Source: Candidatus Brocadia sinica JPN1
GTDB lineage: Bacteria; Planctomycetota; Brocadiia; Brocadiales; Brocadiaceae
NCBI RefSeq assembly: GCF_000949635.1
Contig: NZ_BAFN01000001.1
Coordinates: 620,001 to 684,000 of the forward strand
Length of the DNA stretch: 64,000 nt
Direction of reading: 5' to 3'
Part shown: positions 1 to 64,000 of the stretch, in pieces
How the letters are laid out: each line of letters starts with the position of its first letter
How positions within the stretch are numbered: the first letter of the stretch is position 1
Translations under genes and position numbers: made by a program
The notes under the pieces: generated by a model
What the model saw: the letters and a program-made list of their open reading frames with translations, nothing else
What the model was told of the DNA's origin: nothing
Database searches by the model: none

Positions 1-2158
1 AGCAATGGATTTCTATGCAAGGACATTGAATGGAGAAAGTTTGGAATTTGAGCTTCTTTTCAAAGATACTGGTATATTATGTGAATATAAGAATCTTCCT
101 TTGAGAGATGAGAATGGAAATATAATTGGAGTTATTGGTATTGCCAGAGATATCACCGAGCGTCAAAGAATGATTAATGCCTTGCGTCAGGCAAAAGTTT
201 ATGCTGAAAATCTTATTGAGACCGCCAATGTAATGGTTGTAGGGCTGGATGTGATGGGGAATATTCAGATATTTAACAAGGCCGCCGAAGAAATTACGGG
301 TTATAAAAAAGTCGAGGTTCGTGGTAAAAATTGGTTTGAAATAATTGGTCCCAGGGATAAACATCCCCATGTGTGGCTGGATTTTACCAAATGGCAGTCA
401 GGTGGTCAGTTGATCAAGGCCTTTGAAAACCACATTTTTACGAAATCCGGTAGAAAGAGATACATTTCATGGCAGAACAGTGAGGTGCGGGAGCAAGGAA
501 AAGTTACGGGAACGATCTCCTTTGGGATCGATATTACCGAGCAAAAGCGAACGAAGGAATTGGTGGAGCGAATGCGTCTGACGGCGTTTGTCAGGGACGT
601 AGGGATTGCCCTTACCGAGGGTAATACCCTGCATGAAATTCTTCGCCATTGCGCAGAGGCCATAGTCAATAATCTCGATGCGGCGTTCGCTCGCATCTGG
701 ACACTGAACGAGGAAGAAAACGTGCTGGAATTGCAGGCCAGCGCCGGGATGTACACTCATAGAAATGGTTCCCATAGCAGAATTCCTGTTGGCAAATTCA
801 AGGTCGGACTTATTGCCCGGGAGCGCAAACCTCATTTGACAAACTCCGTTATCGACGATCCATATATCAGCGACAAGAACTGGGTAAAACGGGAAGGAAT
901 GGTTGCCTTTGCCGGATATCCCCTGGTTGTACAGGATCGTCTGGTAGGAGTTGTTGCGATGTTTTCCCGCAAATCGTTTAGCGAATTCATCTTCAGGGCT
1001 TTAGCCTCTGCATCTGACATAATTGCGCTTGGTATCGCACGGAAGCAAGGGGAGGAAACACTCCGTATGAGTGAAAGGAAGTATAGAATACTGCTTGAAA
1101 ATCTTCCCCAAAAAATATTTTATAAGGATAAAAATTCAATTTATGTATCCTGTAACGAAAACTATGCCAGGGATTTAAATATCCAACCGGATGAAATTGT
1201 TGGCAAGACGGACTATGATTTTTTTCATAAAAATTTAGCTGAAAAGTACATTGCAGATGATAGAAGGATTATGAGGTCAGGACAAACGGAGGATATGGAA
1301 GAAAAATACACAAAGGAGGGACGTGAATTGATTGTACATACGGTTAAAACTCCAATAAGAGATGAAAGGGGCGAAATAATAGGCATATTAGGTGTTTTCT
1401 GGGATGTTACCGAAAAGGTGGCATTGCAGATGGAGGCTATACGCTCCCGACATCTGGTATCGTTGGGTGAACTGGCGGCAGGTGTGGCTCATGAGATCAA
1501 CAACCCCATAACGGGTATCATCAACTGTGCCCAGATACTGGTCAACAAAAGTCATAAAGGGAGCAGAGAAAATGACGTTGCTCATCGAATTGTAAAAGAA
1601 GGGTACCGCATAGCCAATATAGTAAAGAGTCTTCTCTATTTTGCCAGGCCAACTGACAGGAAAGAGCAAAGGAGCGCTGTTCACGTACGTGAAATATTGT
1701 CTGATACGCTCGTTCTGATAGAGGCACAATTAAGAAAGGATAGTATTAAATTAACTCTGAATATTCCCGAAGAACTAACCAGGATAATAGTATACCCTCA
1801 GCAGATTCAGCAGGTCTTTTTAAATATCATAAGTAACGCGCGGTATGCCTTGAATTGTAAATATCCAGGAAAACATGACAGAAAAATCCTTGAGATTCGA
1901 GCTGAAGAAGTAACCATGAAGAATTGTCCCTCCGTAAAGGTTGCCTTTTATGATCAGGGCACCGGTATACCTGCCAATATCTTAGATAAGGTAATGAATC
2001 CATTCTTTACCACGAAACCCCGGGGGAAGGGAACCGGGCTAGGTTTGAGCATCAGCCACGGCGTCATCAGTGATCATGGTGGTCAGCTTCTGATTGATTC
2101 GGTCGAAGGGGAGTTTACCGAAGCAGCAGTCATTCTACCGGCAGTGTCAGAACATTGA
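1..2158 (+). CDS. Multi-PAS/GAF sensor histidine kinase, 5'-truncated by window edge
   Basis: The reading frame is open to the first base, and its first ~55 residues match the second half of the PAS domain in the HD-GYP protein at 4823, so the true start lies upstream. Order seen: end of a PAS/PAC domain (DITERQ), a PAS domain (~65-180, ending DITEQKR), a GAF domain (~190-345), another PAS (~355-475, ending DVTEK), then a HisKA dimerisation domain with H-box AAGVAHEINNP and a HATPase domain with N-box NIISNARYAL and G-boxes DQGTGIP and GTGLGLSIS. No membrane segment is visible in the part present. It should autophosphorylate on the H-box His and probably signals to the sigma54 regulator that follows 274 bp downstream on the same strand. 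The ligand is unknown. Confidence 0.9.
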   Translation, partial: AMDFYARTLNGESLEFELLFKDTGILCEYKNLPLRDENGNIIGVIGIARDITERQRMINALRQAKVYAENLIETANVMVVGLDVMGNIQIFNKAAEEITGYKKVEVRGKNWFEIIGPRDKHPHVWLDFTKWQSGGQLIKAFENHIFTKSGRKRYISWQNSEVREQGKVTGTISFGIDITEQKRTKELVERMRLTAFVRDVGIALTEGNTLHEILRHCAEAIVNNLDAAFARIWTLNEEENVLELQASAGMYTHRNGSHSRIPVGKFKVGLIARERKPHLTNSVIDDPYISDKNWVKREGMVAFAGYPLVVQDRLVGVVAMFSRKSFSEFIFRALASASDIIALGIARKQGEETLRMSERKYRILLENLPQKIFYKDKNSIYVSCNENYARDLNIQPDEIVGKTDYDFFHKNLAEKYIADDRRIMRSGQTEDMEEKYTKEGRELIVHTVKTPIRDERGEIIGILGVFWDVTEKVALQMEAIRSRHLVSLGELAAGVAHEINNPITGIINCAQILVNKSHKGSRENDVAHRIVKEGYRIANIVKSLLYFARPTDRKEQRSAVHVREILSDTLVLIEAQLRKDSIKLTLNIPEELTRIIVYPQQIQQVFLNIISNARYALNCKYPGKHDRKILEIRAEEVTMKNCPSVKVAFYDQGTGIPANILDKVMNPFFTTKPRGKGTGLGLSISHGVISDHGGQLLIDSVEGEFTEAAVILPAVSEH

Positions 2159-2432
2159 TAGTGTGAATACCCCATTTAAAAAAGATCTTAATAAAATAAG
2201 CCCCCCCCCTGCCTGATGTTTTTTTTGAAAAAACCAAAGTGTTGCCAAAACTCCAGAACTCCAGTGCACTTTTGCCAGTCTATCCGGTCCTCCCGGCATG
2301 ATTCTTGCTCTCATAAAGATAAGGGGAATTTGGGTATTTCTAAGGTGAGATGCTTCACTTCGTTTGGCATGACAGTGAATGTCCTGTCGTGTGAAAATGA
2401 ATCTAAGTTGTTATGGTAAGGAGGAAAGGCTG

Positions 2433-4133
2433 ATGGCAAGAATTCTTGTAATCGACGATGAAGAGAATATCAGATTTACCTTTGAAAGCTTCCTTTCAGA
2501 CGAGGGGCATGAGGTGACAACTGCCGGGGACTATGACGAGGCATTGACAATACTTGATAAATCTGATTTTGATTTGATATTTGCAGACATTGTTTTGGGC
2601 GATAAAAGTGGTATAGACATCCTGAAATATATTAAGAAAAAAAATCTCACCTGTCCGGTGGTCGTGATTACAGGCGCCCCCGACATTGAGACTGCTTCGG
2701 ATGCACTTCGGCTCGGCGCCTTCGACTACATTCCTAAGCCTGTACTACAAAATACCTTATTGCGTATTACAAAAGTGGCATTACAACATAAAGCACTGGC
2801 AGATGAAAAGGAGAAATATCGAACGAACCTTGAGGCGATATTCAGGAGTGTAAAAGATGCAATTATTACCGTCGATAAGGATTTGTTCGTAGTCGAATTA
2901 AATGAAGCAGCCAAAAACATTTGTAACTTATCTCGTGATTCTATTGGGAAATCGCTGAGTTTGCTTCAGAGACATTGTGATGAGAAGTGTCTCGATTCCC
3001 TTAAAGAAACCATCAAGACAAAGCAACCCATTGAAATTTGTAATCTCGAATGTAAACACAACTCTCATCCACAGCAGGTTGTAAGCATCGCTAGCTATCC
3101 GCTTTTGGATAATAAAGGCATCTTTTCCGGGGCGGTACTAGTGGTAAAAGACGATACGCATCTTGTTGATCTGGAAAGAGATATGAGAGAACGCCGGAAA
3201 TTCTACAATATTATAGGAAAAAGTGAGAAGATGCAGGCAATTTACTCTTTGATAGAAGACCTTGCTGATGTGCAGACTACAGTGCTGGTAACGGGAGAAA
3301 GCGGGACAGGTAAAGAGCTGATAGCCGAGGCGCTTCATTACACCGGAGAACGCAGCCACAAACCTCTGGTCAAAGTAAACTGCTCGGCTTTATCGGAGAA
3401 TTTACTTGAAAGCGAACTCTTTGGCCATGTTAAGGGCGCCTTTACTGGCGCTGCTCAGAATAGGGCTGGCAGATTTCAGAAGGCAGATGGTGGAACCATA
3501 TTTTTGGATGAAATTGGTGACATATCTCCCAGGATACAACTTCAGTTATTAAGAGTGTTACAGGAAAAAGAATTTGAGCGTGTTGGTGACTCTAATCCCA
3601 TCAAAGTGGATGTCAGAGTCGTTGCCGCTACGAACCAGAATCTTCGGGAAAAAGTGAAGTGCGGCGAATTTCGGGAAGATCTGTATTACCGGCTTAAAGT
3701 AGTGGAAATGAATCTGCCGCCATTAAGGGAGAGGCTGGAAGATATACCGCAGCTTGTAAATCATTTTTTAAAAAAGTTCAATAAAAAGTTAGACAAGGAT
3801 ATTGTAGCAATATCTGCTGATGTCCAAAAAATATTTATGAATTATTCATGGCCAGGTAATATCCGGGAACTGGAACATACCATGGAGCATGCATTTATCC
3901 TCTGCCATCACAACATTATTACGGTAGACCATCTACCACTTGCTTTTAAAGACGTAATGGGAACTAAATCTTTTTTGTCAAAAGATTTAAGGCCTGATGA
4001 ATCAAATATTATCCTTCGAGCGCTTGAACAATCTGCATGGAATAAAGCCAGGGCTGCAAGACTGTTGGGCATGAGTAGGCGTACTATTTATCGAAAAATG
4101 AAAGAGTACAACATAGGGTTACAAGATAAATGA
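2433..4133 (+). CDS. Sigma54-dependent response regulator, REC-PAS-AAA+-Fis
   Basis: Start chosen at ATG 2433 because AAGGAGGAAA sits just upstream; this gives 566 aa beginning MARILVIDDEEN. Receiver domain ~1-115 with acidic pair DDE and phospho-acceptor D52; a PAS-like domain ~135-260; sigma54-interaction AAA+ domain with Walker A GESGTGKE, the sigma54-contacting GAFTGA loop, Walker B GGTIFLDEIGD and arginine-finger region; and a C-terminal Fis-type helix-turn-helix (AARLLGMSRRTIYRKM). It should activate RNA polymerase-sigma54 at an unidentified promoter. Its position after the kinase at 1-2158 makes the two a likely pair. An internal PAS between REC and AAA+ is less common than the plain NtrC layout. 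Confidence 0.93.
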   Translation: MARILVIDDEENIRFTFESFLSDEGHEVTTAGDYDEALTILDKSDFDLIFADIVLGDKSGIDILKYIKKKNLTCPVVVITGAPDIETASDALRLGAFDYIPKPVLQNTLLRITKVALQHKALADEKEKYRTNLEAIFRSVKDAIITVDKDLFVVELNEAAKNICNLSRDSIGKSLSLLQRHCDEKCLDSLKETIKTKQPIEICNLECKHNSHPQQVVSIASYPLLDNKGIFSGAVLVVKDDTHLVDLERDMRERRKFYNIIGKSEKMQAIYSLIEDLADVQTTVLVTGESGTGKELIAEALHYTGERSHKPLVKVNCSALSENLLESELFGHVKGAFTGAAQNRAGRFQKADGGTIFLDEIGDISPRIQLQLLRVLQEKEFERVGDSNPIKVDVRVVAATNQNLREKVKCGEFREDLYYRLKVVEMNLPPLRERLEDIPQLVNHFLKKFNKKLDKDIVAISADVQKIFMNYSWPGNIRELEHTMEHAFILCHHNIITVDHLPLAFKDVMGTKSFLSKDLRPDESNIILRALEQSAWNKARAARLLGMSRRTIYRKMKEYNIGLQDK

Positions 4134-4192
4134 TACGATAACTTCTTGTAGTATCTTCTCTCCTTTTTTACAGCATCTTTCCTGTTTTATTA

Positions 4193-4240
4193 TGTGCCAT
4201 GACACACTTGTGTGACGTCACACAAGTGTGTCATGGCACA
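4193..4240. repeat. 48-bp perfect palindrome
   Basis: The two 24-base halves are exact reverse complements around the centre GACGTC (4214-4219), with no spacer. Each arm also holds a smaller self-complementary stretch ACACTTGTGT / ACACAAGTGT, so both a cruciform and sub-hairpins are possible. It lies 59 bp after the sigma54 regulator stop codon and is followed by CTTTTTAAAT. It could be a bidirectional terminator, a protein-binding site or a mobile-element remnant. Confidence 0.85.
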
Positions 4241-4552
4241 CTTTTTAAATGGTTCGAATGAATTCAGAACCTCCCTATCGTTATTTTTTTTATTCCCCTC
4301 ATCGTTAAAATCCCAATACTATTGCGTTAATCGGCCATTGGCTGTTACATCAGTTAACTCTATTACAGCTTCCCCATACATGGGGAGGCAGGAGGGGAAA
4401 CTCCTTACCATTGAAATAGTTGCAAAACTTTTCAACTGCCTTCTCGCAAAGGTAGTAAAATTATTCCCGCAGTCTTTGGCATGCATTTTGATTATATAGG
4501 ATGATAGGACAGATTTTATAAATAACTTTTTGATAAAGAGGGAGGGTAAAGG

Positions 4553-4621
4553 ATGTCCATTTTTTTTACTTTTTTGATAATCAGCATCTTAATTTCTGTA
4601 GCAGCTGTTGTACTCCTCTAA
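4553..4621 (+). CDS. Possible 22-aa single-span membrane peptide
   Basis: An ATG at 4553 follows a strong GGAGGG ribosome-binding sequence (4541-4546) and opens a frame of 22 codons ending in TAA. The product is almost wholly hydrophobic (Ile, Leu, Phe, Val, Ala), as in very small membrane proteins such as KdpF/CydX-type subunits or type I toxins. It shares no sequence signature with them that I can recognise. The surrounding 4241-4552 and 4622-4822 hold no other convincing gene. Coding status is unproven and rests on the Shine-Dalgarno and composition. Confidence 0.4.
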   Translation: MSIFFTFLIISILISVAAVVLL

Positions 4622-4822
4622 GACTTGCAAAATAAAAAATTATGATGGTGTTCGTTGTTGCTGCAAAACGGCCACATTCGTACAAATGTGTACAATGGAT
4701 TGAGCAAAGGTTGTTTCCTTTGCACAGTAAAATGGCTGGCATATTTTAATTTTTCAACTCAAAACTGAAGTAAAGACACCGGAAACGCGTTAATTTTACT
4801 ATTGGGATGGAGGGTTGCTGAA

Positions 4823-5986
4823 GTGGAAATGTCAAAGATTGTTTATAAATTGATGGAAAATGAGCTGATGAGATTGTTATTTTCCGGAGTAACCGACCTT
4901 ACCTACATTTATGATACAGAGGGAAATGTTTTGTTTGTCAATAAAGTATTTGAAAAATTTACTGGTCAGAGACCAGAGGAATTTTACGGAAAGCCATTCG
5001 CAACCCTTTTTGACGAAGATAACTTAAAAAAAGCGATGGATGCCTACGCGAGTACTTTAAAAGGTGAGAGTCCGCAGTATGAACTCTATTTTAAGAATAC
5101 AAAGATATTATGTGAGTATAGAAATTTTCCGTTGAGGGATGAGAAAGGGAAGCTTATTGGAGTTATGGGGATAGCCAGGGATATTACGGCTCGTAAACAG
5201 GCTGAAGAAGGCTTGCGTGTGCTGAACGAATCTTTAGAAAAAAGAATGCTTGAGCATTCATCAAGGCTTATGGAGTTGAATGAAGAATTAATGGGAGAAA
5301 TTGATGCCCGGAAACGACAGGAGAGTGAATCGAAACAAAGTATTGTGAAACTACAAAAGTCTTTAAGAGGTATTATTCAGACTTTGGCGCTAACAGTTGA
5401 GTCGAGGGATCCTTATTCAGCCGGACATCAGAAACGGGTAGCCCACCTGGCTTGTTGTATAGCGGAAGAAATGGGTCTTTCAAAAGACAGGATTGCTGGG
5501 GTTCGTTTGGCTGCATTGCTTCATGATATCGGGAAAATATCTGTACCTGATGAAATTCTCAATAAGCCCGGCCAGCTTACTGATGCTGAATTGAGCGTAA
5601 TCAGGGACCATGCACAGGTAGGTTATGACTTATTGAAGGAAATAGAATTTCCATGGTCGGTTGCCCAAATCGTGCTTCAACACCATGAAAGGATTAACGG
5701 CTCCGGGTATCCTTTTGGCCTGCCAGGGAAAGATATCCTCCCAGAAACAAAAATTCTCAGTGTCGCCGACGTAATTGATGCTATGACTTCTCCCCGGCCT
5801 TACAGGCAGTCCTTTTCTTTAGATAAGGCATTAAACGAAATTTCACACAACAGAGGTATACTCTATGATTTCAACGTGGTATATGCTTGTTTGGCTATTT
5901 TCAACGAAAAAGGATTTAAGTTTGAGCGACAGGGTCATTCAAATTCAAAGGAAAAGGAAATTGAAGTCTTGTTATTAAAGGCTTGA
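4823..5986 (+). CDS. PAS / HD-GYP signalling protein (c-di-GMP phosphodiesterase type)
   Basis: A GTG at 4823 is preferred because GGAGGG lies 8 nt before it; ATG 4829 and TTG 4802 are alternatives. About 387 aa: an N-terminal PAS/PAC domain (~10-130, ending DITARKQ) closely matching the PAS at the left edge of the window, a coiled-coil linker (~135-185), and an HD-GYP domain with HDIGKISVPDEIL, the metal-binding HD and HH residues, and the GYP signature in NGSGYPFGLPG. HD-GYP proteins hydrolyse cyclic-di-GMP or related dinucleotides. No receiver or membrane segment is present, so the PAS is the likely input. Its closeness to the kinase PAS suggests the two sense the same cue. Confidence 0.9.
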   Translation: MEMSKIVYKLMENELMRLLFSGVTDLTYIYDTEGNVLFVNKVFEKFTGQRPEEFYGKPFATLFDEDNLKKAMDAYASTLKGESPQYELYFKNTKILCEYRNFPLRDEKGKLIGVMGIARDITARKQAEEGLRVLNESLEKRMLEHSSRLMELNEELMGEIDARKRQESESKQSIVKLQKSLRGIIQTLALTVESRDPYSAGHQKRVAHLACCIAEEMGLSKDRIAGVRLAALLHDIGKISVPDEILNKPGQLTDAELSVIRDHAQVGYDLLKEIEFPWSVAQIVLQHHERINGSGYPFGLPGKDILPETKILSVADVIDAMTSPRPYRQSFSLDKALNEISHNRGILYDFNVVYACLAIFNEKGFKFERQGHSNSKEKEIEVLLLKA

Positions 5987-6043
5987 TGAATGAACAATGA
6001 TCTAAATTTGATTTAATGGGATACTCGTGAAATGAGGTGTAAA

Positions 6044-6334
6044 ATGTCAGTAATAATCGTAGGGGGAGATCATCTGGGAAGTATTCCAAGAGAGCTCGAC
6101 AAAATGGGGGTAACGGATATCCAGCATTTAACCGGTAGGAACGGACAAAAGATCCGTGGGAGAATTCCAGAAAAGGCTGATTTTATTATTCTCCTGTATG
6201 ATTTTGTTAACCATAACCTGGCGTATAAGATAAAGAAACTTGCCGGCAACCGGGGGATACCTATCATCTATGCAAAAAGGTCATGGTCCTCCATATATCA
6301 AAAGATGAAGGATAGTCAGATACAATTTTTCTAG
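6044..6334 (+). CDS. DUF2325 family small protein
   Basis: The start ATG 6044 has GAGG six bases upstream; the ATG at 6032 lacks one. About 96 aa with the N-terminal Rossmann-like pattern MSVIIVGGDHLG typical of DUF2325 proteins and a C-terminal pattern (IPIIYAKRSW) also seen there. The function of the family is not established. It lies between the HD-GYP protein and a zinc-ribbon protein on the same strand with short gaps, possibly one transcript. Confidence 0.6.
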   Translation: MSVIIVGGDHLGSIPRELDKMGVTDIQHLTGRNGQKIRGRIPEKADFIILLYDFVNHNLAYKIKKLAGNRGIPIIYAKRSWSSIYQKMKDSQIQFF

Positions 6335-6382
6335 AATGGTATTGTTGCAAATTTGCTATTGTATTGTGAAAGGAAACTGTAT

Positions 6383-6646
6383 ATGGCAACAAACACATTT
6401 TTCGTATGTCCCAATTGTGGTAATGTAAAGAAATTTAAAATATTTACTAGTAACTTTCAGGTTATTGAACAATCTCCTGAAATGGGGGTGCGTGTAGGTG
6501 AAAGCGGTGTCTTGCCTAGTCTGCGACAAAACGATAATTATGTTGAATGTCAGATATGTTTTAAAAAATCGGATTACGACATGGTAGCAGATATCGGCAA
6601 ACGATATATGCAAGAGACCCTTGGTGTAATCATGAAAACTTGTTAA
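6383..6646 (+). CDS. Small zinc-ribbon protein
   Basis: Start ATG 6383 has AAAGGA eight bases upstream; 87 aa. Two CxxC knuckles, CPNC near residue 10 and CQIC near residue 57, predict a structural zinc site. I do not recognise a named family. Nearby small genes run in the same direction. Binding of nucleic acid or protein is a generic possibility for zinc ribbons and is inference only. Confidence 0.55.
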   Translation: MATNTFFVCPNCGNVKKFKIFTSNFQVIEQSPEMGVRVGESGVLPSLRQNDNYVECQICFKKSDYDMVADIGKRYMQETLGVIMKTC

Positions 6647-6767
6647 ACAAGATTTTACATCTTATGACAATTGAAAAAACCAGACAAACCGCATATATAC
6701 CTTTCGTTTAACTTTGTTCCTTTCTTTCGTGTTTTATCACGGGTAAAATCAAACGAGGAAATTGTCA

Positions 6768-6796
6768 TTGACATTGAATTTACAAACTTGTACAAT
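6768..6796 (+). promoter_or_regulatory. Sigma70-type promoter upstream of acpS
   Basis: TTGACA at 6768-6773 and TACAAT at 6791-6796 are separated by exactly 17 bp. The first box is perfect and the second differs from TATAAT at one base. The start codon of acpS is 70 bp further on, so this is the probable promoter for acpS and perhaps the following lipid-type genes. Confidence 0.65.
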
Positions 6797-6866
6797 GCCG
6801 CTTGCGTAGTGACAGATACTTGCGTTATAAGTAGTTACAATGAATGTAAATAGAAATGGATATGAT

Positions 6867-7265
6867 ATGTATGTTGGTGTTGATATTATAGAAATAAGAC
6901 GTATTGAGAAATTGTTTTCTGCTAACGAAGATTTTCTGAGGAGAATTTACACGGAAAAAGAAGTGGAGTATTGTAAACAAAAGAAGAACAAATATCAACA
7001 TTTTGCAGCTCGCTTCGCCTCAAAAGAGGCAATGTTCAAGGCCCTGGGGACTGGCTGGATCGATAAAATGAAATGGACGGATATTGAGCTCTTAAATGAT
7101 GAAATGGGCAAGCCATATTTGAATCTTTATGGCAGTGTAAAAGAATTGGCAGACAAGAAACGTATCAATACGATATCTGTATCATTATCCCACTGCCACG
7201 ATTACGCTATTGCCCAGGTTTTGTTAATGCCAAAGGCAATACCAGAAGTCTCGCCTGATGGTTGA
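6867..7265 (+). CDS. acpS: Holo-[acyl-carrier-protein] synthase
   Basis: Transfers the 4'-phosphopantetheine arm from CoA to an apo acyl carrier protein. The 132-aa product from ATG 6867 starts MYVGVDIIEIRRIEK, matching the family N-terminus; an upstream ATG at 6840 would add nine residues of no family likeness. The Mg-binding Asp of GVDIIEI and the FAARFASKEAMFKALGTG block with its catalytic Glu/Lys are present, and length is normal. No ACP gene is adjacent. The gene precedes a radical SAM enzyme and two ketosynthase genes on the same strand, which suggests a dedicated acyl-carrier pathway, though it may simply be the housekeeping AcpS. Confidence 0.9.
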   Translation: MYVGVDIIEIRRIEKLFSANEDFLRRIYTEKEVEYCKQKKNKYQHFAARFASKEAMFKALGTGWIDKMKWTDIELLNDEMGKPYLNLYGSVKELADKKRINTISVSLSHCHDYAIAQVLLMPKAIPEVSPDG

Positions 7266-7381
7266 CTCCAACCCAAAATATCGTAGTTAAATATGGGAAA
7301 TTCCCATTACCACTGTCGACAGCTTGCCGCTAACTTAAACGAACAAACGAAATAGTTATAAAACTGAAAATAGGTAAGAAA

Positions 7382-7590
7382 ATGACAACTGCCGTTATTT
7401 CAGGACATTGGACATACGATGAGTATTATAATCTAGACGATAAGCAGAGGTACGAAGTTATTGAGGGGGATGGCTTATTGTGGCACCTGCGCCGTTCTTT
7501 AAACATCAGGAAGTAGTAACGAGACTTGTACGGCTTATATCAAATTATGTTTATGAAAATGCAAAGAATTTGATTTTTCTGCTTTTTCTG
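7382..7590 (+). pseudogene. Uma2-family (DUF820) endonuclease remnant
   Basis: Reading from ATG 7382 gives a typical Uma2 start (WTYDEYYNLDDKQRYEVIEG). The frame is then lost by a small indel near 7470, and the next frame continues the family pattern with LIVAPAPFFKHQEVVTRLV before running out at ~7590. A normal Uma2 protein is about 180-200 aa, so over half is missing. The remnant fills most of the gap between acpS and the radical SAM gene. The rest of that gap (7266-7381) holds only a short hairpin, ATGGGAA/TTCCCAT at 7292-7306. Confidence 0.65.
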
Positions 7591-7610
7591 CATCTAAAAG
7601 AGGTATATTC

Positions 7611-9092
7611 ATGAAAAGACTTGTATTGATCAATCCACATCCAATTGGAAATGTTGGTGAGGAGAATGTCTCGGTATTAAATCAAATGCCTGTGAATCTC
7701 GGCTATCTGAAGGTATTAACACCAAAACACTGGCAAGTCGATATCATCGATGAAACCCAGGAACTTGCGATTGATGAAAATACAGGGGAGATTACTTTTG
7801 GTGGGGCTGACCTGGTCGGTATTACATCGGTAAGTTATCAGGCTCATCGTGCATATCAGATAGCTACTGCCTGTAAAAAACGGGGCGTACCGGTGATTAT
7901 GGGTGGTATTCACGCAACCAGTTACCCGGAAGAGGCGGCAAAATACGTGGATTGTGTTGTGACCAGGGAAGCTGTAACCACCTGGGAAAAGATTATTGGT
8001 GATTTTGAAAAAGGCTGCCTCCAAAAAAGATACGATGGTGTTCTGACACCCATGGAGTTGTATCAGGGATTGCGTCCGGATAGAAAATATTTGAAGGATA
8101 AGTATAAATACCGATATTCAGGTATTATTACTACTGCAGGATGCCCATTTAGCTGTGAGTTCTGCTCTGTGCCCCAGTTCCAGGGCAGAAAATATCGTGA
8201 AAGACCCATCGAGGATGTCCTTGATGAGTTCGAGTCCATTAAGGGACAATATCGCGGTTTGATACTGACGGATGAAAACTTCTACGGCCATAGTAAAAAG
8301 TCCAACGAGCGTGTCCGGGATCTTTTCAAAGGTATGGTGGATAGGGGTATTTACCAGAACTGGTTTGGTTTTACCTCCCTTAATATTTATAAAGACGACG
8401 AAACCCTTGAATATATGAGGAAAAGCGGATGTGTTGGTGTATTAATCGGTATTGAGTCGATCAACGAAGAAGCCTTGAAAACGATGAACAAGAATGTAAA
8501 TTTGCGCATCTCTATTGAAAATTATTTTGAGGCCATTGCCAATATCCGCAAACACGGCCTTGCCGTATGGGGGACGATGGTCTTTGGAAATGATGCCGAT
8601 ACCCCGGAGACCTTTAAACAAGTTGCCGATTTTGTTCTGGATTCCCATGTTGATATTATGACCTGCGGCATTTTGTGTCCATTTATCAATACGCCGCTTT
8701 ATCACCGGTTGAACGGTGAAGGAAGGCTTTTCAGGACAGACTTTCCGGAGGATTGGAAGTATTACACATCGCATCATCTCACCTATGTTCTGAAAAGCAT
8801 GTCTCTTCAGGAACTTATCGATGGATTTCAATATTTGTATGACAGGATTTATGCTACTGAAGTTCTCCGGCAGAGATTCCAGAATGCAAAAGAGGTGCTG
8901 AAAGACAATATGAATGCCGCCATGTTTGCATTCAGGGTAAATTTGGATTGGCAAAATGTATACCAGCACCTGATCCAAAATTTAAAGGAACTGCAAGCAT
9001 CGGGGTTCTATGACGAGGCCTTGAAGCGATATAACGCCCAGAAAAAGCAGGGGAAAAAGGTCGAGTTGACACCGATTGAGGTATCATCCTAA
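7611..9092 (+). CDS. B12-binding-domain radical SAM enzyme
   Basis: A 493-aa protein with an N-terminal cobalamin-binding-like Rossmann domain (~1-150; VGITSVSYQAHRAYQIA and PVIMGGIHATSYPEEA are typical). The radical SAM core (~165-390) has cluster cysteines in AGCPFSCEFC. A C-terminal domain of ~100 aa is uncharacterised. The classical DxHxxG cobalamin motif is not seen. Members methylate or rearrange unreactive carbon positions using SAM and often cobalamin; BchE-like enzymes belong here. It is 175 bp upstream of an intact FabF-type ketosynthase. Radical SAM enzymes next to fab-type genes have been proposed for ladderane lipid synthesis in anammox bacteria, a pathway still unproven. Substrate not assignable from sequence. 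Confidence 0.88.
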   Translation: MKRLVLINPHPIGNVGEENVSVLNQMPVNLGYLKVLTPKHWQVDIIDETQELAIDENTGEITFGGADLVGITSVSYQAHRAYQIATACKKRGVPVIMGGIHATSYPEEAAKYVDCVVTREAVTTWEKIIGDFEKGCLQKRYDGVLTPMELYQGLRPDRKYLKDKYKYRYSGIITTAGCPFSCEFCSVPQFQGRKYRERPIEDVLDEFESIKGQYRGLILTDENFYGHSKKSNERVRDLFKGMVDRGIYQNWFGFTSLNIYKDDETLEYMRKSGCVGVLIGIESINEEALKTMNKNVNLRISIENYFEAIANIRKHGLAVWGTMVFGNDADTPETFKQVADFVLDSHVDIMTCGILCPFINTPLYHRLNGEGRLFRTDFPEDWKYYTSHHLTYVLKSMSLQELIDGFQYLYDRIYATEVLRQRFQNAKEVLKDNMNAAMFAFRVNLDWQNVYQHLIQNLKELQASGFYDEALKRYNAQKKQGKKVELTPIEVSS

Positions 9093-9204
9093 GAAGGAAT
9101 AGCAATAGATTCACAGACTCCTGATTTCTGGATTCTGAACAATTTCTTTATGAACGTTATTCTGTAACAAGACCGAAGAGTTATCCTACTTATGGAATTA
9201 TTAA

Positions 9205-9253
9205 AGGTCAACGATTCACCTTGGAAGGGTGAATCGTTGACCTCTCTTGTTTT
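9205..9253 (+). terminator. Hairpin terminator or attenuator before the KS gene
   Basis: A perfect 16-bp stem, AGGTCAACGATTCACC at 9205-9220 pairing with 9228-9243, has a 7-base loop and is followed by CTCTTGTTTT. It follows the radical SAM gene by ~110 bp and ends 15 bp before the ketosynthase ATG at 9268. It may terminate the upstream transcript or control the ketosynthase in its leader. Confidence 0.7.
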
Positions 9254-9267
9254 AACGGTTGAAAAAT

Positions 9268-10479
9268 ATGCCACAGGTTGTAATTACGGGATTAGGATTG
9301 GTCACACCCATTGGGGTTGGTGTTAAGCAAAGCTGGGAATCGTTCATCCAGGGCAGGAACGGGGCCAATGAGATGAAGTCCTTTGATACCTCTAAATATA
9401 AAGTTCATCGCTCCTGTGAAGTAAAAAATTTCCAATGGGACTTTGAATTAGAGAATCAGATTAAGGAAAACACCATCCATAAATACGTTTACTATGCAGC
9501 CAGAGAGGCATTGCAGGAAAGTGGTTTGTTACATGACAAGAAATCCGATCGGGAACGGTTTGGTATTGCCATAGGGACGCTTGCAGCCGAATTAACGCCA
9601 TTTGAAAGGCTTTTGCGTTTAGATACCTCAAAAAAAGATAACGGTTTCGATAAAATCGTTGCAGCCGTTTACCCGCCCAATTCGATTACCAATATTCTCG
9701 CTCACTATTTTGATTTTGAGGGTCCAACCATGATCTCACTGAATGCCTGTTCATCGGGCAATCACGCCATTGCCTGGGCTTATGACCTCCTTGTGGATAA
9801 TAAGATGGATGTCGTAATGGTTGGCGGCGGTGACATGATTCCTCAAACGGAATTTACCCACTTTCACAACCTCAAAGCCCTGGCTCCTGATCGTTGTCAG
9901 CCTTTCGATAAAAATCGTCAGGGACTCATGATTGGGGAAGGGGCCGGGATACTGATTATGGAGCGTTACGAGTTTGCCAAAAAACGCGGGGCAGCGATTA
10001 TTGCTGAAATGGCTGGTTATGGTTTGAGCTGTGATGGATTTCACATGACGGCGCCCCACCCAGAGGGTGACGGCGCAGTAAAATGCATGAGCGATGCGTT
10101 AAGGATGGCAAAGCTTTCTCCCGCAGATATCGGTTACATCAATGCCCACGGTACGGGTACACCCCATAACGATAAGACGGAAACTATTGCTATAAAACGC
10201 GTATTTAACAAGGGCGCATATAAGATTCCCTGCAGTTCTACCAAATCTATGATTGGTCATCTCATGGGCGCTGCGAGTGCGGTAGAATCGGTCGTTTGCT
10301 GCCTGGTACTCAGGCATGGTATAGTTCCCCCGACGATTAATTATGAAACACCCGACCCGGAATGCGACCTCGATTATGCACCCAATGCGGCACGCGAGTT
10401 AAAAGTGAAGCATGTCTTAAATAACTCCTTTGCCTTTGGTGGTAACAACGCTACGACGATATTCAGTAGGATGGGTTAG
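9268..10479 (+). CDS. Beta-ketoacyl-ACP synthase II (FabF-type), catalytically intact
   Basis: Condenses an acyl thioester with malonyl-ACP. From ATG 9268 the protein is 403 aa, normal for FabF. The catalytic triad is complete: Cys161 in NACSSGNHA, His294 in NAHGTGTPHND and His331 in IGHLMGAAS, with the conserved Lys in CSSTKSMIGH. The ORF could extend to a TTG at 9259. No clear Shine-Dalgarno is visible, and a strong hairpin lies just upstream. It is followed by a second, non-catalytic ketosynthase in the same direction, the arrangement seen in KS/chain-length-factor pairs. An ordinary housekeeping FabF role cannot be excluded, but the neighbours point to a special fatty acid or polyketide product. 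Confidence 0.92.
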   Translation: MPQVVITGLGLVTPIGVGVKQSWESFIQGRNGANEMKSFDTSKYKVHRSCEVKNFQWDFELENQIKENTIHKYVYYAAREALQESGLLHDKKSDRERFGIAIGTLAAELTPFERLLRLDTSKKDNGFDKIVAAVYPPNSITNILAHYFDFEGPTMISLNACSSGNHAIAWAYDLLVDNKMDVVMVGGGDMIPQTEFTHFHNLKALAPDRCQPFDKNRQGLMIGEGAGILIMERYEFAKKRGAAIIAEMAGYGLSCDGFHMTAPHPEGDGAVKCMSDALRMAKLSPADIGYINAHGTGTPHNDKTETIAIKRVFNKGAYKIPCSSTKSMIGHLMGAASAVESVVCCLVLRHGIVPPTINYETPDPECDLDYAPNAARELKVKHVLNNSFAFGGNNATTIFSRMG

Positions 10480-10628
10480 GCGGAGCGAACCCATTATTTA
10501 AGTCTTTATCCGTGTTTGTGTGTAGTAATCCGTGGTTAATTTAAATTCTTCGTGCACTTTGTTTCTCTGTGTTAAATTATAATGTTTTATATCTGCGATC
10601 TTCTGTGTTAATCCGTGGTTAAAGGTAT

Positions 10629-11864
10629 ATGAAAAAGCGAGTCGTTATTACCGGTTTAGGTGTCGCATCCCCTCTGGGATGTAGCAAAGAGGACTTCTGG
10701 AATAATCTTATTGCCGGAAAGTCGGGTGTTGCACCCATGTCTTCTCTGGACCTCTCTCCCTATAAATGCAAACTGGGCGGTGAGATAAGAGACCTTAAAC
10801 CCGAAATACACCTCGGCAGCAAGGGTTTAAAGTACTTGAACAAGGGTACACGATTCCTGGGATCAGCTGCTAAGATGGCCATTGATGATGCAAAACTTCC
10901 AACAGATGGTTCCCTATCAGAACAGATGGGTATCGTTATCGGCTCATCTCTGGGCAACTTTTCGGAAACAACGGATTATTTTTATGAAATTATCAGGAAT
11001 AATCCATCCGAATTATCACCCATGCTCAGCTACGATGTTGCATTGAATTCTTCCATCAACTACGTCTCGGTCATCTTTAAAATCAAGGGACTTGCCCGCA
11101 CCATATCAGCAGGTTTTACGTCCAGTACCGATGCCATAGCGGATGCATCTAAGATGATTCAACGGGATATGGCCAAGGTAATTGTGGCAGGCGGCGTCGA
11201 GCAGATATCCATTGATTTGTATCTGATATTTTACCTGCGCGGCCTGTTATCGGGTCTTGATGGTACAAGAGAGGCGAGTTTACCCTTTGATAAGGCGCGA
11301 AATGGTTTTGTCATGTCAGAGGGCAGTTACGTGGTCATCCTTGAAGAGCTTCAGCACGCACTTGACAGAGGAGCCCATATCTATGCAGAGGTAAAAGGCT
11401 TTGGTAATACCTTCGTGGGCGGTAAAAACCATCCGGCAGAAGTAAGAGTGCGTCGTGCCGAAAAGGCCATGAACGATGCACTGGAAGACGCAGGGGTAAA
11501 AAAAGGGGATGTTGATCTCATCAGTGCAAATGCAAATGGATGCAAGATGCAGGATGCAGTGGAGGCAAAGGCAATCCAGTCTTTATTTGGTGCAAATAGC
11601 AATTGTATTCCCTTATCAGCAATAAAATCGAACATCGGAGAATCGTACGGTACCTCCGGTGCAGCACAACTCATTTCATCGCTCATGTCAATAAACACAG
11701 GTCAAATACCGCACATTATCAATCACAGCAACAAAGATCCAGAAATCAATCTGAATCTCGTTCTGGAAAAATCACTCAAAAAAGAAATTCAAAACGCAGT
11801 GATAAATGCCATGGATTATGAGGGAAATAATTCATGTCTGGTGATAAGCAAATATAACAAATAG
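10629..11864 (+). CDS. Ketosynthase-like protein lacking all catalytic residues (chain-length-factor-like)
   Basis: A 411-aa FabF-fold protein, full length and collinear with the preceding KS (N-terminal VVITGLGVASPLG, the mid-domain DGTREASLPFDKARNGFVMSEG, C-terminal AIKSNIGES). The triad is gone: the nucleophile position in ISAGFTSSTDAI is Phe163 instead of Cys, the first His is Asn303 (NANGCKMQD) and the second is Glu338 (NIGESYGTSGAAQ). The Lys before the second site (K333) is kept. This is the hallmark of KS-beta/chain-length factors in type II polyketide and aryl-polyene systems, although those commonly carry Gln at the Cys site. Probably forms a heterodimer with the intact KS upstream. 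Confidence 0.88.
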   Translation: MKKRVVITGLGVASPLGCSKEDFWNNLIAGKSGVAPMSSLDLSPYKCKLGGEIRDLKPEIHLGSKGLKYLNKGTRFLGSAAKMAIDDAKLPTDGSLSEQMGIVIGSSLGNFSETTDYFYEIIRNNPSELSPMLSYDVALNSSINYVSVIFKIKGLARTISAGFTSSTDAIADASKMIQRDMAKVIVAGGVEQISIDLYLIFYLRGLLSGLDGTREASLPFDKARNGFVMSEGSYVVILEELQHALDRGAHIYAEVKGFGNTFVGGKNHPAEVRVRRAEKAMNDALEDAGVKKGDVDLISANANGCKMQDAVEAKAIQSLFGANSNCIPLSAIKSNIGESYGTSGAAQLISSLMSINTGQIPHIINHSNKDPEINLNLVLEKSLKKEIQNAVINAMDYEGNNSCLVISKYNK

Positions 11865-11898
11865 TAGAAATACGACTTTTTCTATTACTAGTTTTACT

Positions 11899-13622
11899 AT
11901 GTTCTTGTGCTTTTTTAGAAACTTATACAAACCTTGTATTTTTTCACTTATAACACTCTTTTCATTTGTTTCCTCCACCCTAAGTGCTTCAGAAGCTATT
12001 ACGAACAACTTACCAACTTTTCCAATAGAATCTTATCAAACTGAACCGACCAATAGTTGGACACCTCAGGAAAAATGGGTTTGGGATTGTATATGCAGAG
12101 GTGAAATTGCAGACTTTAATAAAGCAGAAAATTATGGTAGTAATCTCGACCCAAAAATTTCTGAGGTATGGTCTGAAAATAGAATATTACGACCAGAATT
12201 TCTGGAGACTGTCGTTTTTGACGAACATTTCCGCAGTTTAATAACACGCAATGGCATTTGTATCCGTGGCGCTTGGTTTAGGGAACCCCTTAATCTTTCA
12301 AATGCAATTCTTAATTTCCCATTTGCATTAGAAGGTTCTCGCTTCGAAGAGGATGTATATTTTTCATTCTTAAAAACTTCTCATCTTTTATACTTCGCTG
12401 AAAATAAGTTCCTAAAAAGATTAAATATGACCTCTGTTCAAATAGAAAATCACCTGATTATAGAAAAAGGGTGTGAATTTGACTTGATCTTCTGATTCGG
12501 AGTATAACTGCGTTTACAAAAGGTGTAGATATTGATAATGCTAAAATAGAAGGCCAATTTGAGATTAGTAATTCAAATTTCATAGACGAAGTAAATTTTA
12601 TTGGAACCAAAGTCAGTAGTAAATTAATAATATTAGATTCAAAATTTACAGAAAATCTGAATATGAGAGAAATAGAGGTAAAAGATAATCCTGTAATATC
12701 TGAAAAATCTACTTTTACAAAAGTGATTCTTGCTGATGCAAAAATTGGGAGGGAATTATACATAATAGAATCTAATTTTTCAGATGAATTGCTTATGGGT
12801 TCAATAGAAGTGAAAACAGGTATTATTATGGCAAATAGCAGGTTTAATAAAAACGTATCACTTCGATATGGTAATATTTTTAAAATTTTAGATATATCTT
12901 CTAATACCTTTTCTTCTTTAGATTTAACAGGAACGATAATAAACGGTGAATTACGGCTTATTTCAAGGGAACAGAAACCTACGCAGTGGGATAAAGAGAA
13001 AACATTTATCCTCAGCAATACACAAGTTGACTGTCTAGATGATGTGCCTGAGTCATGGCCAATAAACTTGGATTTAGAAGGATTTAAGTACGATCGGTTA
13101 AGTAGGATATCCATGAGAGAAAAAATTGATATTACTATAAAAAACCATTCCTGGTTTAAAAATTGGTTAAGCAGACAAAGGAATTATACCCCTCAACCAT
13201 ACGAACAACTTGCAAGTGTTTTACAAAAGGCAGGCTATAATGAAAAAGCGAAAGAAATCATGTTTGAAAGCAGAGAACGAGAGAGGAAAGGCGTTGAGGG
13301 ATGGACTCGCTGGATTTATTTAAGTCTTCTTAAATATTTAATTGGTTACGGTTATTATTTATTGCAGGTGGTCTATTATTTATTAGGATTGGCGACATTT
13401 GGTACGTTAATTTTCTTTAAATATGTAAAAAATGGAAATAATAACTTATTGAGAGCCTTTTGTTACAGTTTAGACAGCTTGTTTCCTTTTGTTCATTTTG
13501 ATAAACAGCACGATGAGGTAAAATTGCGTGGATTTGCACGTTATTATTTCTTTTTCCACTCAATTGCAGGATTTATCCTTTCTTATTTTTTTATTGCCGG
13601 AATAACAGGGCTTACAAAGTAA
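11899..13622 (+). pseudogene. Secreted/membrane protein with pentapeptide-like repeats, frameshifted
   Basis: Two adjacent frames (11899-12495 and, from ~12483, the frame ending 13622) read as one ~575-aa protein interrupted by a frameshift between 12480 and 12495. The first part has an N-terminal signal or anchor segment (SLITLFSFVSSTLSAS). The middle of both halves is a run of short beta-type repeats, e.g. NLSNAILNFPFALEGSRFEE and similar units, as in pentapeptide-repeat-like proteins. The end has two hydrophobic segments (~13330-13440 and ~13550-13615), with a charged link. A/T content is visibly higher than in the neighbouring lipid genes. I cannot name a function. It may be a true mutation or a sequencing error. 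Confidence 0.6.
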
Positions 13623-13627
13623 AGTAA

Positions 13628-13650
13628 GTTAACCCGACCTTCGCAATTCG
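13628..13650 (+). repeat. Left arm of 23-bp inverted repeat around the IS
   Basis: This arm (GTTAACCCGACCTTCGCAAT plus TCG) is the reverse complement, with one mismatch in 23, of 15622-15644. The pair encloses the whole transposase unit plus about 60-90 bp each side, so the element looks nested within an older inverted-repeat sequence. Confidence 0.75.
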
Positions 13651-13689
13651 AGGGGTAGGCAAACCGCTAAGCCATGAAAATCAAGGGGT

Positions 13690-15545
13690 CATGTAAAAAG
13701 GTCGGCACTACAGACCGACCTATCCTGATGCATAAATCTTGGACAGAGGTTGTTCAGGAAGCGTCAATCCCAATTGTGCCAAAAGGAGAACAACATCCTT
13801 TTCCGGCTGTGTATAGCGGCTCATGACAATGTGGCGACCATCCGTTGTCGGTAAATGAACGTCAATCATTTGAATGCTCGATAGTTTTTCCAAAATTGCT
13901 TCAGACGTCAACCCTGCGGCTCGTCCCCGCGCAAGATTTCGCAGCGTCGTGTGGAGACAGAATGCCAAAAAGGAGACAAAAATATGGGCTTCAATCCTCC
14001 TTTCCAATTGGTGCCATATGGGGCGGATGGAAAGCGATCCCTTTAAATCCTTGAATGCCTGTTCAATCCGCGTCAACAGCAAATAATTTTCCCACACGGT
14101 TTCTGGTGCGGTGGCTTGCATGTTGGAACGGAGCAAATAACGCCCCTCGCGCCGATACGCCTGCCTCAGGCGTTCCCGATCCAAACTGAACCGGAACGTA
14201 TTTTCATTGACCGGCTCCTGCGGTTTGGGAATGGAAATATTGACCAATCTGAAGTCTCGTCCGGCTTCTTTCTTTAACGCGCCAATATGCATGAGCAGAT
14301 CATCGCGCGTGAGGACCTTTCGATTGCGAAGTTCGCGCAAACCCGCCCACAAACGTCTGAGTCTGCGCCAACGCATGGAACGTTCCTTGGCCACCCGGTC
14401 CTGGCTTTCCACGTAAACGTAAAACTCCGACTCTTGCTGAAGAATTTTCACACGGACGCTTTCCCGCGCCTGCATCCACGTCTGTTCAAGCAACGGTTTT
14501 TCTACCCGCGTCAAATGCCCCTTCGGAGTACCAACCAAATAATCAATCCCCCGCTCACGCATCTTTTCCAACACCTCCTCCGTTGGAATACCTCTATCCA
14601 TGAGCCAGGTGCGCCGAAATTTCCCATACCGCTTTTCTATCCGATCCAGAAACTCCTCTAATGTCGCAGTGTCTCTTGTATTACCGGGATATACTTCGTA
14701 GGCGACGGGAAACCCTTCCGGCGTCAATACCAACGCCACTACCACCTGCACACAATCCGAACGTTTGTCACGACTGTACCCAAAACGTTTTTTACTCACA
14801 GCATCCGCCGCCGGCGGTTCACTCTCGAAATACGTACTCGTCAAATCATACAGCAGCACATCATACTTCGCGCCAAACAGCTTGCCCCATTGCCCTTTTA
14901 AAAAACCAAACAGCTCGTCGCGGTGCTCAAGCAGCAAATCCAAACAACGATACAGCTTATCCTTCTGTGCCAGCGAATCATCTTCCCCCAACAAATCTCC
15001 CATTGCGCTACGCACATACCACTCACGGTGAAAACGAAATTCGCTTCCCGGATCGATCAGCCGGTAACAGACAAGCGCCTTGAGCATATTCAGCCAGCTT
15101 GTCCCCTTCCGGCTTGATGGCAGACGACTCCTCCAAAAGATGTCCAGTTCCAACATATCCCACAAATATAATCCCAACCAACTTGCTCCCCATTGCCGGG
15201 GACAGCGCAATTCTATTTTGTCCAACCTCACCTGGACGGTCTCACAATCCGGTATGGGCAAGGCTTCCCGGTCGTCCGGAAATAATGCCACTTGTCTTGC
15301 TGTGGGCTTTTCACCCGCGACCGCCTCTATCGTCCGAACCCACCCCGCTCGCTGGTTGTCATTGAGTTCTCCCAGGTAGAGCACTTGTCGCTGTACCACT
15401 CTGCCTCCGCTGATCCGACGGTTCTCTACTACGCTCCAATACTGGTGGGTTTTCCCGTCTTTTGTCCGTGTCTTTTCTCGTAAAAACATGCGGACATTTT
15501 CTCACGCCACCGTGAAGTCGTCAAGAGGGTAGGTCGGCACTACAA
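13690..15545 (-). mobile_element. IS1634-family insertion sequence
   Basis: The transposase gene is flanked by related ends. The right flank (15527-15545) reads GGTAGGTCGGCACTACAAG. The left flank (13699-13730) holds AGGTCGGCACTACA followed by its own partial complement GACCGACCTATCC. The inner CCGACCTATCCT and, on the other strand, CCGACCTACCCT are matching terminal inverted repeats. The same AGGTCGGCACTACA string also occurs in direct orientation outside both ends, so the exact boundary is uncertain by about 20 bp. Confidence 0.7.
13720..15489 (-). CDS. IS1634-family (IS4/DDE superfamily) transposase
   Basis: A 589-aa transposase, the usual length for IS1634 members. Signatures: YDLTSTYFES around the first catalytic Asp, GYSRDKRSDCVQVVVALVL, the second Asp in WLMDRGIPTEE, and the C-terminal RIEQAFKDLKGSLSIRPIWH with the catalytic Glu region followed by RIEAHIFVSFLAFCLH. 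No internal stop, so it may still be active. G+C is higher than in the frameshifted gene beside it, as expected for an incoming element. It transcribes against the surrounding genes. Confidence 0.93.
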   Translation of the reverse strand: MFLREKTRTKDGKTHQYWSVVENRRISGGRVVQRQVLYLGELNDNQRAGWVRTIEAVAGEKPTARQVALFPDDREALPIPDCETVQVRLDKIELRCPRQWGASWLGLYLWDMLELDIFWRSRLPSSRKGTSWLNMLKALVCYRLIDPGSEFRFHREWYVRSAMGDLLGEDDSLAQKDKLYRCLDLLLEHRDELFGFLKGQWGKLFGAKYDVLLYDLTSTYFESEPPAADAVSKKRFGYSRDKRSDCVQVVVALVLTPEGFPVAYEVYPGNTRDTATLEEFLDRIEKRYGKFRRTWLMDRGIPTEEVLEKMRERGIDYLVGTPKGHLTRVEKPLLEQTWMQARESVRVKILQQESEFYVYVESQDRVAKERSMRWRRLRRLWAGLRELRNRKVLTRDDLLMHIGALKKEAGRDFRLVNISIPKPQEPVNENTFRFSLDRERLRQAYRREGRYLLRSNMQATAPETVWENYLLLTRIEQAFKDLKGSLSIRPIWHQLERRIEAHIFVSFLAFCLHTTLRNLARGRAAGLTSEAILEKLSSIQMIDVHLPTTDGRHIVMSRYTQPEKDVVLLLAQLGLTLPEQPLSKIYASG

Positions 15546-15621
15546 GCCGTTTTTGAAATCGACCCCAGTAAAATCAATGGTTTCCAGGAGACAAATACCC
15601 AAAAATGACCTTTTTGGGGTG

Positions 15622-15644
15622 CGAATTGCGAAAGTCGGGTTAAC
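15622..15644 (-). repeat. Right arm of 23-bp inverted repeat around the IS
   Basis: Partner of 13628-13650 (22 of 23 positions complementary). It ends in GTTAAC. The space between IS end and this arm (15546-15621) has no gene. Confidence 0.75.
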
Positions 15645-15680
15645 CCGATGTTGGGAATTTCAATATTATCGGATTACAGG

Positions 15681-15710
15681 GTGGCACGGACAAACACTGT
15701 TTGTCCATGC
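15681..15710 (+). repeat. REP-like hairpin, copy 1
   Basis: GTGGCACGGACAAAC, a 3-base loop, then GTTTGTCCATGC form a hairpin with one mismatch. The same unit recurs at 16054-16086 and 37607-37636. This copy carries its GTGG extension on the left, opposite to the other two, so copies 1 and 2 flank the RAYT fragment in inverted orientation. The 15490-15805 gap otherwise holds only repeat DNA. Confidence 0.75.
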
Positions 15711-15805
15711 TTGTTTGAATATGTACATTAATATGGAATATAAAACAAGGCAACAACAAAGAAAAACAAACGAAATATTTTCTAAAAGAAAACAATCGTG
15801 ATTGG

Positions 15806-16045
15806 TTGGACAAATTAATTATTAAACAAGGGACAAAGAAGTTTTTTAGGTTCTGGCAAGCAGGACCTGGATATGATCGAAATATTACAGGCAGAGATGA
15901 ACTTTTGGAAAAGATTCACTATATGCATAGGAATCCCGTCAGGCGAAGGCTTGTGCTATCTCCTGAAGAATGGAGATGGTCTAGCGCGAGTTGGTATATG
16001 GGTGAAAGAGATGTTGTTTTGGCAATTGATGAAATTACTCTTTAA
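15806..16045 (+). pseudogene. REP-associated tyrosine transposase (RAYT) C-terminal fragment
   Basis: The ~80-aa frame contains the family's C-terminal signature: FRFWQAGPGYDRNI, then KIHYMHRNPVRRRLV and EWRWSSASWYM. A complete RAYT is about 150-250 aa with an HUH motif and catalytic Tyr nearer the N-terminus; these are missing, because upstream frames are closed by stops. It lies between two inverted copies of a hairpin, as expected of a RAYT with its REP targets. TTG 15806 is only the first possible start, so this is taken as a 5'-truncated relic. Confidence 0.8.
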
Positions 16046-16053
16046 TTTATTGA

Positions 16054-16086
16054 GCACGGACAAACGAAGTTTGTCCGTGCCACCCA
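16054..16086 (+). repeat. REP-like hairpin, copy 2
   Basis: GCACGGACAAAC (16054-16065) pairs perfectly with GTTTGTCCGTGC (16069-16080) across a GAA loop, followed by CACCC. It sits nine bases after the RAYT stop codon and is the mirror orientation of the copy at 15681. Confidence 0.8.
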
Positions 16087-16234
16087 TGATTAATCTTGTT
16101 ATTTTTTTAGCCCTGAGAGGGAGAAGTATTTAACTTAATTCAACAGCATTACCTTCGTAGAGGACGAAGGGGTTCTTCTTGATGCTGAATAATCACCATT
16201 TCCCGATTTGTTCTGATTATGAGAAGGAGTTCAA

Positions 16235-16816
16235 ATGGCTGCAAAAAAGATTTTGATGATTGTCGGTGACTACGTAGAAGACTATGAGATAATGGTGCCT
16301 TTCCAGGCACTGCTGATGGTGGGGCATACGGTACATGCCGTTTGTCCTATGAAAAGAGAAGGTGAAAAAGGTACGTACAGCCATATACGATTTTGAGGGG
16401 GGCAGACCTATAGCGAGAAGCCAAGACATAATTTTACGTTGAATGCGACTTTTGATAAGGTAAAAGTGGCCGATTACGATGCCCTTGTTATTCTGGGTGG
16501 GCGTGCTCCGGAATATATCCAGCTCAATGAGCGCGTGCTGGAAATGGTAAGACACTTTGCCGAAAGAAAGAAACCTATTGCCTCAATTTGCGACGGCATG
16601 CAGGTATTAACAGCGGATGGTGTAATTGAAGGAAAAACATGCACGGCCTATCCGGCATTAGCACCGGAGGTAAAACGCGCAGGGGGAAAATGGCTTGATG
16701 TCCCCTTAGACAAGGCGTACGTGGATGGTAACCTGGTTACCTCCCCAGCCTGGCCGGCACACCCTGAATGGCTTGCAAAATTCCTGTCTTTGTTGGGAAC
16801 GAAGATAGAGATATAG
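16235..16816 (+). pseudogene. DJ-1/PfpI-family protein gene with internal stop
   Basis: ATG 16235 has AAGGAG upstream (16223-16228) and opens the normal family start (KKILMIVGDYVEDYE). Near 16370-16402 the frame is disturbed: the family sequence TAIYDFEGG appears in another frame, and the original frame resumes with QTYSEKPRHNF. Two small compensating deletions (about 2 nt, then 1 nt in a G run) fit this and leave an in-frame TGA at 16394. The rest is intact, with the nucleophile elbow ASICDGMQVL (Asp replaces the usual His after the Cys) and TCTAYPAL. DJ-1/PfpI proteins act in glyoxal/protein repair or as hydrolases. Either decay or sequencing error in the homopolymer. Confidence 0.75.
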
Positions 16817-17024
16817 GACTAAAACTACGTATCCTCGGCGGGTTCACTCAGGTGTGTAACCTGAACCACTTATTTTGTTAACTAAAATGGTAGCTTATGT
16901 CCATGAAAGACTTTTAAGATAGAATTTAACGCAGCTATTTACTATGTTCCATCACGAGGTAAAAGAATATTCAGCCGCTGTGTAAATTGATTGTAAATAC
17001 TGCAATAGGTGATGTTTCATTTGC

Positions 17025-17714
17025 TCAAACGAAAAATATACAACCTCCATCATATAAATATTCATTGGAAAGACAGACAATCTCAAAACCAATATTCAAT
17101 AAGTGCTCTTTTAGTCGCTGCCCGTCAGCATGCAGTTCGATATTTCCGTTAAAAAATATGCTTTTCCCCAATACACCGGCTGTGCCCCCAATAAAGCCGT
17201 TATTGTGTCCCCGTATGCGTATTTCTTTGGGGTTAAAATAAAAACAAGATAATCCCTTTCCCGACAATACCTTTTCTATTCCCCCGTCGGAGGTAACATA
17301 GTTGTTTCCGTATAAATGGATAAGGCTGCATCGTGTATAGGCCTGAGGTAATCGTATAAACTCTTTGCTTGTATTTATTTCTAAGATTGCAGGGTCCGTA
17401 TATCCTGGTTTGTGAAAGAGAAAATCTGGCGTGCTCAGGCAGTTGTATTGAGTGCTGTTATAAAGTTCATTTCCGACATCCGTTTTTCCTTTTAGACATG
17501 CAATACTATGGCGTTCTAAAAACTCAAACAACCCGACCGGTGCGTTTGGAGCAACCACAAGGTGGTCTTTATCCTGGTATATGAAAATATCCGGATGCCC
17601 CGAAATGGAATCGTAAGTCAGCCCGTTCGTTTGAAACGCAAAGACGTCCTTAACATATTCCTTTAACGTGGTGATCACCCTTGCCGACGATCTGGAATCA
17701 ATTATCGCAAACAT
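17025..17714 (-). CDS. DUF6873-like protein, possible GME fold
   Basis: A 229-aa soluble protein; no signal peptide or membrane segment. Features seen: SGHPDIFIYQ and LVVAPNAP near the N-terminus, NELYNSTQYN, the middle HKPGYTDPAIL, and C-terminal CSLIHLYGNNYVTSDGGIEK and GFIGGTAG. The pattern resembles uncharacterised DUF6873 proteins assigned to the guanidino-group-modifying enzyme (GME) fold. That is from memory and is tentative. Its start overlaps the end of the radical SAM gene by 17 bp, so the two are translationally coupled and probably act together. Confidence 0.5.
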   Translation of the reverse strand: MFAIIDSRSSARVITTLKEYVKDVFAFQTNGLTYDSISGHPDIFIYQDKDHLVVAPNAPVGLFEFLERHSIACLKGKTDVGNELYNSTQYNCLSTPDFLFHKPGYTDPAILEINTSKEFIRLPQAYTRCSLIHLYGNNYVTSDGGIEKVLSGKGLSCFYFNPKEIRIRGHNNGFIGGTAGVLGKSIFFNGNIELHADGQRLKEHLLNIGFEIVCLSNEYLYDGGCIFFV

Positions 17715-18702
17715 CTATTTGATACTGAGAAAATGTGTGGTTACCTGCAAACTGAACAGTATACCCCATTGATTGTAATCGTGCCTTGTTGGCCTGCTTG
17801 TACCCTATGGCGTAATGAATCTGCTTATTGGAAACAGATATCCTGATGTTATTCGAGGTATTCCCTTTCAGTTTGGCATGAACGATCTCTTCCCATATCT
17901 TTGTCATAACCATTTCCTTAAAAGAAGGGTGAAATGGCCCATCTATCAGGGATTTTCCGGCAACGAGTTCATCGGACGGGTGCAGCCCCATCCGTATGAC
18001 AGATACGTTGTTTCTTTCAAATATACGCACGAGATCCTTTGTCCACTCTACCGCCTGCTCAAGTGATAACGGAATGTATTTCCCTTCCCGATACCGTCTC
18101 TCCAGGGCGGTTCCCTTTACAATAATTGCAGGATAAATTCGAGTATTACGGGCGCCGAATGAAACGATATCATTGGCGGTCTGAATAGACCGTTCATAGC
18201 TGTCTTCTGGCAGACCTACCATCATCTGGAGACCCAGTTCGAAATCATATTTGCAAATCATCCGGGATGCATTTTGAATATCTTCGGGGGTATGCCAGCG
18301 TCCTGATTGATGCAAGACTTCCCGGCTGGTGGACTGCGCACCCAGCTCAATCGTTGTTATGCCATACTTCTTCAGCAATTCAAGGATGGTTTCATTGATA
18401 TAATCGGGCCTGGTTGACAATCTGATGCCTGATACCCTCCCGGTTTTTACAAACTCGAAGGCCTCTTTCAGATACTGTTCCTGCAGATCAACAGGTATCC
18501 CCGTAAAACTCCCTCCAAAAAAGGCGATGTTTATGATTCTGTTTCTGGGTATTGTTTCAAGGTATTGCTCGACAATATGCCGAATTTCTTTTGGCTGCGG
18601 GATGGAATGTGTTCCGCTGATTTTCTCCTGATCGCAGAAAACACATTGGTGCGGACAAGCAAGCTCCGGGATAAATATAGGAATATTAGAATGTTTTTTC
18701 AC
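17698..18702 (-). CDS. Elp3-like radical SAM protein
   Basis: A 334-aa protein beginning with the cluster motif ACPHQCVFC (cysteines at ~16, 20, 23). It then shows typical Elp3/oxygen-independent coproporphyrinogen-oxidase-like elements: FFGGSFTGIP, GIRLSTRPDYI and IELGAQS. The C-terminal ~70 residues replace the acetyltransferase domain of true Elp3, so a wobble-uridine-modifying role is unlikely without partners. The gene overlaps the next reading frame (17025-17714) by 17 bp on the same strand. Role unknown; close relatives occur in many anaerobes as a two-gene unit, which is recollection and not shown here. Confidence 0.8.
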   Translation of the reverse strand: MKKHSNIPIFIPELACPHQCVFCDQEKISGTHSIPQPKEIRHIVEQYLETIPRNRIINIAFFGGSFTGIPVDLQEQYLKEAFEFVKTGRVSGIRLSTRPDYINETILELLKKYGITTIELGAQSTSREVLHQSGRWHTPEDIQNASRMICKYDFELGLQMMVGLPEDSYERSIQTANDIVSFGARNTRIYPAIIVKGTALERRYREGKYIPLSLEQAVEWTKDLVRIFERNNVSVIRMGLHPSDELVAGKSLIDGPFHPSFKEMVMTKIWEEIVHAKLKGNTSNNIRISVSNKQIHYAIGYKQANKARLQSMGYTVQFAGNHTFSQYQIDVCDN

Positions 18703-18847
18703 GATATCCTCACAAAGGTCTATGATAATTTTACCATATCATAATTTTACTGCAGAGGAAAAATATTTGAGGTAAAATGATAAAAAATAATTACAATATA
18801 ACGCTGTTTTGTTTTTGCACCGTTTCCCATTTATTCTTCATCATTAC

Positions 18848-19366
18848 ATGAAAAACAAGAGAGAGTATATTAGCCGGATTATCGCCACATGGTTTGGCTC
18901 GGGGCTTCTTCCGAAGGCGCCAGGAACATGGGGCAGTCTGGCAGCAGTTCCATTTGCCTATTTGATTTCCATATATACCGGTCCCTATGCATTCATCTCT
19001 GCAACCGTCGCCTTGTTTTTGATTGGCATAGGGGTATCAAACAGCGTTGAGAAAAGCGCCCGGAAGAAGGATCCCGGATTTATTGTCGTTGATGAAGTCG
19101 TAGGCCAATGGATAACCCTCTTCCCATTACCTTTTCTCCATAAATGCATCAACGACGAATCCTTTTTCTACTTTTTGATTTCCCTTGTAGCAACGGCATT
19201 TCTTGCCTTCCGTATTTTTGATATATGGAAGCCGTGGCCCATTCGAGATTTAGAAAGGAGCATTCCTGGGGGTCTTGGGATTATGCTCGATGATGTTATT
19301 GCCGGTATCTACGCCCTCATAATAACTTCCGCAGTAACAGCAGGAATACTGTTCATTTTTCTATAA
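18848..19366 (+). CDS. pgpA: Phosphatidylglycerophosphatase A
   Basis: Removes phosphate from phosphatidylglycerophosphate in membrane phospholipid synthesis. From ATG 18848, 172 aa with family motifs: SGLLPKAPGTWGSL at the N-terminus, VDEVVGQW (acidic active-site region), FRIFDIWKPWP and PGGLGIMLDDVIAG, between four hydrophobic segments. The ORF extends to a start at 18809, but the added residues are not family-like. It is divergent from the Elp3-like gene across 145 bp. No clear ribosome-binding site is visible at either start. Confidence 0.9.
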   Translation: MKNKREYISRIIATWFGSGLLPKAPGTWGSLAAVPFAYLISIYTGPYAFISATVALFLIGIGVSNSVEKSARKKDPGFIVVDEVVGQWITLFPLPFLHKCINDESFFYFLISLVATAFLAFRIFDIWKPWPIRDLERSIPGGLGIMLDDVIAGIYALIITSAVTAGILFIFL

Positions 19367-19516
19367 AATGTACCCCACTGAAATATGACCAGCTTAAGCT
19401 CTGGAGTAAAATAAATGGTTTCATTAAATATCCATTTAACCTGTTGATCTGCAATAAATAAACTGACTTCTTATCTTATCAATAATAATATCTCATTAGC
19501 TTTTTCTGGTGCTCAT

Positions 19517-19945
19517 TTGGCAGAGTTATCTGATGCGTTTAGAATACACGAGGAGCTTTCTCGGATTTTAATATTACTTCCTTCTTCGCTTATACATTAT
19601 TCTTGGGAAAAGATATTAGAATATGAAATAAATGCTCATCCAAATTACTACCAAGATTCGATTCTCGCATACCCCTTAAATAATTTAATGAATGAAGGGC
19701 AAGGTGTAGAAAAAATCATATCCTTCCTTAAATCTAATTCTTTAGTATCTGCAAGAAATCAACAAAAAGAAAATTCAAAAAGAATGATTGATAGACATAA
19801 TGAGATTAAAAATAATTTTTCATCAAAAGATAATGGCAGGTATTCAGTAGCCCAGGCAAGTGTATTTGCAATGGTAATACAATGGATAGCAAATTTTTAT
19901 ATCCAAAATACCTTAAAGATTATAGAAATGATACTTCCAGATTAA
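19517..19945 (+). CDS. Hypothetical protein
   Basis: 142 aa from TTG 19517; mostly helical with no recognised domain. Charged, polar middle (QQKENSKRMIDRHNEIKNNF) and a C-terminal hydrophobic patch. There is no obvious Shine-Dalgarno, and the frame may start upstream with a different codon. Base composition is A/T-rich relative to pgpA. May be a fragment of a larger gene. Confidence 0.35.
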   Translation: MAELSDAFRIHEELSRILILLPSSLIHYSWEKILEYEINAHPNYYQDSILAYPLNNLMNEGQGVEKIISFLKSNSLVSARNQQKENSKRMIDRHNEIKNNFSSKDNGRYSVAQASVFAMVIQWIANFYIQNTLKIIEMILPD

Positions 19946-20060
19946 ATATAAAGTATTTAAATCTATTCGCCTTTATGCTTTTGTGGTATCCAAAAGTTTC
20001 TTGTCCTCCAAAAATATTTTGGAGAAAGTTTAGACGATGTCGAATTGAGTTCACGATGTT

Positions 20061-20423
20061 ATGATAACAGTTCAGAAAATTGATAACGTTACATTTAAAG
20101 TTACGGTAGAGAAGGATACGACTACAACCCATACCGTAAGAGTTGTGCCGTCTTATTATGAAACTCTGACAGACCAATGCGTAACCTCTGAGGAACTTGT
20201 GAAACAATCTTTTATATTTCTCCTCGAAAGAGGAAGAAAAGGGGGAAAGGTTTGCCCCCTTTTCTTCCTTCAGGTGCACAAGAACGTGCATCTGACTGAC
20301 TCGAAAATTTCTCCCTTTTACAAACTGATTTCCTTTAATACTTCCGCCATGTCGATTATGGGAAGCTTCATAGATTTCTCTCCCAAAAGCGCATCCACAA
20401 CGTCTTGGGGCGCGCTCCGGTAA
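20061..20423 (+). CDS. Small conserved protein with altered C-terminus
   Basis: The first ~58 residues (ITVQKIDNVTFKVTVEK, then TTTHTVRVVPSYYETLT, EELVKQSFIFLLER) follow a pattern I recognise in small (~75 aa) uncharacterised proteins that end shortly after the FLLER segment. Here the frame runs on for another ~60 residues into the 3' end of the convergent cytochrome gene (overlap 106 bp). A frameshift near 20240 is therefore likely. Function unknown. Start: ATG 20061 overlaps the end of a run of A/T bases without a good ribosome-binding site. Confidence 0.45.
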   Translation: MITVQKIDNVTFKVTVEKDTTTTHTVRVVPSYYETLTDQCVTSEELVKQSFIFLLERGRKGGKVCPLFFLQVHKNVHLTDSKISPFYKLISFNTSAMSIMGSFIDFSPKSASTTSWGALR

Positions 20424-21760
20424 TGCAGCACGGCCTTTATCTTCAACGGGGATTTGGCATCATTGGGAAGTAAGCAAATAAAATGTTCTTCCTTTTTTCC
20501 CTTTGGAGGGATGCGATTATCGGATATGATGTGTGTTGCAGCCCATACGTGAAGTGTCTCTTCTCCCTTTTCATTTCCAAATACGGTGTGATAAATGGTA
20601 GCATTCGAATCAATATTCCCTTTTTCGTCCACTTTCCCACTTTGGTAGATAATCTTATCTTCTGCATCGGTTACTGAAACATGTAACCACACCTGCCGCA
20701 TCTCGGTAAGGCCTGTGGGTATATGATGCCCTGCACCCGTATTTTTTATATCGATATGGAATTTTAGCAAATCACCCCTTTTCGAGGCAGGATTCACAGA
20801 TACTTCTAAAGTTGCGGCGTTCTTCAATCTCTCAACCGCCATTTGCTGCTGCAGTTCTGAGCCGGAAGGCAGGGATATGGGGGTAACACTCCCTCCGACA
20901 AAATAGTGAGTCCATATATGAGGACGTTTTTTACCTCCCATAATTTCAGGGGATGCAAAACCAGGATTATCGGGTCTGTCTGTGCTACCGGTACACGGGA
21001 ACCCCGGTCGTTGCCTCATGTGACAATCCTGACAATGTATCGTTGTTTTGGGGTCACCTGTATTATAAGGACCTTGCCGCCATTCAGTATAAGTTTGTTC
21101 TATGGGAAGATTGTTTCCTGCGTGTGACACATCATGGCAACCCCCACAAAACTCTGAGCGTGTATGCAATTCTGAGTATTGATTTTTATGAATTGTTTCC
21201 GGGGAATCAGCAAAAGGGCCATATTTTGTGCCACCTTCCATAGCAGCAGCATTGCCCGGGCTTAATATGTATGGTGCGTTTCCTACACCAGTAGTTGCCC
21301 GAACAGAATGACAAAAATCACAGATAACTCCACCCTTTTCATCGTCGAGAGGGAGGCTGGCTTCGGCTCCGCTGTGACCGATAGGAAAATGACATCGCAC
21401 ACAAGATTCTATGTTCCGTTTTTCAGATTCTCCTTCTGCCGTTTTTTTCCCTAAGTTATAAAGGGCCTGAAAGAGAGGATTTCTCCATGCATTCGCATGA
21501 GTTGAACCGCTCCACATTTTGAAGATTTCAGGATGACAGGCGCCACAGGAGATCGGACTGAAAAATTGACTTATCCTTACGTCTCCCGGCACTGTAATAG
21601 GCAGATCGACGATATTTTCCGGTCTCTGTCCCGGAGGAAGTTTCCATGTGGGCGACCATTCTCTGGGATCACTCCCATAGGACACGTTTAAAGAAACAAA
21701 AAATAAACCGAGTATGAAACACCATGTATAATTGAAAAATAACCGCATAGACAATGACAT
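20318..21760 (-). CDS. Pentaheme c-type cytochrome, secreted
   Basis: Five CXXCH heme sites are visible: CGACH, CVRCH, CDFCH, CGGCH and CQDCH, all in the N-terminal half, followed by an immunoglobulin-like C-terminal domain (GAGHHIPTGLTEMRQVWLHV). The N-terminal hydrophobic stretch after MRLFFNYTWCFILGLFFVSL is a signal peptide or anchor. ATG 21760 or ATG 21748 is the likely start; the further upstream extension to 21859 is not protein-like. The organisation resembles cytochrome c554/c'-type electron carriers. In an anammox cell it should lie in the anammoxosome or periplasm; the redox partner is unknown. Confidence 0.85.
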   Translation of the reverse strand: MSLSMRLFFNYTWCFILGLFFVSLNVSYGSDPREWSPTWKLPPGQRPENIVDLPITVPGDVRISQFFSPISCGACHPEIFKMWSGSTHANAWRNPLFQALYNLGKKTAEGESEKRNIESCVRCHFPIGHSGAEASLPLDDEKGGVICDFCHSVRATTGVGNAPYILSPGNAAAMEGGTKYGPFADSPETIHKNQYSELHTRSEFCGGCHDVSHAGNNLPIEQTYTEWRQGPYNTGDPKTTIHCQDCHMRQRPGFPCTGSTDRPDNPGFASPEIMGGKKRPHIWTHYFVGGSVTPISLPSGSELQQQMAVERLKNAATLEVSVNPASKRGDLLKFHIDIKNTGAGHHIPTGLTEMRQVWLHVSVTDAEDKIIYQSGKVDEKGNIDSNATIYHTVFGNEKGEETLHVWAATHIISDNRIPPKGKKEEHFICLLPNDAKSPLKIKAVLHYRSAPQDVVDALLGEKSMKLPIIDMAEVLKEISL

Positions 21761-21982
21761 CCTTTCTTCAATCACAGAATGACAATAATGAGTCCCACAT
21801 GGACTAATGTCTTTGATTTCCGGCCCGCTGGTAAACCTGGCTTTGGCCGAATTATACAAAACCTTTCCCTGACTACCAGCAAAAACTACTATAGCTACAG
21901 AAAACCATTCTTCCCTATTTTTATAACCGATTTTACAAAAATTCTTACTAATTATTATACAAAAAATTTATTTTTTAAAATA

Positions 21983-22019
21983 AAAAAGAGGATAGATTTT
22001 TCTGGTCTATCCTCTTTTT
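21983..22019. terminator. Bidirectional hairpin terminator
   Basis: AAAAAGAGGATAGA (21983-21996) pairs with TCTATCCTCTTTTT (22006-22019) over a 9-base loop, giving T-runs on both strands. It terminates the ComEA-like gene (minus strand), which ends at 22064. Confidence 0.85.
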
Positions 22020-22063
22020 CAAAACGAGTACGTTACGGTATTTATTCTTCTGAGTCTCTTTTT

Positions 22064-22420
22064 TTATTTTTCTTGTTTTTGTTCTTTTTCACCCTTTATC
22101 ATCTTTGTTGATTTTATGGTGGTATCTCCCTCTACTGCAACAAAATTTTTGATCTTCTCAAATTTTTTATCGCCCACGCCACTTACCTTTTTGATGTCAT
22201 CAATAGCTTGAAAATTACCATTATTTGTCCTGTAGTTTATAATTTCTGCAGCCAACTTAGGGCCAATACCTGGCAATAATGCAATCTGGTCTTCGGTAGC
22301 TGCATTAATATTTACCTTTCCTTCTATCTCCACGGCAGAAAAGCAAATCCTTACCTGACAGACAAAACCAACCACAAGCATCAGCACAACTGCCACAAAA
22401 GATTTACGAATTGTGTGCAT
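22064..22420 (-). CDS. ComEA-type helix-hairpin-helix protein, secreted
   Basis: Start ATG 22420 is fixed by a perfect AGGAGG with 7-nt spacing; the longer ORF to 22564 is not supported. 118 aa: signal peptide (VVLMLVVGFVCQVRICFSA), then the two helix-hairpin-helix motifs of the ComEA family, INAATEDQIALLPGIGPKLA and IDDIKKVSGVGDKKFEKIK, and a Lys/Glu-rich tail. Such domains bind double-stranded DNA without sequence preference. Here no other competence genes are nearby, so DNA uptake is only one possibility. Confidence 0.88.
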   Translation of the reverse strand: MHTIRKSFVAVVLMLVVGFVCQVRICFSAVEIEGKVNINAATEDQIALLPGIGPKLAAEIINYRTNNGNFQAIDDIKKVSGVGDKKFEKIKNFVAVEGDTTIKSTKMIKGEKEQKQEK

Positions 22421-22691
22421 AGCAACCTCCTTTAATAAAAGATTTTTAAACAGAATCCCAAAGGCCTTTGATTGCAAAACAAACACGTGTACAGGACTGC
22501 AATAAGCAAAACATAAACCGAAAACCAAAAAATCTTTAAAAGACAAACAATTTACTTTAACCATTGAAATCCTAGCTAGTAACAGAATATTGTAATTTTA
22601 TCAATATGTATTAGGGAAGAGAATGAACAGGGCAAGGATAATACAAAAAAGATCACAAGAATGAACAAAATTGCTGATTGCTGTATCAATA

Positions 22692-22721
22692 AGAAAGGAC
22701 ACGCATCTGCGTGTCCTTTCT
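22692..22721 (-). terminator. Hairpin terminator after clpP
   Basis: AGAAAGGACACGCA (22692-22705) and TGCGTGTCCTTTCT (22708-22721) form a near-perfect 14-bp stem downstream of clpP on the minus strand. The T-rich side (TACTTTTTC) is on the plus strand, so its polarity is less certain. Confidence 0.65.
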
Positions 22722-22756
22722 ACTTTTTCAACTCCTTCAAGTATTTTTATAGCAAC

Positions 22757-23425
22757 CTATTTCTTTTTATCCCGTAAGGATTCTATTACCTCATCGACAA
22801 GACCATAGGCTTTTGCCTCTTGCGAAGACATATAAAAATCACGGTCTACATCTGCTTCGATACGTTCCAACGGTTGCCCTGTGTGTTTTACAAGAATTTC
22901 ATTCAGACATTTCTTCATCCGCAGTATTTCTTCTGCCTGAATACTAATATCTGTTGCCGTACCCCTCATACCGCCCCATGGCTGATGAAGCATAATACGC
23001 GTATGGGGAAGGCCATATCTTTTTCCTTTTGTTCCACCAGCAAGGAGGATAGCGGCCATGCTATAAGCCTGACCAATACAGAATGTTGCGACATCACATT
23101 GTACAAATTGCATGGTGTCGTAAATAGCCAGACCGGATGTAATTGAACCTCCTGGAGAATTGATGTAAATGTTGATATCCTGATTTTTGTTCTCGTTTTG
23201 GAGAAATAGTATTTGTGCTATAACCAGGTTTGACAATGTGTCCTCAATGGCTGAGCCAATAAAAATGATACGGTCTTTCAGTAACCTTGAAAATATATCA
23301 TAATGCCTTTCGCCATATCCGGTCTTTTCAACAACATATGGCACAAAAAGCGCGCCATACTTGTTCTTGACATTTACCACAGGAAATTCACCGTTTTCCA
23401 AATACGACAAATACTCTTTATACAC
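22757..23425 (-). CDS. clpP: ATP-dependent Clp protease proteolytic subunit
   Basis: Serine peptidase subunit that forms the tetradecameric proteolytic chamber served by ClpX/ClpA. 222 aa from GTG 23425 (AGGAAG six bases upstream). Catalytic Ser in [10 protein letters not shown] (the usual Ala-Ser is Tyr-Ser here), His in [10 protein letters not shown], and Asp in [10 protein letters not shown]. Motif [12 protein letters not shown] is present. The 18-20-residue N-terminal extension is typical. It follows trigger factor by 57 bp in the same direction; clpX, the common third gene, is not in this window on this strand. The Ala-to-Tyr change next to the nucleophile is unusual. Confidence 0.95.
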
Positions 23426-23482
23426 AAATAACTTCCTTTCGTTTATTTTGCTCCAGTTCCTGATTTTCTTGGGTTTGTAACC

Positions 23483-24766
23483 TTACCCTTCTATGCTGGC
23501 TTCCTTGAGGAGAAAATTCATCACCTTATTTTCTCGCATATCGTTTCGCAAATAGGACAGATTCCCCTGACGCTCCAGCTGCTTGCGAACCCGTGCGATG
23601 TCTGTATTATACGATCGCGCAATATCGGCAATTTGCTGTTCCACTTCATTTTCGGTAATAAATATCTTCTCCTTTTCGGCAATATGATTCATGATAAGAG
23701 AAGCTTTGAGTTCCCGCATTACCGATTCTGCAGATGCATTTTTAATCGCATCCGCTTGCTTTTGAATTTCTTCCAAAGGAACGCCCCTGTTTAATAAATC
23801 CAATTGATGCTTGTACACCCTTTGGTCTGTATGATGATTCAAAAAATCTTGCGGCAATTCAAGCTTTGTTTGATCCAAAAGGACATCAAGTACCTGATTC
23901 TTCAAATCGTCTTCAACCCATTTCTTTTTATCAATTTCAATTCGTTTGCGAATATTGGATTTGAAATCTTCTAAAGAATCGAATCCCATTGTCTTTGCAA
24001 AATCATCATGAATATCGGCAGGAATTAGACGCTTGATTTCTTTTACCTTAAGCCTTATCTTCGCATCTTTTCCCCGATATTCTTCTTTAACAAAATTGTC
24101 CGATAATTTCACATCAATTTTGCACTCTTCACCGGACTTCATGTTTTCCAATTTAGCGGCTAAATCCTGTATCGTTGTATTGGCAACCGGAACACCATTC
24201 ACGACAGGAATCTCAACATCATCATCTTCGAACACAGTATTTCCGCCAACCTCTACTTTACAATCACCGATGATATGATCTCCTTTTTTCACCGTTCCCT
24301 CTTTAACAACGGTAAGTTGCGCCTTTCGAAAGGCCATATCCATTAATACTTTTTGCACATCTTCGTCAGTTGCATTGGCTGGCTTTTTCTTTAATTTCAA
24401 ACCCTTGTATTGATTAATCTCAAAAGACGGCCACACCTCCAATGTCACATCAAATGTAAGGGGTTTTCCCATTTCCAGTTCTATTTCACTAAATTTGGGA
24501 TTACCCACTGGGCTCAGTTTCTGCTCTTCAAGTGTCTTTTGGTAACAATCACTAACAACCGATTGTTTTACCTCGTCTTTAATCTGTGAACCAAACCGCT
24601 TTTCAACTAATTTTCTCGGCGCACGGCCTTTTCTAAAACCGGGCAATTCTACCGTATCACAAACCTCTATTGTCTTCTTTTCAAACTCACCCTCGATTGT
24701 TTCCTTAGGTATTTCGAATTTTAAAACCTTTTTACAAGGCCCTGCATCTTCAATTGTTACATTCAT
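23483..24766 (-). CDS. tig: Trigger factor
   Basis: Ribosome-bound chaperone that receives nascent chains. From ATG 24766, 427 aa; the upstream ATG at 24799 adds 11 residues. Ribosome-docking signature GFRKGRAPRKLVEKRFG is present (residues ~43-59), then a PPIase-like domain (~150-230, GDHIIGDCKVEVGG) and the long helical C-terminal arms. It is the first protein gene after six tRNA genes on the minus strand, with 46 bp between tRNA-Gly and its ATG, and precedes clpP. Confidence 0.95.
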   Translation of the reverse strand: MNVTIEDAGPCKKVLKFEIPKETIEGEFEKKTIEVCDTVELPGFRKGRAPRKLVEKRFGSQIKDEVKQSVVSDCYQKTLEEQKLSPVGNPKFSEIELEMGKPLTFDVTLEVWPSFEINQYKGLKLKKKPANATDEDVQKVLMDMAFRKAQLTVVKEGTVKKGDHIIGDCKVEVGGNTVFEDDDVEIPVVNGVPVANTTIQDLAAKLENMKSGEECKIDVKLSDNFVKEEYRGKDAKIRLKVKEIKRLIPADIHDDFAKTMGFDSLEDFKSNIRKRIEIDKKKWVEDDLKNQVLDVLLDQTKLELPQDFLNHHTDQRVYKHQLDLLNRGVPLEEIQKQADAIKNASAESVMRELKASLIMNHIAEKEKIFITENEVEQQIADIARSYNTDIARVRKQLERQGNLSYLRNDMRENKVMNFLLKEASIEG

Positions 24767-24812
24767 CGTATTATTATCCTGCAATACTTTTCCATCCAAA
24801 ATAAATAAATGG

Positions 24813-24884
24813 AGCGGGTGATGGGGTTCGAACCCACGACATTCACGTTGGCAACGTGACGCTCTACCACTGAGCTACACCCGC
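24813..24884 (-). tRNA. tRNA-Gly(GCC)
   Basis: Cloverleaf on the minus strand: acceptor GCGGGTG pairs with CACCCGC, D-arm TAGCTCAGTGGTAGAGC, anticodon loop TTGCCAA (GCC), T-arm GTGGGTTCGAACCCC, discriminator T. CCA is not encoded. It is the last of a six-tRNA run immediately upstream of tig. Confidence 0.95.
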
Positions 24885-24909
24885 TACTTAATTCAAATCT
24901 ATTTTCTGG

Positions 24910-24991
24910 TGCGAGAGGGGGGAATCGAACCCCCACGCCGTAAGGCACAAGATCCTAAATCTTGCGCGTCTGCCAGTTCCGCCACCCTCGC
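24910..24991 (-). tRNA. tRNA-Leu(TAG)
   Basis: Acceptor GCGAGGG/CTCTCGC with one G-T pair, long variable arm (TGTGCCTTACGGCG region), anticodon loop TTTAGGA (TAG), T-arm GGGGGTTCGATTCCC. Class II tRNA, about 82 nt, CCA not encoded. Confidence 0.94.
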
Positions 24992-25113
24992 CCAATATGG
25001 CAATAAAATTACACCCTTGGCGGAATTCCTGAATCTACTTTTTCCCTTTGGTAAAAACAAACGAGAATTAAACCGGATCTTTGGCGCTCAAAAGACAACT
25101 GCATCGTAATAGA

Positions 25114-25189
25114 TGGTGCGCCCTGAAAGATTCGAACTTTCGACCCACTGATTAAGAGTCAGTTGCTCTACCAACTGAGCTAAGGGCGC
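25114..25189 (-). tRNA. tRNA-Lys(CTT)
   Basis: Acceptor GCGCCCT/AGGGCGC, D-arm TAGCTCAGTTGGTAGAGC, anticodon loop CTCTTAA (CTT), T-arm AAAGTTCGAATCTTT, discriminator A and encoded CCA (25114-25116). Confidence 0.95.
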
Positions 25190-25235
25190 CCTTAACGGTT
25201 TATGCGGAAAAAGTCAAAAAGGTTCTTATGAATAA

Positions 25236-25309
25236 CGCGCCCGGCAGGACTTGAACCTGCAACCGTTGGATTCGAAGTCCACCACTCTATCCAATTGAGC
25301 TACGAGCGC
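25236..25309 (-). tRNA. tRNA-Arg(TCG)
   Basis: Acceptor GCGCTCG/CGGGCGC (one T-G pair), D-arm TAGCTCAATTGGATAGAG, anticodon loop CTTCGAA (TCG), T-arm GCAGGTTCAAGTCCTGC, discriminator G, no encoded CCA. Confidence 0.93.
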
Positions 25310-25530
25310 AAAATTTTTCGCGCAAAAGCACGTTATATTTATACTTAAGATAGCTCAAAACACCGCTACATGAAACGATATCGACTAAGACACAAATTAT
25401 AATTACTTTTTTAAAAAAGTCAACTGCATTCCCCGTAGGAATACATTGCCAAAAATACTTTAACAGAAAGTATTTGATTTCAATAAACAAATAAGTCCCG
25501 CAACAAAAATTTTGGCGCGGGACTCAAAAT

Positions 25531-25608
25531 TGGGGTGAGCGACGGGATTCGAACCCGCGACCCTTAGAGCCACAGTCTAATGCTCTATCCAACTGAGCTA
25601 CGCTCACC
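25531..25608 (-). tRNA. tRNA-His(GTG)
   Basis: Acceptor GTGAGCG/CGCTCAC with G-1 opposite discriminator C, the histidine identity pair; anticodon loop CTGTGGC (GTG); T-arm GCGGGTTCGAATCCCG; encoded CCA (25531-25533). Confidence 0.95.
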
Positions 25609-25645
25609 ACAGTGTGTAATTACTGGCAACCTGAATTTTTATATA

Positions 25646-25722
<77 letters not shown>

Positions 25723-25737
25723 TCAAACTTAGGTAAA

Positions 25738-25765
25738 ATTATATCAATAATAGATTAAATATCAA
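25738..25765 (-). promoter_or_regulatory. Sigma70-type promoter of the tRNA run
   Basis: On the minus strand TTGATA (25765-25760) and a perfect TATAAT (25743-25738) are 16 bp apart, placing the start about 8 bp before tRNA-Arg(TCT). Likely drives all six tRNAs and perhaps tig-clpP. Confidence 0.7.
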
Positions 25766-25794
25766 TACAATTTTAGAGTTTGAATGCAATAGCT

Positions 25795-26940
25795 TTACAT
25801 TCGAACCGGCACTAACATAGCCATTGACTCAATAGTCTTTCTGAGTGGTGTATTTCTCACATATCTCCAGTTTTCATCTTTTATTCCTCGCTCTGGAGAG
25901 GTAATATTGTTGACGACAGGAAATCCCCTAATCCCCTTTTTAAATGTAAAGGCCCGTGTCCTGGAACCTGCCTCACCCATCGGAATAACGTCCGTAATGA
26001 AGTCTACGAATACCTGCGCATCATCAAAAATTTCTGTGGTTATAACCTGCCCTTTCTTAAAATTGCCTATCGTTGCATCCGGAACGATTTCTGCAAGGTT
26101 AATGCAGATAAATATCGCATTCTCTCCTACATGGATAGCACTTCTGGGTATTCCCACCACCATGTCTTTGAATATGGCATCTACAAATATCTTTTTAAAG
26201 AAATGTTTTGTAGCTTCCAGGGCATTGCCAGGGGTATTTTCACCTTTGGGTGTATATTTGCCTAATGTTATCCCACTTGCAATATCTTTAAAAAAATCAA
26301 CCACGGCGCCTACAACTCCCACTTTCTTGCCATTTTGAATGCGGCCTTCTTCATCAATATACTTAAAGGACGCACCATGACCAATATCCTTAATTATATT
26401 TATGAAGTTTTCTCCAACATCTTTGAAATCTTTTCCTACCCTTACAAGAAATTTAGATTGATCCGAATTATAATCCATTACATCAACATCTTTATCTAAA
26501 TTGAAATAATCCCCTCCCGGATTTGATAACAATTGGTCCTCTTTGTATTTTTTAAACTGCTCTTTCAGCGCCGAAGATGTATTCTCTTTAAAATCTGGAT
26601 GCCCAGCCCGTCCCTCAAAAGTATTCCGTTCAAGCTGGGATAGTATCCCCCCCTTAATTCTGGTTGTCACGGTATCACAGCTGAACCCAGCCCTTAACTC
26701 TTGCTTTTTTAATTCATCATAGATTACTTTTTCAAAAGGAGATGTTTCTACGCTATCGTAGGCACCTACTAAAATACTGAAATCCCCCTGTTTATTGCTC
26801 ATCCCCACCCTGGATGTTTCTAGCATATCTCCCATCCCTTTAGAAAAATGATTCCATACAAAATACTCCAGCTGTATTGATTTGAGCAAAATATATACCT
26901 TAATACTCCCCCGCTTTTGTATATTCTCTAAACAATACAC
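25795..26940 (-). CDS. Hypothetical protein, ~381 aa
   Basis: Starts at GTG 26940 with a GGAAA a few bases upstream; ATG 26826 is an alternative. No recognised domain. Composition is mixed alpha/beta with many Lys/Asp/Phe residues, one moderately hydrophobic stretch (VVGAVVDFFKDIASGITLG) and another near AIFICINLAEIVPDA. The segment GENTPGNALEATKHFFKKIF and the C-terminal SPERGIKDENWRYVRNTPL have no match I can recall. No signal peptide. It is alone, with tRNA genes on the left and a divergent gene on the right. Function unknown. Confidence 0.55.
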   Translation of the reverse strand: MYCLENIQKRGSIKVYILLKSIQLEYFVWNHFSKGMGDMLETSRVGMSNKQGDFSILVGAYDSVETSPFEKVIYDELKKQELRAGFSCDTVTTRIKGGILSQLERNTFEGRAGHPDFKENTSSALKEQFKKYKEDQLLSNPGGDYFNLDKDVDVMDYNSDQSKFLVRVGKDFKDVGENFINIIKDIGHGASFKYIDEEGRIQNGKKVGVVGAVVDFFKDIASGITLGKYTPKGENTPGNALEATKHFFKKIFVDAIFKDMVVGIPRSAIHVGENAIFICINLAEIVPDATIGNFKKGQVITTEIFDDAQVFVDFITDVIPMGEAGSRTRAFTFKKGIRGFPVVNNITSPERGIKDENWRYVRNTPLRKTIESMAMLVPVRM

Positions 26941-27155
26941 GCTATTTCCATAAATTGCATTTTTATAAGTAGTTATAACAGAGTCCTAACTATAATATAA
27001 AAATACACCTCCAGTGGAAGAGACATTACAGAGGAATGTATTTCCTACCTCATGTAGAATAACTTGCGTATACTATATTGTTACGTGATATAAAAATACG
27101 GCACGTTTTTCAAATTCATCTTTCATTATCAACAGATACTTTCTATACTGAAAAG

Positions 27156-28064
27156 ATGACTATCAAAATCGAACTGAGTACAATGTGTTTTTACCATGGT
27201 GACGTCCTTGCAAAGATCAAGCGATGCAGGAACCTAATTGAATCACACGGCTATGAATTTGCCCTTCAGTTGCATAATTCTATTACCAATGACTTGTACA
27301 ACAAAATTAAGGGTCTTGATGCCATGTTTACTATGCATGCACCTATACTCTCAGACCACTTTATCAATCTGGCAAACGATGACTTCCCTACCATCCTTGC
27401 ATCATTTCAAAACACCGCTTCTGTTATGCAATCCTTGCAAAGCACTGTCGCGCTATTTCACGGTTTTTTTATGACCCAGAAACCTATTAAAAATGACCCT
27501 GCCAATTACAGCAAGGTCTTAAGTGACGCAATCGACAATAAATATCGATTAAAAGATACACGTGTTATGGATCCCGCATTTCTGAAAACCGAAGAGTACA
27601 GAAATTATCAAAACACCGTAAAAAAAAATATGAGACTGCTAAGAGAAAGGTATCCATCATACACTCTTTGCGTGGAAAATGACTTTCCTGGCATTGGCAA
27701 TGGAAACCAAACACCTGCACACCTAATCTATCTTGATTGTCCGATTTGGCTCGATATAGGCCATCTATGGGCATCAGCCATTTTAAACAAGTTTGATTTT
27801 TACGCAGGACTTGACGCGGTTTGTAAGCAATGTCAGGTAATCGGTGTCCATATAAATACCAATAGAACCCCGCTCAATTGGAATCTGAAATACCCAGACG
27901 GTGACACACACTCGCATCTCTCTCAAGGATATGATATGGACATGAATAAAATTATCTCACTCCTTAAAAAAAATCGGGTTACTCACTATACCATTGAGGT
28001 GATTGACGGAGACGTGGAAGACATACATTTTTTTATCGAAACGTATCACTCCGTCAATCAATAA
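27156..28064 (+). CDS. Xylose-isomerase-like TIM-barrel protein
   Basis: From ATG 27156, 302 aa; the 26-residue upstream extension to 27078 is not family-like. Pattern of the AP endonuclease 2/sugar isomerase TIM barrel: short strands each ending in a possible metal ligand, seen in TMHAPIL, ALFHGFF, LCVENDFPG, WLDIGHLWA, VIGVHINTN and HSHLSQG. Metal-dependent epimerase, isomerase or nuclease activity is possible; the substrate cannot be told. Standing alone between unrelated genes. Divergent from the hypothetical gene on the left (215-bp gap). Confidence 0.65.
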   Translation: MTIKIELSTMCFYHGDVLAKIKRCRNLIESHGYEFALQLHNSITNDLYNKIKGLDAMFTMHAPILSDHFINLANDDFPTILASFQNTASVMQSLQSTVALFHGFFMTQKPIKNDPANYSKVLSDAIDNKYRLKDTRVMDPAFLKTEEYRNYQNTVKKNMRLLRERYPSYTLCVENDFPGIGNGNQTPAHLIYLDCPIWLDIGHLWASAILNKFDFYAGLDAVCKQCQVIGVHINTNRTPLNWNLKYPDGDTHSHLSQGYDMDMNKIISLLKKNRVTHYTIEVIDGDVEDIHFFIETYHSVNQ

Positions 28065-28184
28065 ACTTGACAAAATAAAATTTATTTGTATTATCTTGTA
28101 CTAAATATGGTGTTACCACACAACATTGTCTTAATCTTACATCATAGCGGGGGGCAAGTATCCACGAGATCTTGAATTATTCCA

Positions 28185-29207
28185 TTGAAACCTGTTCATA
28201 AAATTCTTATTGCATCAGGCATCGCTATTTTCACCTTTTTGGTTATCATGGGGCCACTGACTTATAAAACCCTTGTTCCCGCCATGAAACACGAATTTAT
28301 GAACCACTTAATTTCTGTCAGGGAAATTAAAAAATTACAAATTCAAAATTTTTTCCATGAGAGATACGGAGATATTCATATCCTCTCGAAAAATCCCTTG
28401 GTTGTTCAAAGTTTACCACGGTTCTCAAATGCCTTTCAGTCTGGCGGGTTTAATGACTCTGCTTACAAACAAGTGGATACCTATTACGGTCCCCTCCTTG
28501 AACACTTCCTCAGACAACACGGATATAATAACATATTCTTAGTTGATACGGACGGGAATGTCGTCTTTGGAGTCAAAAGGGACGAATACCTCGGGACTAA
28601 TTTACGTACCGGAGAATACAGTTCTTTTTCTATCGGAGAAGTATTTAAAGAGGCATTAAATAATGTTAAATTCTCTGATTTGGCATGGTGCGAAGAGGCA
28701 AAAGATTTTATATTCATGGGGGCCGCTCCGGTATATGACCTCGCCAACAAACTTTTAGGTGTCGTTGTCGCAGAAACGCCCTATTCTACGATTGATGCCA
28801 TTTTATCACAGAGAGACGGGCTTGGAGAGACAGGTGAGATTTATATTGTAGGTGATGATAATTTCATGCGATCGAAATCGAGGTTTTTAACACAGAATAC
28901 CATTCTAAAACTTGAAATCAATACAAAGGCTACCCAAGATGCTTTTCGCGGGAACACCGATATTCAAATTGTAAAGGACTACCGGAATATCCCTGTACTT
29001 AGCGCATATACCCCGCTCGATAATCTGAAAGATGTGGCGTGGGTACTCTTGATAGAAATTGATGTAAAAGAGGCATTTTATCCGATTCTCGCTCTTAAAA
29101 CAAACCTGATTATTATTGGCACAATAATTGGCGGTATTACCGGTATATATCTCTATTTCACCCTCCGGAAAAAACGTGTAAGAAGTAATCTCTCAATGCC
29201 TTCGTAG
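28185..29207 (+). CDS. dCache-type membrane sensor without output domain
   Basis: 340 aa, start TTG 28185. Transmembrane segments ~9-29 and ~305-325 bracket an extracytoplasmic double-Cache region (~35-300) with the typical GLGETGEIYIVGDDNFMRS motif. Only ~15 residues follow the second membrane helix, so there is no HAMP, methyl-accepting, kinase or GGDEF domain. Its last 50 bp overlap the 3' end of the convergent gene (29158-30900). This looks like a receptor truncated at that junction, or a stand-alone ligand-binding sensor that needs a partner. The Cache domain of the hydrazine-synthase-linked kinase has a similar [10 protein letters not shown] motif. Confidence 0.7.
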   Translation: MKPVHKILIASGIAIFTFLVIMGPLTYKTLVPAMKHEFMNHLISVREIKKLQIQNFFHERYGDIHILSKNPLVVQSLPRFSNAFQSGGFNDSAYKQVDTYYGPLLEHFLRQHGYNNIFLVDTDGNVVFGVKRDEYLGTNLRTGEYSSFSIGEVFKEALNNVKFSDLAWCEEAKDFIFMGAAPVYDLANKLLGVVVAETPYSTIDAILSQRDGLGETGEIYIVGDDNFMRSKSRFLTQNTILKLEINTKATQDAFRGNTDIQIVKDYRNIPVLSAYTPLDNLKDVAWVLLIEIDVKEAFYPILALKTNLIIIGTIIGGITGIYLYFTLRKKRVRSNLSMPS

Positions 29208-30900
29208 GATATATGCAAACGGGATATTCCCGGAATTGTATGACTTCATTATGGGCAAGTTTTCCTCTAACGGTATCTATTTTTTTCCGTTTCCTTTGAA
29301 GTTCGGTGTCTATTTTAGCCAGATTTAATTTATTCAATTCTTTGATTTGATTAAAATAACATCTTTTCTCCTCTTTGCTCATAATCGACATCATCGCTAA
29401 CAGCTTTTCCTTTTCCTTCACTCTTTTTACAAATTCTGTATCATTCTGTGTTTCTTTTGAAGCATACCGCTCTGGATTATAACTCATGTCCTTCAGTTCA
29501 TGTTGAAGGACTTGCAAAATTCTGATATCTAAACCAAATGTATCCAATGGCAAAAACAAGGTAGTAGAAATTGTTACAAAGGTTGGAGGGTCAATACCAA
29601 AAAATTCTTTCATAATTTCATCAGTAATCGTATCGTATTTTGCCCCTCCAATCCCGTGAATAAAAACGTCTGAAAAGAATAACCGGGAAAACAGAGTCGT
29701 CGTAATCGCCCGCGGACGTATCTTCATTTGGCCTTCCTTCAATGCTTTTAATCTCGCTATATTATTTTTAGTCCCGTCGCTTTTTTTCAGAGTAACTACA
29801 ACATCCACTCCATTGGTAACTTTTATTAATTCCCCTTCCCTCATCATGTAACACTTACCTCTCTGTCCCCCTGCTTTCCATATCCAAAAGGGTAACTCAA
29901 CTAAATTCGCCGTAATTTTCAAGTCCGGCAGCGGATTTACCTTTGAACGAACTTTGTGGATACTACGGTATTCAGCCAACTTCCCGTTGTAGATTTTAGC
30001 AAACCACTCTGCCTCATAGAAAACGTGCAATAAAAAATGATAAAAACCGTCCACATCACACATCCAGGAAACGGGCACTTCAAGATTGCCACGACAAAAG
30101 TCCACCTCCAACGCACATCTTGCAGCCGTTAACAAACCCACCATGTCAACACAACCTTTTTGATACCACTCTAATATGCGGTTGATAAAAGTCTCAAACG
30201 CGGACTGCATAGACTCGACGGTTGTTTTTATCTTTTCATCGAAAAGATTTTTTTTCAGCAGGTTTAAAACTTCCTCTTTGAATTTGAGTATCGTTTCAGG
30301 GCCGTCAAATACGATCTCTTCATATGCCATATGGCTCTTCTCTTTTACAAACGACACCTTCTGAATAGTTGCCTGTTTTTCCGATAACATTGGTACATAT
30401 ATAAAACCCATATTACATGTATCGTTGTCTACAATCATGTTTACGCCAACGCCACCCAGCTTACCAGCTAAATATTGCGTAAGATGATTCTTGATCCACA
30501 CCCCCGGATAATACAGAATGGGTTCGTGACCCGTCTGGATAATCGGAATACTTTTGATTGCTTCATAATCCAAGTCCAACCCTCTCATGGCTAATTTATC
30601 CTGTGCTCTATACCATGATGCATCTTTTTGGCTACTATTCCGCACATACAGACATGGCCCAGACACACTCTTTTGAAGCAGAGATTGAATCCCCACCGTA
30701 TAATTTGCGGCCATACGTAATACTTCCTCACGGGTTTTATCTCGCAATATCTGAAAAGGAATGCCATTCATTTCGAATTTGTAATTATGTATCTTCTGCC
30801 GATTTTCATGTACCAAATCTGGTATACGATCTATTGCTGGATCAACAAAGACTTCCTTGTCATTTTCCGGCACTTTATAGGTAATATTTTTCATTGCCAT
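29158..30900 (-). CDS. Large conserved protein, possibly distant BshC-like
   Basis: 580 aa, soluble. Conserved-looking blocks: PIIQTGHEPILYYPGVWIKN (residues ~118-137), RAITTTLFSRLFFSDVFIHG and IGGAKYDTITDEIM in the middle, and a Lys-rich coiled-coil region before the C-terminus. I recall similar proteins in planctomycetes carrying TGHQPELFHPGVW and FIHGIGGAKYD patterns, without an assigned function. The GHxPxLxxPG pattern and the trailing coiled coil are reminiscent of BshC (bacillithiol synthesis), but I could not confirm this. Two ATGs lie at the start (30900 and 30894). Confidence 0.6.
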   Translation of the reverse strand: MAMKNITYKVPENDKEVFVDPAIDRIPDLVHENRQKIHNYKFEMNGIPFQILRDKTREEVLRMAANYTVGIQSLLQKSVSGPCLYVRNSSQKDASWYRAQDKLAMRGLDLDYEAIKSIPIIQTGHEPILYYPGVWIKNHLTQYLAGKLGGVGVNMIVDNDTCNMGFIYVPMLSEKQATIQKVSFVKEKSHMAYEEIVFDGPETILKFKEEVLNLLKKNLFDEKIKTTVESMQSAFETFINRILEWYQKGCVDMVGLLTAARCALEVDFCRGNLEVPVSWMCDVDGFYHFLLHVFYEAEWFAKIYNGKLAEYRSIHKVRSKVNPLPDLKITANLVELPFWIWKAGGQRGKCYMMREGELIKVTNGVDVVVTLKKSDGTKNNIARLKALKEGQMKIRPRAITTTLFSRLFFSDVFIHGIGGAKYDTITDEIMKEFFGIDPPTFVTISTTLFLPLDTFGLDIRILQVLQHELKDMSYNPERYASKETQNDTEFVKRVKEKEKLLAMMSIMSKEEKRCYFNQIKELNKLNLAKIDTELQRKRKKIDTVRGKLAHNEVIQFREYPVCIYPTKALRDYFLHVFSGG

Positions 30901-31051
30901 TTTTGGTTAATTTTGATTAAGTAGGGCAACTTAATGACTGCTTGGGTTTTTCCTTTTAATAAACAATGCAATGCAGCACAACAAATAGTTAGTGCGGCCA
31001 CGACACAACCAAATTAACCCTCTCTTTACTTTATTGCAAAGGGGAAATGAA

Positions 31052-31077
31052 GTAAGGCGAACTTAAGTTCGCTTTAC
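31052..31077. repeat. Near-perfect 26-bp palindrome
   Basis: GTAAGGCGAACTTAAGTTCG plus CTTTAC reads as a palindrome with a single G-T pair and a perfect 16-bp core (31057-31072). It lies in the 589-bp gap 30901-31489. That gap otherwise holds low-complexity A/T-rich sequence, a possible 54-residue ORF at 31240-31401 and the attC-like site. Confidence 0.55.
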
Positions 31078-31239
31078 AGTGTAGTGGAAAACTTGCAAAA
31101 AAGATGTTTTTTACAAAGTAATAGTATAATACTGGATGCACGGTACGAGACGCAAGATAATAGAAGATAAAAACGAAAACTGAATTATACACTAAATAAA
31201 AGCATCGTAGCGCGATATATCATATTTTGGAATAAAGAC

Positions 31240-31401
31240 AATGTTGATTGTGAATCTTAATGAAATCCTGTTCTGGACTGAAAGAGAAGATTTGGAAAGT
31301 GACGAAACGTCTAGCAGGCACCCGCTTGGAACAGAGACGTTTGCCGGACAGCTTGCAGAGTTGATACTTCCAGGACTTACCACAATAACATGGCTGGTTT
31401 G
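31240..31401 (+). other. Short ORF, likely relic
   Basis: ATG 31240 opens 53 codons; the product contains NEILFWTEREDLESDETSS and LAELILPGLTTITW, which is protein-like. It lacks a ribosome-binding site and ends three bases before the attC-like core. It may be the remains of a longer gene cut at the integron boundary. I do not recognise the family. Confidence 0.3.
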
Positions 31402-31403
31402 AT

Positions 31404-31495
31404 ACTTAACGCTTATTTGTTTATGGTTAAGGTTTATCGATAAAGCTCACTGGCGGCAATGGAGCACAGAGGGCCGGTGCAGCGCGTTGTTAGGT
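31404..31495 (-). repeat. attC-like recombination site of cassette 2
   Basis: On the minus strand the site runs from ACCTAAC (fits RYYYAAC) at 31495-31489 to GTTAAGT (fits GTTRRRY) at 31410-31404, 92 bp. The toxin stop codon TAA lies inside the first core, as in many integron cassettes. The inner sequence is partly self-complementary but less regular than cassette 1. Confidence 0.65.
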
Positions 31496-31786
31496 TCTGA
31501 TTCTATTAATCCAATACATTGGTTCACGGTGTAAGTGTGCAATAGCGATAACATAAATATGGTCTTTTTCAATGGAGTATAATACTTTGTAAGGAAACTT
31601 ATGAAGAATATGCCTTCTAATGTTTTCACTTTCTTGAGAACCAATTTCTGGCATTTTTTTGATTATATTAATGGCTCTTTTGACTTCTTGTTCAAATCTT
31701 TTTCCTAAACCTGTTACTTCAATTTCATAATATTCTTTTCCATCATCAAATTCTTTTTTGGCCAATTCATCGAATATCACTCTCAT
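31490..31786 (-). CDS. RelE/ParE-family toxin
   Basis: 98 aa. Typical ParE-like start MRVIFDELAKKEFDDGKEYY, middle LGKRFEQEVKRAINIIKKMPE, and C-terminal RRHILHKFPYKVLYSIE with IYVIAIAHLHREP, the usual arginine/histidine-rich strand. ParE toxins poison DNA gyrase, while RelE relatives cut mRNA on the ribosome; the choice cannot be made here. The antitoxin gene lies 5 bp upstream on the same strand. Located in an integron cassette, where such modules stabilise arrays. Confidence 0.88.
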   Translation of the reverse strand: MRVIFDELAKKEFDDGKEYYEIEVTGLGKRFEQEVKRAINIIKKMPEIGSQESENIRRHILHKFPYKVLYSIEKDHIYVIAIAHLHREPMYWINRIRT

Positions 31787-31791
31787 AAAGC

Positions 31792-31995
31792 TTATCTAAA
31801 TACCTCTTCTGCAGGTATCCCTTTTGTTTTACCGGCTCTGTAATCTTTAAGTCTGGACTCAGCTTCCTGTATCCATTTTTTTGATATCTCCGGATCTGGT
31901 TTATCTAAGCTGGTTACCAAAGCCTCAATTAATATAATTTTGTCCTGCGGTTTTAATTCCAATGCTTTTTCGATTAATGCGTTATTAACTGACAT
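31792..31995 (-). CDS. Putative addiction-module antitoxin component
   Basis: 67 aa, matching the short TIGR02574-type addiction module component: N-terminal ALIEKALELKPQDKIILIEA, then SLDKPDPEISKKWIQEAESR and a basic RAGKTKGIPAEEVF tail. It lies directly before the ParE-like toxin. It should neutralise the toxin and may repress the pair. Confidence 0.82.
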   Translation of the reverse strand: MSVNNALIEKALELKPQDKIILIEALVTSLDKPDPEISKKWIQEAESRLKDYRAGKTKGIPAEEVFR

Positions 31996-32024
31996 AATTG
32001 TATTCCTTTCTATTTATTTTTTAC

Positions 32025-32104
32025 ACTTAACGTGGAGAGCACGGGCGCCGCGTAGCGGCGTCCCAGGCCAACTTTAGTTGGCCGAGTGGCTTGACTTGTT
32101 AATC
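32025..32104 (-). repeat. attC-like recombination site of cassette 1
   Basis: On the minus strand the site runs from GATTAAC (32104-32098; one base off RYYYAAC) to GTTAAGT (32031-32025; fits GTTRRRY), about 80 bp. Between them are two strong palindromes, GGCCAACTAAAGTTGGCC and GACGCCGCTACGCGGCGCC. The single-stranded fold is the same as classical 59-base elements. The GNAT stop codon TAA lies within the first core. Confidence 0.75.
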
Positions 32105-32620
32105 GTCTACGGGACTAAATGGTGTATCAAGTAGCAACTGATAAAAAGCCAAATCTAGCCAACGCCCAAACTTAAAACCTACCTGTGGCAAAGTACCGAC
32201 TAGCCTAAATCCTAATTTCTCATGCAATACGACACTGGCGACGTTTTTTGCATCAATACCACCAATAAGTGAGTGATATTGCTGCTCCCTAGCAATTTCA
32301 ATTAGTCGCCTCATTAGAAATAAACCGATACCTTTTCCTCTATGATCCTTATGTATATATACCGAGTGTTCCACCGTATATTTATATGCAGGCCACGCGC
32401 GAAATGTTCCGTAGGAGGCAAAGCCTAGCAATGTTCTATCGTCATCCACACAACCAATAACAGGAAATTTATTTTTAGCTTTAACCGAAAACCAATTTTC
32501 CATGCTCTCAATACTACGCGCCTTATAGTCATATAACGCCGTAGAATTGGCTATTGCTTCATTCAGTATTTCAAGAACGGAAACTGCATGCTTTTCGAAT
32601 GAGCAATCTACAAGTTGCAT
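32099..32620 (-). CDS. GNAT-family N-acetyltransferase (cassette gene)
   Basis: From ATG 32620, 173 aa; the ORF extends to TTG 32677, but those residues cover the attI-like core. Family elements: LEILNEAIANSTALYDYKAR at the N-terminus, YTVEHSVYIHKDHRGKGIG (acetyl-CoA pyrophosphate loop RGKGIG), and the C-terminal VVLHEKLGFRLVGTLPQVG. The pattern is that of phosphinothricin/methionine sulfoximine acetyltransferases, common integron cassettes. A substrate is not assignable. It ends inside an attC-like site and is transcribed away from the integrase gene. Confidence 0.88.
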   Translation of the reverse strand: MQLVDCSFEKHAVSVLEILNEAIANSTALYDYKARSIESMENWFSVKAKNKFPVIGCVDDDRTLLGFASYGTFRAWPAYKYTVEHSVYIHKDHRGKGIGLFLMRRLIEIAREQQYHSLIGGIDAKNVASVVLHEKLGFRLVGTLPQVGFKFGRWLDLAFYQLLLDTPFSPVDD

Positions 32621-32668
32621 ATGAACTCTCAAATGACGATTAACAATATTATTAACAAGTTTTCTTTT

Positions 32669-32675
32669 ATCTAAC
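32669..32675 (-). other. attI-like core site
   Basis: GTTAGAT (minus strand) fits GTTRRRY and lies between the integrase start (32800) and the first cassette. The flanking CTTGTTAAC / GTTAACAAG repeats could be integrase-binding sites. A consensus this short cannot prove an attI. Confidence 0.45.
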
Positions 32676-32799
32676 AAACAGCACAGCGTAAGTCAAGGAA
32701 TAATTGACATAAATGTAGACATATAAAATTTTCGTTACTATAATTCTAACTTGTTAACATTACAAATTGAGTGATATCAAGAAAGTAGGATAAGTATTC

Positions 32800-34222
32800 A
32801 TGCTCAATATTCCTGCCGCTTTATTTACTAAATATAGTCTCTTGCTGAATAAAAAATCGGTTCCAAATTCCCTTCATAATAATTATAAGAAGTGGTTGCG
32901 GTACTATCTTGATTTCTGCCATAAATACTGTCATGGGTATGCTGAGAGGGAATCCCTTAAACATTTCATGATCAAATTGCACGAGAAGAACCTGTCTCTT
33001 GCTATGCAGAAAGAGGCGGCAAGGGCCGTGGAGTTTTATTATGAGATGCTGGGAAACAACCCTCACCCTGTCCCTCTCCCTGAGGGAGAGGGAAGTATTG
33101 GTAGTCATCTCCCCGTGAGGAGAGAGGGGTAATAATAAAGAAGGGGAATACGGGAGGGGTGCGGGCAAATCCGGAACAGGCTATTCCGCTCCTCTCCCCG
33201 TAAAAGAAGAGCAGAATACAGGTAAAGATGCGGGGGCGAAAGCGGAGGAGTTGCCAGCATTAGAGTGGGACACGGTTTACTCAGGCCTGTTTGCGGAGAT
33301 TAAGGTAAGGCATTATTCCCCGAAGACCTTGAGATCATATTCTACATGGGTGCGGAAGTTCCAAGCCTTTAGAAAAAGCAAGAAACCTTCTGATTTGAAT
33401 CCATCCGATGTGAAGGATTTCATACGCTTTCTGGCTGTGCAATGCCGCGTTTCGGCTTCTTCTCAGAACCAGGCGTTTAATGCCCTTTTGTTTTTATACA
33501 GACGAGTGCTAAAAACCGATTTTGGCGACCAGAGCGATAATGTGATGGCCAGACGGACCAGATATATGCCTGTTGTGCTGTCTCGGGAGGAAGTGGATTT
33601 GGTAATAGGCAACCTTAAGTATCCTTATGACCTTGTGGTTAGTCTTTTGTACGGTCGCGGCCTCCGGCTGTTTGAGTGCATGAAGCTCAGGCTGCACAAT
33701 TTTAATTTAGATGCAGGGATATTGACGGTGCATGACGGGAAGGGGAAGAAAGACAGGATTGTGCCGCTTCCAAGATCTATCGTTCCGCAAATTAAAAACC
33801 ATATTACCTATGTGACGGAACTGCATCAAAAAGACCTCGATGCCGGTTATACGGGAGCATTTGTTGAAGGACTTCTTAAAAAGAAGTATAAAAATATCGG
33901 GAAGGATCTGATCTGGCAGTGGTTCTTTCCGGCCAAGACATTGACGCTTGTCCCCGATGAGGGCAAATACAGGAGGTATCATCTCCATGAAACGCATGTG
34001 AATAAGGCGATACGGCGAGCTGTGAGGAAGGCAAAGATACTGAAGAGGGTGCCATCCCACACCTTTCGTCATAGTTTCGCAACCCATCTGTTGCAAGCTA
34101 ACTACGATATCCGCACCATTCAGGAGATGCTGGGGCACAGTGATGTAAGGACGACTATGATATACACTCATACGATCAAAAGCCAGACTGTCAAAGAGGT
34201 AAAAAGCCCGCTTGATTTCTGA
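32800..34222 (+). pseudogene. intI: Integron integrase (IntI-type tyrosine recombinase), disrupted
   Basis: Recombines attI and attC sites. Two frames make one gene: the N-terminal part 32800-33054 (NYKKWLRYYLDFCHKY, a SAM-like core-binding segment) and the main part from the open frame before 33251 to 34222. The main part has a second core-binding segment (YSPKTLRSYSTWVRKFQ) and a catalytic domain with Arg in LYGRGLRLFE, His-x-x-Arg SHTFRHSFATHLL, His/Tyr LGHSDVRTTMIYTHT, and the integron-specific patch YKNIGKDLIWQWFFPA. The linker 33060-33131 is a dispersed palindromic repeat; frames on its two sides do not join, and both meet stops (33116, 33130). Divergent from two cassettes. Main part alone (323 aa) might still fold. 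Confidence 0.85.
33060..33131. repeat. Dispersed palindromic repeat inside intI
   Basis: CCCTCTCCC, TGA loop, GGGAGAGGG form a 9-bp hairpin at 33072-33092, preceded by CCTCACCCTGT and followed by a second C/G-rich inverted pair (33109-33129). Translated, it gives NPHPVPLPEGEG, a peptide commonly annotated from this repeat type in many bacterial genomes. Confidence 0.75.
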
Positions 34223-34270
34223 TTATAGGGTAAGCTCCCCCCCTGAGTAATTAAGGGCTGCCATAGCTAA

Positions 34271-34483
34271 GTTTTAATTCAAAAAGTCATTACCACCAAC
34301 ATAGCGGTTGGCAATGACTTTTTACTTGGTACAGGGAAGCGACTTTCTGATGATGAAAACGGAGAATATGCAGACTTTGGTGAAGCAGAAAAGGAGGAAA
34401 AAATGTTTCCATTACCGGAAGATGTGGTAAGATTATTAACAATGCATTTAGGTGTATCAGATAAAAATTTAGAGGAGGCATAG
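34271..34483 (+). other. Open frame without a normal start, probable relic
   Basis: A frame of ~70 codons ends with TAG at 34481 and reads as sensible protein (FLLGTGKRLSDDENGEYADF, then EDVVRLLTMHLGVSDKNLEEA). It has no ATG/GTG/TTG before the Met at ~34403, and its first part overlaps the hairpin. Likely the 3' end of a lost gene upstream of the antitoxin. Family not recognised. Confidence 0.3.
34281..34323. terminator. Hairpin after the integrase gene
   Basis: AAAAAGTCATT (34281-34291) pairs with AATGACTTTTT (34313-34323), with further partial pairing inside. Ending in a T-run on both strands, it fits a bidirectional terminator 59 bp after the integrase stop. Confidence 0.6.
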
Positions 34484-34487
34484 AATA

Positions 34488-34703
34488 ATGGGCACAAAAA
34501 CTTTAAATAAATTAATCGAAGATTTTAGCCAGTTACCGTTAAAGGATAAGGAGTATGCGATAGATGTTATAAAGAAACAATTAACAGAGGCTAAAAGGGA
34601 TGCAATTGCGAAAAGAGCTAAAGAGGCTATGACTAATCTCAAAAAGAGACTGGTTAAAAGAGGAACTGTAAAAGATTTATATAAGAATTTAGAAGGGGAT
34701 TAG
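34488..34703 (+). CDS. Antitoxin-like small protein
   Basis: 71 aa from ATG 34488, with GAGGAGG upstream. Helical and strongly basic (KKQLTEAKRDAIAKRAKEAM, LKKRLVKRGTVKDLYKNLEGD). The start pattern TLNKLIEDFSQLPLKDKEYA resembles short addiction-module antitoxins that precede RelE-type toxins. Directly followed by a RelE-type toxin that has decayed. Confidence 0.6.
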   Translation: MGTKTLNKLIEDFSQLPLKDKEYAIDVIKKQLTEAKRDAIAKRAKEAMTNLKKRLVKRGTVKDLYKNLEGD

Positions 34704-34964
34704 AATAGCATGGGATCAGGGGTTCAAACGGATTTACAAAAAGAAGGTAAAATATAATGACGAACTTAAAAAGAAATTCTGAGAAGCTACAGCGTTATTT
34801 GCAAAAAACCCTTTTAATCCACGATTAAAACATATAAATTGGTAGGAAAACTTGAGGGCCTTTGGGCATTTAGCATTGGCTATGATTACAGAGTGGTTTT
34901 TAGGTTTATAGATGCTAAAGAAGTTTTGCTAATAGATGTTGGAACTCACGACGAAGTTTATTAA
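34699..34964 (+). pseudogene. RelE-type toxin, decayed
   Basis: The frame overlapping the antitoxin stop reads RIAWDQGFKRIYKKKVKYND, then KKKF and an in-frame TGA (34780) where the family has Trp. It continues with EATALFAKNPFNPRLK, then loses one A in an A-run near 34827-34830. The next frame carries the rest, GKLEGLWAFSIGYDYRVVFR and IDVGTHDEVY. There is no ATG at its start (ATT). A nonsense change plus a frameshift mean no functional toxin. Confidence 0.75.
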
Positions 34965-34970
34965 TTCACC

Positions 34971-35000
34971 ATAAAGACACAAAGGACGCAAAGAATAACC
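34971..35000. repeat. Dispersed repeat (ACCATAAAGACACAAAGGAC type)
   Basis: CACCATAAAGACACAAAGG followed by ACGCAAAGAA belongs to the same sequence class as the ACGCAAAGGGCGCAAA elements near 39840. These occur in intergenic spaces of many bacterial genomes and have no known role. It sits in the leader of guaA. Confidence 0.5.
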
Positions 35001-35059
35001 TTAAAACAAAAAGACAGAGAATTTATTTATAACAACTACTTTACGTTCAGGAAAATGAA

Positions 35060-36610
35060 ATGATCGAAGAGAATAAAGAAAAGATTTTGATCCTCGACTT
35101 TGGCTCTCAATATGCCCAGCTGATTGCACGTCGGGTAAGAGAGAATAACGTTTACAGCGAGATTGTATCACACAAGATTACCACAGCGGAGATACAGAAG
35201 GCCAACCCGAAGGGTATTATCCTCAGCGGCGGCCCAGCCAGCGTGTACGTAAAGAACGCCCCGCGATGTGACGAAGGAATAGCTACCCTGGGAATACCCA
35301 TATTGGGTATCTGCTATGGAATGCAACTGGGGTGTCAGATGCTGGGAGCCACGGTAAAACCAACGCCTACTCGTGAATACGGAAGGACGGCCTGTACGGT
35401 TAACAACGAAAGCAAGTTATTCAAATCACTTGTCAAAGACATCACCGTATGGATGAGTCACGGTGATCAGGTTGTTGAATTACCTGCGGAATTCGAGTCA
35501 CTTGCATTTACCCGGAACTGCCCCTATGCCGCCGTAAAATATAAAAAGATGGCATTCTACGGTGTGCAGTTCCACCCCGAAGTTACCCACACGCCACAGG
35601 GAAGTCAGATCATCCGTAATTTTCTTTATGAAATTTGTGGTTGCACAGGCGACTGGAAGATGTATTCCTATATAGAAAAATCTGTGAGTGACATTCGCAG
35701 ACAGGTCGGAGACAGAAAGGTAGTATGTGGACTATCGGGCGGCGTTGATTCTGCCGTCACGGCAGCACTCATCCATAAGGCCATTGGGAACCACCTGTCC
35801 TGTATTTTTGTCGATAACGGACTTCTGAGGAACTACGAGGCCGATGAGGTTATAAAAACGTTTAAAGAGAATTTTACAGTAGACCTGCACGCCATTGATG
35901 CGCGCAATAGGTTTTTAGAGAAACTAAAAGGCGTAACTGATCCTGAAAAAAAACGCAAGATCATTGGATACGAATTCATTGAGATTTTCAAAGAAGAGGC
36001 AAAGAAGATATCTCAGGCAAAATTCCTGGCACAGGGTACGCTTTATCCTGATGTCATCGAAAGCATCCCTGTCCACGGAGGTCCGACAGCAACTATTAAA
36101 AGCCATCATAACGTGGGTGGCCTACCGGCAGAATTGGGATTTGAATTGGTAGAGCCTCTGCGATTTTTATTTAAGGATGAGGTACGAAAAATAGGCGAGG
36201 AACTTGGATTACCAGAAGAATTGGTCTGGCGTCACCCTTTTCCAGGACCAGGACTCGCCATTCGAATTATTGGCGAGGTGACAAAGCCCCAACTGGAAAT
36301 CCTTCGCAAAGCAGACAGGATTGTTATTGAAGAAATACGTAAGGCAGGTCTCTATCGCTCCATTGCCCAGTGCTTTGCCGTACTCCTGCCGCTGAGCACT
36401 GTTGGGGTCATGGGGGACGAAAGGAGTTATGAAAACGTCATTGCCATCCGTGCTGTAGAAACAACTGACTTCATGACTGCCGACTGGTACCCTATCCCGC
36501 ATGAGATACTGGGAATCATCTCCAATCGGATTATCAACGAGGTCAATGGCATCAATCGTGTGGTTTATGACATTAGCACGAAACCGCCTAGTACTATCGA
36601 ATGGGAATAG
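35060..36610 (+). CDS. guaA: GMP synthase (glutamine-hydrolysing)
   Basis: Converts XMP to GMP using glutamine and ATP. 516 aa. Glutamine amidotransferase domain ~1-190 with catalytic Cys in GICYGMQLG and the His/Glu in [12 protein letters not shown]-pyrophosphatase domain with P-loop [10 protein letters not shown] (~225); C-terminal dimerisation domain with RDLIAIR-like [16 protein letters not shown] and KPPSTIEWE. Length and motifs are complete. Start ATG 35060 has CAGGAAAA upstream. Downstream is a DUF4145 gene on the same strand. Confidence 0.97.
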
Positions 36611-36703
36611 ACACCCTGCGTTTGTGTTCATGATGCTTTTTATGAACTACAAGCTCATTGGTTTATTTAGAGTTTTAAAACATTTTAAAAGGAATGTCTA
36701 CTT

Positions 36704-37366
36704 ATGAAATGTCCACATTGTCTGGAATCATTCCACGATTTCTACGAGGTTATACCGGTTGGTAACGATGCAAGTGGTGATTGGGGTATCATTAGCCGGA
36801 AATGCCCATCCTGTGAGCGGGTGGTACTTGTTCTGGGGAGTGGTAAAATCGGCAGTATCGGAGGCCGGCACATTTTAGAGTACATCAAAGATGAGCGCCT
36901 TATTTATCCCAGAGCCCCGAGTCGTGTACCGCTCTCAAAAGAAGTCCCTGAGGAATTTGCAAGGGAATATAAAGAGGCCTGTACGGTTCTTGCTGATAGT
37001 CCAAAGGCAAGCGCGGCCTTAAGTCGTCGCTGCCTGCAACGCTTGTTACGAGGAAAGGCACATATTAAGCCATCCAATCTTGCAAATGAAATCCAGGAAG
37101 TATTAGACAGCGGAAGTTTGCCACCGTATATAGCGGAGTCCATTGATGATGTTCGGAATATTGGCAACTTTGCAGCCCATCCAATCAAGAGTGAACGGCC
37201 CGGTGAAATTGTGGACGTTGAGCCAGGCGAGGCAGATTGGAATCTCGATGTGCTGGAAACCCTGTTTAATTTTTATTTTGTTCAACCGGCAATAATAAAA
37301 AAGAAGCGGGAAATACTGAATCTCAAATTGAAGGAAGTTGATAAAAAGGGTACAACAAAGCGTTAA
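36704..37366 (+). CDS. DUF4145-domain protein
   Basis: 220 aa. An N-terminal zinc ribbon (CPHC and CPSC, residues 3-6 and ~36-39) is followed by the DUF4145 core: EFAREYKEACTVLADSPKAS, AALSRRCLQRLL, and a C-terminal RNIGNFAAHPIKSERPGEI and ETLFNFYFVQP. DUF4145 domains occur alone and in restriction or defence-related proteins; their role is unknown. Here no restriction genes are adjacent. Starts 93 bp after guaA. Confidence 0.75.
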   Translation: MKCPHCLESFHDFYEVIPVGNDASGDWGIISRKCPSCERVVLVLGSGKIGSIGGRHILEYIKDERLIYPRAPSRVPLSKEVPEEFAREYKEACTVLADSPKASAALSRRCLQRLLRGKAHIKPSNLANEIQEVLDSGSLPPYIAESIDDVRNIGNFAAHPIKSERPGEIVDVEPGEADWNLDVLETLFNFYFVQPAIIKKKREILNLKLKEVDKKGTTKR

Positions 37367-37606
37367 TCACCTTCTTACTGTTTAAATACACCAATATAAG
37401 AATAAACGCTATAGTAATAATCCCATCACAAACACAAGTAGACACCTTCATATACACCACCTGAGATTTTATCTTTCTTTTTGTCATATTTGCTGCCACT
37501 TCGAGTCAAACCGGGAAATAAAATGAGGATTTGATTAATAACCAAAAAATGGTATATTATTGAAATTACATTTTATCCAGTATTCTGACGTCAAGTTTCA
37601 TTTAGA

Positions 37607-37636
37607 GCACGGACAAACAAGTTTATCCATGCCACC
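37607..37636 (+). repeat. REP-like hairpin, copy 3
   Basis: GCACGGACAAAC, an AA spacer, and GTTTATCCATGC followed by CACC: the same unit as the hairpins flanking the RAYT fragment 21 kb away, with two mismatches. It lies in the 324-bp gap 37367-37690, which holds nothing else recognisable. Confidence 0.7.
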
Positions 37637-37690
37637 CTTAATTTTGAAATTCTAGACAGTAATTACTATATATAATTTTTTTATTTAGTC

Positions 37691-39829
37691 ATGACGAACA
37701 AAACGTGTGTTTCTATCGTCCGCTGTGCTGATTACGACCGGGAAAAGGTCAATGCGGCCATTGACAAAACCTTCGACCATTTTGGTGGTATCCATAACAT
37801 CGTAAAAAAGGGCTCTAAGGTATTGCTAAAGCCAAATTTCATAAAGGAGAGTGCACCTGAAGAATGTGTTGTAACCCATCCGGTAGTCATAGAAACAGTA
37901 GCCCAAAAGGTGCTGGAAATGGATGCAACACCAATTATTGGCGACAGTCCTGCCTTTGGCGCCGTATCGAAGATTGCCAGTCGCTTAGGTCTGAACAAAT
38001 TTGCAGAAAAGCACGGCATAGAAATCATTGAACTCGATGTACCCCGCAGGGTAAAGGCAACATGTGGAACAAAATCATTTTCGCTCACAATTTCCGGCAA
38101 GGCGCTGGATGCAGATGCCATCATTAACCTTCCCAAGCTCAAGGCGCATGTACAATTGCTCTATACTGCAGCGGTGAAGAATATGTATGGATGTGTCAGT
38201 GGCAAGAGGAAGGCATGGCGACATTTTACATCAAATAATGATCGGGAATGGTATACAGAGATGTTGCTAGCCAATTATCATGCCGTAAAACCTACTTTCA
38301 CAATCGTTGATGCTATCGTGTCTATGGAAAAACGTGGACCTTCCGGAGGAATACCAAGGCAGGTTTCCTTAATCCTCGGTGGCACCGATTGCATTGCTAT
38401 AGACCGAATTGTTGCGGATGTTCTTGGCGTTCATCCTTCTCAAGTACCTCTCTTGCGAACGGCAAAGAAACACGGTACAGGAGAGCAAAACTTAGCTAAA
38501 ATAGAAGTCTTGGGTGAATCACTATCCTCATCAAAGATGTCAGATTTTGAGCTTCCTAATCTGATACCAATAGGATTCGATACCATGCAAGTGGTCAGGA
38601 GCCTTTTTAAACATTTGTGGTTAAAACGTTTTAGCAACGTCATCTTGCTACTTTTAGCTTTATTTGTTTTATTACCGATGAATGCCTTTTCAGAAGCTAA
38701 CAGAACAAAAAATTTTCCAGAACAGGTGGCCATTGATGATATTATTCATATTCCGACTGGCGAAAAGGTACAGTTTTCTCAGTTACATCATTTCTTTGAT
38801 TGCGTCCGTGTCCTCTATGTTGGTGAGACCCATGCCAACAAGGCAGCGCATCAGGTTCAATTGAAAATACTCAAGGCTTGTTATGAAAATTTTGGAAATA
38901 ATATAGCCATTGGCATGGAGATGTTTACAAGGCCATATCAACCTTTTTTAGACCAGTGGATTGCTGGAGAAATAGACGAGCAAAAATTCTTAGAAGAGAC
39001 ACAATGGGATAAAGAGTGGGGATACGATTATAGTCTGTACAAAGACATCCTGGACTTTGCATGTGAAAAGAAAATTCCCGTAATCGCATTAAACGCACCA
39101 AAAGAAGTGGTAAAAATGGTAAGTAAAAAAGGGCTAAAAGCCTTGAGTGAGGAAGAGAAAAAACAATTACCTGAAATTGACACAACTGATTTCTTTCATC
39201 GGGTCTATCTGGAGAGGGCCGTTCGGGAGCATATGGTTGACCGTTTAGCCGATTTAGAAAGATATAATGATGTACAATGCCTATGGGAGGAATACATGGC
39301 CCAGACGATTGCAGACTATCTGTCCTCCTGGGAAGGCAAAGACAAAACATTTCTCATATTTGCCGGAAACGGCCATATAATATACGACTTCGGCATTCCG
39401 AAGCGGGTGTTTCGACGCACTTTTTTACCGTATTACACACTGTATCCAGCCGAATTTCACGGAAGTAAACCGACAACCGAGCAAGACCTATTTTTGCAGG
39501 AAATTCCGTTAGAACCAGCCGATTTTGTATGGGTAATCCCCCCACCGGTAATGCAGGAAAAGAGGATACATTTGGGAGTTCAGATTCAAAGAACAAGCGA
39601 CAATAAACTGGTTATACAAGAAATAACCCCAGAGAGTCCTGCTGAAAAGGCTGGATTCATGATGGGTGACATTATTCTTTCGATCGACGGGAAAATCGTG
39701 AAAAGTGTTATGGAACTGGTTCACTATCTTCAGACGAAGCAGTTTGGTGACACCTGCACTGTTGATATCGAACGAGGCGGGAAGAGGATTTCTTGTGAAG
39801 TTACCCTTTTTGAAATGGAACAGGAGTAA
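37691..39829 (+). CDS. Fusion: DUF362 + ChaN-like + PDZ
   Basis: 712 aa in three parts. Residues ~1-290 match DUF362 (GSKVLLKPNF, THPVVIETVAQKV, IINLPKLKAHVQLLYTAAVKNMYG). A hydrophobic segment at ~315-334, followed by NAFSEA, looks like an internal signal peptide. Residues ~345-610 match ChaN-like (DUF399) heme-binding proteins (YVGETHANKAAHQVQ, MEMFTRPYQPFLDQW, AGNGHIIYDFGIP), and ~620-712 form a PDZ domain (ESPAEKAGFMMGDIILSIDG). DUF362 members are usually cytoplasmic and ChaN proteins secreted, so the fused protein would span the membrane. No frame break is visible, so the fusion seems real. Start at ATG 37691 lacks a clear Shine-Dalgarno. Confidence 0.85.
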   Translation: MTNKTCVSIVRCADYDREKVNAAIDKTFDHFGGIHNIVKKGSKVLLKPNFIKESAPEECVVTHPVVIETVAQKVLEMDATPIIGDSPAFGAVSKIASRLGLNKFAEKHGIEIIELDVPRRVKATCGTKSFSLTISGKALDADAIINLPKLKAHVQLLYTAAVKNMYGCVSGKRKAWRHFTSNNDREWYTEMLLANYHAVKPTFTIVDAIVSMEKRGPSGGIPRQVSLILGGTDCIAIDRIVADVLGVHPSQVPLLRTAKKHGTGEQNLAKIEVLGESLSSSKMSDFELPNLIPIGFDTMQVVRSLFKHLWLKRFSNVILLLLALFVLLPMNAFSEANRTKNFPEQVAIDDIIHIPTGEKVQFSQLHHFFDCVRVLYVGETHANKAAHQVQLKILKACYENFGNNIAIGMEMFTRPYQPFLDQWIAGEIDEQKFLEETQWDKEWGYDYSLYKDILDFACEKKIPVIALNAPKEVVKMVSKKGLKALSEEEKKQLPEIDTTDFFHRVYLERAVREHMVDRLADLERYNDVQCLWEEYMAQTIADYLSSWEGKDKTFLIFAGNGHIIYDFGIPKRVFRRTFLPYYTLYPAEFHGSKPTTEQDLFLQEIPLEPADFVWVIPPPVMQEKRIHLGVQIQRTSDNKLVIQEITPESPAEKAGFMMGDIILSIDGKIVKSVMELVHYLQTKQFGDTCTVDIERGGKRISCEVTLFEMEQE

Positions 39830-39833
39830 TAAT

Positions 39834-39941
39834 CCACCGCAGTGACGCAAAGGGCGCAAAAAAGTTGTAAAATTTAAGTTGAGCTTTCAACTGTCATCTT
39901 TCAACTTATTTAAAGCTTTGCGCTCCTGGCGCCTTTGCGGT
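39834..39941. repeat. Inverted pair of dispersed repeats
   Basis: ACCGCAGTGACGCAAAGGGCGCAAA (39836-39860) and, on the other strand, ACCGCAAAGGCGCC with AGGAGCGCAAA (39941-39917) are imperfect reverse complements. Between them are further inverted AAGTTGA/TCAACTT units. A stable RNA fold is expected immediately before valS. Confidence 0.6.
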
Positions 39942-39955
39942 AAACTATTAAAACT

Positions 39956-42640
39956 ATGCAGACAAAACTATCAACACAATATAATCCTAAAGAAATCGAA
40001 GATAAGTGGTATCAATTTTGGGAGGAAAATGGGTTTTTTCATAGTGTACCAGACCCCTCAAAGGAACCTTACACCATTGTTATTCCACCTCCTAACGTAA
40101 CGGGCGTGCTTCATATGGGGCATGCCTTGAATAATATTATCCAGGATATTTTAATTCGCTGGAGACGCATGCAGGGATACAATGCCCTTTGGATGCCTGG
40201 TACAGATCATGCCGGTATTGCCACCCAGAATGTGGTCGAAAGGGAACTGGCAACCAAACGTATTAAACGCGAGCATCTGGGACGAGAACGTTTTATAGAA
40301 GAAGTCTGGAAATGGAAGAACCAGTACGGATCAACCATCATCAAACAATTGAAAAAATTGGGGAGCTCTTGCGATTGGGTACGGGAAAGGTTCACCATGG
40401 ATGAGGGACTTTCTGCTGCAGTAAAAGAAACTTTTGTGAGTCTCTATGAACGGGGATTAATTTACAAAGGAAAATACACCATTAACTGGTGCCCGCGATG
40501 CCGTACTGCCCTTGCCGACGACGAGGTTGAACATGAGGAACACGAAGGACACTTGTGGCACATAAAATACCCATTCAAGGACGCCCCCCATCTCTTTCTG
40601 GTGGTAGCCACAACCCGTCCCGAAACCTTGCTGGGAGACGTCGCAGTGGCCGTTAACCCAAAAGATGACCGTTACAAAGACATGATTGGTGAAATCCTTA
40701 CCCTGCCCGTTATAGGACGTGAATTACCCATCCTTGCCGATGAATTTGTCGATCCATCCTTTGGGACTGGCGCTGTTAAGGTTACACCTGCTCATGATCC
40801 TAATGATTTTGAAATGGGCAAACGCCACAACCTAACCCCTATTGTTGTAATGCAGGAAAATGGGACTATGAATGAACTTGCAGGGGATTATGAGGGAATG
40901 GACCGATTTGAGTGCAGAGATGCCTTAATAGAAGAGTTAAAATTAAAGAAATTTATCGAAATGGTCACCCCTCACAAGCACTCAGTTGGACATTGTTATC
41001 GGTGTCATACCGTTATTGAGCCTTATATTTCAGACCAGTGGTTTGTCAGGATGCGCCCCCTTGCAGACGCCGCAATCAAAGCTTCCCAAAGAAAATCAGT
41101 AACCTTTTTCCCCGAACGTTGGGAAAAGATCTATTTGAGCTGGTTGGAAAATGTGCGTGATTGGTGTATTTCAAGGCAAATTTGGTGGGGGCACCGTATT
41201 CCCGCCTGGTATTGCCAGGACTGTGGTGCAATTACTGTAGCGCGCGATGTACCCACGAAGTGCTCGAAATGTAATAGTGTTATCCTGAAGCAGGACGATG
41301 ACGTGCTCGATACATGGTTCAGTTCTGCCCTGTGGCCATTTTCTACAATGGGTTGGCCCAAGGAAACACCGGAGCTGCGATATTACTATCCGACATCGAC
41401 CCTTGTTACCGATCGGGGAATCATCTATTTCTGGGTAGCACGGATGGTCATGATGGGGCTTGAAATAATGCGAAACGTCCCTTTCTCTAACGTCTATATC
41501 CACGGAACAATCCTCGACGAACAGGGCAGAAAAATGAGTAAATCACTGGGAAACGGCATCGATCCCCTCGTCATGATCGACCAATACGGTGCAGATGCAG
41601 TTCGATTTTCGATCATTGTCCTGACCACAGAAGGCCAGGACATAAAACTATCAGAGAGCAGGTTTGAAATGGGCCGTAACTTTACTAACAAATTGTGGAA
41701 TGCGGCACGTTTTATCACAATGAATTTGGAGGAGGAACAGCCGAGAGAGATTGATCTTGAGCCGGCTGATTATCAATTTGAAGACAAGTGGATCCTCAGC
41801 CGATTAAACACAACGATTAAGACATGCACATGGTATCTGGGACAATTCAAATTTAATGATGCAGCCATGAAGGCCTATGATTTTACCTGGCATTCATTCT
41901 GCGATTGGTACTTGGAAATTGTAAAGGCACGACTGTATGAATCGGAGAGTCCCCGGGACAAAAAGGTTGCACAAACTATACTGGCAAAAGTGTTTAATCA
42001 GATATTGCATTTACTCCATCCCTTCGTACCTTTTATAACAGAGGAATTGTGGCAAAATTTAAAACATGTGATTTTAGAAAACAAAATCAACATCCAGGAA
42101 GATATGCATCGCGAGTGCCTTATGTGCGACGTCTGGCCTATGGAAGATAAACGATACGAAGATCAGATTTCCGAAGAGCACATGGTTATCCTGCAGGACG
42201 TTATTCGGGCCATTCGAAATATACGCAGCAAGATGAATATCAAGGAAAAACAGAAATTGGACGCCGTTATCTCTATCTCTGGGAATGGTGAATATGAGTT
42301 GGATAAACATTCTGGTTTACTCAAACGAATGGCCAATATTGAACACGTAGAAATCGGCAAAGACCTTGAAAAACCTGCTCATTCTGCCTGTGAAGTCATT
42401 GGAAGGATACAGGCCTTTGTACCACTTGCGGGAATTATTGATCCCATTGCAGAAAGGGAACGTCAATCAAAACACTTGAAACAACTTGAAGATTACTTAA
42501 TAGTGGTACGGCGTAAACTGGAAAATAAAAATTTTGCTGCAAGGGCACCTGCCCATGTGGTAGCAATGGAACAAAATCGGGAAAAGGAATTGTTGGAACA
42601 AATATCTAAAATAAAGCTTATTTTGAATGACCTTGGATAA
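39956..42640 (+). CDS. valS: Valyl-tRNA synthetase
   Basis: Class I aminoacyl-tRNA synthetase, 894 aa, full length. HIGH-type motif in PPPNVTGVLHMGHALNN (residues ~45-61), editing domain (~190-340; TTRPETLLGDVAVAVNP), KMSKS motif in GRKMSKSLGNG (~523), anticodon-binding region with DKWILSRL and WYLEIVK, and the C-terminal coiled coil (KLENKNFAARAP). Stop is 6 bp before the next gene, so likely co-transcribed. The leader contains the palindromic repeats at 39834-39941. Confidence 0.97.
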   Translation: MQTKLSTQYNPKEIEDKWYQFWEENGFFHSVPDPSKEPYTIVIPPPNVTGVLHMGHALNNIIQDILIRWRRMQGYNALWMPGTDHAGIATQNVVERELATKRIKREHLGRERFIEEVWKWKNQYGSTIIKQLKKLGSSCDWVRERFTMDEGLSAAVKETFVSLYERGLIYKGKYTINWCPRCRTALADDEVEHEEHEGHLWHIKYPFKDAPHLFLVVATTRPETLLGDVAVAVNPKDDRYKDMIGEILTLPVIGRELPILADEFVDPSFGTGAVKVTPAHDPNDFEMGKRHNLTPIVVMQENGTMNELAGDYEGMDRFECRDALIEELKLKKFIEMVTPHKHSVGHCYRCHTVIEPYISDQWFVRMRPLADAAIKASQRKSVTFFPERWEKIYLSWLENVRDWCISRQIWWGHRIPAWYCQDCGAITVARDVPTKCSKCNSVILKQDDDVLDTWFSSALWPFSTMGWPKETPELRYYYPTSTLVTDRGIIYFWVARMVMMGLEIMRNVPFSNVYIHGTILDEQGRKMSKSLGNGIDPLVMIDQYGADAVRFSIIVLTTEGQDIKLSESRFEMGRNFTNKLWNAARFITMNLEEEQPREIDLEPADYQFEDKWILSRLNTTIKTCTWYLGQFKFNDAAMKAYDFTWHSFCDWYLEIVKARLYESESPRDKKVAQTILAKVFNQILHLLHPFVPFITEELWQNLKHVILENKINIQEDMHRECLMCDVWPMEDKRYEDQISEEHMVILQDVIRAIRNIRSKMNIKEKQKLDAVISISGNGEYELDKHSGLLKRMANIEHVEIGKDLEKPAHSACEVIGRIQAFVPLAGIIDPIAERERQSKHLKQLEDYLIVVRRKLENKNFAARAPAHVVAMEQNREKELLEQISKIKLILNDLG

Positions 42641-42646
42641 GGAATT

Positions 42647-44020
42647 ATGAAAAGATTATATTGGATCTCTTTATTATGTGTAATTGTGTCATGTTTTATC
42701 TTGATTTCAATCCTCCATGCCGGGGCGTCTACCGCAAAGACACTGACGAAAAAATGTCCGATGTGCAATAAATTATTTTCAGAAGAAACAAAATTTTGCG
42801 GCGACGACGGGACCAAATTGATAGAACTTCCCGTAAAAATGGTATGCCCAGAGTGCAAAAAAGAAGGTACCCCAGGTGAAAAATTTTGTAAAGAGCACGG
42901 AAAAAAACTTGTTCCACTCGCAGAAATACCACCTACCCAGGATGCCGATACCTTAAAACAAAAGAAAGAACTCGCCAAGAAGTATTATAAAGAAGGCAAT
43001 GATTATTGCGATGCCGAGTCATATGATTTAGCAATAGAGTCATATAAAAAGGCCGAAGAGGCATTCCCGGATTTTCCTGCACTGCATTACAACATGGGAT
43101 GGCTTTACAGTAAACTAGGGAATGCCGAGCAGTCAATTCGTCATCTGCAAAAGTATATTGTTCTCGCCCCCGATGCCAGTGATATTACCGAAGTGCAAAG
43201 TTACGTCGTTGTTCTTAAAAATGCAGTAGAGAAACGCAAGCAAGTGATGGATGCCTTCAAAAACAGGGACGAGATCATGAAGAAGGCGCTCATTGAACAA
43301 AAACAAAAATACGGTAGTGTCCTTGTGCCGGAAGGTGAATTTATTATGGGTACAAACGACGCCAGAGAGGATGCCTATCCTGAACACAAGGTCTACCTTG
43401 ATGCATTCGAAATAGACCGTTATGAGGTAACAAATGCACAATACTGGGAATTCCTGGAGTATATGAAAAAGACAAACGACCACAGCAAATGTTTTAAAGG
43501 AGAGCCCAGTGGGAAGGACCATACTCCCCGATTCTGGGATAATGAATACTATAATGTCCCAGACTACCCTGTTGTACGGATTGATTGGTATGATGCCTAC
43601 GCTTACGCAGCCTGGGCAGGGAAACGGCTCCCCACAGAGGCAGAGTGGGAAAAGGCGGCGAGGGGACTTGACGGAAGAAAGTTCCCGTGGGGCAATGAAT
43701 GGGACCCTGCACGATGCAATCTCAGCGGCGAGCCAAAACCTGTTGGTAGCGTTGAAAGCGGAAAAAGCGTTTATGGTTGCTATGATATAGCGGGTAGTGT
43801 TTATGAATGGTGCGCCGATTGGTATCTTGACACATATTATGCGGAATCCCCTCACAAAAATCCAAAAGGTCCGGACAATGGACTTCGGCGCGTTATACGC
43901 GGAGGTTCACGTTTTTCACAACCCTTCCAAGTACGAACAAATACAAGGAAATCAGAACAACCAAACTTATTTAATTTAGGGGTGGGTTTTCGATGTGCAA
44001 AGGATGTAAAAGAGAAATAA
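42647..44020 (+). CDS. Secreted zinc-ribbon / TPR / SUMF1-domain protein
   Basis: 457 aa. Signal peptide (LLCVIVSCFILISILHAGAS), two zinc-ribbon knuckle pairs (CPMC, CPEC and later Cys), two or three TPR units (KKYYKEGNDYCDAESYDLAI; FPALHYNMGWLYSKLGNAEQ), and a SUMF1/formylglycine-generating-enzyme-like domain (~225-457; EFIMGTNDAREDAYPEHKV, RLPTEAEWEKAARG, SVYEWCADWYLD, RVIRGGSRF). True FGE needs a CxxxC pair in the C-terminal region. I see no such pair, so catalysis is unlikely, and the domain may only bind. Starts 6 bp after valS. Confidence 0.8.
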   Translation: MKRLYWISLLCVIVSCFILISILHAGASTAKTLTKKCPMCNKLFSEETKFCGDDGTKLIELPVKMVCPECKKEGTPGEKFCKEHGKKLVPLAEIPPTQDADTLKQKKELAKKYYKEGNDYCDAESYDLAIESYKKAEEAFPDFPALHYNMGWLYSKLGNAEQSIRHLQKYIVLAPDASDITEVQSYVVVLKNAVEKRKQVMDAFKNRDEIMKKALIEQKQKYGSVLVPEGEFIMGTNDAREDAYPEHKVYLDAFEIDRYEVTNAQYWEFLEYMKKTNDHSKCFKGEPSGKDHTPRFWDNEYYNVPDYPVVRIDWYDAYAYAAWAGKRLPTEAEWEKAARGLDGRKFPWGNEWDPARCNLSGEPKPVGSVESGKSVYGCYDIAGSVYEWCADWYLDTYYAESPHKNPKGPDNGLRRVIRGGSRFSQPFQVRTNTRKSEQPNLFNLGVGFRCAKDVKEK

Positions 44021-44123
44021 TTCAAGCAGCAATTTTCCACTTTTTGTTTTAAAAATCGCAATATCATATTATAATATCTGTATTATTTTAATTTAACAAT
44101 TATTATTTGAAAGGAGTGAATTC

Positions 44124-44444
44124 GTGAAACGTATCGGATATTTTGTGGGTGTTATTGGAATTGCATTTGTGTTGTCGACCTCTTACACGGTCAAGATGAC
44201 GCATGCATCGAGTTGTTGTGGCACAAAAGAGGCCTCAGCTGCAGAAAAGTCAGAAACAAAGTGCGTGGTCTGCAGCAAGACCATTGAGAAGGATAAAGGC
44301 GTAAAGGTGGAATGTGAAGGAAAAACCGTTACATTATGCTGCAATGACTGTGCAGCCGCATTCAAAAAGGATCCTTGTAAATATTGTGATGATGAAAAAT
44401 GTGAAAAACGTAAAGAACATCACCACGAAGAAGGTCACCATTAA
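44124..44444 (+). CDS. Secreted Cys/His-rich metal-binding-like protein
   Basis: 106 aa, with GAAAGGAG upstream. Signal peptide (FVGVIGIAFVLSTSYTVKM, then ASS), a cysteine pair (SSCCG), then KCVVCSKTIEKDKGVKVE, CCNDCAAAFKKDPCKYC and a HHHEEGHH tail. The middle resembles TRASH/YHS-like metal-binding domains. It may bind copper or zinc in the periplasm or anammoxosome. It ends 26 bp before a hairpin terminator. Confidence 0.65.
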   Translation: MKRIGYFVGVIGIAFVLSTSYTVKMTHASSCCGTKEASAAEKSETKCVVCSKTIEKDKGVKVECEGKTVTLCCNDCAAAFKKDPCKYCDDEKCEKRKEHHHEEGHH

Positions 44445-44470
44445 GAGATAATTCACAATAACAAATTAAT

Positions 44471-44514
44471 AAAAGGCATTCTTGCATCAGTAAAAATGCA
44501 AGAATGCCTTTTTT
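44471..44514. terminator. Strong bidirectional terminator
   Basis: AAAAGGCATTCTTGCAT (44471-44487) pairs perfectly with ATGCAAGAATGCCTTTT (44496-44512) over an 8-base loop, with T-runs both ways. It separates the convergent plus-strand gene ending 44444 and minus-strand gene ending 44549. Confidence 0.92.
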
Positions 44515-44548
44515 GTTTCTTAACCTACTCAGGCTGTCTCTAGTTTTG

Positions 44549-44905
44549 CTATCTTCGAATCAATTCCTTTATCTTGTCTTTCAGTTCTTTCAAATCTGAG
44601 GACTTAATAATATAAGCATCAGCCGCCCATGACATAAAATCGTCCTTGTAACTGCTATAAGCAGTATTAATAATAATAGGTATCTTCCTATGCTCATTTA
44701 AGATTTTTCCCATCGCCTCAATCCCGTTCATTTTAGGCATGTTAATATCCATTACAACCAGATCCGGCAATTGTTCCCTTACCTTTTTTATAGCCTCCAG
44801 GCCATCCTTCGCTGTAATAATGTTATACCCTTCTAATGACAGTTCTTGTTCGTAGAGCAAAAGTTGATTTTTATCGTCCTCTACCACGAGAATAGTTTTC
44901 ATCAT
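44549..44905 (-). CDS. CheY-like single-domain response regulator
   Basis: 118 aa, one receiver domain: acidic pair VVEDDK, phospho-acceptor Asp in VVMDINMPKMNG, Thr/Ser switch in INTAY, and Lys in YIIKSSDL. No output domain, so it may pass phosphate on or bind another protein. Its start overlaps the stop of the kinase gene by 4 bp, indicating coupled translation and a cognate pair. Confidence 0.92.
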   Translation of the reverse strand: MMKTILVVEDDKNQLLLYEQELSLEGYNIITAKDGLEAIKKVREQLPDLVVMDINMPKMNGIEAMGKILNEHRKIPIIINTAYSSYKDDFMSWAADAYIIKSSDLKELKDKIKELIRR

Positions 44906-46650
44906 TCGCCCCCCCTTAAAAATTGCACTTGTCCTTTTTTTACCGGTAAGAAGACAGAAAAAGTTGTTCCCTCGTGTAATGAACTTTTCATTTTTATATA
45001 GCCTTCATGGTCTTCTACGATCTTGCGGGACACTGCCAATCCTACACCTGTCCCGTCTACCTTTGTTGTAAAAAAGGGTACAAAGATGTTCTGCATTGCC
45101 TCCGCCGTCATGCCCTCACCGGTATCAGTTATATTAATTTTTACGTATTCATTTTCCACCATAGTTTCTATTATCAGGGTGCCGCCATTGGTCATTGACT
45201 CCACTGCGTTTTTTATCAGATTTAAAAATACTTGTTTGATCTGGGTGGGGTCTATATTAATTTTCGGCATAATGGCATCGAATCTTTTTATCAACTGAAT
45301 GCGGTTATTTTTGAAATACGGATCCATTAAGGAACATGTATTTTCTAATATTTCATTTATTTGAGAAGGCACTTTAACCGGTGTCTGTTCTATGGGTTTA
45401 CTAAAATCCATAATATTCGCAAGGATTCTCTCTAATCGACCAACTTCTTCAACAATGATCTCTACATTTCGTTTTGTCTGTTTATTGTTAGTAATATCCC
45501 GCAAAATCGCCCTGGCAAACCCACCCACCGTCACCAATGGATTACGGATCTCATGCGCAATATATGCCGCCATGTTTCCTATAACCGCAAGCCGCTCTGA
45601 ACGAATTAGTCTTTCCTGAGTTTCTTTGAGTTGTTGAATCTTTTCTTCAAGTTTTTTATAAGTTTCTGCATTTGAAATTGCCAATGCCGCACGGTTAGCA
45701 AAAATACTTAAAAGTTCGACCTGTTCCTCTGTTATTGGTTTGCGGCTGTAAACATTATCAGCACAAATTACCCCTATCGCTTCGTCCTTAACCACTAACG
45801 GAACACAAACAAATTCGTTCGCATTAATCATGCTTACAAACTTTTTATTACTATTTGGATTACGAAAGGCATCTCTTTCTAAAATAGGCTTTTTTGTTTT
45901 TATACACGAGACGATGATTTCTTTTTCATCTGCTAAAGAATAGGCCATCAGTCGTGTAATCATGTGCAACGGAGTATCCTCACGATAATGATCCTCCGAT
46001 GCTTTAATAAGGTCTTCTAACTTCTCATACTTACTGGCTATTTCACCCCATATCTTATTTGCCTCTTCCCAACCGGAGGGACCAACGGCCATCTTACCAT
46101 AGACAATACCCCGTTCCCTATCCACCAGAAAAAGCCTTGCACAATTAAATCCCAATGCAGTCCCGGCTGTAACGCAGGTTAAGATTAAGTGAAGCAACCG
46201 GTCAATCTGCAGCGTTCCCTGCATCAACTCTGCAAGTTTTCGCAATAAGGAAAGTCGATGTATCTTCTCTTCCTGCTCCGTGGTATCTATCGAGAACTTA
46301 AGTAACTGGATAATAGCACCATTCTCGTGCCTGATAGGTATAGAAATATTTTTGACATACCTTCTTTCTCCTTTTTCTGTAATTAACTGGATCTCACTAA
46401 ACTGTTTTTTACCACTTGACAGCGCTTGAAGAACAGAACAATATTTCATCTCCTTGCATTCACATTTATACACCTCACGGCAATTTTTCCCTACTGGATC
46501 ATCCCTTAAATTGAGCATTTTAGAAAGGGTCTTATTAGCCCAAACAATATTCAGATCTTTATCCATTATGGATAATCCAGCATCGAGCGCATCCACGAGG
46601 TTGTTTACAACATTGTCGAATTCATTTTTTAAAATGTGCGATAACACCAT
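44902..46650 (-). CDS. PAS/GAF sensor histidine kinase
   Basis: 582 aa, cytoplasmic. PAS domain (~10-125; LDAGLSIMDKDLNIVWANKT, with a CKCECKEMKYC cysteine cluster at ~47-57 that could hold metal or sense redox). GAF domain (~150-345), HisKA H-box in MAAYIAHEIRNPLVTVGG, HATPase N-box NLIKNAVESM and G-box DTGEGMTAEAM, GTGVGLAVS. Followed by its receiver partner with a 4-bp overlap, and preceded by glgA 26 bp away, so probably one transcript with the glycogen genes. Confidence 0.92.
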   Translation of the reverse strand: MVLSHILKNEFDNVVNNLVDALDAGLSIMDKDLNIVWANKTLSKMLNLRDDPVGKNCREVYKCECKEMKYCSVLQALSSGKKQFSEIQLITEKGERRYVKNISIPIRHENGAIIQLLKFSIDTTEQEEKIHRLSLLRKLAELMQGTLQIDRLLHLILTCVTAGTALGFNCARLFLVDRERGIVYGKMAVGPSGWEEANKIWGEIASKYEKLEDLIKASEDHYREDTPLHMITRLMAYSLADEKEIIVSCIKTKKPILERDAFRNPNSNKKFVSMINANEFVCVPLVVKDEAIGVICADNVYSRKPITEEQVELLSIFANRAALAISNAETYKKLEEKIQQLKETQERLIRSERLAVIGNMAAYIAHEIRNPLVTVGGFARAILRDITNNKQTKRNVEIIVEEVGRLERILANIMDFSKPIEQTPVKVPSQINEILENTCSLMDPYFKNNRIQLIKRFDAIMPKINIDPTQIKQVFLNLIKNAVESMTNGGTLIIETMVENEYVKINITDTGEGMTAEAMQNIFVPFFTTKVDGTGVGLAVSRKIVEDHEGYIKMKSSLHEGTTFSVFLPVKKGQVQFLRGGE

Positions 46651-46676
46651 AATCCACTCTTCATATTTGATATGAC

Positions 46677-48143
46677 TTATCTCGTATCTACAACTTTTTT
46701 ATAAAGTGCTACATATTCCCTTGCGCTTCTTTCCCAGGACCAATCCTGTGCCATACCATTCTTCATAAGATTAGTCCATTGCTTCTTGTTCTTAAATAAA
46801 TCCATTGCCCTCACAACAGTGGCTAATAATAAATCCGAGTCGTACTCTTTAAACGAGAATCCGTTAGCTCTACTACTGCTAATAGGATCCGTACGAACAT
46901 CTGTAATTGTATCTGCAAGACCACCGGTACTTCGAACGATTGGAATGGTTCCGTATCTCAGGCTGTACAACTGATTCAGTCCGCATGGTTCAAATCGTGA
47001 CGGCATTAATAACATATCTGACCCAGCCTCAATTTCATGTGCTGAACGTTCATCAAATGTCAATTTTACAGCCACTTTTGCAGGATATGTTTTTGCATAG
47101 TTCTGAAATAATTCCTGATACCGCTGATCACCAGTGCCCAACAAAACAAACTGGAGGTCAACCTTCATCAAATCCATGAATTTGTTCACAACTAAATCCA
47201 ATCCTTTTTGGTCTGTCAGGCGGGTTATCATCCCGATAATAGGACAATCTCTTTCCGGCAATTTATATTTCCGTTGTAAAGCCCTTTTACAGAGTTGTTT
47301 TCCGTTCAGATTTTTCAATCCATAATTCGCAATGATAAATTTGTCAGTTTCCGTGTTCCATATGGAATAATCAATTCCATTGATGATTCCATAAAGGTCT
47401 TTTGCCCTTTCTCTCAGTACACCATCCAGACCTTCACCATATTCAGGAGTTTGAATCTCCTCAGCATATGTTTTGCTAACAGTAGTAATGAGATCACTGA
47501 AAACAATACCCCCTTTTAAAAAATTTAATTTCCCGTAAAATTCTAATTGTTTCCAATTAAAAAGGCTCCAATCCAACCCTGTCATGTTCATATCCCAATG
47601 CCAGAACAATCCCTGATATGCAAGGTTATGGATAGTTATAATTGTCTTTGTCTTTTTAAAACACGCTTTTCTTGCGTAGTTTGTCTTTAAATATACCGGA
47701 ACAAGCCCCGTCTGCCAATCATTACAATGCACAATATCAGGACATATTTTGAGCTTTTCTATGGCTTCCAGTGCACCCTGAGCAAAAAAGATAAACCGCT
47801 CGCTATTATCATCAAAATCTTTTATGGTCCCTGGATAATTATACAAACCCTTTCGGGCAAAATATTGTTCATTGTCCAAAAAATAAATGGGTACTTGTGT
47901 ATCTGGTAAAAATCCTTTATACACATATCCAGTCTTAGGCTTGTCACCGATCTTTACTTCAAACTGTATATCAGTTTTTGTTATAGGATATTGACATTCT
48001 TTTATAGTACCGTAAAGGGGCATAAATAACACAATTTCCACACCCAATTTTTGTAAACTTTTGGGAATCGCCCCGGCAATATCGGCCAGACCACCAGTTT
48101 TTGCAAAAGGCACTACTTCAGATGACAAATAGATAGTTTTCAC
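46677..48143 (-). CDS. glgA: Glycogen synthase (ADP-glucose type)
   Basis: 488 aa, full length. N-terminal [16 protein letters not shown] (residues ~15-30), nucleotide-binding region ([17 protein letters not shown]), catalytic E-x-x-x-E region ([21 protein letters not shown]) and STGGLADTI at the C-terminus match GT5 starch/glycogen synthases. Extends alpha-1,4-glucan from ADP-glucose. Overlaps the galT-like gene by 4 bp, so co-translated. Confidence 0.95.
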
Positions 48144-49165
48144 GATTGCACTACCACTGCTTTCTTTTCTATATTTACGTTTCTAAGAAATTCAGCTGCA
48201 TTTTCAGGTGTTACCGTATTTATATAAAAACCACTACCCCACTCAAAACCTGCAACCCTTGTTAGCCGTGGAATAATTTCAATATGCCAGTGATAATATT
48301 CTATTTCCCCAAAAACAAATGGCGTTGTATGGACAATATAATTATAAGGTGGAAACTCAAGTGATGTCTCGAGTTTGAGAAGAACCGCACGTAAAATCTG
48401 GGCCAATTCTTCGGTCTCCATCTTTTGCAAATTCTCGAAATGGGAGGAATGTATTTTTGACAAAATCCATGTCTCGAAAGGGAATCGCGATGCATACGGC
48501 GCAAAGGCAACAAAAGTATCACCTTCCAGCACGATCCGTGTCCCGGTAGATAACTCTTGTTGAACCATATCACAAAGTAAACAACGACCTCTGTATTTGT
48601 AAAATTCCTCGCACCCATTCATCTCGTGCATAACCGATATCGGCACAATAGGTGTAACAATTAATTGTGAATGGGAATGTTCCAGGGTAGCACCCGCGGC
48701 CGTCCCTACATTTTTAAAAAGTAATCCGTATATAAATCGTTTATCTTTTTTCAAATCCACGAGTCTATCCCTGTATGCCCACAACATCTCTTCCACTTGT
48801 TTATTATCAAGTTCTGTCAAAGAAGTGACATGCTTCGGGCTTTCAATAATCACTTCATGCGCGCCAATACCGTTCATCGAATCGTAGATTCCCTCACCAT
48901 GCTTGTTTAAATTACCTTCAATTCTTAACGCGGGAAATTTATTTGGAACCACCCTTATTCGCCATCCTTTTGTATTGGATTGAGTGCCTCTTTCTCTATA
49001 TGCCATAATCTCCGGCGGCGTCTTATCTTCATTTCCTTCACAAAAAGGGCAAAAACCACCTCTAAGAGACTGTGGTTCCGATTTAAAATCAGTTGGTCGC
49101 ATAGCCCTTTCTGTAGCAATAATTATCCAACGACCAGAAACGGGGTCTTTTCGAAGCTCCGGCAT
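48140..49165 (-). CDS. galT: Galactose-1-phosphate uridylyltransferase family
   Basis: 341 aa. Typical N-terminus [19 protein letters not shown], zinc site CPFCEGNED and catalytic HxHxQ triad as [10 protein letters not shown], plus C-terminal [11 protein letters not shown]. The family exchanges UMP between glucose-1-P and galactose-1-P; in glycogen clusters such proteins may act as ADP/UDP-sugar:phosphate nucleotidyltransferases instead. No galactose genes are nearby, so the exact substrate is not certain. Confidence 0.9.
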
Positions 49166-49217
49166 GTTTTATCGTCCTCCATTGTCTTTTTGGAAAATAA
49201 TCTTGTGGTCCCTGGCG

Positions 49218-51407
49218 TTACACCTGCCACATCATTCTTTCAAAATCTTTTGATGGTACAGAAAAATAAAACACCGTCCTAAGGGGCATCCTTTGTATAA
49301 CTTCATCCTCTTTCACCAGTTCAATAAAAAATTCTACATCTATTCCTGGGAAAAGGCCTAAATCCGCAAAAGGACAGGATAATTCAATTATTTTATTCAA
49401 GGAGATACTATAAAAATCTTTCCTGTCGTAAGTATTTCTTTTATTTTTTATCCGAAATCTCAACGGTTTATCTGCAAAAAAAGATGTATAAATTTGCAAT
49501 TCCTCGGGCTGGACAAAAGTTATTACCAGTCTTCCCCTATCTCTATATTGAGAAAACAAATTTTCGTTAAAATCTACCCTTATAAATAAAGTATCTATAT
49601 CAAATCCAAAGAACCCCTCCTGAAGAGGTTGATCAGATGTTCTATGCATTGCGTCCATATCCTTGCTTGCACTGTACTTGCCTGCATCAAGCCATTCAAA
49701 ATAATTGCTCACAAAACCATCCAGATTAACAGATAAAAACCTTTTTGGATATGAATAGGGTTTTCTATAATCCATCCTCGAAATAGGCACATCTAATATC
49801 CTTGGTACATCAACATTGAATAATTTATATACGTTTTTAAGATGCAATCTAAACAAGCTGTCAAATTCATCTTTATAATGGGTAAAATGATCGTCACCGA
49901 ACCACCAAAACCAATCGCTGCCTTCCGCTATGAATATTTCTTCCCAAGCCTTACTCATAATATTATCCGAAGATAAAAGGTCTTTCCTTCCTGCCTGGTT
50001 TACAACAAAAGAGCGTGTATCTTCTAACAAATCCCATGCTGTATTCTTTTCTTCGTGTCCAATCCATGTTGCCAGGTTATGCCCAATCCACGAACCGGGG
50101 CAAATATGCTGCAATACTTGCCCCGGAGGATGCTCTTCCAAATAATCCCGAATACGGACACATTCCAAATCGCCATCGTCACTAATTACACGATACAGTT
50201 TCCGTAAGAAATCTATACCGCTGTCAGGATAATGCTCCCAGGCATTCTCTCCATCTAATATGATTGTTACGAGGAGGGGTTTCCCATTGTTGTTATATTT
50301 CTTCAGGCTATTAATCCTATTTATGAAATCAGATACCGCAGAGTCGGGATGATACTTCGAATACTGAAATCCAATTAAATCTGAAAGAGCGTGATCACGA
50401 AACACCATATTAATGGTGTTATCTTTTATATTGATCTGATAAGGTTTATATAATAACTCAGGCGCAACAACATCTCCGTACCTGTCTCTCAATACTTTAT
50501 TACCAAGGGAACAAGCCAGTATCTCTTCGTCGGATGCTAACCAATGAAACCCTGCTTGGGTCACTATCGGAATAATATCATCACTAACAGCACCCTCCGA
50601 AGGCCACATACCATGAGGTTTTTGCTCAAAATATTTTTCGTAGGTTTGAACAGCTCTTTCTACCTGTATTTTTGCATCTTCGGTTGCCAACAATCTTTTT
50701 TTTGGTAAGGACAGTTTAGGTAAAATAACTTTTGCGGCTTCTTGATTACACAATAAAGGTAAAATGGGATGGTAATAGGGAGAGACGGTAACTTCTATTT
50801 GCTTCAAATCTTGCAATCGTTTATGAAGTGGAATAATTTGTCTTATTACATCAGTTTGTTTTGATAGTACTATCTCCTTATCTTCTTTTGTAAACCCTTT
50901 GCCTTTTTTTATTAATTCTGATAACAGATGGTCTCTTTGAATTACTAATGGAGTATACCACGTGAGGTTTGCCCAAACCTGCAAATCTTGAAAATCCTCG
51001 TTAGAAAAAATCTTGACCACCTCTCGTGCCAATTTCTTTCTAAAATTCCTCTTTTTTAATAATTCTTTATACCTCGGATAAATATCAATCATGTTTTGAT
51101 GATTCGCAGAGAAAAAATTATCCAATATGTAAAGTTTATTTTCCTGGGTTAAATCCTCAGCAGGTATTTTTGTTAATTTCCAAAACTGATCACTGGCGCG
51201 ATTCTCCCCATAATCCTTAAGTTGCTCAAGCAGGCATGGCGCATAATTAAACGTTTGGCGTATTCTGGGAAAATCTTCCAGTAATAACGCCATACCGATA
51301 TAGTCTTTTATTCCATGCAGCCGCACCCATGGCATCGAGTACTCACCCGTTACATTGTCTTTATAATAAGGTTGGTGCTGATGCCAATAGAATGCAATTT
51401 TGATCAT
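49218..51407 (-). CDS. Glycoside hydrolase family 57 protein
   Basis: 729 aa, no signal peptide, so cytosolic. GH57 signatures: IAFYWHQHQPYYKD at the start, GMWPSEGAVSDD (catalytic Glu), WLASDEEILA, and LDGENAWEHYPDSG (catalytic Asp). The C-terminal ~200 residues form a beta-sandwich-like domain. Activity range: alpha-amylase, amylopullulanase or 4-alpha-glucanotransferase. First gene of a minus-strand run with galT and glgA, so most likely debranches or trims stored glucan. Confidence 0.9.
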   Translation of the reverse strand: MIKIAFYWHQHQPYYKDNVTGEYSMPWVRLHGIKDYIGMALLLEDFPRIRQTFNYAPCLLEQLKDYGENRASDQFWKLTKIPAEDLTQENKLYILDNFFSANHQNMIDIYPRYKELLKKRNFRKKLAREVVKIFSNEDFQDLQVWANLTWYTPLVIQRDHLLSELIKKGKGFTKEDKEIVLSKQTDVIRQIIPLHKRLQDLKQIEVTVSPYYHPILPLLCNQEAAKVILPKLSLPKKRLLATEDAKIQVERAVQTYEKYFEQKPHGMWPSEGAVSDDIIPIVTQAGFHWLASDEEILACSLGNKVLRDRYGDVVAPELLYKPYQINIKDNTINMVFRDHALSDLIGFQYSKYHPDSAVSDFINRINSLKKYNNNGKPLLVTIILDGENAWEHYPDSGIDFLRKLYRVISDDGDLECVRIRDYLEEHPPGQVLQHICPGSWIGHNLATWIGHEEKNTAWDLLEDTRSFVVNQAGRKDLLSSDNIMSKAWEEIFIAEGSDWFWWFGDDHFTHYKDEFDSLFRLHLKNVYKLFNVDVPRILDVPISRMDYRKPYSYPKRFLSVNLDGFVSNYFEWLDAGKYSASKDMDAMHRTSDQPLQEGFFGFDIDTLFIRVDFNENLFSQYRDRGRLVITFVQPEELQIYTSFFADKPLRFRIKNKRNTYDRKDFYSISLNKIIELSCPFADLGLFPGIDVEFFIELVKEDEVIQRMPLRTVFYFSVPSKDFERMMWQV

Positions 51408-51409
51408 TA

Positions 51410-52762
51410 TTATTCAAGTGTTTTAAGAAGCTTCTTTGGTGTTTCTTTCGGATGTTCAATCTTTTTCCAATATTCCGCAAATTGAAATTTTGGACTGTGT
51501 TCACTATTATGACAAATCACACAATTGCTTTCACCTGTTGTACCATAGTCATTCTTTACACTTTTTATATGTTTACTTCCAGCACCATGACAGCTTTCGC
51601 AACCCACATCTATTAAGTTTCGATTTTTTTGGTAATTCAAAAATCCTGAAACATCCCCGTAGCCGGTTGTATGACACTTAATACATTCCGGGTCATATTG
51701 ATGACCAACACCAATCAGGGTATTATATGAAGCACCGTGTGTTGTTTTGTACCAGTGATCGTATATTACTTTATGGCATACTCCACAGGCAAAACTGCCC
51801 ACATAGAATAACCCCTCTGGGAGGGGCGCCTGAGGGGTCTTGCTTAATAAATCTTCATCCACAAGTTGTTGCTGGTATTCCTTCAATAATGAAATCATTT
51901 CTTTTGAATCTTTGTAAGTATGGTCCAATGGAACAACCTCAACGGACTTTCTTTCAACAACATTTTTATTTATTGAATAGTGCGCAACACCAATGTACTT
52001 TCCACCCATCCCGGGAGAAACAACTGGTGTGTTATTAATATATATTGCATCCTCTGGTTCATCGCTATTGTGCCCACTTATAATTAATCCTATTTCTGGA
52101 AAGAATTTTGCAATCTCGACGGACTCTTCCAGTGATGAATGCGAAAGTAATACTAAGAGATCTACCTTACCATGCAACTGTTTAACCAGAGGGCTTAGTG
52201 CTTTTACTGGCTCAGATACATTCACATAATCCAACGCATGCGCACTAAAAAGGGATTTGGAAAGAATACCGAAAAAGGCAATTTTAAAAGAATGCCCAGA
52301 ATAAAAACGTTCTTTTATGACATATTGACTGATTTTTATTGGAAATGGACTAACAATTTTTACGTTGCTTGAAAGGAAATTTACTTTATTCGTTTGGGAT
52401 AAAAAGCTGAGTATTTGTGGACCAAATCCAATATCCTTTTCACCAAGATTATGTAACACATACCCCATTTCTCCCATTGCACGGCATAGAGTTTCCAGTT
52501 TAATCTCATCCTGTCTACTGTAACCCCTGGAAAGATCGCCTAAACTTACCGGTAAAACAATGTTCCCTTGTTTCCGAAAGAAATCTATAAACGAATGCCT
52601 TCTGGAAATTCCCCCAAGTTGACCCTCATAGCAACCGCATGGTTCAAGATTTCCCAACTCCTCTCCGGAAAAAATTATCGATATTTTCTCAGGAAAAGCA
52701 TAAATCGTACTAGATAGAAAAACAATAAAAAAAGCAAAGAGATACCCTAGATGCTTCCTCAT
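51410..52762 (-). CDS. Metallophosphatase-like / tetraheme cytochrome fusion
   Basis: 450 aa, signal peptide (YLFAFFIVFLSSTIYA). Residues ~27-310 match the UshA-type calcineurin phosphatase fold (NLEPCGCYEGQLGGISRR, NLGEKDIGFG, LLSHSSLEE, LIISGHNSDEP). The usual metal ligands are partly absent: the first motif reads SGEELGNL without the DxH. Residues ~325-450 have four CXXCH hemes (CGVCH, CIKCH, CESCH, CVICH), like cytochrome c554. It starts 18 bp downstream of a DUF1573 gene and ends 3 bp before the GH57 gene. Electron transfer is the more certain function. Confidence 0.85.
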   Translation of the reverse strand: MRKHLGYLFAFFIVFLSSTIYAFPEKISIIFSGEELGNLEPCGCYEGQLGGISRRHSFIDFFRKQGNIVLPVSLGDLSRGYSRQDEIKLETLCRAMGEMGYVLHNLGEKDIGFGPQILSFLSQTNKVNFLSSNVKIVSPFPIKISQYVIKERFYSGHSFKIAFFGILSKSLFSAHALDYVNVSEPVKALSPLVKQLHGKVDLLVLLSHSSLEESVEIAKFFPEIGLIISGHNSDEPEDAIYINNTPVVSPGMGGKYIGVAHYSINKNVVERKSVEVVPLDHTYKDSKEMISLLKEYQQQLVDEDLLSKTPQAPLPEGLFYVGSFACGVCHKVIYDHWYKTTHGASYNTLIGVGHQYDPECIKCHTTGYGDVSGFLNYQKNRNLIDVGCESCHGAGSKHIKSVKNDYGTTGESNCVICHNSEHSPKFQFAEYWKKIEHPKETPKKLLKTLE

Positions 52763-52779
52763 AATGAAAGGATACTTAA

Positions 52780-53811
52780 TTACCCTCTTACTTCCCCACT
52801 GATAGGAATAGTAATAACTGGTTGAATAGCACTGTTTGTGTATATTCTTAAACTACCCGTAATTTTCCCAGCCAGTATATCTTTGCCCAGCTTAATGTCT
52901 ATTTTCTTACTACTATCATTTAAATCAGACACTGCATAATTTATTATACTTGGATCAGCCTCAATCTTTTCTATTTTCACATCTTTATTCACGAAATTCA
53001 CTATAACCGATCTGTTTGGGTCTTGATTTTTTTTAATATTACCAAAAGATACCATTTCCGGATAAAAAGTAACATCCCCAATAACTTCTCCGGAAAATGG
53101 GATATCTATCCTTTCCTGTCTGTTGCTGCTTGTATAGAGAAACACAATTCCATTAAATTTGCCAATGAAATCGTATTTTTCAATAGAAACCTGATAACTA
53201 TAGACATCGTCATCCGTTGTTTTATTTTGTGTAATCGTAATATAAGGATTAGGTGACTCTACTTTCTTTACTTCAATTTTCAACTCAGGCGTTGTTTTTA
53301 TCTCTACATTCCTGGTACAAGAATCACCTTTTCTTATAATACCGAAATTAATTTGTTTTGGATTAACGCGAACCTCTTCAATTATTTCTCCGGTAATAGT
53401 TAATTTATATGCTGGATTTTCAGGATCGTTTGAGTTCACTGTAACTGATTTCGTTACTCTGCCAATAAAACGGCCTGGATTAAATTTAATCTGTACCTCG
53501 CCTTCTTCACCTTTAAGTAGGTTACTCTTTGAAACCAAAGCAGCTGTACACCCACAAGATGATTTGACGCTGGTTATAATTAATTCACCAGATCCATGAT
53601 TTTTAAATATGAATCCGTGTTTCACAATCTCACCAATATAAATTTTGCCAAAATCATACAATTTCTCTTCAAAAACTATTTTAGGTTTTTCCAAAATTTT
53701 TTCAGTATGAGTATTTTCATTGTCTCTCGTGTCTGCTATTAAGACATTACAGCATGTTATAAAAATGAACAACAGTTGTACCATGATTAAACACACTTTC
53801 ATTTCTTTCAT
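52780..53811 (-). CDS. DUF1573 beta-sandwich repeat protein, exported
   Basis: From ATG 53811 (AGGAGA about 10 nt upstream), 343 aa. N-terminal hydrophobic segment with two Cys (FIFITCCNV), so possibly a lipoprotein. Then repeated ~100-aa Ig/ASPM-like domains: LYDFGKIYIGEIVKHGFIFK with SSCGCTAALVSKS, QINFGIIRKGDSC and MVSFGNIKKNQDP, each followed by GEI/GEV motifs. DUF1573 proteins are secreted and common in planctomycetes; function unknown. Precedes the cytochrome fusion by 18 bp, probably the same operon. Confidence 0.8.
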   Translation of the reverse strand: MKEMKVCLIMVQLLFIFITCCNVLIADTRDNENTHTEKILEKPKIVFEEKLYDFGKIYIGEIVKHGFIFKNHGSGELIITSVKSSCGCTAALVSKSNLLKGEEGEVQIKFNPGRFIGRVTKSVTVNSNDPENPAYKLTITGEIIEEVRVNPKQINFGIIRKGDSCTRNVEIKTTPELKIEVKKVESPNPYITITQNKTTDDDVYSYQVSIEKYDFIGKFNGIVFLYTSSNRQERIDIPFSGEVIGDVTFYPEMVSFGNIKKNQDPNRSVIVNFVNKDVKIEKIEADPSIINYAVSDLNDSSKKIDIKLGKDILAGKITGSLRIYTNSAIQPVITIPISGEVRG

Positions 53812-54049
53812 AGCAAATGTATCTCCTATTAATTTACATGTAGTACTTCTTGAATTTATCAGGCGAACAACACATATTCCTGCAGCATTTCCACGCGTTC
53901 TCATAATATCAAGATCAATAAAATCAACTTAACGATTTTTATACTACAATAGTTTATACCTTCAATCAACAAAAATCAATCCAAGCGATTTTTGAGAAAT
54001 TAGCGCCTCTTTTTGATCACTTTTTCCTTTTTTGACACCTCTGCAAAGT

Positions 54050-54102
54050 TAAAAACACGAAGAGCTGGGAGGAGGGGAGAAACCCGCCTAACCCAGCTCT
54101 TC
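54050..54102 (-). terminator. Terminator of the hydrazine synthase operon
   Basis: On the minus strand GAAGAGCTGGG (54102-54092) pairs with CCCAGCTCTTC (54069-54059), with an inner C/G-rich fold, and is followed by GTGTTTTTAAC. It lies 62 bp after the hzsA stop. The space from here to 53811 is non-coding. Confidence 0.88.
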
Positions 54103-54163
54103 AGTTGTCTTACTTCCGGTTCCCGGCCTTCATGAAGACAAGCTCAGGGATTTCCTTCAGGCA

Positions 54164-56593
54164 TTATCTTGCCAGATAGCCAGGGTAAAAATCAGGACCC
54201 TGGATGTTATCCCACTGCGCCCCGATGTCTATCCACTCGACAAACAAATACCTCTCATCCTGCGTGAGGAATTTGTCGTGCATTACCCTTCCTTCAATCG
54301 GGAATACATTCTCTCTCGGCGCAAACTGACTCAAAGCCTCTTCATACAGCCTCCAGATCAACAAGCTGTTGATGGCTGATGATGGATGAACATACTTGCC
54401 GCCAAGGTTGGGATCCTTACCCCTCTGTGGTTCAAGCAAACTATTGTATGAACGGCTGAATGCTGCAACACCATCAACACTCGCCAGCTCTCCACCACCA
54501 CTCAAGTCCGGAGGATTGTTCGCATTGTGACAACCCGAACACTTTGCATCGATGATCGGCTGAATATCCCTGCGGAAATCCACCGTCCTCCTCTTCTCAT
54601 CTGTTAGACCTTCCACTGGCTGTGATGTCGTACCTGATGGTCCTCCATAGTACACGTCCGATGGCACCACCACATCCTCACCATGTTTTACCCCCTGATA
54701 GTTACCATTCTTATCAAGCTTCAGGTATGCAAATGCAAATGGTGAATCATAGTGACTCCTGTCATCATACCACCAGTTGTACAACGCCTTCGTGTGCTGG
54801 TTCTGGAATGCCCTGCCCCTGTAGGAACCATCATGACATCCACTGCAAATCCTGCCATGATATGGCCTCAGATATGCCCATGATAACCCGCTCTGCACTG
54901 CCATCCCCTTGTCATCCAATATCTGAATGTAATAAGGGGTGTCTGCCGTCTGTGACGTAACCACCGACCCGTCATCCTCTACATACTGATACCCGATTAT
55001 CCTTCTCTGCTGGAATGCAGTCCCTGAGTTGCTGCTTGACCTCTCTCCACCCAAAAGGTGGCTTCCAACTCCAGCCTTGAACCTGCTTGCCTCAGGCTCC
55101 ACACACTGCACACCCTGTACTATCCTCACTGCCTTCACATCGCCCGGCTTCATTACCTTCGCCCTCTCGGATGGATACGGGCCAACCTTCGTGTCTGTCA
55201 GTGTCGTGTCAAAACAAATCCATGTGCCCCAGGAATGTGGATATCCCTCCACCTTCACCTGGTCAAATGGCTGATACGTCACTGTCGTTACACCAAAGTT
55301 CTTCCCTGCGGTAAAGGTATTGATCCACCTTGGCTTGTACTTAATATACACAGGCGCTGGTTGATGATCGTTCCACTCCGGATCATTGTATACTAATTCC
55401 CCTGCCTTGCCATTCTTGCAGTCAAACCAATAGATTCCAAAATCACCTCTCTCTGCATAGGACACCAACATCCTGTCATCTGGAAGTGGGTATGGGCTCC
55501 TGTACAATCCACCATCATCCTTCGTCAGCCTCTCGTAGGTCTTGTTATAGGGAGCATCCCAACTGACTGCTGCCAATTGACCAACACCCCAGTTCATATA
55601 GGGTGACTCTACATATACCAGCTTTCTGTCTCCAAAGGTGATCTTGGCCTGAGATCTGCCACATGCGCCACCAATCTCATCCGGGCAGTTACCATAAATC
55701 GCCCTTGGATACGCGCCATCCCAGTTGTCTACTTCCAGCAACACCCTGCCTTTGCCTTCTGCCCTGCTACCATTGGCCTGGACGCTGGAAAACAGGATGT
55801 TTCCATCCGGCGTAAGCGCAGGATCATAGTTTGAACTCACGTTGTAAGTGATCTGATCTATCGAAGTATTCAGATGAGGAAACTCTATACCAGACAGCAC
55901 GTGACCGGTAATTCTCTCTGTCACATGGCCTCCCTGCGTATCCAACCTGAAAAGATTATACGCATACGGATTATGGAACTCGTCCCTCACGCCATCCGGA
56001 GAACCTGCGAAGATGATGAACCCCGTCTTCTCTACCGTGCCCCTCTCCTTCCAGTCTCCTTCAAAATACCTGTCTCTCCATATCACGCGACCCTGACCCT
56101 CTTCAATACTACCTGCCGCATAATAGATCGGGCTACGACAAGTACCTTTATAATCAGTCATCTGCCTTATCCCGCTGCCATCTACATTCATCTCCCATAT
56201 CTGACATCCGCCGCCCTTCTTGTGGATCCCGGCAAACGCAAACTTCTTACCATCCCAGTACGTGCAGGGATCAAAAGCTGACGCAAAATCATTGGTCAAT
56301 ACCTTCAATTCCTTTGTCTTTAAATTGTAGCTTACAATCCGGCTGCCCTCTGACACATAGTGCGGATAGTTCTGATACGGATCACCCTTTGCCGTCCTGG
56401 GTGACTGGGTAAACAATATCACGTCCACAGGACCCTGTACCTCTTTCGACATCCCGCTATAATCCGTCCATAAGGCCTTTCCCTGCTTCGAACCACCCGT
56501 CATTACCTGATTCGATGCAAAGATATCCCCACAGACCAACGCACCGACTACCAACGCCGATGCCATTACCCCTCCTATTATCCTCTTACTCAT
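54164..56593 (-). CDS. hzsA: Hydrazine synthase subunit alpha
   Basis: Catalytic subunit that joins NO-derived hydroxylamine and ammonium to hydrazine in the anammoxosome. Start ATG 56593 (AGGAGA upstream) gives 809 aa and a signal peptide (ASALVVGALVCGDIFA). Two heme c sites, RICSGCHDGSY and AKCSGCHNAN. With this start the first CXXCH His is residue 587 and a Tyr follows at 591, matching the His587/Tyr591 numbering I recall from the Kuenenia structure, where Tyr ligates active-site heme alpha-I. A beta-propeller-like N-terminal half (SAFDPCTYWDGKKFAFAG) is also present. Last gene of the three-gene operon. Confidence 0.96.
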   Translation of the reverse strand: MSKRIIGGVMASALVVGALVCGDIFASNQVMTGGSKQGKALWTDYSGMSKEVQGPVDVILFTQSPRTAKGDPYQNYPHYVSEGSRIVSYNLKTKELKVLTNDFASAFDPCTYWDGKKFAFAGIHKKGGGCQIWEMNVDGSGIRQMTDYKGTCRSPIYYAAGSIEEGQGRVIWRDRYFEGDWKERGTVEKTGFIIFAGSPDGVRDEFHNPYAYNLFRLDTQGGHVTERITGHVLSGIEFPHLNTSIDQITYNVSSNYDPALTPDGNILFSSVQANGSRAEGKGRVLLEVDNWDGAYPRAIYGNCPDEIGGACGRSQAKITFGDRKLVYVESPYMNWGVGQLAAVSWDAPYNKTYERLTKDDGGLYRSPYPLPDDRMLVSYAERGDFGIYWFDCKNGKAGELVYNDPEWNDHQPAPVYIKYKPRWINTFTAGKNFGVTTVTYQPFDQVKVEGYPHSWGTWICFDTTLTDTKVGPYPSERAKVMKPGDVKAVRIVQGVQCVEPEASRFKAGVGSHLLGGERSSSNSGTAFQQRRIIGYQYVEDDGSVVTSQTADTPYYIQILDDKGMAVQSGLSWAYLRPYHGRICSGCHDGSYRGRAFQNQHTKALYNWWYDDRSHYDSPFAFAYLKLDKNGNYQGVKHGEDVVVPSDVYYGGPSGTTSQPVEGLTDEKRRTVDFRRDIQPIIDAKCSGCHNANNPPDLSGGGELASVDGVAAFSRSYNSLLEPQRGKDPNLGGKYVHPSSAINSLLIWRLYEEALSQFAPRENVFPIEGRVMHDKFLTQDERYLFVEWIDIGAQWDNIQGPDFYPGYLAR

Positions 56594-56669
56594 CTGTTGG
56601 CCTTCTCCTTTCACTTTCTTAAAATATTCCACTTGAACCAATTACTTTCTCTTCCAATACTTCCACTAC

Positions 56670-57692
56670 TTATAGCGCCTTCAGGAACTCCACCAAATCC
56701 TGCAAATCCTGAGCGCTCAGGTGTGACGTCCTTCCATGCATGTCCTTATCATTTACCGTGTTGTTGATCGTATCAATCAACGTCCTGGCGCTCCCGTCAT
56801 GGAAATACGTGCCTGATGCATAGATGTCCCTTAGCGTCGGAGTATCAAATTCCTTTACCAGGTCCAACCCAATGATCGGCGTATCGCTCTCCTCTCCATA
56901 GGGATCCTCACCGGCATTCAATGCCTGCATGTTAAATACCTTACCCGGCGTTGACCTGAAACCCTTCACTCCTACACGACCGGTTCCCACATCATGGGTC
57001 TGTGCATCGCTAAACAAGGCTTTCGGATCCATTGCATCCCCCGGATGACACTCTGCACATCCCACAGCAGGGTCGTTAAATAACTTCTCACCCCTCTTTG
57101 CCGCCTCTGTCAAACTGCCATCCGCATTCCTGAACGGACTTCCCGTAAACTCCAATGCCCTGATGTAACAAATCAAAGATTCTAACCTCTCCGGCGAAAA
57201 GTTCTCGCTCCTGAACACAAACCCAGGGTCTCTTCCACACACCCTGTCCAGAGAACTTGTTGCACCTACGATTTCATCCGGATGACCCGTAAACCCTTCA
57301 TGCCTGAACGGAGGCAAATACCTTCCGCCACGGATATACTTCACGTTCTTCCAGCTTCCCCATCCTTCATCTCCAAGGTCCCAGATCAAACCCGTCGTCT
57401 GTCCCCTCTCATAATGGCAGCTGGCGCATGCATACTCACCCTGCAACCCCCATGATGCATCATTGAATATGAACTGCCCGTACCTCACCAGCTCACTCTT
57501 GAATGGTGAGTGTTTTACCCGATAATGCACCTCAGGCACCGTCAATGGCTCACCCCTGGGAAGAGGCTCCCACTCCGGCCCCGTCTGGATCGTTGCTACT
57601 ACCTGCGGCGTACCCGCCATCAACTCTCCAGTTGTCATCACCCCTGCTATACCAAGGGCCGCAATTAAACCAATCTTTAGACTACTCTTCAT
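56670..57692 (-). CDS. hzsB: Hydrazine synthase subunit gamma (diheme, MauG/CCP-like)
   Basis: 340 aa, signal peptide (IGLIAALGIAGVMTTGELMA). Two heme c sites, CASCHYERG and CAECHPGDA, in a cytochrome c peroxidase/MauG-like fold (VGVKGFRSTPGKVFNMQALN, DTPTLRDIYASGTYFHDGSA). In the known complex this subunit supplies the site forming hydroxylamine from NO. AGGAGG lies upstream of ATG 57692. It is separate from the beta gene, as in freshwater genera. Gene letters follow the hzsCBA order; subunit names are less ambiguous. Confidence 0.94.
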   Translation of the reverse strand: MKSSLKIGLIAALGIAGVMTTGELMAGTPQVVATIQTGPEWEPLPRGEPLTVPEVHYRVKHSPFKSELVRYGQFIFNDASWGLQGEYACASCHYERGQTTGLIWDLGDEGWGSWKNVKYIRGGRYLPPFRHEGFTGHPDEIVGATSSLDRVCGRDPGFVFRSENFSPERLESLICYIRALEFTGSPFRNADGSLTEAAKRGEKLFNDPAVGCAECHPGDAMDPKALFSDAQTHDVGTGRVGVKGFRSTPGKVFNMQALNAGEDPYGEESDTPIIGLDLVKEFDTPTLRDIYASGTYFHDGSARTLIDTINNTVNDKDMHGRTSHLSAQDLQDLVEFLKAL

Positions 57693-57780
57693 CTTTCTCT
57701 ATCCTCCTATAATCGAGATATACTCCAATGTTACAAACATGCTCAATTCCTGTCCTGCTTCTCTCAACGACCTTCCCCTA

Positions 57781-58911
57781 TTAATCCACTGGCGTCCTTA
57801 TCACCGTCACATTGTTGGAAAAATAGTTGGCTGCGTAGCAGAGCTTCCCGTCCGGCGACAAGCATACCGAGCTAGGCCCTAGCCCCGTTGGCACCCTGGC
57901 CACGAGATAATCCCTCACCAATCCAAGGTCATCCCTCATATAATCAAGCTCAGCCTGGGAATTTCCCCTCACGATATTCAATAACTTGCCCATATCCAAT
58001 ATCGTTACGCGGTGCATCCCCCTTACCCCAATGTACAAATACCGGCCCTTCGGATCCATCGCCAACCCATAAGGATTCCCGTCATAGTTGTTGAGCTCGT
58101 CCAGCGGCATCCTCGCTACCTTCCCGCCTGGCTTGGTCTCTAACACCGCTATGTTGTTCGTAAATACCTCGCCATTCTCCGCCTCGCATACCGGTAACCA
58201 GTTCTTCGGCGTCTCATAGGTCACCACCACATACTGACCATCCGGCGTGTACACAATGTCCCTCAGGTTGGAACTCTCCCTGATAACCCTCTTCTCCGTC
58301 ACCTTCCCCGTCGCAAGATCAATAAAGTTTACACTCCTGTTGATGGAACCACACGTGTCATTCACCACTGCTATCGTCTTCCCGTCCGGCGATATATCCA
58401 ACGTCCTTGGACCGTAATCACTCGTGTAGATCGACCTGATCTTCTCCATCCTCCCTGTATCAATCACATCGATCGTGTTCCACAAGTTCCCAGAACATGC
58501 AACATACGCGGTCTTCCCATCCTTGGAAATCTTGATCCCGCTTGGCCAGTCTCCTACCTTGATCTCCTTTATCGCCTGCTTCCTCGCTATATCTATCACC
58601 GACACACTGTCACTCTCGGCATTGCATACATACAAAAATGCATTATCAGGCGTGGGCGCCGCTGCCTCCGGCTGCACCTGCACTGCCACCTCACCTACCA
58701 CCTTCTGTGTCTTCGCATCCACAAACGTCACACTGTGACCAGACTGATTGCAAATGTACAACATCCCTCCATCCGGCGATGTCGTAACAAAAAACGGCGA
58801 TGGCATGTCCGTCTTCACATGCGTCCCCTGGATAAATCCAGCATTCGCTACCCCTCCTCCCACCATCACCGCCCCCAATACCAACGCTCCTATCCATCCT
58901 CTCTCTTTCAT
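57781..58911 (-). CDS. hzsC: Hydrazine synthase subunit beta (beta-propeller)
   Basis: 376 aa, signal peptide (GALVLGAVMVGGGVANA). Seven-bladed YVTN-type beta-propeller: repeats such as SPDGGMLYICNQSGHSVTFV, DNAFLYVCNAESDSVSVIDI and SPDGKLCYAANYFSNNVTVI. No heme motif. It scaffolds alpha and gamma in the complex. First gene of the operon, with AGGAGGGAAGGAAGAGCG before ATG 58911; 88 bp separate it from the gamma gene. Symbol follows hzsCBA order. Confidence 0.94.
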   Translation of the reverse strand: MKERGWIGALVLGAVMVGGGVANAGFIQGTHVKTDMPSPFFVTTSPDGGMLYICNQSGHSVTFVDAKTQKVVGEVAVQVQPEAAAPTPDNAFLYVCNAESDSVSVIDIARKQAIKEIKVGDWPSGIKISKDGKTAYVACSGNLWNTIDVIDTGRMEKIRSIYTSDYGPRTLDISPDGKTIAVVNDTCGSINRSVNFIDLATGKVTEKRVIRESSNLRDIVYTPDGQYVVVTYETPKNWLPVCEAENGEVFTNNIAVLETKPGGKVARMPLDELNNYDGNPYGLAMDPKGRYLYIGVRGMHRVTILDMGKLLNIVRGNSQAELDYMRDDLGLVRDYLVARVPTGLGPSSVCLSPDGKLCYAANYFSNNVTVIRTPVD

Positions 58912-59189
58912 CGCTCTTCCTTCCCTCCTAAATCTTCTACTTATCTTAAGGAATTATAGACATGAAACACTTTTACAATACCACATTTTATACCAATTCG
59001 GTTTACCGACTTACTGCTCAACGAATCCGCCAGAACCACCTCCTTTCACATTATACTACAATCTATCATTGAGTTTACCCACACCACTGCGTGTCTCTGT
59101 TTAAATTATCCGGCATTGTATGCTAGAGACAACCCATACTCTATTGCAAGCCATCAGTACCTACAAAAATTTATTGTAGTCGGAAAATG

Positions 59190-59205
59190 AGCAATATGTG
59201 TACCG
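59190..59205 (-). promoter_or_regulatory. Candidate sigma54 promoter upstream of hydrazine synthase
   Basis: On the minus strand CGGTACACATATTGCT carries GG and GC exactly 10 nt apart and a perfect TTGCT, against consensus TGGCACGNNNNTTGCW; three conserved positions differ. It would start transcription near 59179, leaving a leader of about 270 nt before hzsC. The remainder of the 504-bp gap (58912-59415) has no gene. Confidence 0.4.
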
Positions 59206-59363
59206 CTTTGCCATTACAAAAAATATATACTGCAACCTTCAGCAAAAACAGACGTTAGGTAAATCATATCCAGCTAATTCATTTTGGGACAAAAGACTAC
59301 AAATGGTCATTAAAAAATAGAGTTCCTTGGGGATGGCAGTTCTATCTTCTTGCCAGAAAAAGC

Positions 59364-59390
59364 GATAAAAAAATGACCATTTTTGGTCAT
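59364..59390 (-). terminator. Terminator of the sigma54 regulator operon
   Basis: On the minus strand ATGACCA, AAAA, TGGTCAT form a 7-bp stem followed by TTTTTTTAT, 26 bp after the regulator stop. The half-site TGGTCATTAAAAA recurs at 59304, so the sequence might also be a regulator-binding site. Confidence 0.75.
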
Positions 59391-59415
59391 GAAGTGTTAT
59401 GTCATTGTCACGCTG

Positions 59416-60804
59416 TTATGACGATGATTTGTCAAATAATTGCAATTTTACCAGTCTATTGCGAAGTGTTGTTCTGGGTATGCCTAATATTTCTGCCATT
59501 TTGACCTGATTACCATTTGTTTTTTGATGTGCCCATTGAATAAGTTTTTTTTCAACTTCCGTAAGTGCGTCTTGCAAGCTTATCGCTTGCTTGTTATACA
59601 AATCCATTGACAATAAATCTTTGTGTACATCAACTTTTCTCAGGTATTCTGGAAGTGTTTCTAATGAAATACCTTTTGATTTAGAAAACGCAACGGCGTG
59701 TTCTACAACATTTTCAAGCTCTCTGACATTTCCTGGCCAATCATAGGCCAGCAGCACATTCATTGCCTCTTGTGAAACATCCGGCAAAGCGTCCTCATAT
59801 TGGGATACAAACTTCTTCAAAAAATAATTGATTAAGAGGGGAATATCTTCCTTTCGTTCCCGTAACGGCGGAATACTAATTGGCACCACATTTAACCGGT
59901 AAAACAGGTCTTCTCTAAACCCCCCCTCTTTTACCCGTTCCAAAAGGTCTTTTTTTGTTGCGCAGATAATTCTCACATCAACGCTAAGGGTTTCTTCCCC
60001 TCCGACTCTTTCAAATGTCCTTTCTTGAAGCACACGTAAGAGTTTGACTTGCATATCCAATGGTATGTCGTCTACATCATCCAAAAAAATCGAACCTCCG
60101 TTTGCCAGCTCAAATCTTCCGCGTCTTGTCTTAATCGCACCTGTAAATGCCCCCTTCTCATGGCCAAAGAGTTCACTTTCCAGTATTTCTCTGTTTAATG
60201 CTGCACAACTCACCCTAATAAACGGACCCATTTTTCTACAACTGTGGTAATGAATGGCGCCCGCTATTTTTTCCTTTCCGGTTCCACTTTCTCCCCGTAT
60301 AAGAATAGTCGCCTCTCTCCCCGAAACGCTCACAACAGTCTCAAGCACCTTTTTCATGGCTTCGCTATTTCCGACAATATTGCAAAACTCAAACTCAGCT
60401 TGTATTTCGCCTCTCAGACGATTTACTTCGGCAGCCGTATTTTTGAAATGCAACGCCCTTTGAAGTTTAATAATCAATTCATCGGTCGAAAACGGTTTCG
60501 CGACATAATCATACGCCCCCTCTTTGATTGCCAACACAGCGCTTTCAAGGGTCCCGTATGCCGTCATGATGACGACAATTATTTCCTGATCGTATTTTTT
60601 AATCTCTTTCAGAAAATCCATTCCGTTCATACCTGACAATCTCAGGTCTGTTACCACCACATCATATTCTTCAGATTTAACCATTTTTAAACCATCGAGA
60701 GCATTATCCACTGATTTCACATGATAACCTTCCTTCTTCAACTGGCTTTCCAAAGATATTCTCATGAGTTTTTCGTCATCCACTATTAGCACCTTACCAT
60801 CCAT
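59416..60804 (-). CDS. NtrC-type sigma54 response regulator next to hydrazine synthase
   Basis: 462 aa. Receiver with acidic pair VDDEK and D53 (VTDLRLSG), sigma54 AAA+ domain with Walker A GESGTGKE, GAFTGA loop, Walker B GGSIFLDDVDDI and REDLFYRL, and a Fis-type HTH (MAEILGIPRTTLRNRL). Standard NtrC layout with no extra domain. It lies 504 bp upstream of hzsC on the same strand, with its kinase 22 bp further upstream. A terminator separates it from hydrazine synthase, so the tie is regulatory and not operonic. Targets are unproven. Confidence 0.94.
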   Translation of the reverse strand: MDGKVLIVDDEKLMRISLESQLKKEGYHVKSVDNALDGLKMVKSEEYDVVVTDLRLSGMNGMDFLKEIKKYDQEIIVVIMTAYGTLESAVLAIKEGAYDYVAKPFSTDELIIKLQRALHFKNTAAEVNRLRGEIQAEFEFCNIVGNSEAMKKVLETVVSVSGREATILIRGESGTGKEKIAGAIHYHSCRKMGPFIRVSCAALNREILESELFGHEKGAFTGAIKTRRGRFELANGGSIFLDDVDDIPLDMQVKLLRVLQERTFERVGGEETLSVDVRIICATKKDLLERVKEGGFREDLFYRLNVVPISIPPLRERKEDIPLLINYFLKKFVSQYEDALPDVSQEAMNVLLAYDWPGNVRELENVVEHAVAFSKSKGISLETLPEYLRKVDVHKDLLSMDLYNKQAISLQDALTEVEKKLIQWAHQKTNGNQVKMAEILGIPRTTLRNRLVKLQLFDKSSS

Positions 60805-60826
60805 ATTACGCTCCTACATATTTTTA

Positions 60827-63151
60827 TCAGGTCAAGACCGTTACTTTTCTCACTGGCAAGCAAACGTAAAATGTTGTCCCTTCGCCTGGTTTGCTCTTAA
60901 CTACTATGTTTCCATTATGATCGTCTACAATTCTCTTGCTGATTGCAAGTCCCAATCCGCTTCCCATTTCCTTTGTTGTAAAAAACGGATTGAATATCTT
61001 ATTGAGAATTTCCTCCGGAATCCCCGACCCGGTATCGGAAACAACAACCTGTATACTGGACGGTTGAAAGTCACAGTAACCAGTCTTAATTATCAAGCTC
61101 CCACCATTCTGCATGCTATCCAAAGCATTTACGATAATATTAATAATAACCTGTGAGATATTATCCGGGTCTCCATAGATTTCAGGTAAACCGGGAAACA
61201 AAATCTTCTCCAGCCGTATTCCAAGCTCTTTTATTCTATGATCCACAAACCGTAAGGAATTTTCTACGATCTCATTTAAACTATGGCTAGACATGTGTGT
61301 AGAGTACGGTCTGGAAAATGCCATCAACTGCTTTACAATAACCTCTATCCGTTTTAGCCCTTCTGACATCAGATCAAGAAACTCCAGATTTTGTGATATA
61401 TTCCCCGGCTCTTTTTTCATCATTTTTACAAAATTCTGCAATCCTCCTAACGGGTTGTTCACTTCATGGGCAACACCCGCAGCCAATTCTCCCACAGCAG
61501 CCAAGCGTTCTGCCTGAATCAGTTGCAACTCCATTTTTTTCCTTTCTGTAATATCCCGGCAAATCCACTGAATCGTTTTCCTTTTACCATATTCAATCGC
61601 ACTACCACTGATACTGGTAGGAGTGAGACGCCCATCTGCATGCTGATAATCAACATTATCTAGCATACCAGATCCTGTTTGATTTATTACCATCCACAAC
61701 TGTCTTGTCTTTTCCCGATCATATTCGGGGACTATATCCCATATCTTTTTTTGTCGTAATTCATCTTTTAAATATCCCGAGAGCTCCTCGGCCTTTTTAT
61801 TTGAATCAACAATCTGTGCCGAGTCTGCATCAAGAGTAAAAATAGCATCGTTAGCGAGATTGATAGATTCTCTATATTTTCCCTCAGATTCCCTCAGTTG
61901 GGCTGTCCGCTCACGAATCTTTTGCTCTAGTCCAGCATAAGACTCTTCCAATTTCTCAGCCATCTTATTAAACTCTGATGCAAGTATACCTACTTCATCT
62001 TCTGAGTTAATCGGAATGCGATGTCCGAGATTCCCCTTCCCAATCGCATTCGCCCCCTGAACCAACTGAAGAATGGGTTGTGTGATTCCGTGCGCCAGGA
62101 TAAAAACGATAACAACAATAACGAATACACTTACAATCGCCAGGGTAATTACCTGATCTTTTAATTCCATAATAGGCTGAAAGGCCTCAGACGTATCCTG
62201 CTTCACAATCAATCCCCATTTCAACTGAGGTATATAACGAAAAGCCGAAAGGACTTCTAACCCCCGGTAATCCAAAGCCTTTATAATTCCTTCTTCCTCA
62301 TCATCTAACATAAAAGACTCCGGCACAATTGTTTTCACAGGGATACTCATTTTTAATGCAGCATCCGTAAGATGTCGCGTATTATTGAGGAACAGTAACC
62401 GGTCCCCGTCGCGTCGCGCCAGTAAGGTCTCACCCGTTTCACCACTGCCAGGCCAGTCCTGCAGCAATGCTCCTATAGCATCATTTGTATTTACACGGAT
62501 AAGAACAATACCATTGATAATCTCTGTTTCCTCCATGGTAATTGGATCCGTTCTTTTCATGATGCCGAAAAGGGTCATTCCTATCCGCTTTGTATATCCG
62601 GAATAGTGGACATCTTTCAAAGGTATTCCATTATTTACCAGCACATCAAGATAATACTTGTAATCCCCATCTATTACCCCTATGTTTGATTCCATAGTGG
62701 AAATTACGGTCTCGCCGTTCTCTACATCGAGGATAGCTATTTCATCACAATAGATCAACTTTTCCTTGAGTTTGCCTAAATACTCTGAAAGTCTTTTATA
62801 ATAGACCTCGCCAATTTCCGATTCTTTCATCCTGTCAATAGTGTGAAATGCTTTTCTCAAGTAAAGCAGATTGGAAAACGATACCTCTAAAGATTTGTTT
62901 GTCGAAAGCACCCCAATATCAACCATCCTTTCCTGTAACCAGTTGCTGAGTTGTGCCTTTTTTAAATCCGCAATAGAGGTCAGCTTTTCAACCACTTTCT
63001 CGTTTAACGCTCTTTTTCCACGGTTATACGCCGTACTACTCACGATCAGGATAGGAAGTGTTGTCATGAGAATGAGATAGCAGATGAGTTTAACCTTGAT
63101 ACTCTTAAAAAACCCAACAAGACTTTTTGCCCACGTCCTATTTTTCATCAT
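60827..63151 (-). CDS. Membrane sensor histidine kinase, dCache-HAMP-PAS
   Basis: 774 aa. Transmembrane segments ~20-42 and ~335-358 bracket a double-Cache domain ([30 protein letters not shown]). Then HAMP (~355-410), PAS (~425-545, ending DITERKK), HisKA with H-box [14 protein letters not shown], and HATPase with [21 protein letters not shown] and GSGLGLAIS. It should read an extracytoplasmic small molecule and phosphorylate the sigma54 regulator 22 bp downstream. Starts at ATG 63151 with a second ATG at 63148. Confidence 0.93.
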
Positions 63152-63430
63152 CTTCGGAATACAACTCCAAAATAAACCAACCTTTTATCCGGATCACAAA
63201 CAGGCATGATTCGTCATGCAAAGAAACGTTCTTTTGTTGACTTATTATAGTATTTATTTTACCATGTTGCATTGTACCTTAAAAACCTTCTTTTTTGTAA
63301 GTTTTTACCGCACCTAACAAAATCTACACGAGCACATTCTTTACCAGAAGGGATTGAGGGAAATCAAAATTGGTTTTTTCATGCAACGATACTGTGCCAT
63401 AACAATTGATAAAACTCCCGGAGAAAAACA

Positions 63431-64000
63431 ATGCAAAAAAAGACTATCGCTTATCTGACCACGTTCATTTTTATTATAATTTCAGTTCTTACTCAACTCA
63501 AATCTGTACAGGCCCAGGAAGTTTCAAAAACCCCATGGCAAATGTTTCGAGGCAATCTCCAGCATACAGGACAAAGCGCTTACAAAGGAGCGCAAACGAA
63601 TACCTTAAAATGGTCTTTTAAGATAGACACCCGTATTACGTCCTCTCCGTCCATCGCATCCGATGGCACTATCTATTTTGGTTCCATTGACGGCAGACTC
63701 TATGCCGTGAATCCGGACGGCAACGCAAAGTGGGCATTCCAGGTGGGTAATGAAATAACAGCCTCGCCTGCCATTGGAAATGATGGAACAATTTATATTG
63801 GTTCCCGGGACAAAAAGATGTATGCGATCACTTCCGAAGGCAAACTCAAATGGACGTATCAGGTCGGGGGCATTATCCTCTCCTCTGCTGCTGTTACCGA
63901 TAACAGTCTCTATTTTGGTTCAGACGATAATACCCTCTATGCCATCACAACCGATGGCAAGCTAAACTGGAAATATACTGCTAACAGCAATATAACAGCA
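63431..64000 (+). CDS. Secreted PQQ-like beta-propeller protein, 3'-truncated by window edge
   Basis: ATG 63431 with GGAGA just upstream opens a frame that is still open at 64000 (190 codons). Signal peptide (FIFIIISVLTQLKSVQAQ), then the start MFRGNLQHTGQS. Tandem ~40-aa units follow: ASDGTIYFGSIDGRLYAV, GNDGTIYIGSRDKKMYAI, TDNSLYFGSDDNTLYAI, each followed by ...KWxF/Y. These are PQQ-enzyme/YncE-like propeller blades. In planctomycetes such propellers are often parts of larger surface proteins. Divergent from the kinase gene across a 279-bp gap. Confidence 0.85.
   Translation, partial: MQKKTIAYLTTFIFIIISVLTQLKSVQAQEVSKTPWQMFRGNLQHTGQSAYKGAQTNTLKWSFKIDTRITSSPSIASDGTIYFGSIDGRLYAVNPDGNAKWAFQVGNEITASPAIGNDGTIYIGSRDKKMYAITSEGKLKWTYQVGGIILSSAAVTDNSLYFGSDDNTLYAITTDGKLNWKYTANSNITA

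Follow-up and report, generated by a model that had tools for sequence, protein, structure and literature searches.

A conserved ketosynthase-like protein of anammox bacteria with Phe, Asn and Glu at the catalytic positions is probably the non-catalytic subunit of a heterodimeric ketosynthase

What might a ketosynthase contribute when most residues of its catalytic set have been replaced? This question is raised by an open reading frame at positions 10629–11864 (+) of the window, the whole 64,000-nucleotide stretch of Candidatus Brocadia sinica JPN1 DNA that was analysed. The frame runs from ATG to TAG without interruption and encodes a 411-residue protein, hereafter KSbeta (kuste2805-type). 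The protein matched both Pfam ketoacyl-synthase domains and scored 315.4 bits with the FabF/KAS II model TIGR03150, below its curated cut-off of 493.75. Alignment to FabF of E. coli K-12 showed that the catalytic Cys and two His are absent from KSbeta, with C163, H303 and H340 of the E. coli enzyme corresponding to Phe163, Asn301 and Glu338, respectively. The catalytic Lys is retained (K335, Lys333 in KSbeta) and E349 corresponds to Gln347. A preliminary description of this DNA had placed Phe163 at the nucleophile position and reported both His as changed, as we also found, but its naming of Asn303 as a His site mixed two numberings: residue 303 of KSbeta is Asn too, but aligned with E. coli T305. 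Its view that decarboxylation in the Gln mode is unlikely also appears sound from the residues. KSQ-type decarboxylases have Gln at the nucleophile position and keep both His, and such a role is ruled out for KSbeta by Phe163 and the loss of both catalytic His.

The replacements themselves are not new, as they have been in print since 2009 for the orthologue kuste2805 (CAJ73556; listed as FabB or non-canonical FabB) of a different anammox genome. Table 2 of Rattray et al. 2009 (PMC2649909) gives the kuste2805 residues, in its own numbering, as Phe163, Asn298, Asn300, Cys302, Lys328, Glu333 and Gln342; Phe163, Asn, Lys, Glu and Gln are shared with the window protein. The passages of that paper on kuste2805 judge its active site to be unlike that of other FabB/F and treat the protein as a divergent member of FabB/F whose substrate was not known, with no label as a KSbeta subunit.

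KSbeta is the last gene of a cassette in which it is preceded, on the same strand, by genes for a holo-ACP synthase (acpS, kuste2802-type, 6840–7265), a B12-binding radical SAM protein (kuste2803-type, 7611–9092) and a second ketosynthase, KSalpha (kuste2804-type, 9268–10479 from its first ATG; the searches used 9259–10479 or 9274–10479). The same gene set is listed in PMC4790861 for kuste2802–2805 of Kuenenia stuttgartiensis (AcpS, radical SAM, FabF, non-canonical FabB), and both its gene order and its Phe/Asn/Lys/Glu/Gln residues place the window KSbeta in the kuste2805 orthologue group. KSalpha, which ends 149 bases before KSbeta, has an intact Cys-His-Lys-His set and, based on its residues and adjacency, is the presumed heterodimer partner. 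All 51 distinct kuste2804-type sequences have Cys-His-Lys-His-Glu. Of 46 loci fetched from 45 genomes (one of them represented twice), 43 have KSalpha upstream of KSbeta in the same orientation, and at many of these the ORFs touch or overlap. The three loci with no visible KSalpha have just 753, 46 and 207 bases upstream of KSbeta, and a second stretch from the genome with the 207-base locus does contain KSalpha. The radical SAM gene and acpS are also conserved members, the complete four-gene cassette being inside the fetched stretch at 37 of the 46 loci.

Several other features were observed around the cassette. A perfect hairpin at 9206–9242 (+), between the radical SAM gene and KSalpha (−29 kcal/mol, z −6.5), is followed by a T-rich stretch and could be a terminator or attenuator that splits the cassette in the window genome. 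Between acpS and the radical SAM gene, a short coding-looking remnant was seen by eye (7380–7610, +), which we take to resemble the start of a Uma2-type protein. Two ORFs just 3' of KSbeta had no Pfam match (11899–12495 and 12663–13622, +) and may be one gene broken mid-way (11899–13622); a DDE transposase (13720–15489, −) lies after them.

Orthologues of KSbeta (50–100% identity) were identified in 56 of 62 anammox-order genomes, with Ca. Brocadia species among the close relatives of the window genome. The six genomes with no orthologue (G001, G012, G025, G026, G032 and G414) are each in at least 230 contigs, and three of them carry hydrazine synthase. In a sample of the phylum, an orthologue was present in 32 of 36 order members and in none of 356 other genomes, and the best matches outside the order reached 1e-76 and ~35% identity. 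The hydrazine synthase domain PF18582 was found in 40 of the 62 order genomes, among which no clearly non-anammox member was found as a control. The window also contains a hydrazine synthase alpha gene (PF18582; 54164–56641, −) that, together with genes for cytochrome c peroxidase-like and beta-propeller proteins (54164–58911, −), is probably hzsCBA; a second alpha copy is present elsewhere in the genome.

The preliminary description had asked whether Phe/Asn/Glu forms a conserved clade, and had named random variation among orthologues as the sign of decay. Among 56 distinct orthologues (a count excluding one truncated copy of the window protein, L039), Phe163, Lys333, Glu338 and Gln347 were each found in 56/56 and Asn301 in 55/56 (Gly once), and the kuste2805 clade had a branch support of 100/100 after removal of the catalytic columns. 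No random variation of the replacements was seen. Across these orthologues 81 of 411 columns are invariant, and 101 are conserved in at least 55 sequences; all five sites are among the latter (hypergeometric P = 0.0008, a rough value as alignment columns are not independent). Median dN/dS relative to the window copy was 0.069 for KSbeta (33 of 44 rows with a finite value), 0.050 for KSalpha (28 of 40) and 0.025 for the radical SAM protein (12 of 37), ratios that are rough because dS was high, and for which saturated-dS rows were dropped and some genomes were counted twice, in narrow and wide loci. The loss of three catalytic residues could be taken to mean that KSbeta is a decaying ketosynthase pseudogene whose frame is open by chance, but the frames are open in 56 orthologues and there are 81 invariant columns. 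Since the replacements are fixed in these orthologues and dN/dS is ~0.07, we conclude that they do not represent decay, a reading that residue conservation and purifying selection effectively rule out.

An AlphaFold model of KSbeta (80 rows) had a mean pLDDT of 91.5, with low values only at residues ~111–140. It replaced an initial model (12 rows, pLDDT 70.6) that was poor around the active site and whose Foldseek matches indicated the FabF fold only. Comparison using VIA-align gave a Z of 61 against B. subtilis FabF (2.2 Å, 407 residues) and of ~59–60 against chains of the ishigamide and actinorhodin KS/CLF entries. The predicted fold is that of a complete FabF-type ketosynthase which, like a chain-length factor, is without the nucleophile Cys. 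Residues ~111–140 align with the interface or gating segment of FabF and CLF, and F111, T114 and F118 align with the gate residues F109, T112 and F116 of the act CLF. This correspondence of gate residues was given no weight because the 3606 and Fibrobacter copies that were read lack T114.

The genome has a second ketosynthase pair (kuste3603–3608 type), whose KSbeta' is 39% identical to KSbeta and whose cluster encodes an ACP, FabZ, KSalpha', KSbeta', a phytoene-desaturase-like protein and a radical SAM protein. Close homologues of KSalpha', KSbeta' and the ACP are chains B, C and E of PDB 9s5h/9s5i. As read from the database entries rather than from coordinates, both KS subunits are present in one entry, and 9s5i contains the ACP as well. 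A literature search found no publication on these entries, and they were absent from the structure matches to the KSbeta model (entries released to April 2026). Both this pair and the window pair consist of a KSalpha and a KSbeta that lacks Cys and His but keeps Lys, Glu/Asp and Gln, with a radical SAM gene in the cluster. In contrast to the window pair, the kuste3605/3606-type cluster has an ACP, FabZ and a desaturase-like gene, and position 163 in 16 distinct KSbeta' rows is Val (11), Glu (4) or Thr (1), not Phe. At the other positions these rows have Asn (11) or Cys (5) at 303, Glu (13) or Asp (3) at 340, and Lys and Gln in all 16. Given V, E or T at position 163 of the 3606 clade, similar behaviour of the 2804/2805 and 3605/3606 pairs should not be assumed.

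The radical SAM proteins of the 2803 and 3608 types are ~51–55% identical, and either is ~24–27% identical to those of other phyla. A clean co-duplication of the radical SAM-KSalpha-KSbeta block was unsupported: the KSalpha 3605 clade grouped with KSalpha of other phyla (93/87), KSbeta gave no clear match to this, and a topology comparison rejected neither alternative (p-AU 0.31). Another ketosynthase of the same genome (L005, G000:C1:384131–385369) has a half-changed active site, with Cys and His303 kept and Gln at the His340 position.

Scanning a collection of 84,980 species, each represented by a single genome, with two clade peptide patterns identified 57 loci, 46 of them anammox-type and 11 from Fibrobacterota (including Chitinispirillum-type) or Spirochaetota. 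The latter matched at 27–32% identity, with KSalpha as the listed match in eight. In all 11, KSbeta comes after KSalpha (truncated by a contig end in one); residue 163 of KSbeta is Phe in 10 and Tyr in one, His is never present at 303, and Lys335 and Glu340 are present throughout; a radical SAM gene was inside the fetched stretch in nine. A profile search then gave KSbeta in 24 of 167 Fibrobacterota and 3 of 296 Spirochaetota genomes, its loci (L168–L193) including the 11 genomes already found by the peptide patterns. The 28 KSbeta from these 27 genomes have Phe (24), Tyr (2) or Leu (2) at 163, no His303, Lys335 in 26 (Arg in 2) and Glu340 in 27 (His once). KSalpha adjoins all 28, with Cys-His-Lys-His in 27 and one cut before the Cys. 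The single His340 belongs to L194 (Spirochaetota, G682:C70:67678–68901); this KSbeta-like protein also has Phe163 and Glu303 and is possibly an intermediate or a separate branch. An anammox-only distribution of the Phe/Glu type was overturned by these pairs, of which a literature search found no report. Flanking genes were read at two of the 11 loci. That of a Spirochaetales genome (L155) has KSalpha, KSbeta, a desaturase-like protein, an ACP and a B12-radical SAM protein, and that of a Fibrobacter (L163) has a radical SAM protein, FabG, FabZ, KSalpha, KSbeta, a metallo-beta-lactamase-fold protein, an unassigned protein and a second radical SAM protein.

Trees were built from 81 and then 62 rows after near-identical rows had been thinned, with L165 left out. 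When the catalytic columns were removed, a branch with 93/94 support separated the KSbeta of all three groups (29 rows) from the 33 other rows, which include all KSalpha and FabF. Based on this branch, the KSbeta proteins look like one family, with caution on the topology owing to long branches flagged by the tree tool. The separate non-catalytic clade suggested in the preliminary description was recovered as a fully supported branch, but it does not stand alone; it lies inside a wider KSbeta group that holds kuste3606 and the Fibrobacterota and Spirochaetota proteins.

Gln at the nucleophile position is typical of actinobacterial type II PKS chain-length factors, and KSbeta departs from this in having Phe. 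The earlier generalization that chain-length factors typically have Gln held for one of the two Streptomyces proteins read (L109 and L167) but the other has Glu. These proteins, and actinorhodin 1tqy chain B, resemble KSbeta in having a full-length ketosynthase fold, no nucleophile and an adjoining KSalpha, a position that KSbeta occupies next to an intact-set KSalpha in those 43 of 46 loci. The two Streptomyces chain-length factors are ~32–33% identical to KSbeta, come from aromatic polyketide clusters and differ in their residues, with Gln or Glu at 163, Asp at 303 and Arg at 340. They fell with KSbeta on one side of a branch (82/80, long branches), which makes common descent possible; simple membership in the actinobacterial group does not fit the residues. 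The aryl polyene KS-CLF subunit ApeC, as described in PMC8358021, is likewise a non-catalytic ketosynthase partner in a polyene pathway, but is about half the size, with one thiolase domain, whereas KSbeta is full length.

Based on the gene pairing, the fixed loss of catalysis and the solved entry of the paralogue, we propose that KSbeta is the non-catalytic subunit of a heterodimeric ketosynthase with KSalpha, chain-length-factor-like but of a separate Phe/Glu type (probability roughly 0.78). KSbeta would have kept a full-length ketosynthase fold, given up catalysis and paired with the KSalpha encoded upstream. KSalpha would hold the acyl chain on its Cys and decarboxylate malonyl-ACP with its two His. 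KSbeta would form no acyl-enzyme, since Phe163 replaces the Cys, and with both His gone it would not be expected to decarboxylate malonyl-ACP. Its part would be to line and cap the acyl tunnel across the dimer interface, shaping it and so setting which chain the pair extends, and it may help to dock the ACP. The solved entry is of the paralogous pair, and for 2804/2805 both the heterodimer and the tunnel shaping are inferred. The 149-base gap between the two genes in this genome, the six order genomes with no orthologue and the differing residue 163 of the 3606 clade weigh against the proposal.

Two other readings grant KSbeta a function. Rattray et al. 2009 (PMC2649909) suggested for divergent FabF paralogues that they feed fatty acid synthesis with a moiety from outside FASII, for example a preformed ladderane, and KSbeta could be such an enzyme in its own right, with changed chemistry. 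Its invariant Glu338 and Lys333 could mean a working site, but are equally compatible with a structural salt bridge; moreover, Phe at the nucleophile position in 56/56 excludes the usual acyl-enzyme, Asn301 falls short of strict conservation, and a catalytic ketosynthase adjoins KSbeta wherever there is room to see one. We consider this reading unlikely. KSbeta might instead be a homodimeric or free scaffold that binds ACP or acyl chains and is no partner of KSalpha, and the intact fold of the predicted monomer would suit such a role. This too is unlikely, given how closely KSbeta is paired with KSalpha across the anammox order and at all 28 KSbeta loci of the two other phyla, and given the presence of the paralogous pair together with ACP in the solved entry.

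The KSalpha/KSbeta pair probably serves ladderane lipid synthesis, a pathway assigned by association from the anammox-restricted 2805 clade and the cassette content. Cobalamin radical SAM enzymes have been proposed, in the part of PMC13142503 that concerns them, to form the ladderane cyclobutanes, which makes a place for the cassette in this pathway plausible. In the account given in PMC4790861, expression of genes of this type in E. coli yielded no new fatty acids and the proteins were largely insoluble; in that 2016 trial kuste2804 and kuste2805 were in separate synthetic operons (3 and 4), and later versions were tested individually. If kuste2804/2805 form one heterodimeric ketosynthase, both should be expressed and assayed together.

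As far as our searches tell, the KSbeta reading, the order-wide fixation of the residues and the relatives in two other phyla are new relative to the literature. A broader and more doubtful idea, which we offer as speculation, is that Phe/Glu-type KSbeta, KSalpha and a B12-binding radical SAM protein define a class of anaerobic synthases, for lipids or polyenes, with the ladderane system as one branch. If this speculation is correct, polycyclic or polyunsaturated acyl chains would be expected in some Fibrobacterota and Spirochaetota, built by the same logic, and the anammox 3603–3608 cluster would have a simple relative in the Spirochaetales locus. The biosynthesis of ladderane lipids is still an unsolved problem and genetic work with anammox bacteria is difficult, and the non-anammox relatives offer independent organisms and loci in which to search for products and for clues to ladderane synthesis.

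Follow-up and report, generated by a model that had tools for sequence, protein, structure and literature searches.

Duplicate hydrazine synthase loci of Candidatus Brocadia, probably homogenised by gene conversion and separately controlled

The hydrazine synthase (HZS) operon of Candidatus Brocadia very probably belongs to a pair of duplicate loci that date from the Brocadiaceae ancestor, are homogenised by gene conversion, and are separately controlled. HZS is the signature enzyme that defines anammox, and hzsA and hzsB serve as its marker genes. The stretch of 64,000 nucleotides analysed here (the window) contains a genuine, complete hzs operon; beyond what the preliminary description of the window had recorded, the operon proved to be duplicated, with apparently homogenised copies, and the genome holds a third, gamma-only copy. 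We propose the following model. The pair would already have existed in the Brocadiaceae ancestor, and recurrent gene conversion over a cassette, bounded in most genomes by the hzsB Shine-Dalgarno sequence and a point just past the terminator, would keep the copies identical, with the leaders and promoters of the two loci staying separate. HZS could thereby be made from two independently controlled sites, three with the lone hzsC, and this is the likely purpose of the layout, since each locus lies behind a sigma-54 response regulator and a sigma-54-like site. The enzyme is known; what we add are old duplicate loci, putatively homogenised and under separate sigma-54 control, and a conserved lone hzsC.

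Identity and active sites of the window operon

The preliminary description had recognised a complete hzs operon at 54164-58911 (reverse strand), in the order beta-gamma-alpha, with two haems each in gamma and alpha and conserved active-site residues, and had assigned it to an anammox bacterium, all of which holds. Each subunit exceeds the cut-off of its NCBIfam hydrazine synthase equivalog model, and alpha, gamma and beta align without gaps over the mature chains to chains A, C and B of the solved Kuenenia structures 5c2v and 5c2w (phmmer; Table 1). This alignment, which the preliminary description had proposed as a check, retains the His/Tyr pair of site alpha-I, and the closer match to a non-anammox TolB-like cytochrome family that it had named as counter-evidence is absent, the TolB match of alpha reaching 30 bits versus 1599 for the HZS-alpha model. 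Beyond these, the only notable profile matches (Pfam, NCBIfam) are to relatives of the propeller and di-haem peroxidase types, which score far lower. The operon shares its three subunits, gene order, haem motifs and zinc/tyrosine site with HZS of Kuenenia stuttgartiensis (kuste2859-2861). The DNA comes from a Candidatus Brocadia: its hzsA clusters in the tree of that gene with genome G010 and Ca. Brocadia sapporoensis, and Ca. Brocadia pituitae (G004) falls within the same genus group.

Every published residue for which we looked is present. Alpha has CxxCH motifs at 583 and 685 and, in Kuenenia numbering, Cys303, His587, Ser590, Tyr591, His689, Arg748, Arg760 and His772; Cys303 and Tyr591 accompany the first motif (His587) at alpha-I, and the second motif (His689) and His772 form the bis-His pair of haem alpha-II. 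The preliminary description had treated His587 and Tyr591 as the haem pair of alpha-I: the numbering and both residues stand, but His587 does not bind the haem iron, for in the published structure it holds zinc together with Cys303, and the iron ligand is Tyr591 (PMC12607021, PMC12758564). Gamma carries CASCH at 89 and CAECH at 212, and with residue numbers 13 lower than in Kuenenia its C152, H131, D155 and E109 correspond to the published C165, H144, D168 and E122. At gamma-I, C152 and H131 stand at the places of Kuenenia C165, the third cysteine link, and His144, which occupies the place of Trp in peroxidases and MauG. The proposed start of hzsA at ATG 56593 is supported by the gap-free Kuenenia numbering and by a Shine-Dalgarno-like AAAGGAG just upstream. 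By homology, the window enzyme would make hydrazine from NO and ammonia in two steps: haem gamma-I would reduce NO, and haem alpha-I would join the resulting product to ammonia by condensation.

Table 1. Features of the hzs locus in the window (positions are those of the window)
Feature	Position	Strand	Evidence and remarks
UshA-like / cytochrome c554-domain protein, D1	51410-52762	-	Pfam, NCBIfam; conserved D1 neighbour
DUF1573 protein, D1	52780-53904	-	Pfam; downstream of the window hzs; conserved D1 neighbour
Shared, putatively homogenised cassette	53982-58934	-	4,953 bp; second copy at G000 C1:2797315-2802267, 6 mismatches (blastn of the two loci)
Terminator-like hairpin AAGAGCTGGG...CCCAGCTCTT then CGTGTTTTT	54060-54101	-	Within 3' end of the block; sequence and fold
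hzsA, hydrazine synthase alpha	54164-56593	-	809 aa; two CxxCH; Tyr591 haem ligand, His587/Cys303 zinc site; 5c2v_A 1591 bits (phmmer); NF052339 1599 bits, cut-off 800
hzsC, hydrazine synthase gamma	56670-57692	-	340 aa; two CxxCH; proposed NO-reducing site; 5c2v_C 665 bits (phmmer); NF052341 741 bits, cut-off 625
hzsB, hydrazine synthase beta	57781-58911	-	376 aa; seven-bladed propeller, haem-free; 5c2v_B 674 bits (phmmer); NF052340 766 bits, cut-off 560
hzsB Shine-Dalgarno AGGAGG	58924-58929	-	At 5' edge of the shared block; sequence
Candidate sigma-54 promoter CGGTACACATATTGCT	59190-59205	-	280-295 bp before hzsB ATG, outside the shared block
Sigma-54-dependent response regulator, U1	59416-60804	-	Receiver, AAA+, Fis-type HTH (Pfam); U1 clade in tree
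Sensor histidine kinase, U1	60827-63151	-	HAMP, PAS, HisKA, HATPase_c (Pfam)

The shared cassette, its surroundings and its leaders

The window genome (G000; 4.08 Mb, 3 contigs) was scanned for repeats by a 20-kb DNA search. Its second operon lies at 2.80 Mb, in the orientation opposite to that of the window copy. The coding differences between the copies are six synonymous and no non-synonymous changes, and beyond the shared block blastn of the two loci found only short or weak similarity. The plasmid collection gave no match. In the window the block takes in 23 bp ahead of the hzsB ATG and 182 bp past the hzsA stop, reaching beyond a terminator-like hairpin that a simple terminator scan did not report; the collapsed contigs L047, L053 and L057 show similar hairpins in their 3' ends. 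Among the eight two-copy Brocadiaceae genomes compared, the 3' edge falls 105-182 bp past the hzsA stop and the 5' edge, in six, 13-23 bp ahead of the hzsB start. The position of the 5' edge varies, since the block begins 9 bp inside hzsB in G022 and reaches the contig end in G015. Collapsed short-read contigs have nearly identical ends, with lengths of 4,866 bp (B. sapporoensis), 4,891 bp (Jettenia ecosi) and 4,879 bp (Kuenenia hertensis). The block thus runs from the hzsB Shine-Dalgarno sequence to just past the terminator in most genomes, and the promoters are therefore not shared.

Two upstream and two downstream modules recur around hzs across genera: U1, a histidine kinase and a sigma-54 regulator; U2, cytochromes, a cytochrome b, a sigma-54 regulator and the small protein F5; D1, DUF1573, UshA-like, GalT-like and GlgA-like proteins; and D2, an HAO-like protein, trpB, trpA and hydrazine dehydrogenase. 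The U1 histidine kinase is present in 30 of 33 Brocadiaceae genomes. The window genome and G004 combine U1-D1 with U2-D2, the latter being the neighbourhood common to Scalindua and other anammox families. The Kuenenia kuste2854-2861 cluster (PMC12053348) has the layout of the U2 locus, that is, of the other copy, and the neighbourhood of the window copy differs from it. Because the loci of Scalindua and other outgroups have the U2 and/or D2 context, the U2-D2 locus is taken as the older, ancestral one and the U1 locus of the window as the younger, derived one. F5 (184 aa, L004 4726-5280), which matched no Pfam or NCBIfam model, directly precedes hzsB at the ancestral locus in several families, at the position of kuste2858. 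Hydrazine dehydrogenase is also duplicated in G000 (L004 14686-16431 and L097, C1:2472554-2474287), with 99.5% identity across 1,805 bp; downstream of the second hzs operon lies one of the copies.

Is each copy under its own control? The hzs leaders are locus-specific, and RpoN is encoded in the window genome. In the 505-bp leader of the window operon the best match to the sigma-54 consensus, CGGTACACATATTGCT, scores 12.7 of 15.2 (95th percentile of shuffled sequence, 12.2), and all six U1 leaders have such a site (GGYA-N5-TTGC invariant; 12.7-14.7 of 15.2). The seven aligned U2 leaders all have a TTGGTAT...TGCT element before F5, which scores 11.7-12.7, in most cases under the same shuffle threshold of 12.2, so the U2 site rests on its fixed position. 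The strongest sites of the three loci belong to the lone hzsC, where they occur in 11 of 11 leaders (13.7-14.7 of 15.2). A GG-N10-GC element, an activator and RpoN are thus found together, less clearly by score for U2, and we infer that these putative promoters place the hzs loci under sigma-54 control. One may object that the GG-N10-GC sites are chance matches and that the adjacent regulators do not control hzs: consensus matches are weak by themselves and the U2 site is near background. We consider this rather unlikely, as the same type of site recurs at a similar placement in the six U1 and eleven lone-hzsC leaders, each behind a sigma-54 activator.

Concerted evolution across the Brocadiaceae

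In the eight Brocadiaceae genomes with two hzs copies, the copies within a genome show 99.7-100% identity across some 4.8-5.3 kb, although polishing of long-read assemblies can erase small real differences between copies; in G017 a frameshift splits one hzsA copy. Values of dS are 0-0.006 within genomes and 0.80-2.15 between species (0.13 for one close pair), so that paralogues are closer than orthologues at synonymous sites. In the hzsA tree the copies group by genome, and in the tree of the adjacent response regulators the sequences group by locus, U1 versus U2, with an SH-aLRT support of 100. This is the pattern of a pair evolving in concert. The flanks at both loci are orthologous across genera despite the near-identity of the copies, and the regulators form two old clades; the duplication is thus older than the species compared, and both loci are old. 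Gene conversion is the most likely homogenising agent, judging from the pattern of sequence similarity.

Recent, independent duplication of the operon in each species, with too little time for divergence, would also give near-identical copies in every genome. It is very unlikely, as the same two regulatory neighbourhoods carry hzs in several genera, the neighbouring regulators belong to two old clades, and the operon would have had to insert into these same two places independently. Even less credible is an artefact of assembly or polishing, in which a single real copy was doubled or divergent copies were flattened: short reads have difficulty with a 4.9-kb repeat, and its collapse is evident in some assemblies, but single-contig genomes such as that of Ca. 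Brocadia pituitae (AP021856.1) contain two copies, in each of the drafts G011 and G012 a D1 contig and a D2 contig both begin in the hzsA tail, and divergent copies would not collapse into block-length contigs. Selection on protein or codons alone, without recombination, might be invoked for so central and abundant an enzyme, but it is practically negligible given synonymous sites that are near saturation between species and almost unchanged within a genome, and a non-coding 3' tail that is shared as well. On the evidence of flanks and dS, recent independent duplication and protein-level selection alone were rejected.

Exchange between concerted hzs copies would also explain why flank pairings are swapped in some genomes. 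G009, G017 and G022 have U1-D2 and U2-D1; G024 has U2-D1, plus U1 with other genes downstream; G015 has U2-D2 and, where a contig ends, a D1 copy. The Kuenenia-like G020 departs from the pattern, with U2 followed by other downstream genes, an hzs copy in an unrelated context, and U1 regulators that are not adjacent to hzs. As proof of crossing-over, the swapped flanks were set aside, since assembly joins across the 4.9-kb repeat could yield the same arrangement.

A published 'hzsCBA-less lineage' was attributed to gene loss or incompleteness, a choice left undecided there (PMC9387917). Our search for hzsA gave no match in 11 of 33 Brocadiaceae genomes, several of them rated 96-100% complete. 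In seven of the 11 (G002, G006, G007, G014, G023, G028, G031), the U1 contig crosses the promoter and ends 25-40 codons into hzsB (L109-L120), and it likewise ends early in hzsB in G011 and G012, which have only hzsA fragments. Such ends are expected if identical copies were collapsed and lost in assembly or binning. This truncated end was not seen in G008, G013 and G019, and G030 had no match to the U1 kinase. Collapse of identical copies would explain most of the Brocadiaceae assemblies apparently without hzs, and some look like assembly losses.

The lone hzsC and relation to known systems

The third locus of the window genome carries hzsC alone (G000 C1:872614-873639; L095 8614-9639), after a related histidine kinase and sigma-54 regulator, and is intact in ten Brocadiaceae species. 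Lone and operon hzsC differ by a dS of 0.005-0.16 in five genomes (G004 was left out of the between-genome values of this comparison, and its within-genome value was used), in three of these the compared core of the gamma proteins is free of amino-acid changes, and in each of the five a DNA tree places the two genes of a genome together. It is conceivable, and we suggest it tentatively, that the lone hzsC is functional and no leftover, supplying extra gamma or a free-standing, NO-handling gamma under a separate signal. In G024 the third locus (L102, C7:80001-97000) is decaying, a beta-gamma remnant interrupted by in-frame stops, which illustrates the fate of an hzs copy no longer kept intact. 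G020 instead has a partial beta-gamma copy in a different context; this hzsB-hzsC copy (L041, L108) lies about 7 kb from the full copy, with repeated flanking sequence between them.

Two identical hzs copies in different surroundings have already been reported for Brocadiaceae (PMC12758564), and hzs duplication for K. stuttgartiensis MBR1, which also has a partial copy (PMC5854607), and CSTR1 (PMC7709395). These reports likewise describe two full, near-identical copies whose surroundings differ; the passages in question contain neither a test of old loci against recent duplication nor cassette edges, and PMC12758564 makes no mention of gene conversion, concerted evolution, recombination or sigma factors. 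Long-lasting concerted evolution, attributed to gene conversion, is described for amoCAB, haoAB and cycAB in Nitrosomonadales (PMC6053082). These, too, are central ammonia-oxidation genes in several near-identical copies, but of an aerobic pathway in another phylum, and that paper contains nothing on hydrazine, anammox or planctomycetes. In the searchable literature, outside of which most subscription journals fall, we found nothing on concerted evolution of hydrazine synthase, and none of the anammox gene-conversion papers is, judged by title, about hzs. Copy identity is thus already published; that literature yielded no account of family-wide concerted evolution, of a layout with three switches or of a conserved lone hzsC.

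What would concerted evolution of hzs mean? If the copies do evolve in this way, anammox bacteria took the same route as the aerobic ammonia oxidisers with amo and hao, which would suggest that enzymes activating ammonia are generally required in additional, identical copies. In Kuenenia, which hzs copy is expressed was left open because near-identical copies could not be distinguished (PMC7438415). Since the leaders differ up to the Shine-Dalgarno edge in most genomes, reads across this edge can reveal the expressed copy. Marker counts in Brocadiaceae may amount to about two per genome for hzsA and hzsB and up to three for hzsC. Elsewhere in the window, six tRNA genes (Arg, His, Arg, Lys, Leu, Gly) form a cluster at 24810-25722 on the reverse strand.
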